Assembly (NCBI GenBank): GCA_013360215.1
Contig: JABWCP010000041.1
Location: 1 to 18,026, forward strand
Reading direction: 5' to 3'
DNA length: 18,026 nt
From: a bacterium
GTDB taxonomy: Bacteria > CLD3 > SB21
Shown: positions 1 through 18,026 of the stretch, in pieces
Numbering within the stretch: the first letter of the stretch is position 1
Layout of the letters: the number at the start of each line of letters is the position of its first letter
The notes under the pieces: model-generated
Databases searched by the model: none
Told to the model about the DNA's origin: nothing
Seen by the model: the letters and a program-made list of their open reading frames with translations, nothing else
Translations under genes and position numbers: made by a program

Positions 1-50
1 ATAACAATTACTGAATCAAGATACATCTTGTCGGTAGTCGTACTGTCCAT
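1..50 (-). CDS. 5' end of an unidentified gene, cut by the left window edge
   Basis: An ATG at 50-48 opens a reading frame that runs off the left edge. The visible residues are MDSTTTDKMYLDSVIV. A near-perfect ribosome binding site (GGAGGA, plus-strand positions 57-62) sits six bases upstream, which is why I call it a gene although only 16 codons are present. It lies 70 bases downstream of the recombinase stop codon in the same direction, so the two could be co-transcribed. No family can be recognised from this fragment. Confidence 0.55.
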   Translation of the reverse strand, partial: MDSTTTDKMYLDSVIV

Positions 51-120
51 TTTAAATCCTCCAACACTTACAATCTTAATTAGCAGAGTTTCGGATAACT
101 ATTTAGTATATGAATTGCGT

Positions 121-1065
121 TTATAGGGTACGTAGTCGAGTAATATGCGTATTGCGTAAAAGACGCCATTTTCGGGTAATATGCGCAATAGCGTTGAGGA
201 TGGTGGGATCACCCTCCCGTACGATACCCGTTTTGGGGTGGTCGGTGTACCAACGATCCAATGGGCTCTCTATTTTAGAAAGCTCGCGGCTGCTTACATG
301 GGTATAAATTTCGGTGGTTTTGGAACTCTCGTGACCAAGCAACTCCTGTATATAGCGAATATCCACCCCCGATTCTAAAAGATGCGTAGCAAAACTATGG
401 CGCAACGAATGTACAGATACTCTTTTTTGAATGCCGGCACGGGAAGCCGCGTTTGTAAACATTTGCTGGATCGAACGCACGCTATACCGACCACCATGGA
501 CTCCTTCAAAGAGATATTTTTTTGGCCGACACTGTTTGTAATAATCTCTTAAAAGCTTCAAAGCCTGATCGGATAAAATAGTAAACCGATCCTTTCCACC
601 TTTACCATTACGAATATGAAGCAGCATACGTCTGGAATCAATGTCGTTAACGTTCAGGTTCACCGCTTCACCGACACGCAAACCCGAGGAATAGATCAAA
701 AAAAGAACACAGCGATGCTTCATATTTTTGACGGAAGCAAAAATACCGCGCAACTCATCCTGACTCAGAACAACCGGCAAACGCACTGTAACGCGCGCAC
801 GCTGATATGCCAAATTCATTTTTTCGCGACCGAGAAAATTTTCAAAGTAACATTTGAATGCGTTGATCGCTTGATTTTGATATGACGGCGAAACACCCGC
901 CGGAACCAGCACGTCTTGTATATACATAAGCATATCGTGTTCCGTGAGAGACGACGGCAAACGATCTTTGTAATGCGTGAAAAGACGCTTGAGCTGCATT
1001 TCGTAAGCACCCAAAGTATTGGAACTATACCGACGAAGCTTGAGCATTTCGATGAAAGCTTTCAT
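121..1065 (-). CDS. Tyrosine recombinase / phage-type integrase (XerC/D-like)
   Basis: A site-specific recombinase that would cut and rejoin DNA through a covalent phosphotyrosine. From the chosen start it has 314 residues. Residues 1-80 form the SAM-like N-terminal DNA-binding domain. The catalytic set is complete: R130 (GLRVGEA), K155 (GKGGKDR), H219 and R222 (HSLRHSFATHLLESG), H245 (LLGH) and Y254 (EIYTHV), with the same H-to-Y spacing of nine as XerD. The frame opens further upstream at 1197, but that start lies inside a terminator hairpin. The Met at 1065 is preceded by a GGGTGG purine tract and begins the conserved domain. It lacks the extra block of integron integrases, so IntI is unlikely. 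It could be a mobile-element integrase or an accessory Xer protein; no attachment site or attC array is visible. Confidence 0.9.
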   Translation of the reverse strand: MKAFIEMLKLRRYSSNTLGAYEMQLKRLFTHYKDRLPSSLTEHDMLMYIQDVLVPAGVSPSYQNQAINAFKCYFENFLGREKMNLAYQRARVTVRLPVVLSQDELRGIFASVKNMKHRCVLFLIYSSGLRVGEAVNLNVNDIDSRRMLLHIRNGKGGKDRFTILSDQALKLLRDYYKQCRPKKYLFEGVHGGRYSVRSIQQMFTNAASRAGIQKRVSVHSLRHSFATHLLESGVDIRYIQELLGHESSKTTEIYTHVSSRELSKIESPLDRWYTDHPKTGIVREGDPTILNAIAHITRKWRLLRNTHITRLRTL

Positions 1066-1111
1066 GTAACCACCCAGAGAATTTATTGAAGAATAGACCC
1101 ATCCCTGAAGA

Positions 1112-1140
1112 AACTTAACACAACGGTATTTTGAGGTCAA
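1112..1140 (-). promoter_or_regulatory. Candidate promoter for the recombinase
   Basis: On the minus strand TTGACC (1140-1135) is followed after 17 bases by TAAGTT (1117-1112), extended to TAAGTTTC. This fits sigma70 spacing weakly and the Bacteroidetes pattern TTG...TAnnTTTG better. It lies between the upstream terminator and the Met at 1065. Assignment is by eye only. Confidence 0.35.
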
Positions 1141-1181
1141 GAAAAAAAAAAGGAAATTGCGATCCACGTCAGCGATAAAAC

Positions 1182-1213
1182 AAAAAGGCTTCATCACATA
1201 TTGATGAAGCCTT
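1182..1213 (-). terminator. Rho-independent terminator after the Lys/Glu-rich protein gene
   Basis: A perfect 12-bp stem (1185-1196 with 1202-1213) encloses a 5-base loop. On the minus strand it is followed by five T residues (plus-strand A-run 1182-1186). It lies 28 bases beyond the stop codon at 1241 and ends the minus-strand gene run that includes the ThyX-like gene. On the plus strand the stem is followed by TTACG, so it acts mainly on minus-strand transcripts. Confidence 0.9.
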
Positions 1214-1240
1214 ACGTATTACGCTTAAAAACTAATTTAA

Positions 1241-1822
1241 CTATGGTACTGCCGGCGCAGATTCGTCAGGAATTTTAGTTAATTTATCTTTTTCTTTACC
1301 AACAAGGTCTTTGAGTTTGGCGATCTTTTCTTCAGCGGCTTTGATTTTATCTTCTTTTTCTTTGAGTTTATCGCCTTTGAGTTGTCCGGATTTTTTCTTT
1401 TTTTCGACATTTTCTTTTGCCGTTTTAATACGCGCTTCGGTCGCGGTAATTTTCTCTTCGGCACCGGCTATTTTTTCATGCGCATTTTTACGCTTTTCTT
1501 TCATTTTCATTTTCGCATCGGCGGAGCGCATTTTTCCGAATTCCTTGCCGCTCATCTCGCCTTTGTTTTTCCCGTAGGCATTGCCTTTATTTTCTATATC
1601 ATCCGCCTTGCCTTTTTCGCCCGGCTTTTTATCGTCGTTCTCTTCTTTTTCTTTTTTGGGTTTAAAACTTTCTTCTGCCGATTCGCGATTCTTTAGTTTA
1701 TCGGCTTTTTCTTCTTTGTTTGTTTTGCCTTTTTCGGCGTTAGGATTTTGGGCCATCGCACGACCGGCGCTTAACGCGAGCGTGAGTACGGCCAAAACAA
1801 ATAATTTTGCAGTGGTTTTCAT
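1241..1822 (-). CDS. Exported Lys/Glu-rich coiled-coil protein, function unknown
   Basis: A 193-residue protein with a clear Sec signal peptide (residues 1-24, cleavage after AMA before Q25). The mature part is almost entirely K, E, A, D and N in charged low-complexity repeats. Residues 100-185 have the heptad-like spacing of a long helical coiled coil (alternating EEKI and KLK segments) and the tail is Pro/Ala-rich. A GAGGAT ribosome binding site sits eight bases before the ATG. It follows the small lipoprotein gene by 21 bases and is closed by a strong terminator, so the two are probably one transcript. It may be a periplasmic helical spacer or envelope-binding protein. No catalytic motif is visible, and low complexity makes homology claims unsafe. 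Confidence 0.8.
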   Translation of the reverse strand: MKTTAKLFVLAVLTLALSAGRAMAQNPNAEKGKTNKEEKADKLKNRESAEESFKPKKEKEENDDKKPGEKGKADDIENKGNAYGKNKGEMSGKEFGKMRSADAKMKMKEKRKNAHEKIAGAEEKITATEARIKTAKENVEKKKKSGQLKGDKLKEKEDKIKAAEEKIAKLKDLVGKEKDKLTKIPDESAPAVP

Positions 1823-1843
1823 GTTTTTATCCTCACGTTGCGG

Positions 1844-2053
1844 TTAAATGTCTTTGAGTAAATCGTCTACGGCTTTTTCCGTTTCATCTACCTGCTGTTG
1901 GAGATTTTCGGTCGACGCGTTGAGATCGTTGGCGACGGAATCAATCCGTACGGCTTCTTTGTGATCCAATTCTTCAGCGGAAGGTTTTTTTTCACCGCAT
2001 GCCGCAATGCCCCACAAGGCAAGCACGGCAAGCATCATGATGTGCTTTCTCAT
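1844..2053 (-). CDS. Small predicted lipoprotein with helical C-terminal half
   Basis: A 69-residue protein with a lipoprotein signal: a positively charged start (MRKH), a hydrophobic core and the lipobox IAAC, with Cys19 followed by Gly. The mature 50 residues are acidic and predicted helical (EELDHKEAVRIDSVANDL, then Q/E/D-rich heptads ending in DDLLKDI), reminiscent of short Lpp-like helical lipoproteins. GAGGAG lies eight bases upstream of the ATG. It lies 51 bases downstream of the ThyX-like gene and 21 bases upstream of the Lys/Glu-rich exported protein. Pairing with the latter suggests an envelope role, but this is inference; no family is recognised. Confidence 0.8.
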   Translation of the reverse strand: MRKHIMMLAVLALWGIAACGEKKPSAEELDHKEAVRIDSVANDLNASTENLQQQVDETEKAVDDLLKDI

Positions 2054-2104
2054 ATTTTACTCCTCGTTTAGTTATTTTTGGAGAGTCTATCCCAAAAACT
2101 CAAA

Positions 2105-3655
2105 TCATATTACGCGTTGATATTGATCTAACGTCATCGTCCAAACTCTTTCGCCACAAAAACGGTCGCCCTCGGGGCAATACGGACGCATGCCCGCGCG
2201 AAGCCTTATACCGCACGGCGGTAAAAGCAGATTTCCAATCACGGGATTGACTTGCTGGATTTGTTGTGTTTCGTCCACCGATGCTCGCCAGATTTCTTCC
2301 TGCGCCAGATAACACAGGCGCATTGCCATTTTGTGATGCAGGTTTTGCAGATCTGCGGATTCCGTAAAACGTATGGCCACGGCATTGGGCAAAAGATACA
2401 TTGCATTTTCGTCCGACACATGATGTGCACGCAGACGTGCGATATATTCCCATGTTCGCGTCATGACCTCGTCATAATACGTGTGAACGTTTGCGTCTTC
2501 CAAAATCAACGCCGGTGTGATGTAATCCGGCTCAGCCAAACGATGTGCCGTGAGAATAGGGCGTGAACCCGGCGTCATACGATGCCGCTGATCCTGCGAG
2601 TCGGCGGCATGGCTTATTTTTTTGCGAAACGTATAGTGTGCGTGCACCAACGAACGCGTTATTTTGGACATCGTTGTCAGGTTGAGCGATTCGCCGTACA
2701 ATTTATTTTTCGAAGGGTCCAGCGCCAAAGCGATCGCATCCGCATCCGAGAGACGCTCACGGGTGAGACCCAACACTTCCCGCACACTTTGGGCAACAAC
2801 GGCTTCGTTATTGATTTTGTAATCCACCAGTTTTGACATACGGCCATCAAGGCTCCGATCAAACTCGACAGCGAACGCTTTGCGGCCGGCGTCATCATAA
2901 AAATCCGGATGCGCCTGATAAAATAAATATTCCGGGGTTTCTTCGATGGGCAATGCTTCTTCAAGAATCGCTTTGTACATCGGGTCTAAACGTATCATCT
3001 CCTGCACCATCTGCTCGACGACGACGCGCTGTTCGACGGGCGTGTCCATCTGATTGCACAAGCGATAATATCGCAACAGTGTGATGCCGCTTACCGTGTG
3101 ATACAAATACGAAAACGCCGCCACCGGTAAAACGTATCGCGCAATTTCCTGGCATTTTTTTTGAATTTCCTTCGCATACTTTTCGCGCACTTTGGCTCTG
3201 GCAGGAAAGCGCTTGAAATAGGCCGCCTCCGCCGACGGACGCAGCATCTCATTGAGTTTAAAATACGCGGCGGTTTGAAAGGCAATCGCTTCACGGTAAA
3301 TCGCCAGCGCTTCACCCTCCAGCGCAGGTATCAAAAACGTATCGGGCTTGACTTCCACATACCGCTGACTGACCTGTTCCGAATTATAAAACGGATGGCT
3401 GTGTAAAAACGTCCACAAAAACTGACGGGAGACATTGGCCAATTCGAATTGGAAATACGCATGCGAGAAGACTGTGTGATGGCCGGCCTGATACACGCTT
3501 TGCGCGAGCGGTACATGTTTATCGGTGATCTGCTCGTCGCGAACAATACCTTTGGCCGAATAACACGTGCGCGCCGTAGCGATCGCATTTTGGAACGGCG
3601 TCGAAAACGATTTTGAAAGTACTACGTGCGGTTTTGGGGAAAGAAATGTATGCAA
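2105..3655 (-). CDS. Double-length ThyX-like (flavin-dependent thymidylate synthase superfamily) protein
   Basis: At 516 residues it is about twice the usual ThyX length and appears to contain two ThyX-like halves. The first half (about 55-220) keeps the order of the fold: AGHHTVFSHAYFQF, a degenerate signature LHSHPFYNSEQVSQRY (85-99) in place of RHRxxSxNxxSxRY, then ARYVLPVAAFSY (172-183) and LLRYYRLC. The second half (about 333-480) has QRHR at 356-359, LLPNAVAIRFTE at 421-432 and MRLCYLAQEEIWR at 445-457, closer to the canonical nucleotide-binding LRLxxxAQxEIR. A C-terminal tail has three Cys (481, 493, 500) that might bind metal. The start is TTG at 3655, with AGGG upstream and no better in-frame start before a stop. 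Canonical ThyX makes dTMP from dUMP using FADH2 and methylenetetrahydrofolate. Whether this enzyme is active cannot be decided from sequence. Confidence 0.8.
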   Translation of the reverse strand: MHTFLSPKPHVVLSKSFSTPFQNAIATARTCYSAKGIVRDEQITDKHVPLAQSVYQAGHHTVFSHAYFQFELANVSRQFLWTFLHSHPFYNSEQVSQRYVEVKPDTFLIPALEGEALAIYREAIAFQTAAYFKLNEMLRPSAEAAYFKRFPARAKVREKYAKEIQKKCQEIARYVLPVAAFSYLYHTVSGITLLRYYRLCNQMDTPVEQRVVVEQMVQEMIRLDPMYKAILEEALPIEETPEYLFYQAHPDFYDDAGRKAFAVEFDRSLDGRMSKLVDYKINNEAVVAQSVREVLGLTRERLSDADAIALALDPSKNKLYGESLNLTTMSKITRSLVHAHYTFRKKISHAADSQDQRHRMTPGSRPILTAHRLAEPDYITPALILEDANVHTYYDEVMTRTWEYIARLRAHHVSDENAMYLLPNAVAIRFTESADLQNLHHKMAMRLCYLAQEEIWRASVDETQQIQQVNPVIGNLLLPPCGIRLRAGMRPYCPEGDRFCGERVWTMTLDQYQRVI

Positions 3656-3707
3656 TGTTTTAGCAGCCCTGTTTTGATTATTTCACTTCGATGTCGCGCC
3701 CGTTCAC

Positions 3708-4481
3708 TTAACGGTTGCTCCAGTTCGGTTTACGTTTTTCACTGAATGCTTTTAACGCTTCGAGGCGATCCTCGGTCGGTATCACATCGTTGTAGCATTC
3801 GTTTTCGATCTCCAGCGCATTTTGCAGGCTCGTACCCAAACCCAAACGCACGGCTTTTTTGGCCTGTCGTACAGCGATAGGCGCATTGGCCAGTATCTCC
3901 TCTGCCAAGGCTTGCGCTCGCGTATGCAGTTCGTTCAATGCGCAAACTTCCATCGCCACACCATCGTGCAGGGCTTCCTGCGCCGTAAATACGCGTGCGG
4001 TGAGTATCCAGTGCAAGGCTTTCTGATATCCGATAAGTCGCGGCAAACGCTGCGTACCGCCGGCGCCGGGAATAATACCGAGCGCCGTTTCGCGTAAACC
4101 GGTTTTAACATCCTCGGAAAAAATTCGAAAGTCGCACGCCAGAGCCAACTCACATCCTCCGCCCAGCGCACTGCCGTTGACGGCTGCGATGGTCGGTAAT
4201 TCGAGGTCGCCGATTTTGTGAATGGTACCACCGATGACGTAACGGACAAATTTTTTGACATCGGATTCGCTCATGCCCTGCCGTTCTTTCAAATCGGCAC
4301 CGGCGCAAAAATTATCCAATTCCGAACGCAGAATCACAACACGCGCCGTGTCATCCTGTCGAATACGATCGCAGGCTTCGGATAACTCCCAGAGCAATTC
4401 ACGATTGAGCGCGTTGACTTTGGGGCGGCGCAATCCGATGGTAATGATACCGTTATCGTTGGTGTAGTTTATATTTTGCAT
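3708..4481 (-). CDS. Enoyl-CoA hydratase/isomerase family, AUH (methylglutaconyl-CoA hydratase)-like
   Basis: A 257-residue crotonase-fold protein. It has the oxyanion-hole motif FCAGADLKER (58-67) and ALGGGCELALACD (105-117). Both catalytic glutamates are present, at E111 and E131 (LRETALGIIPGAGGTQRLPR). The C-terminal stretch resembling IPTEDRLEALKAFSEKRKP is very like human AUH and bacterial LiuC, which hydrate 3-methylglutaconyl-CoA in leucine breakdown. A general short-chain enoyl-CoA hydratase in beta-oxidation is the alternative. The ATG at 4481 is preferred over an in-frame GTG two codons upstream; no clear Shine-Dalgarno is seen for either. No other leucine-catabolism gene is in the window, so the pathway remains open. 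Confidence 0.9.
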   Translation of the reverse strand: MQNINYTNDNGIITIGLRRPKVNALNRELLWELSEACDRIRQDDTARVVILRSELDNFCAGADLKERQGMSESDVKKFVRYVIGGTIHKIGDLELPTIAAVNGSALGGGCELALACDFRIFSEDVKTGLRETALGIIPGAGGTQRLPRLIGYQKALHWILTARVFTAQEALHDGVAMEVCALNELHTRAQALAEEILANAPIAVRQAKKAVRLGLGTSLQNALEIENECYNDVIPTEDRLEALKAFSEKRKPNWSNR

Positions 4482-4549
4482 ATGCACTTATTTTCTTGGT
4501 CATTCCTTGTTAGCGTTTTTTTAGATTCGCCGAAATCTCATCATTTATG

Positions 4550-4592
4550 TTCTTTTCTTTGGCTTGATACGAAGAAAAGAGCCAAAAGAAAA
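4550..4592. repeat. Imperfect inverted repeat in the gap before the enoyl-CoA hydratase gene
   Basis: Arms TTCTTTTCTTTGGCT (4550-4564) and AGCCAAAAGAAAA (4580-4592) pair with one bulged base around a 15-base loop. The stretch translates on the plus strand to WLDTKKRAKRKS-like sequence, which I recall as a recurrent intergenic motif in FCB genomes; this recall is unverified. The 180-base gap (4482-4661) contains no convincing gene; the plus-strand frame across it (4476-5129) is a shadow of the ACT gene. Confidence 0.4.
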
Positions 4593-4661
4593 TCACGGCA
4601 GCGGAGAAACCGCCATTTCAAAACGGTTCCTATTCGTATCTTGTTTGCTTTGAACAAACCA

Positions 4662-5105
4662 TTAAATCCGGTGCATCGCTTTGAAAACGTCTTCATGTTG
4701 CGCCAGAATACGGATACCCAAAGTTTCGCTGGTACGTGCCAGATTTTCTTTGATGGTGCCAAAGGGGCATGCGGCGTTTTTGATATCCACGAGCATCATC
4801 AGCGTAAAAAATTCCTGCATGATTTTTTGGCTGACATCCAAAATGTCGCAACGGCAATCGGTGAGTGTCTGCGAAATATTGGAAATAATGCCGGGGCCGT
4901 TTTTGCCGAATGCCGTCACAATGATGCGGCCTTCGGTGCGATTGAGGTAACGAAACGTGCTGTGATGTTCCTGCACGTACCCTTTGTCGCCGTCAAGCCG
5001 ACGAATTGCTTCCATGGCAACGTGTTTTACGGTTTCATCCGATGCTTGTGCGCCGAGCTGGCGGCGCGCTTCTTCGACGATCTTGCGGATTTCCTGTTCG
5101 TTCAT
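4662..5105 (-). CDS. ACT-domain protein (UPF0237-like) with N-terminal extension
   Basis: A 147-residue protein. Residues 60-147 form an ACT domain closely resembling the small UPF0237/GcvR-like proteins: IIVTAFGKNGPGIISNIS, ILDVSQKIMQEFFTLMMLVDI, and a closing VFKAMHRI. ACT domains bind amino acids or other small ligands and usually act as sensors. Residues 1-45 are an extra charged helical segment (EIRKIVEEARRQL) not found in the stand-alone family. It starts 39 bases after the histidine kinase stop codon in the same direction, so co-transcription is likely. A functional link to the kinase is possible but not shown. No strong Shine-Dalgarno precedes the ATG. Confidence 0.85.
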   Translation of the reverse strand: MNEQEIRKIVEEARRQLGAQASDETVKHVAMEAIRRLDGDKGYVQEHHSTFRYLNRTEGRIIVTAFGKNGPGIISNISQTLTDCRCDILDVSQKIMQEFFTLMMLVDIKNAACPFGTIKENLARTSETLGIRILAQHEDVFKAMHRI

Positions 5106-5144
5106 CGTGGTTTATACTGTTATGGTTAAAAAAATGGTTTCCAG

Positions 5145-6374
5145 TTAATCGGTTTTGAGCTGAATACGCATCGTCGTACCCAAACCCGGGCGGCTTTCTT
5201 TGACAAATATTTTGCCCCGATGGTAATCTTCGACAATCCGTTTGGCCAAACTCAAGCCGAGGCCCCAGCCACGTTTTTTGGTACTGAAGCCGGGACGAAA
5301 TACATTTTTGAAATTATCGGGATCAATGCCGCGTCCATCATCGGCGACGTCAATGTACACAGAATCTCCCGATTTACTCAAGGACAATTTGATAATGCCC
5401 TGGGGTTTTTCGATCGCGTCCACGGCGTTTTTGACTAAGTTTTCGATAACCCATCCGAGCAATTGAGCGTTGATAAAAATGGCCGGATCGCCGTCGTAAT
5501 TTTCTTCGATGACGATTTGTTTGGTCTGCGGGAGACGGCGGCGAAAATACCCGGCGGTTTCCTGCAAAATCGAAACGACCGGCTGACGACGCAAATCCGA
5601 CGCCGATCCGATCTGTGAAAAACGCGCCACGACACGATCCAATCGCCGCAGGTCCACTTCCATTTCCTGCAAAATCTTCATCGTACTTTCGCGTTTTTCA
5701 GATTGCTCGCGCAATAATTCGATCCAGCCCAACATGGATGACAGCGGCGTACCCAACTGATGCGCTGTTTCTTTGGCCATACCCACCCAGATCGAACGCT
5801 GCTCGCTGCGCTTGATATTGCTAAACCCGATGTATCCGATCAGAATAAACGCACCGACAAGGCCGATCTCAATATATGGAAGCCACGCCAGTTGGCGGAT
5901 TAACCGCGTATCCGTATCGTAGTGAATATAACCGAGAACGTTTTGTTCGTACAAAATCGGCAGCGGCGTATTCAGCGCATCCATTTCTTTCATCACCGAT
6001 GTCAGTTTTTCGCGCGTTTCCGCCGTCATCGTATCCCCGGAAACGCCGGGAATATTGCGCCAGGACAGCGGTTCGCCCGTGGGATCGGTATTGATGATGG
6101 GAAAATCAATGCGTTTGATGATTTCATCAAACATAAAGCTGTATTCGCCGTTGGGATCGCCTTCGCCGATATGCGCGATAAGATGGGTGTAGATGCGCAC
6201 AAGGTGGCGTGAATCGCCGCGGAGTTTTTCAACGACGTACTGCGTATATAATACGACACCGAATATCATCAGTATCGCGACGGCGAAAAGGCCGCTTTTG
6301 ATATTGATATTGAGACGGTATGGGTCGTACACCGTGCGTGTATTGCGGGATGAATCGGATGTTTCTTTTTTCAC
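5145..6374 (-). CDS. Membrane sensor histidine kinase
   Basis: A 409-residue two-component sensor. A short cytoplasmic tail is followed by a membrane segment (about 27-47), an extracytoplasmic sensing region (48-170) and a second membrane segment (171-192). The phosphoacceptor H205 lies in MAKETAHQLGTPLSSMLGWI, then a HisKA helix pair. The ATPase domain has N316 (ENLVKNAVDAIE), VADDGRGI (343-350), the F-box region FRPGFSTKKRG and GWGLGLSLAKRI (369-380). All are intact. The start is GTG at 6374; a nearby ATG is out of frame. No response regulator gene is adjacent, so the kinase is an orphan here. Its promoter must lie in the 77 bases before the repeat array or inside the array. Confidence 0.93.
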   Translation of the reverse strand: MKKETSDSSRNTRTVYDPYRLNINIKSGLFAVAILMIFGVVLYTQYVVEKLRGDSRHLVRIYTHLIAHIGEGDPNGEYSFMFDEIIKRIDFPIINTDPTGEPLSWRNIPGVSGDTMTAETREKLTSVMKEMDALNTPLPILYEQNVLGYIHYDTDTRLIRQLAWLPYIEIGLVGAFILIGYIGFSNIKRSEQRSIWVGMAKETAHQLGTPLSSMLGWIELLREQSEKRESTMKILQEMEVDLRRLDRVVARFSQIGSASDLRRQPVVSILQETAGYFRRRLPQTKQIVIEENYDGDPAIFINAQLLGWVIENLVKNAVDAIEKPQGIIKLSLSKSGDSVYIDVADDGRGIDPDNFKNVFRPGFSTKKRGWGLGLSLAKRIVEDYHRGKIFVKESRPGLGTTMRIQLKTD

Positions 6375-6451
6375 ATCGGTTGGGTGTTAATTTTACCCGT
6401 CAGTTTATATATGAATCCGCGATCATTTCGGTTCGGCAAGCCTGCGGAAAA

Positions 6452-7399
6452 CCCGCTCGCTAAGGCGCCAAGGCACAAGAAATATACTGATTAAAACTCA
6501 ACTCTGCTTTGCGGCTTTGCGAGGATGTTTTTTTCGGTCGCTTCGTTGCACAATACCCGCTCGCTAAGGCGCCAAGACACAAAGTAATATACTGATTAAA
6601 ATTCAACTCTGCTTTGCGGCTTTGCGAGGATGTTTTTTTCGGCCGCTTCGTTGCACAATACCCACTCGCTCAGGCGCCAAGATGCAAAGAATTATACTGA
6701 TTAAAATTCAACTCTGCTTTACGGCTTTGCGAAGATATGTTTTTTATCGGTCGCTTCATTGTGCAATACCTGCTCGCTAAGACGCTAAGGTGCAAAGTAA
6801 TATACTTAAAAATTCAACTCTGCTTTGCGACTTTGCGAGGATATGTTTTTATCGGTCGCTTCGTTGTGCAATACCCGCTCGCTAAGGCGCCAAGGTGCAA
6901 AGTAATATACATAAAGATTCAACTCTGCTTTGCGACTTTGCGAGGATGTTTTTTTCGGTCACTTCGTTGCGCTATACCTGCTCGCTAAGGCGTCAAGACA
7001 CAAGAAATATACTGATTAAAATTCTACTCTGCTTTGCGACTTTGCGAGGATATGTTTTTTATTGGTCACTTCGTTGCGCAATACCCGCTCGCTAAGACGC
7101 CAAGGCATAAAGTAATATACTGATTAAAATTCAACTCTACTTTGCGACTTTGCGAGGATATGTTTTTTATCGGTCGCTTCGTTGTGCAATACCCGCTCGC
7201 TAAGGCGCCAAGGTACAAAGTAATATACTGATTAAAATTCAACTCTGCTTTACGGTTTTGCGAGGATATGTTTTTTATCGGTCGCTTCGTTGCGCTATAC
7301 CCGCTCGCTAAGACGCCAAGGCACAAAGTAATATACTTAAAGATTCAACTCTACTTTGCGGCTTTGCGAGGATATGCTTTTATCGGTCACTTCGTTGCG
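6452..7399. repeat. Tandem array: nine copies of a 103-108 bp repeat
   Basis: Units begin at 6452, 6556, 6661, 6769, 6874, 6977, 7084, 7192 and 7300, each opening with CCCGCTCGCTAAGGCGCCAA or a close variant. Each has an AT-rich middle (TAATATACTGATTAAAATTC), then CTTTGCGGCTTTGCGAGGAT, a T-run and TCGGTCGCTTCGTTGC. CTCGCTAAG at the front and CTTTGCGAG later form imperfect hairpin arms (8 of 9), with a second pairing of ACAAAG with CTTTG. Copies differ by scattered substitutions and small indels. The array fills the gap between the NAGPA-like gene, whose stop codon begins three bases beyond it, and the histidine kinase. Frames open inside it are only translations of the repeat. Similar CGCAAAG-type elements occur dispersed in many bacterial genomes (general recollection). 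Confidence 0.95.
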
Positions 7400-7401
7400 C
7401 A

Positions 7402-8535
7402 TTAATTATCGGCGCTTACAATGACGAGCGCATCGGAAATCGGGCGCTCTAATCCGCTGTCCGAAGGGCGATTGACCAAACGATCACGAATAAGCATGGC
7501 TGTGGAACCGCCGCCATCAAGATTGGAGGCCGATTCGCAACCGAGCGCGATCATCAAGTCGGCCAGTTCCGTCAGGTTCATACCCACGCTGTAGTTAGCT
7601 TGCTTGCCGTCCACGCATACCAAAATCAGTTTTTTTCTTGCTTCGGAATAGCCGATCGCCGTGCGGGCATTGGCATTGCGTGCAAATTCTTTATTGAGCA
7701 ATGCGCCGTCGAGAATACTTTTCTTTTCCCGAACGAGCACCGGATAAGCACCGATCAATTGGCGCAGGTCTCTATGCGGCAGGCCGCTTTCCATATCAAT
7801 ACGCACGACCATACCCGGGCGCATGCGACGAAGCCGTTGCATATTGGCCGCGCCATGCCCGCTCAAAATCCAGGTGGAATCGTCCAGCGGATGATCGCCT
7901 TGGGCCGAATCCACTTCGCGTACGATCGCTTCGATCGGCCGATCCCATGCTTCGGGAATTTTTCTGACGCTCAGCCGGACTTCCGTGCCGAAATTATTGG
8001 TTGCCGTCGAGCGGCCATAATAATCATTGTACAAAATAATTTCATTGTCCAGGCGGGGACGGTTAACACCTTGCACGGAAGTTACACGTTCACCCGTGGC
8101 TTTGAAATGCGCACTCGGACGAATCGCTTCAAAATACACGCGACCGCTTTGTGTGAATCCGACCGACGACCATATCTCCGCACCGTTTTTGATCCAGACG
8201 CCATCGCTTACCAACGCACCGGAAGGGCTTCCTTCCTGTGAAAAAAAATCTCCATTGATCGCGGCAATAGTTCCGGGTATGGAAGCCGCTACTTTGGTAA
8301 GGGGTTCGGTGTCATAGATATGATCCCCGGCTTTGACGGCTTTGACTGTCCACCGCGTAGAAGGCCAATCTAACTCGAGAATGTGAATCGTATTGGGTAC
8401 GGCATGCTGGATGATGCGGATGTATTTCAATTCCGAGGCGATTTCTTCCGCTTCGCGGGTTTCCCCGCCGGTACAACCGCTCCCCCCCGAACAAAGTATA
8501 ATCCAAAGCGGTAACCATTTTGCAAATTTCAACAT
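7402..8535 (-). CDS. Phosphodiester glycosidase (NAGPA/DUF2233) family predicted lipoprotein
   Basis: A 377-residue exported protein. A hydrophobic signal (residues 4-20) ends in GSGC, so Cys21 may be lipidated; the lipobox is weak. The domain is recognised by AAINGDFFSQEGSPSGALV (91-109), ARTAIGYS and the hallmark NLTELADLMIALGCESA followed by NLDGGGSTAM (338-347). Family members include the mammalian uncovering enzyme that removes GlcNAc from phosphodiesters and bacterial exopolysaccharide or spore-wall proteins. It probably acts on a phosphodiester-linked sugar in the cell envelope; the substrate is unknown. It lies 75 bases downstream of dnaE in the same direction, and its 3' end abuts the repeat array. 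Confidence 0.88.
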   Translation of the reverse strand: MLKFAKWLPLWIILCSGGSGCTGGETREAEEIASELKYIRIIQHAVPNTIHILELDWPSTRWTVKAVKAGDHIYDTEPLTKVAASIPGTIAAINGDFFSQEGSPSGALVSDGVWIKNGAEIWSSVGFTQSGRVYFEAIRPSAHFKATGERVTSVQGVNRPRLDNEIILYNDYYGRSTATNNFGTEVRLSVRKIPEAWDRPIEAIVREVDSAQGDHPLDDSTWILSGHGAANMQRLRRMRPGMVVRIDMESGLPHRDLRQLIGAYPVLVREKKSILDGALLNKEFARNANARTAIGYSEARKKLILVCVDGKQANYSVGMNLTELADLMIALGCESASNLDGGGSTAMLIRDRLVNRPSDSGLERPISDALVIVSADN

Positions 8536-8610
8536 GGTGCAAACATCGTTAATCGAGAGATTTCTTGCAAGCGGAATATCATGCCTTCGGCGGGAAAAGA
8601 CGGCATCCGA

Positions 8611-11600
8611 TCAAGCAAGTGCTTTGACTACGATTTTTCCCTGACCGATGAGTAACTGGATCTGCTGGAGTATGTCCGGCGTCGGCGTGATTTTGTAGCG
8701 GGACACTTTGTAGTGGGCGATGATGTTTTTTTCGGGAAAATCCAGACAGAGGACGACTTCGCAGGACGTTGCAGGATTAGCCGATTGGGCTTTTTGTAAA
8801 AGCGCGGTGAGGTTATCCAAAATACCGTTTTGGAGAATGTCCTGTGCGATGTGGATCTGCACGCGGGAGCGGATGCGCTGATAGGTTTCCCCGATGGGGT
8901 ATATCCCATCGCAGATAATACTCGGCGCTTCGTTTCGTATCGAGACTTTACCGGTCAGCATGACCACGTGATCTTTGCGCAGCATCGGCTGGCATTCTTT
9001 CATCACACTGGCAAAGACTACCGATTCCATTTTTCCGCCGAACGTTTCGAGCGTCACAAATGCCATCGGATTGCCTTTTTTATCAAAGATCTGGCGCATC
9101 TCGGCGATCATACCACCGAGGCGAATAGGTTCACCTTCGCGCAATTCGTGCTCGTCATCAAAGTGGTAGGTGCTAAACGCTTCGATCTCCGCACGGTAAC
9201 GATCCAGCGGATGACCCGACGCATAAAATCCCAACAGTTCTTTTTCTTTTTGAAGCATCTCGGCATGCGTCCAGCGCGGCGCTTCAGGCAAACCGATCGC
9301 GGCGATATCCACACGCGATTCCGACTGGACGGCCTGACCGAAAATATCCACCTGATCGGAATTGGCCTGCTGTTGCATTTTTTGGCCGTAGCTCAACGCT
9401 TTTTCGATAGCCAAAAACATCTGTGCGCGGTGGCCCGTGAACGAATCGCAGGCACCCGCCTGAATCAGACTTTCGAGAACTTTTTTATTGACCAATCGCA
9501 GATCGGCGCGCTCTGCCAAATCGAAAACGGATTTGAAACGGCCCGATTTTTCGCGTGCCTGCAGGATGGATTCGATCGCACCGAGACCCACATTTTTGAC
9601 CGCACCCAGACCAAAACGGATATTATTGGCTTTGACATAAAACTCCGCCATGGATTCATTGACATCCGGCGGGAGCACCTCCACGCCCATATCGCGGCAC
9701 GCATGGATGAGAACGGCGATGCGGTCCGTATTGGCCATTTCACTGGTGAGGACGGCGGCCATAAATTCGCCCGGGTAATGGGCTTTGAGGTACGCCGTCT
9801 GGTACGCTACGATCGCGTACGCTGCCGAGTGGGATTTGTTGAATGCGTAATTGGAAAACGGAACGAGGATTTCAAATATTTTTTCAGCCAATTCTTTTTT
9901 GTAACCGCGGGCGACGGCGCCATCCACCCATTCGGGTTTGATCTTGGCCAGTTCATCCGGTTTTTTCTTGGACATGATACGCCGCACGACATCCGCTTTG
10001 CCAAGCGAAAAACCGGCCAACTCCTGCGCGACTTGCATCACCTGCTCCTGGTACACGATAACCCCGTAGGTGGATTTGAGATACGGCTCCAGATTGGAAT
10101 GAAAACAGTCCACCGGTTCTTTGCCGTTTTTCCGGGCGATATACTGGGGGATGAATTCCATCGGCCCCGGACGATACAAAGCGTTCATCGCGATCAGATC
10201 GTCTATCGTCGTGGGTTTGAGTTGCTTCATGTATTCGGTCATACCCTGGGATTCAAACTGAAAAATCCCGGTGGTTTCACCGCGCCAAAACAGATCGAAC
10301 GTCTTTTTGTCATCCAGCGGAATGCGGTCAAAATCAACATCCACATTGTAATTTTGGCGAATTAGTTTTTTGGCATCTTCCAAAATCGTGAGCGTCGCCA
10401 ACCCGAGGAAGTCCATTTTGAGCAGCCCGATTTTTTCCACCCAGTCTTTGTCAAACTGGGTCGAAATTTCGTCCTTGGCGGATTTGTAGATCGGCACCAA
10501 TTCGCGCATGGGTTTGGGTGTGATCACGACACCGGCCGCATGAACACCGGGCTGGCGAATCAATCCTTCCAGCGACCGCGAGACATTGATCAGCGAACGC
10601 ATACGTTCGTCTTCATGCGTTTCCAGCGCTTTCATTTCGGGTACTTCGGCGACCGCTTTTTCGAGCGTGATGTCCAACCGTTTGGGAATCATTTTAGCAA
10701 TGCGATCGGCTTCGCTGAGCGGTATCGTGAGCGCCCGCGCCACATCGCGGATGACACCGCGTGCGGCCATCGTACCAAACGTGATGATCTGCGCCACATG
10801 ATCGGTACCGTATTTTTGCTGCACGTATTCGATGGCTTTGCCCCGATTGCGATCATCAAAATCAATATCGATATCGGGCATGGAAACACGTTCGGGATTG
10901 AGGAACCGCTCGAACAGCAACTGATAGCGCATAGGATCCACGTCGGTGATACCGATGGCGTACGACACGAGACTGCCCGCGGCCGAACCGCGGCCCGGAC
11001 CCACCGCCACTCCCATCTGACGCGACGCATTGATAAAATCCTGCACGATGAGAAAATATCCAGGGAAACCCATTTTGGCGATCATGGCCAATTCGTAATC
11101 CAACCGTTTTTGTGCATCTTCGGAAATCGTTTCGCCCATTTTTTTGCGAAGCCCGGCGTTGGCCAAATGCGCGAGGTACTCATTTTCCGAAGTAAATCCT
11201 TCCGGCAATCCGAAAACGGGCAATTGGGATTTACCAAATTCCATTTTAAAGGAAATTTTTTCCGCCAAGGCGAGCGTGTTTTCGATCGCCGAAGGAACAT
11301 CCTTAAAGAGATTTTTCATCTCTGCGGGTGAACGGAAATAAAACGTATCGCCGGGATACTTGGGACGCGTCACATCGGTGATGGTTTTACCCGCCTGAAT
11401 ACAAAGTAATATTTCATGCGCCGTAGCATCTGCTTTTTCACGGTAATGCACATCGTTGGTAGCGATCATCGGGATATTCAGCTCTCGGGATAACCGCTGC
11501 ATGCCGTCATTGACCACCGCATCTAACGCCAGTCCGTGCCGCTGAATTTCGAGATAAAAATCACCTTGAAATATTTCCAGATATTCCAGCGCCAAAGCTT

Positions 11601-12051
11601 TGGCTTCCTCGTATTGCCCGTGCATCAGACGCTGGGGAATTTCTCCTTTGAGGCATGCCGATGTACCGATCAATCCCGCGGCATGCGCGCGAAGCAGGGT
11701 TTTATCAATACGCGGTTTATAATAAAAACCGTCCATGTAACTCTGCGACGTCAGTGCGACTAAATTTTGATAACCCTGCTGATCTTTGGCGAAAAGCACG
11801 ATATGATAGATGAGTTTGCTTTTTTCCAACCGGTCGGGCGCGAGGTAAGCTTCCATACCGATGATGGGCTTGATGTTTTTGGCTTTGGCCGCACTGAAAA
11901 ATTGGGCCGCGCCAAAAAGATTGCCGTAATCGGTCAGCGCCAGCGCTTTCATCTGATGCTGCTCGGCGGCTTGTACGAGGTCATCCACCGGACAACAACT
12001 GTCCAGAAGACTGTAATCGGAATGATTATGAAGATGTATGAAGTCGGACAT
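8611..12051 (-). CDS. dnaE: DNA polymerase III alpha subunit (replicative polymerase)
   Basis: A 1146-residue protein, close to E. coli DnaE (1160). The order of domains is PHP (1-280), polymerase palm with GPGRGSAAG (351-359), catalytic D395 and D397 (PDIDIDFDD) and D547 (KMDFLGL), then fingers. The beta-clamp motif QVDIFG is at 900-905, followed by an OB fold (about 970-1060) and the tau-binding C-terminus. The PHP metal ligands H8, H10, D17, E67, H83, C133, D200 and H202 are kept, but the His of the usual LTDHGN motif is Tyr42 (LTDYGN). The PHP site is therefore nearly complete but not canonical. It is the chromosome's replicase catalytic subunit. The gene follows tRNA-His and its terminator, so it should have its own promoter in 12052-12107; only weak boxes are visible there. 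Confidence 0.98.
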   Translation of the reverse strand: MSDFIHLHNHSDYSLLDSCCPVDDLVQAAEQHQMKALALTDYGNLFGAAQFFSAAKAKNIKPIIGMEAYLAPDRLEKSKLIYHIVLFAKDQQGYQNLVALTSQSYMDGFYYKPRIDKTLLRAHAAGLIGTSACLKGEIPQRLMHGQYEEAKALALEYLEIFQGDFYLEIQRHGLALDAVVNDGMQRLSRELNIPMIATNDVHYREKADATAHEILLCIQAGKTITDVTRPKYPGDTFYFRSPAEMKNLFKDVPSAIENTLALAEKISFKMEFGKSQLPVFGLPEGFTSENEYLAHLANAGLRKKMGETISEDAQKRLDYELAMIAKMGFPGYFLIVQDFINASRQMGVAVGPGRGSAAGSLVSYAIGITDVDPMRYQLLFERFLNPERVSMPDIDIDFDDRNRGKAIEYVQQKYGTDHVAQIITFGTMAARGVIRDVARALTIPLSEADRIAKMIPKRLDITLEKAVAEVPEMKALETHEDERMRSLINVSRSLEGLIRQPGVHAAGVVITPKPMRELVPIYKSAKDEISTQFDKDWVEKIGLLKMDFLGLATLTILEDAKKLIRQNYNVDVDFDRIPLDDKKTFDLFWRGETTGIFQFESQGMTEYMKQLKPTTIDDLIAMNALYRPGPMEFIPQYIARKNGKEPVDCFHSNLEPYLKSTYGVIVYQEQVMQVAQELAGFSLGKADVVRRIMSKKKPDELAKIKPEWVDGAVARGYKKELAEKIFEILVPFSNYAFNKSHSAAYAIVAYQTAYLKAHYPGEFMAAVLTSEMANTDRIAVLIHACRDMGVEVLPPDVNESMAEFYVKANNIRFGLGAVKNVGLGAIESILQAREKSGRFKSVFDLAERADLRLVNKKVLESLIQAGACDSFTGHRAQMFLAIEKALSYGQKMQQQANSDQVDIFGQAVQSESRVDIAAIGLPEAPRWTHAEMLQKEKELLGFYASGHPLDRYRAEIEAFSTYHFDDEHELREGEPIRLGGMIAEMRQIFDKKGNPMAFVTLETFGGKMESVVFASVMKECQPMLRKDHVVMLTGKVSIRNEAPSIICDGIYPIGETYQRIRSRVQIHIAQDILQNGILDNLTALLQKAQSANPATSCEVVLCLDFPEKNIIAHYKVSRYKITPTPDILQQIQLLIGQGKIVVKALA

Positions 12052-12107
12052 CGGGTCAGGATTAATTTATTGGGAAGACACCGTAAGACAAAATAAACAA
12101 TCCCGCC

Positions 12108-12142
12108 AAAAAACAAAATGCGAAGTTGATTCAACTCCGCAT
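12108..12142 (-). terminator. Rho-independent terminator of tRNA-His
   Basis: A 12-bp stem (12118-12129 with 12131-12142, one G:U pair) closes over a tight loop. On the minus strand it is followed by a T-rich run (TTTTGTTTTTT, plus-strand 12118-12108). It lies 19 bases after the encoded CCA of tRNA-His and before dnaE, so it separates the two transcripts. Confidence 0.88.
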
Positions 12143-12160
12143 TGGATGGGATCTTTTCGA

Positions 12161-12238
12161 TGGGGCGAGCGACGGGGCTCGAACCCGCGGCCTTCAGGGC
12201 CACAACCTGACGCTCTAACCTGCTGAGCTACGCCCGCC
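12161..12238 (-). tRNA. tRNA-His (anticodon GTG)
   Basis: A complete cloverleaf on the minus strand. The acceptor GCGGGCG pairs with CGCTCGC (one G:U). The D stem is GCTC/GAGC, the anticodon stem TCAGG/CCTGA with loop TTGTGGC (anticodon at plus-strand 12203-12201), and the T arm GCGGG-TTCGAGC-CCCGT. The extra G at position -1 (12238) faces discriminator C73 (12164), the identity pair specific to tRNA-His. CCA is encoded (12163-12161). Confidence 0.98.
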
Positions 12239-12245
12239 ATGAAAC

Positions 12246-12599
12246 GTGCCGAAGATAGTGTACCGCATTTATATTTGCAAGGGGAAATTGGGTTTTATCA
12301 ATCTCTATGAACTTATTTCAGCACCTTGTATGCTATGTGGATTAAATCCAATCATTACTTTCTTTGCCTTGATGTCCCGTCCTCTGGCGGGACAGGCACC
12401 ACTGTGGTTATTGATATTGGTAAACCATACAGGTAACGAAATCCGTGTCGTGCTACCGTTTCCGCTCGTCAACCAATCGGAAAATTTTACCAATATCAAA
12501 GAAGTAGAACGCGGGTATGCGCTGGGAACTTTTTTTCTGGTGGTGGGAACGATTGGCGTACTGTGGCTATTTGTACAACATGAATCTAGCGGCTATTGA
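12246..12599 (+). CDS. Doubtful small membrane protein frame between tRNA-His and nadK
   Basis: A plus-strand frame of up to 117 codons whose end overlaps the nadK 3' end by 14 bases. The last 45 codons read like a small membrane protein (VERGYALGTFFLVVGTIGVLWLFVQ). No ribosome binding site precedes any of its Met codons, the frame runs across a hairpin and a 14-bp inverted repeat, and the N-terminal half has no recognisable features. It may be a fortuitous frame or a gene remnant. I recognise no family. Confidence 0.2.
   Translation: MPKIVYRIYICKGKLGFINLYELISAPCMLCGLNPIITFFALMSRPLAGQAPLWLLILVNHTGNEIRVVLPFPLVNQSENFTNIKEVERGYALGTFFLVVGTIGVLWLFVQHESSGY
12252..12280 (-). promoter_or_regulatory. 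Promoter of tRNA-His
   Basis: On the minus strand TTGCAA (12280-12275) and TATCTT (12257-12252) are spaced exactly 17 bases, each matching four of six sigma70 positions. The expected start falls a few bases before the mature 5' end at 12238, as is usual for a short tRNA leader. Confidence 0.6.
12365..12398. repeat. GC-rich hairpin TGTCCCG...CGGGACA
   Basis: TGTCCCG (12373-12379) pairs perfectly with CGGGACA (12388-12394) around TCCTCTGG. The stem is extended by TGCC (12365-12368) pairing with GGCA (12395-12398) past a four-base bulge. No T-run follows on either strand, so it is not a standard terminator. It resembles REP-like palindromic elements. Confidence 0.6.
12411..12499. repeat. Perfect 14-bp inverted repeat around a 61-bp core
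   Basis: TTGATATTGGTAAA (12411-12424) and its exact reverse complement TTTACCAATATCAA (12486-12499) flank 61 bases with no clear gene. As RNA this would give a long stem with a structured or open head; as DNA it resembles the ends of a small non-autonomous element. It lies in the tRNA-His to nadK gap, 13 bases beyond the neighbouring hairpin. Confidence 0.65.
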
Positions 12600-13452
12600 C
12601 GCGGTCGTCTTCGCCCCAATGCAGTTTGCCGCGCAGCACATCAAAAAAATTGCGCTCGCCGAAACGCACAAGATGCACAAAGTGTTTTGCTTCACGAATC
12701 GTTAAGGTATCGTTGTGCGAAAGTTCCGCTTCGACGACCCCGTCTATAGAGACAAGCGCGCGGTCTTCGGAACGCAACGTCAATCGCACGTCGTGTTCGG
12801 AATTGATCACCAAAGGCCGCATGGTGAGCGTGTGCGGGCAGATCGGATTGACGATGATCGCTTCGATCGTCGGGCTCATGATGGGCCCGTTGGCTGAAAG
12901 CGAATACGCGGTCGAACCCGTCGGCGTCGCGATGATGAGTCCATCGGCAATATAATTATTGAGAAACGCATTATTGACATCCACGCCGATTTGGATCACG
13001 CGGCCGTCATTGCCACGCATGATCACGGCATCATTGAGCGCGTAAAATGTGCGCATACCGAGCGTGATCTCCAGTACCATACGTTTTTCACGCGTATATT
13101 TGCCGTCGTGCAGGCGCTCGATCGCATGATGCAACTCTTTCGTTTCGATCTCCGTCAAAAAACCCAATTTTCCGACATTGACGCCGAGGATCGGTTTTTG
13201 TGCGGTACCGACCATTTTGGCCGTGGAGAGCAAAGTGCCGTCGCCCCCAAAGGATATCAGAACATCCGACGCTTCGACGAGCGTGCGCGTATCGGCAAAC
13301 ACCGTTTTGTCGGAGGTACGGGCGCGGATAAATTCTTCCGCATCGGTATTGACCATAAACTTGTAATGCCGCGCGGTAAGCCACTCCAGAAAATCCGGAA
13401 GCATGGCGATCACACTTTCTTTTTCCGTATTGATGATAATTCCCAGACGCAT
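12586..13452 (-). CDS. nadK: NAD kinase
   Basis: A 288-residue cytoplasmic enzyme that phosphorylates NAD+ to NADP+ using ATP or polyphosphate. Signature motifs are ISFGGDGTLL (67-75, with the catalytic GGDGT), NVGKLGFLTE (92-101), the ND pair at 140-141 and ATPTGSTAYSLSANGPI (175-191). The length is normal. The frame is open upstream to 13548, but that part overlaps the previous gene. The ATG at 13452 is one base after that gene's TGA, with GGGAG just upstream, so the two genes are translationally coupled. The 3' end is 14 bases inside a doubtful plus-strand frame. Confidence 0.97.
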   Translation of the reverse strand: MRLGIIINTEKESVIAMLPDFLEWLTARHYKFMVNTDAEEFIRARTSDKTVFADTRTLVEASDVLISFGGDGTLLSTAKMVGTAQKPILGVNVGKLGFLTEIETKELHHAIERLHDGKYTREKRMVLEITLGMRTFYALNDAVIMRGNDGRVIQIGVDVNNAFLNNYIADGLIIATPTGSTAYSLSANGPIMSPTIEAIIVNPICPHTLTMRPLVINSEHDVRLTLRSEDRALVSIDGVVEAELSHNDTLTIREAKHFVHLVRFGERNFFDVLRGKLHWGEDDRVNSR

Positions 13453-13453
13453 G

Positions 13454-14413
13454 TCAAACTCCCGTTTTAACTTCAGGCTGTGCTTCGCCGGTCGGCATCG
13501 TGTGGCGAACAAACGAATAAGCGAGCTCCAGCAATTCATAACAATCATCTACCGACGGCATGTACTTGGCAAACTTGGCCAGATCGCACACTTCCAGCAT
13601 GCGGCGCAATACCGTGACTTCGGCGTCCGCGATGACCTTTGACCGTTTTAAAGACGGTATGAGTTCGGATGTCGTCGTCTCCAGCGCAGGTACGCCAAAT
13701 TGTTTTTCGATATAGGTACGAATGATGGTGGACGCTTCGCTATGCCAGAGTTTCATATCGCCGCGCTCCGGATAACCGCTGATTTTCAAAGCATCCAGCG
13801 CCTCGAGCGCCGCTTCGTGCGGTTTTTTGGGAATCACAACCGGTTCGGGTTTCGGTCGGTTTTTTAATTCCTGCCGCTTTTTGTACCAACGGTAAATCAG
13901 CCACGCCGCGCCCGCCAATACACCGATGGTTATCAGGACATACAGTGCGATCAACCACCAACGCACTTCGCCGTAAAAAATCGGCTTCTCCGGTTGGATA
14001 TCGGTCATCGCACTGTCTAATTCCGAACGAATAAAAATCGTCTTATCGTTCGCCCGCAGAAAAAGCGTATCTTTACCGATCAGATAACGCAGCGACGGCC
14101 CGGGAATCGCAATCGGCTCGAGTTTGAAACCGGATAAGATGTACTGGATTTTTTCTTCCCGTGTACCGTCTTTGGTTAGGGGTTCCAAACGCCGAATCTG
14201 TACCACTTCCGCATCGGAAAAATCAGCCGCCGGTTCGCCAATGGGTACGGATGTATCCGGCACGCGGATATTGAGTTCATACACAAAATTTTCACCGATC
14301 GCGACAGTATCCCGGTTTGTACGCGCCGTCACCGACACGTCCGACTGGGCTTGCAACGGCGCCGCCGCAATGATCAAAAGTGCGTATATTTTGGTATTAA
14401 ATAAATTTTTCAT
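13454..14413 (-). CDS. BatD/DUF4381-like membrane protein
   Basis: From Met at 14413 the protein has 319 residues. A signal peptide (1-22, cleavage after LQA) leads into a beta-rich periplasmic region (25-145) that begins like BatD (VTARTNRDTVAIGENFVYELNI). One membrane helix (152-174, WWLIALYVLITIGVLAGAAWLIY) and a cytoplasmic helical part (180-305) resembling DUF4381 follow. BatD-type proteins belong to the Bat/Mox clusters thought to help envelope or metalloprotein maturation and oxygen tolerance. None of batA, batB or the MoxR ATPase is nearby, so the role is inferred only from the fold. A start 13 codons upstream is possible; Met 14413 gives a clean signal peptide. It is directly coupled to nadK. 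Confidence 0.75.
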   Translation of the reverse strand: MKNLFNTKIYALLIIAAAPLQAQSDVSVTARTNRDTVAIGENFVYELNIRVPDTSVPIGEPAADFSDAEVVQIRRLEPLTKDGTREEKIQYILSGFKLEPIAIPGPSLRYLIGKDTLFLRANDKTIFIRSELDSAMTDIQPEKPIFYGEVRWWLIALYVLITIGVLAGAAWLIYRWYKKRQELKNRPKPEPVVIPKKPHEAALEALDALKISGYPERGDMKLWHSEASTIIRTYIEKQFGVPALETTTSELIPSLKRSKVIADAEVTVLRRMLEVCDLAKFAKYMPSVDDCYELLELAYSFVRHTMPTGEAQPEVKTGV

Positions 14414-14506
14414 AAGCGCGGCTAATGTATAAAAATTGATATACAATGGCAATGCAAGGCTTTAAGTTCGGATATATTCGGATCGGCTACAAAAAATGCT
14501 GTTCGT

Positions 14507-15277
14507 TTACAAATCCGTTCGATGCCATGCATACCGGTGCAATGTAAATCGTTCTAAAACGGGATCCCACGTGCGCTCTATCCATGTACATCGCCCGGTA
14601 TGATCTTCCATAAAAATCGTCGTGGTGCGCGTACCGTAATTAGGCATCTGAATAAATACCGGTGACAGTTTGCGTTCCCACTCGATACCTACCCCGGTCA
14701 CCGGCAGATCTTTGTCCGGCGCAGTTTCGAGATCGGACATCATATCCATGATCGCATCCGTATCGGGTTCATTGCTACGCAAAATTTCCGAAAATCGTTT
14801 TTTGGTGCGGGCGACTTTGGGCCACGGTGTATCCAGACGATGATTACTGAGACCGTAGATACCCGGTTCAACCCATGACCAACCGGGTTGCGTATTGGTG
14901 ACATACGCCATACGGGACGGATCGGCCACGATGAGATTGAAGCCGTTGTAGGACTCGCCTTGGGAAACTACGGCATGCACATATTTATCCGGCGCTTCCT
15001 CGGAGCGCAGAAATTGTTCGACTAATCGCCCGCGTGTCGTAGCGCGTTTTTTTTCAGAACTCGGATCCCGAAAATTGGTAATCACGGCAAATCGTCCGCC
15101 GCGCGTCACGCCCATCCACGTACCGCCGCCTTGCAAATCACGTCCAGCAAGTAGGCTATTATGATCCGCCCACCACTTCGAAACTTCCGTCGGGCGCGCG
15201 TAAAATTCGTCCCTGTTGGCGGCGACGATCAGGCGGTATTGGGGATGGGCTGCTAAAGCCCAGACAACAAGGCACAT
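14507..15277 (-). CDS. TANGO2/NRDE family protein
   Basis: A 256-residue protein starting MCLVVWAL with the family-defining NRDE at 21-24 (AANRDEFYARPT). Also seen are LAGRDLQGGGTWMGV, ITNFRDP, YNGFNLIVAD and LSNHRLDTPWPKV, all typical of the NRDE/TANGO2 family. The Cys directly after the initiator Met fits an N-terminal-nucleophile hydrolase fold, although no bacterial reaction is established; eukaryotic TANGO2 has been linked to Golgi organisation, lipid metabolism and heme handling. It starts two bases after the stop codon of the DinB-like gene, so the two are very likely co-translated. Confidence 0.92.
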   Translation of the reverse strand: MCLVVWALAAHPQYRLIVAANRDEFYARPTEVSKWWADHNSLLAGRDLQGGGTWMGVTRGGRFAVITNFRDPSSEKKRATTRGRLVEQFLRSEEAPDKYVHAVVSQGESYNGFNLIVADPSRMAYVTNTQPGWSWVEPGIYGLSNHRLDTPWPKVARTKKRFSEILRSNEPDTDAIMDMMSDLETAPDKDLPVTGVGIEWERKLSPVFIQMPNYGTRTTTIFMEDHTGRCTWIERTWDPVLERFTLHRYAWHRTDL

Positions 15278-15279
15278 GG

Positions 15280-15813
15280 TCAGGCCGGATATTTGGGGTG
15301 GTGCATAATGCGGCGCATCTGCGCCTGATGATGCCGGAGGTGATCGTATAAGAAATCCAGCATTTGTTCACAAGTGCGTTGCCCGGTGATCGGGTGATAA
15401 AAATAAATCGCTCCTTCGGTTTCTGATGTGATGGTTTCAAGAAAATTTTTCATCACGTCACGCACCGCATCCCAACGTTGCACGCACATCGCTAACGACA
15501 TAACTTCTTGTGGCAGTACGGATTTGACCGGCGCTTTGACCCGCATCCCCATACGAAACGTCAACCAATAAGCCGGCAGACCGATGATTTTAGGTAAAAC
15601 GGTTTTTTTATGAAGAATGGCTTCCCGATGATGCAATTGTTTGACCATGCCTTCCTCGACTAAAACCAGATGTTGCAATACATCCAGTGCATGCCACGCA
15701 TCGAGTTTAGGTCGCCAATGCGATTGATGTTCATTCATAGCCTGCACACAGGTCACAAAATAAGTTTTGTTCGCCTCAATGCGGGACCATTTGGAAGATA
15801 ATATTGAGATCAT
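15280..15813 (-). CDS. DinB-like four-helix metalloprotein
   Basis: A 177-residue protein of the DinB/YfiT-like putative metalloenzyme superfamily. Candidate metal ligands are H48 (VLQHLVLVEE) and the HxxxH pair H158/H162 in DFLYDHLRHHQAQMRRI. The preceding HPITGQRTCEQML matches the stretch where this family normally has HP.(F/L)G.ls. Members act in thiol (bacillithiol, mycothiol) transfer or are of unknown function. It is the first gene after the divergent promoter and is followed at two bases by the TANGO2 gene, suggesting a two-gene unit. The substrate is unknown. Confidence 0.82.
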   Translation of the reverse strand: MISILSSKWSRIEANKTYFVTCVQAMNEHQSHWRPKLDAWHALDVLQHLVLVEEGMVKQLHHREAILHKKTVLPKIIGLPAYWLTFRMGMRVKAPVKSVLPQEVMSLAMCVQRWDAVRDVMKNFLETITSETEGAIYFYHPITGQRTCEQMLDFLYDHLRHHQAQMRRIMHHPKYPA

Positions 15814-15848
15814 TGGTTTTGTATGTTTTGCAGTTAAGTAATCATACG

Positions 15849-15877
15849 ATTATATTGCGATATAATTAGGATTGAAA
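15849..15877. promoter_or_regulatory. Divergent promoter built on a palindrome of two -10 boxes
   Basis: ATTATAT (15849-15855), TGCG and ATATAAT (15860-15866) form a perfect 7-bp inverted repeat. It presents TATAAT on both strands: 15861-15866 facing right and 15854-15849 facing left. For the leftward dinB-like transcript a weak -35 (TTTCAA, 15877-15872) lies exactly 17 bases away. No good -35 is visible for the rightward transcript. The overlap of the two boxes implies the two transcripts compete for polymerase, and the palindrome could also bind a dimeric regulator. Confidence 0.6.
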
Positions 15878-15885
15878 GTATTTTT

Positions 15886-17085
15886 TTGATTACGCGATTA
15901 AAAACTTTATTGATCTCGCTTGCCCTTATTGTCAATCTTTCGTGGTATGGCTGCGAATCGTATCAATGGCATAAGGAATTACCGATCCATACGCGCATTG
16001 ATTTTGAGGGTAATGATTTTTTGCAGTCCATGCATCGTACATCCGATGAAGGTTTTGTCATCGTCGGCCGATCCGATAGTTTTAGAATAACTAACGAAAT
16101 CGTAATAATCCGCCTTGATGCGGCGCTTCGCATGATTTGGACCAAGGCGTTAGGGACTTCCGGTAATGATTCGGGGATGGATATCGTTGAAACTGCCGAC
16201 GGTGGATTTCTTGTTGTCGGTTCGTTGCGTACGACGACGGGGCAATTTGATGTTTTACTCGCGCGACTTTCTCATCAGGGTGATGTACTCTGGACCAGAC
16301 TGTATGGCGGCTTCAACAATGAAGAAGTCCGTCGAATTATAAAAATACAAGCGAATAAATTTGCCATCTTAGCCAATACATCCAGTTTCGGCGCGGGAGG
16401 AAGTGATATTTGGGTTTTGACCGTTAATTCCGACGGCGATAGCCTGGGGTCTTATACGTTTGGCGGGACTACTTCTGAACGCATGTTGGGAGCAACGGCA
16501 ACCTCTGATGGTGGTTTGGCTATTACCGGATATATCAGTGATGAAACATATGATGCATTCATACTTCGTGTATCTTCATCATTTCAAACAATCAATTTTA
16601 CACGCTATGAAAGCCTTCAACGCGATGAAGGTCTTGACATCAAAGAACTACATAACGGTGATTTTATCATCACAGGGCGAAGCAACAATGTGCGCGTACC
16701 CTACATCAATTATGATGCGCACGCATTTCGCGTCAAGCCCGACGGTACAATGGAATGGTCGAAGCGTTTTGGTCGAACTAACTACGATATTTTATCCTCA
16801 AGCGTATTGTTAATTGACGAAAGCATAATCGCCGTCGGCCACTCATACCACATCAGCCCCAAATTCGAACTTAACCAACAAATGCTCATTGCACGTATTT
16901 CGTCCAAGGGAGACACGCTTTGGACACGTTCGCTTGGCGGCAAATATGCCGATGATGCTTTAGCTATTTTACCTTTGGATGACGAACGTTTCTTGGTTGG
17001 AGCTAATACCAATAACACTGAGAAACGCGATACAGGTATCGTATTATTTATTATAGATAAAGATGGCTTTGGCAAGCCTGAATAA
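15886..17085 (+). CDS. Exported seven-repeat beta-propeller protein, probable surface lipoprotein
   Basis: A 399-residue protein starting with TTG; no ATG is available before Met50, and an in-frame stop lies at 15835. The N-terminus TRLKTLLISLALIVNLSWYGC is a signal sequence ending at Cys23, although W-Y-G-C is a poor lipobox. The rest is seven repeats of about 45-55 residues. Each has the pattern D/EGGF-VVG-S, then D-xx-hydrophobic-R-xxxxGD, then LWTRxxGG (MIWTKALG, VLWTRLYGG, MEWSKRFGR and TLWTRSLGG are the clearest). This is typical of a seven-bladed propeller; the last repeat lacks its final W strand, which the N-terminal segment may complete. No catalytic residues or C-terminal sorting domain are seen. 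The function is unknown, probably binding at the cell surface. Confidence 0.8.
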   Translation: MITRLKTLLISLALIVNLSWYGCESYQWHKELPIHTRIDFEGNDFLQSMHRTSDEGFVIVGRSDSFRITNEIVIIRLDAALRMIWTKALGTSGNDSGMDIVETADGGFLVVGSLRTTTGQFDVLLARLSHQGDVLWTRLYGGFNNEEVRRIIKIQANKFAILANTSSFGAGGSDIWVLTVNSDGDSLGSYTFGGTTSERMLGATATSDGGLAITGYISDETYDAFILRVSSSFQTINFTRYESLQRDEGLDIKELHNGDFIITGRSNNVRVPYINYDAHAFRVKPDGTMEWSKRFGRTNYDILSSSVLLIDESIIAVGHSYHISPKFELNQQMLIARISSKGDTLWTRSLGGKYADDALAILPLDDERFLVGANTNNTEKRDTGIVLFIIDKDGFGKPE

Positions 17086-17621
17086 ATTTGATAAGCTAAC
17101 TTAGGCGTCCGTTCCAAAAAATCAAAAGAATAACAATCCCAAGCACAAAAAAGTTGTTTCTTAACCTATTAATTCAAAGGTGTAGATAAAACGATTCATA
17201 AAAACCAATTAGATGTAGTATTTTGACTTTTACCTGATCTTACTTGATCGTTTTATTTTCAGTACGACTTTTTTGAACATCGCCCTCTATTCGCACAAAT
17301 TAATAATAACCGAAAACCGATACACAAAGAGTTGTTCAATTTATCGTCTACTTGGATAACATTTGTTTCATTGATTTAATATGAATTTCTTTCAAAACTG
17401 TTATTTTTAGGAATGACTTTGGAAAGCGTATTTATTCAATTCTACGTTATTGAGATTTCAATACTGTATGACTTCAATAACCTATCTATTGCACTGAGGT
17501 ATTAAGTCGCTGTATATGATGAAAATTATTATAAAAAACTTGTAATATTTTCACTACAGTTTGTACCTATCTAAGGAGTTAGCACTAAACCTTTGAATTT
17601 ACTAATGCAACGGGGTACTCT
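17086..17621. other. AT-rich intergenic region without a gene
   Basis: No coding frame longer than a few dozen codons is convincing. An 8-bp inverted repeat (GTTATTGA at 17447-17454, TCAATAAC at 17474-17481) has no T-run. AAGGAG at 17573-17578 looks like a ribosome binding site but lies 43 bases before the next gene's ATG. No clear terminator follows the propeller gene. Confidence 0.6.
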
Positions 17622-18026
17622 ATGTCACGCCCAACATGGTTAACAGTTATTACAACGATCAGTACTATTGCAGTCTTGTTACTTCACTACTCCACGGCTC
17701 AGAGCGGTATTGACGCCAAGACCCGCCTCAAACTCAAACTACGTAAACCGGATATTGTTGACATCAAATTCGTCAATGCCGGTAACTGGCGTTACGCCAT
17801 GCGCAATCAGGGTTCATTTATGTATGACAGTCCCGATAGTGATGGTGATGGCAATAATGCCGGAGGAATATTTCCACGTGGCTCAGATGTTAGTATCGTC
17901 TTTGCCGCCGGTGCATGGATCGGTGCACTCAAAAATGGTATCCCTGTCGTGAGTGAGACACAGTTCGGTACCGAGTTCCAACCCGGACAGATTCTCAACT
18001 CCGGTTTGTCATTTTATGATCTGGAA
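17622..18026 (+). CDS. N-terminal part of a secreted FCB-type surface protein, cut by the right window edge
   Basis: The ATG at 17622 opens a frame with no stop to the window end (135 codons). CGGGGT lies five bases upstream, and an in-frame stop at 17586 rules out an earlier start. Residues 1-26 are a Sec signal peptide (cleavage after STA, before Q27). What follows (GNWRYAMRNQGSFMYDSPD, an acidic D/G/N stretch SDGDGNNAGG, then SIVFAAGAWIGALKNGIPVV) matches in style the start of long secreted proteins of FCB bacteria, where a GS(F/Y)..(A/G)G.WIGA-type segment is recurrent. The acidic stretch might bind calcium. The size and C-terminal sorting signal lie outside the window. It follows the propeller gene in the same direction, though far downstream. 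Confidence 0.85.
   Translation, partial: MSRPTWLTVITTISTIAVLLLHYSTAQSGIDAKTRLKLKLRKPDIVDIKFVNAGNWRYAMRNQGSFMYDSPDSDGDGNNAGGIFPRGSDVSIVFAAGAWIGALKNGIPVVSETQFGTEFQPGQILNSGLSFYDLE

Follow-up and report, generated by a model that had tools for sequence, protein, structure and literature searches.

What is a block of about 1 kb of tandemly repeated, palindromic DNA doing between two bacterial genes that lie almost side by side in related genomes? The window analysed here (the whole stretch of 18,026 nucleotides) carries such an array at 6443-7401 on the plus strand, between a phosphodiester glycosidase gene and a sensor histidine kinase gene. A first-pass annotation, made from the letters of the window, had proposed a transcription-buffering or attenuation region, a protein-binding array or an expanding repeat. 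Our analysis points to the last of these: a gene-less inverted-repeat element, along with roughly 38 bp of the DNA beside it, was probably amplified head to tail at this site. On this reading the element is a member of a dispersed family related to GxxExxY elements. Four observations carry this reading. The array belongs to a family present elsewhere in the genome, that family forms arrays recurrently, its arms surround GxxExxY genes, and the array sits between genes that are near-adjacent in relatives.

Anatomy and setting of the array

Tandem Repeats Finder (TRF) assigns the array a period of 108, 9.1 copies and a score of 1386 at 6443-7401, and by our unit boundaries nine units span 6456-7401, starting at 6456, 6560, 6665, 6773, 6878, 6981, 7088, 7196 and 7304. 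The resulting spacings of 104, 105, 108, 105, 103, 107, 108 and 108 match exactly those given, with the same number of units, in the first-pass annotation. Each gene-less unit of 103-108 bp consists of an imperfect palindrome of 67-69 bp (arm, loop, arm) followed by a spacer of 31-39 bp. In the alignment the palindromes lie, all on the plus strand, at 6456-6523 (unit 1), 6560-6628 (unit 2), 6665-6733 (unit 3), 6773-6839 (unit 4), 6878-6944 (unit 5), 6981-7048 (unit 6), 7088-7156 (unit 7), 7196-7264 (unit 8) and 7304-7370 (unit 9), while the unit 1 spacer at 6524-6559 (plus strand, from the unit boundaries) exemplifies the T-run spacer present in every unit. Each arm is built of two 8-bp repeats (CTCGCnAAGnCGCnAAG in the left arm, CTTnGCGnCTTnGCGAG in the right), and the core between the arms is AT-rich.

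The first-pass annotation had every unit keeping both of its partner sequences, which is correct for most units but not for all. The left 9-mer CTCGCTAAG is intact in eight of nine (unit 3 reads CTCGCTCAG) and the right 9-mer CTTTGCGAG in seven of nine (unit 3 reads CTTTGCGAA and unit 8 TTTTGCGAG), so that unit 3 is mutated in both outer arms. Pairwise identity among the nine units is 83-94%, far above chance, and follows no simple gradient along the array: units 1 and 2 are 94% identical, units 4 and 7 93%, and units 7 and 9 92%. Indels form a mosaic across the units, both in the T-run spacer and in the loop, where they are of the TACTGATTAAAA or TACTTAAA types; this pattern suggests repeated duplication or exchange among units.

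Both flanking genes lie on the minus strand, with Pfam matches to HisKA and HATPase_c for the kinase (5145-6374) and to NAGPA (PF09992) for the phosphodiester glycosidase (7402-8535), so the array is downstream of the NAGPA gene and upstream of the kinase gene. It had been described as filling the gap completely. That holds up to the NAGPA stop codon (TTA, 7402-7404), which the array reaches, but about 70-80 bp of unrepeated sequence separate the array from the start codon of the kinase. Five genomes from the same family share the NAGPA-kinase gene order; in them the distance from the NAGPA stop to the kinase start is 2-88 nt against 1027 nt here. Because the two genes lie so close together in these relatives, the array is, on this comparison of gene neighbourhoods, a lineage-specific insertion and expansion between near-adjacent genes, and the two genes probably formed one operon. 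A blastn search with the array found no match at E ≤ 0.001 in 40 other genomes, so those genomes hold no orthologous array.

A dispersed family that forms arrays recurrently

The same arms occur throughout the genome. A one-arm pattern, CTTWGCGNCTTWGCGAG, has 56 genome matches at up to one mismatch against none for the reversed control; with two mismatches allowed the counts are 91 and 12. These dozens of arms, analysed in the stretches surrounding the matches, make up single elements (for example at locus L066) and five or six further tandem arrays: one on contig C7 (182 bp x 3.8), two on C8 (units of 137-174 bp near 37 kb, and 163 bp x 2.2 near 1.6 kb), one on C44 (158 bp x 1.9), and one of 102-103 bp units at the ends of contigs C4 (L058) and C30 (L070). 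These arrays use spacers other than that of the nine-unit array, whose own spacer blastn finds nowhere else in the genome; the spacer at 120 kb on C7 is found again at 141 kb on the same contig. Thus the expanding hairpin-type repeat of the first-pass annotation is borne out by the tandem array, the dispersed arms and the recurrence of arrays in the genome.

The ends of C4 and C30 have one unit in common (221 of 239 aligned bases identical), which implies that the assembly broke inside that array. This bears on the nine-copy count as well. Divergence between copies had been taken to argue against an artefact, and since the units differ from one another the count is indeed plausible; given the break inside another array, however, the copy number at 6456-7401 could be understated. 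As both contigs end inside the 102-103 bp array, they are probably neighbours in the chromosome. A further regularity concerns arm positions 6 and 14, which are mismatched in nearly all of the genome's elements (the array and L056-L074). Since one arm has A at these positions and the other T or C, the palindrome has a direction.

Beyond this genome, we searched GTDB genomes with a pattern of two neighbouring arms and obtained at least 118 matches; those listed span Bacteroidota, Acidobacteriota, Desulfobacterota, Planctomycetota, Pseudomonadota and others. Among the matches listed, 15 of 118 loci contain tandem arrays with a period of at least 60, and Prevotella arrays have 3-13 units. In an uncultured Prevotella (L161) a 106-bp unit is repeated about six times, and in Prevotella lacticifex (L169, 4005-6100) a GxxExxY gene directly adjoins an array of some 13 units. 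Nine copies in tandem had been called unusual. That holds only in part: this genome has five or six further arrays, Prevotella reaches about 13 units, and REPIN clusters are known. The polarity of the palindrome is reversed at several loci from Flavobacterium and acidobacteria, where GCGAG adjoins the loop, so that the two-arm matches are not all one kind of element. In the acidobacterial MAG MNJR01, about 14 loci (L117, L131, L133 and others) carry a near-identical large palindrome of this opposite polarity, CTTTGCGCCTTTGCGAG and CTCGCAAAGGCGCAAAG separated by 46 bp. In Flavobacterium, the variable stem position 10 is either a T-A or an A-T pair, suggesting covariation there.

Regulation, protein binding and known mobile systems

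Could the array instead be a cis-regulatory region, that is, an attenuator, a transcription buffer or a set of RNA-processing hairpins controlling the kinase? On the coding strand it precedes the kinase start, and its inner stem pairs are largely conserved: 14 of 17 arm positions pair, 10 of these 14 pairs are invariant across the units, and 96.8% of cells are paired. Nevertheless, positions 6, 10 and 14 are mismatched in all nine units. The first-pass annotation had counted an absence of compensatory changes against function, and no two-sided change is found among the 14 pairs of the nine units, so on this point the array behaves as that annotation expected of neutral repeat DNA. At eight loci in the genome an arm pairs no better with its own partner (13.75 of 17 positions) than with swapped arms (14.70). 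Folded as RNA, the nine units are no more stable than their dinucleotide shuffles (z between -0.65 and 0.70), and the coding (minus) strand shows no terminator of the form stem then T-run; the seven terminator-like sites are all on the plus strand and recur because the unit repeats. With no compensatory change, shuffle-like RNA stability and no coding-strand terminator, attenuation and transcription buffering are unsupported. At the gathering threshold, Rfam places no RNA family in the array, its only match being a tRNA at 12164-12237. As relatives with the same gene order also do without the array, we regard cis-regulatory control of the kinase as unlikely. A putative protein-binding array of the kind proposed for BIMEs, with a nucleoid protein, gyrase or the like as ligand, would account for the conserved GCGAG/CTCGC ends and for a regular spacing of about ten helical turns. 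We nonetheless judge it improbable, given that the units drift, that their spacing varies by 5 bp and that the period ranges from 102 to 182 bp among the genome's other arrays.

Two known mobile systems also deserve consideration. REPINs, which are palindromic elements, can lie in tandem clusters that take in the sequence beside them (PMC3116915), and in the array family, as in REPIN clusters and BIMEs, short intergenic palindromes are both dispersed and clustered in tandem with their flanks. Moreover, one Y1_Tnp gene in the genome scores over the cut-off, so a REP/REPIN-BIME-type element moved by a RAYT (Y1 transposase) could in principle have produced a tandem REPIN cluster. Yet there is no arm motif within about 1.5 kb of that gene and no inverted repeat around it, the consensus element has neither the GTAG nor the CGTC tag, the arms are 8-bp direct repeats, and the gene-bearing relatives of the elements carry GxxExxY. 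With tags and transposase association both absent, assignment to REP/REPIN fails, and a RAYT-driven origin appears to us a poor prospect. An integron attC cassette array would be suggested by the tyrosine recombinase at 121-1197 (-), a profile match above the cut-off of the XerA/integron-integrase family NF040815. This reading has next to no chance of being right: RYYYAAC matches lack a GTTRRRY partner in every unit, which contradicts an attC array, there are no cassette genes, and the integron-integrase model TIGR02249 stays below its cut-off (213.8 against 265).

Connection to GxxExxY genes and origin of the array

The genome has one GxxExxY gene (C8, 62143-62490; TIGR04256, 150 bits; PF13366 PDDEXK_3; PD-(D/E)XK superfamily), and it is flanked exactly by the arms CTCGCGGAGACGCAAAG and CTTTGCGACTTTGCGAG. 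About 90 bp downstream lies a gene-less element. Its 17-bp left arm is identical to that of the gene-bearing element, the 47 bp upstream of the arm differ between the two at a single position, and immediately past the arm the two sequences diverge. The gene-bearing form measures 517 bp and the gene-less one 67 bp, the latter being the size of the array palindrome. The common flank and arm mean that flank and element can be copied together.

Similar arms surround GxxExxY genes in G037 (two loci), G026 and a member of the Nitrospirae (L163). More generally, 25 of 28 GxxExxY loci have significant inverted arms, compared with 7 among 107 random places (Fisher p = 8e-18), and whatever their sequence, these arms are inverted and built of 8-10 bp direct repeats. 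Across 117 genomes, GxxExxY occurs in 9 of the 14 that bear the motif against 21 of the other 103 (p = 0.0013). At the 118 motif loci listed, all five GxxExxY genes lie within 450 bp of the motif, and three of the five (L114, L169 and L186, from Prevotella or its family) adjoin tandem arrays. The array units have arms of the same kind and contain no gene; judged by these arms, they are gene-less relatives of GxxExxY-type inverted-repeat elements. From the fold family, as described in Pfam, a nuclease role for the GxxExxY protein is a reasonable prediction.

How could an array such as this arise? An ancestral single copy would have entered next to the NAGPA stop codon, presumably by transposition, although the relatives are too distant in their intergenic DNA to serve as an empty site. 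The element and its flank would then have duplicated repeatedly, by template slippage or unequal recombination that the palindrome may have promoted. The GxxExxY protein, or something recognising the same arms, may help the family to spread. The array can be explained without a dedicated regulatory role, and if the kinase is affected at all, this would be mainly through its separation by about 1 kb from the upstream gene. The array thus looks like a spreading repeat multiplied locally and not like a purpose-built genetic switch.

More tentatively, we propose that GxxExxY genes mark widespread mobile inverted-repeat elements with short-direct-repeat arms, and that gene-less derivatives, recognised in trans through these arms, may spread and amplify in tandem as in the array. 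Against spread driven by GxxExxY stand the many elements in a genome with a single such gene; the arms of that gene (CTCGCGGAG...) differ slightly from those of the array, and arms made of short repeats could have a convergent origin. Taken alone, the array is a lineage-specific repeat expansion, and its wider value is the lead to GxxExxY, which connects the 'CGCAAAGNCGCAAAG' palindromes common in environmental bacteria with a small nuclease-like gene family. Tandem clusters of palindromes are already known from REPINs and BIMEs, and the GxxExxY lead seems to be the new part: in the open-access literature we found no link of GxxExxY to these repeats and no paper on the arm sequences, so the connection seems unreported there. 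GxxExxY is named there in papers whose titles point to an algal virus and to reverse transcriptases, and PF13366 in work on microalgae. Since gene-bearing and gene-less copies lie side by side, the origin of the repeats and a possible function of GxxExxY can both be tested.

Some features of these elements are met in other systems. Like MITEs, the elements of the array are short, gene-less and multicopy with inverted termini, a likeness of architecture alone and not of target-site duplication or a known autonomous transposase. The 23S rRNA intervening sequences likewise have a small gene or none between inverted arms; the array differs from them in lying outside rRNA and in its arm sequences. 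Genes of the four-helix-bundle family TIGR02436 share this layout, with inverted arms of short repeats, again of different sequence, at 21 of 28 loci. Among the listed loci of named genomes only one such gene is near the motif, at 3.5 kb, so there is no direct link to these particular arms. At TIGR02436 loci in relatives (L224-L253), arms of 7-9 bp direct repeats are present in about three quarters of the cases.
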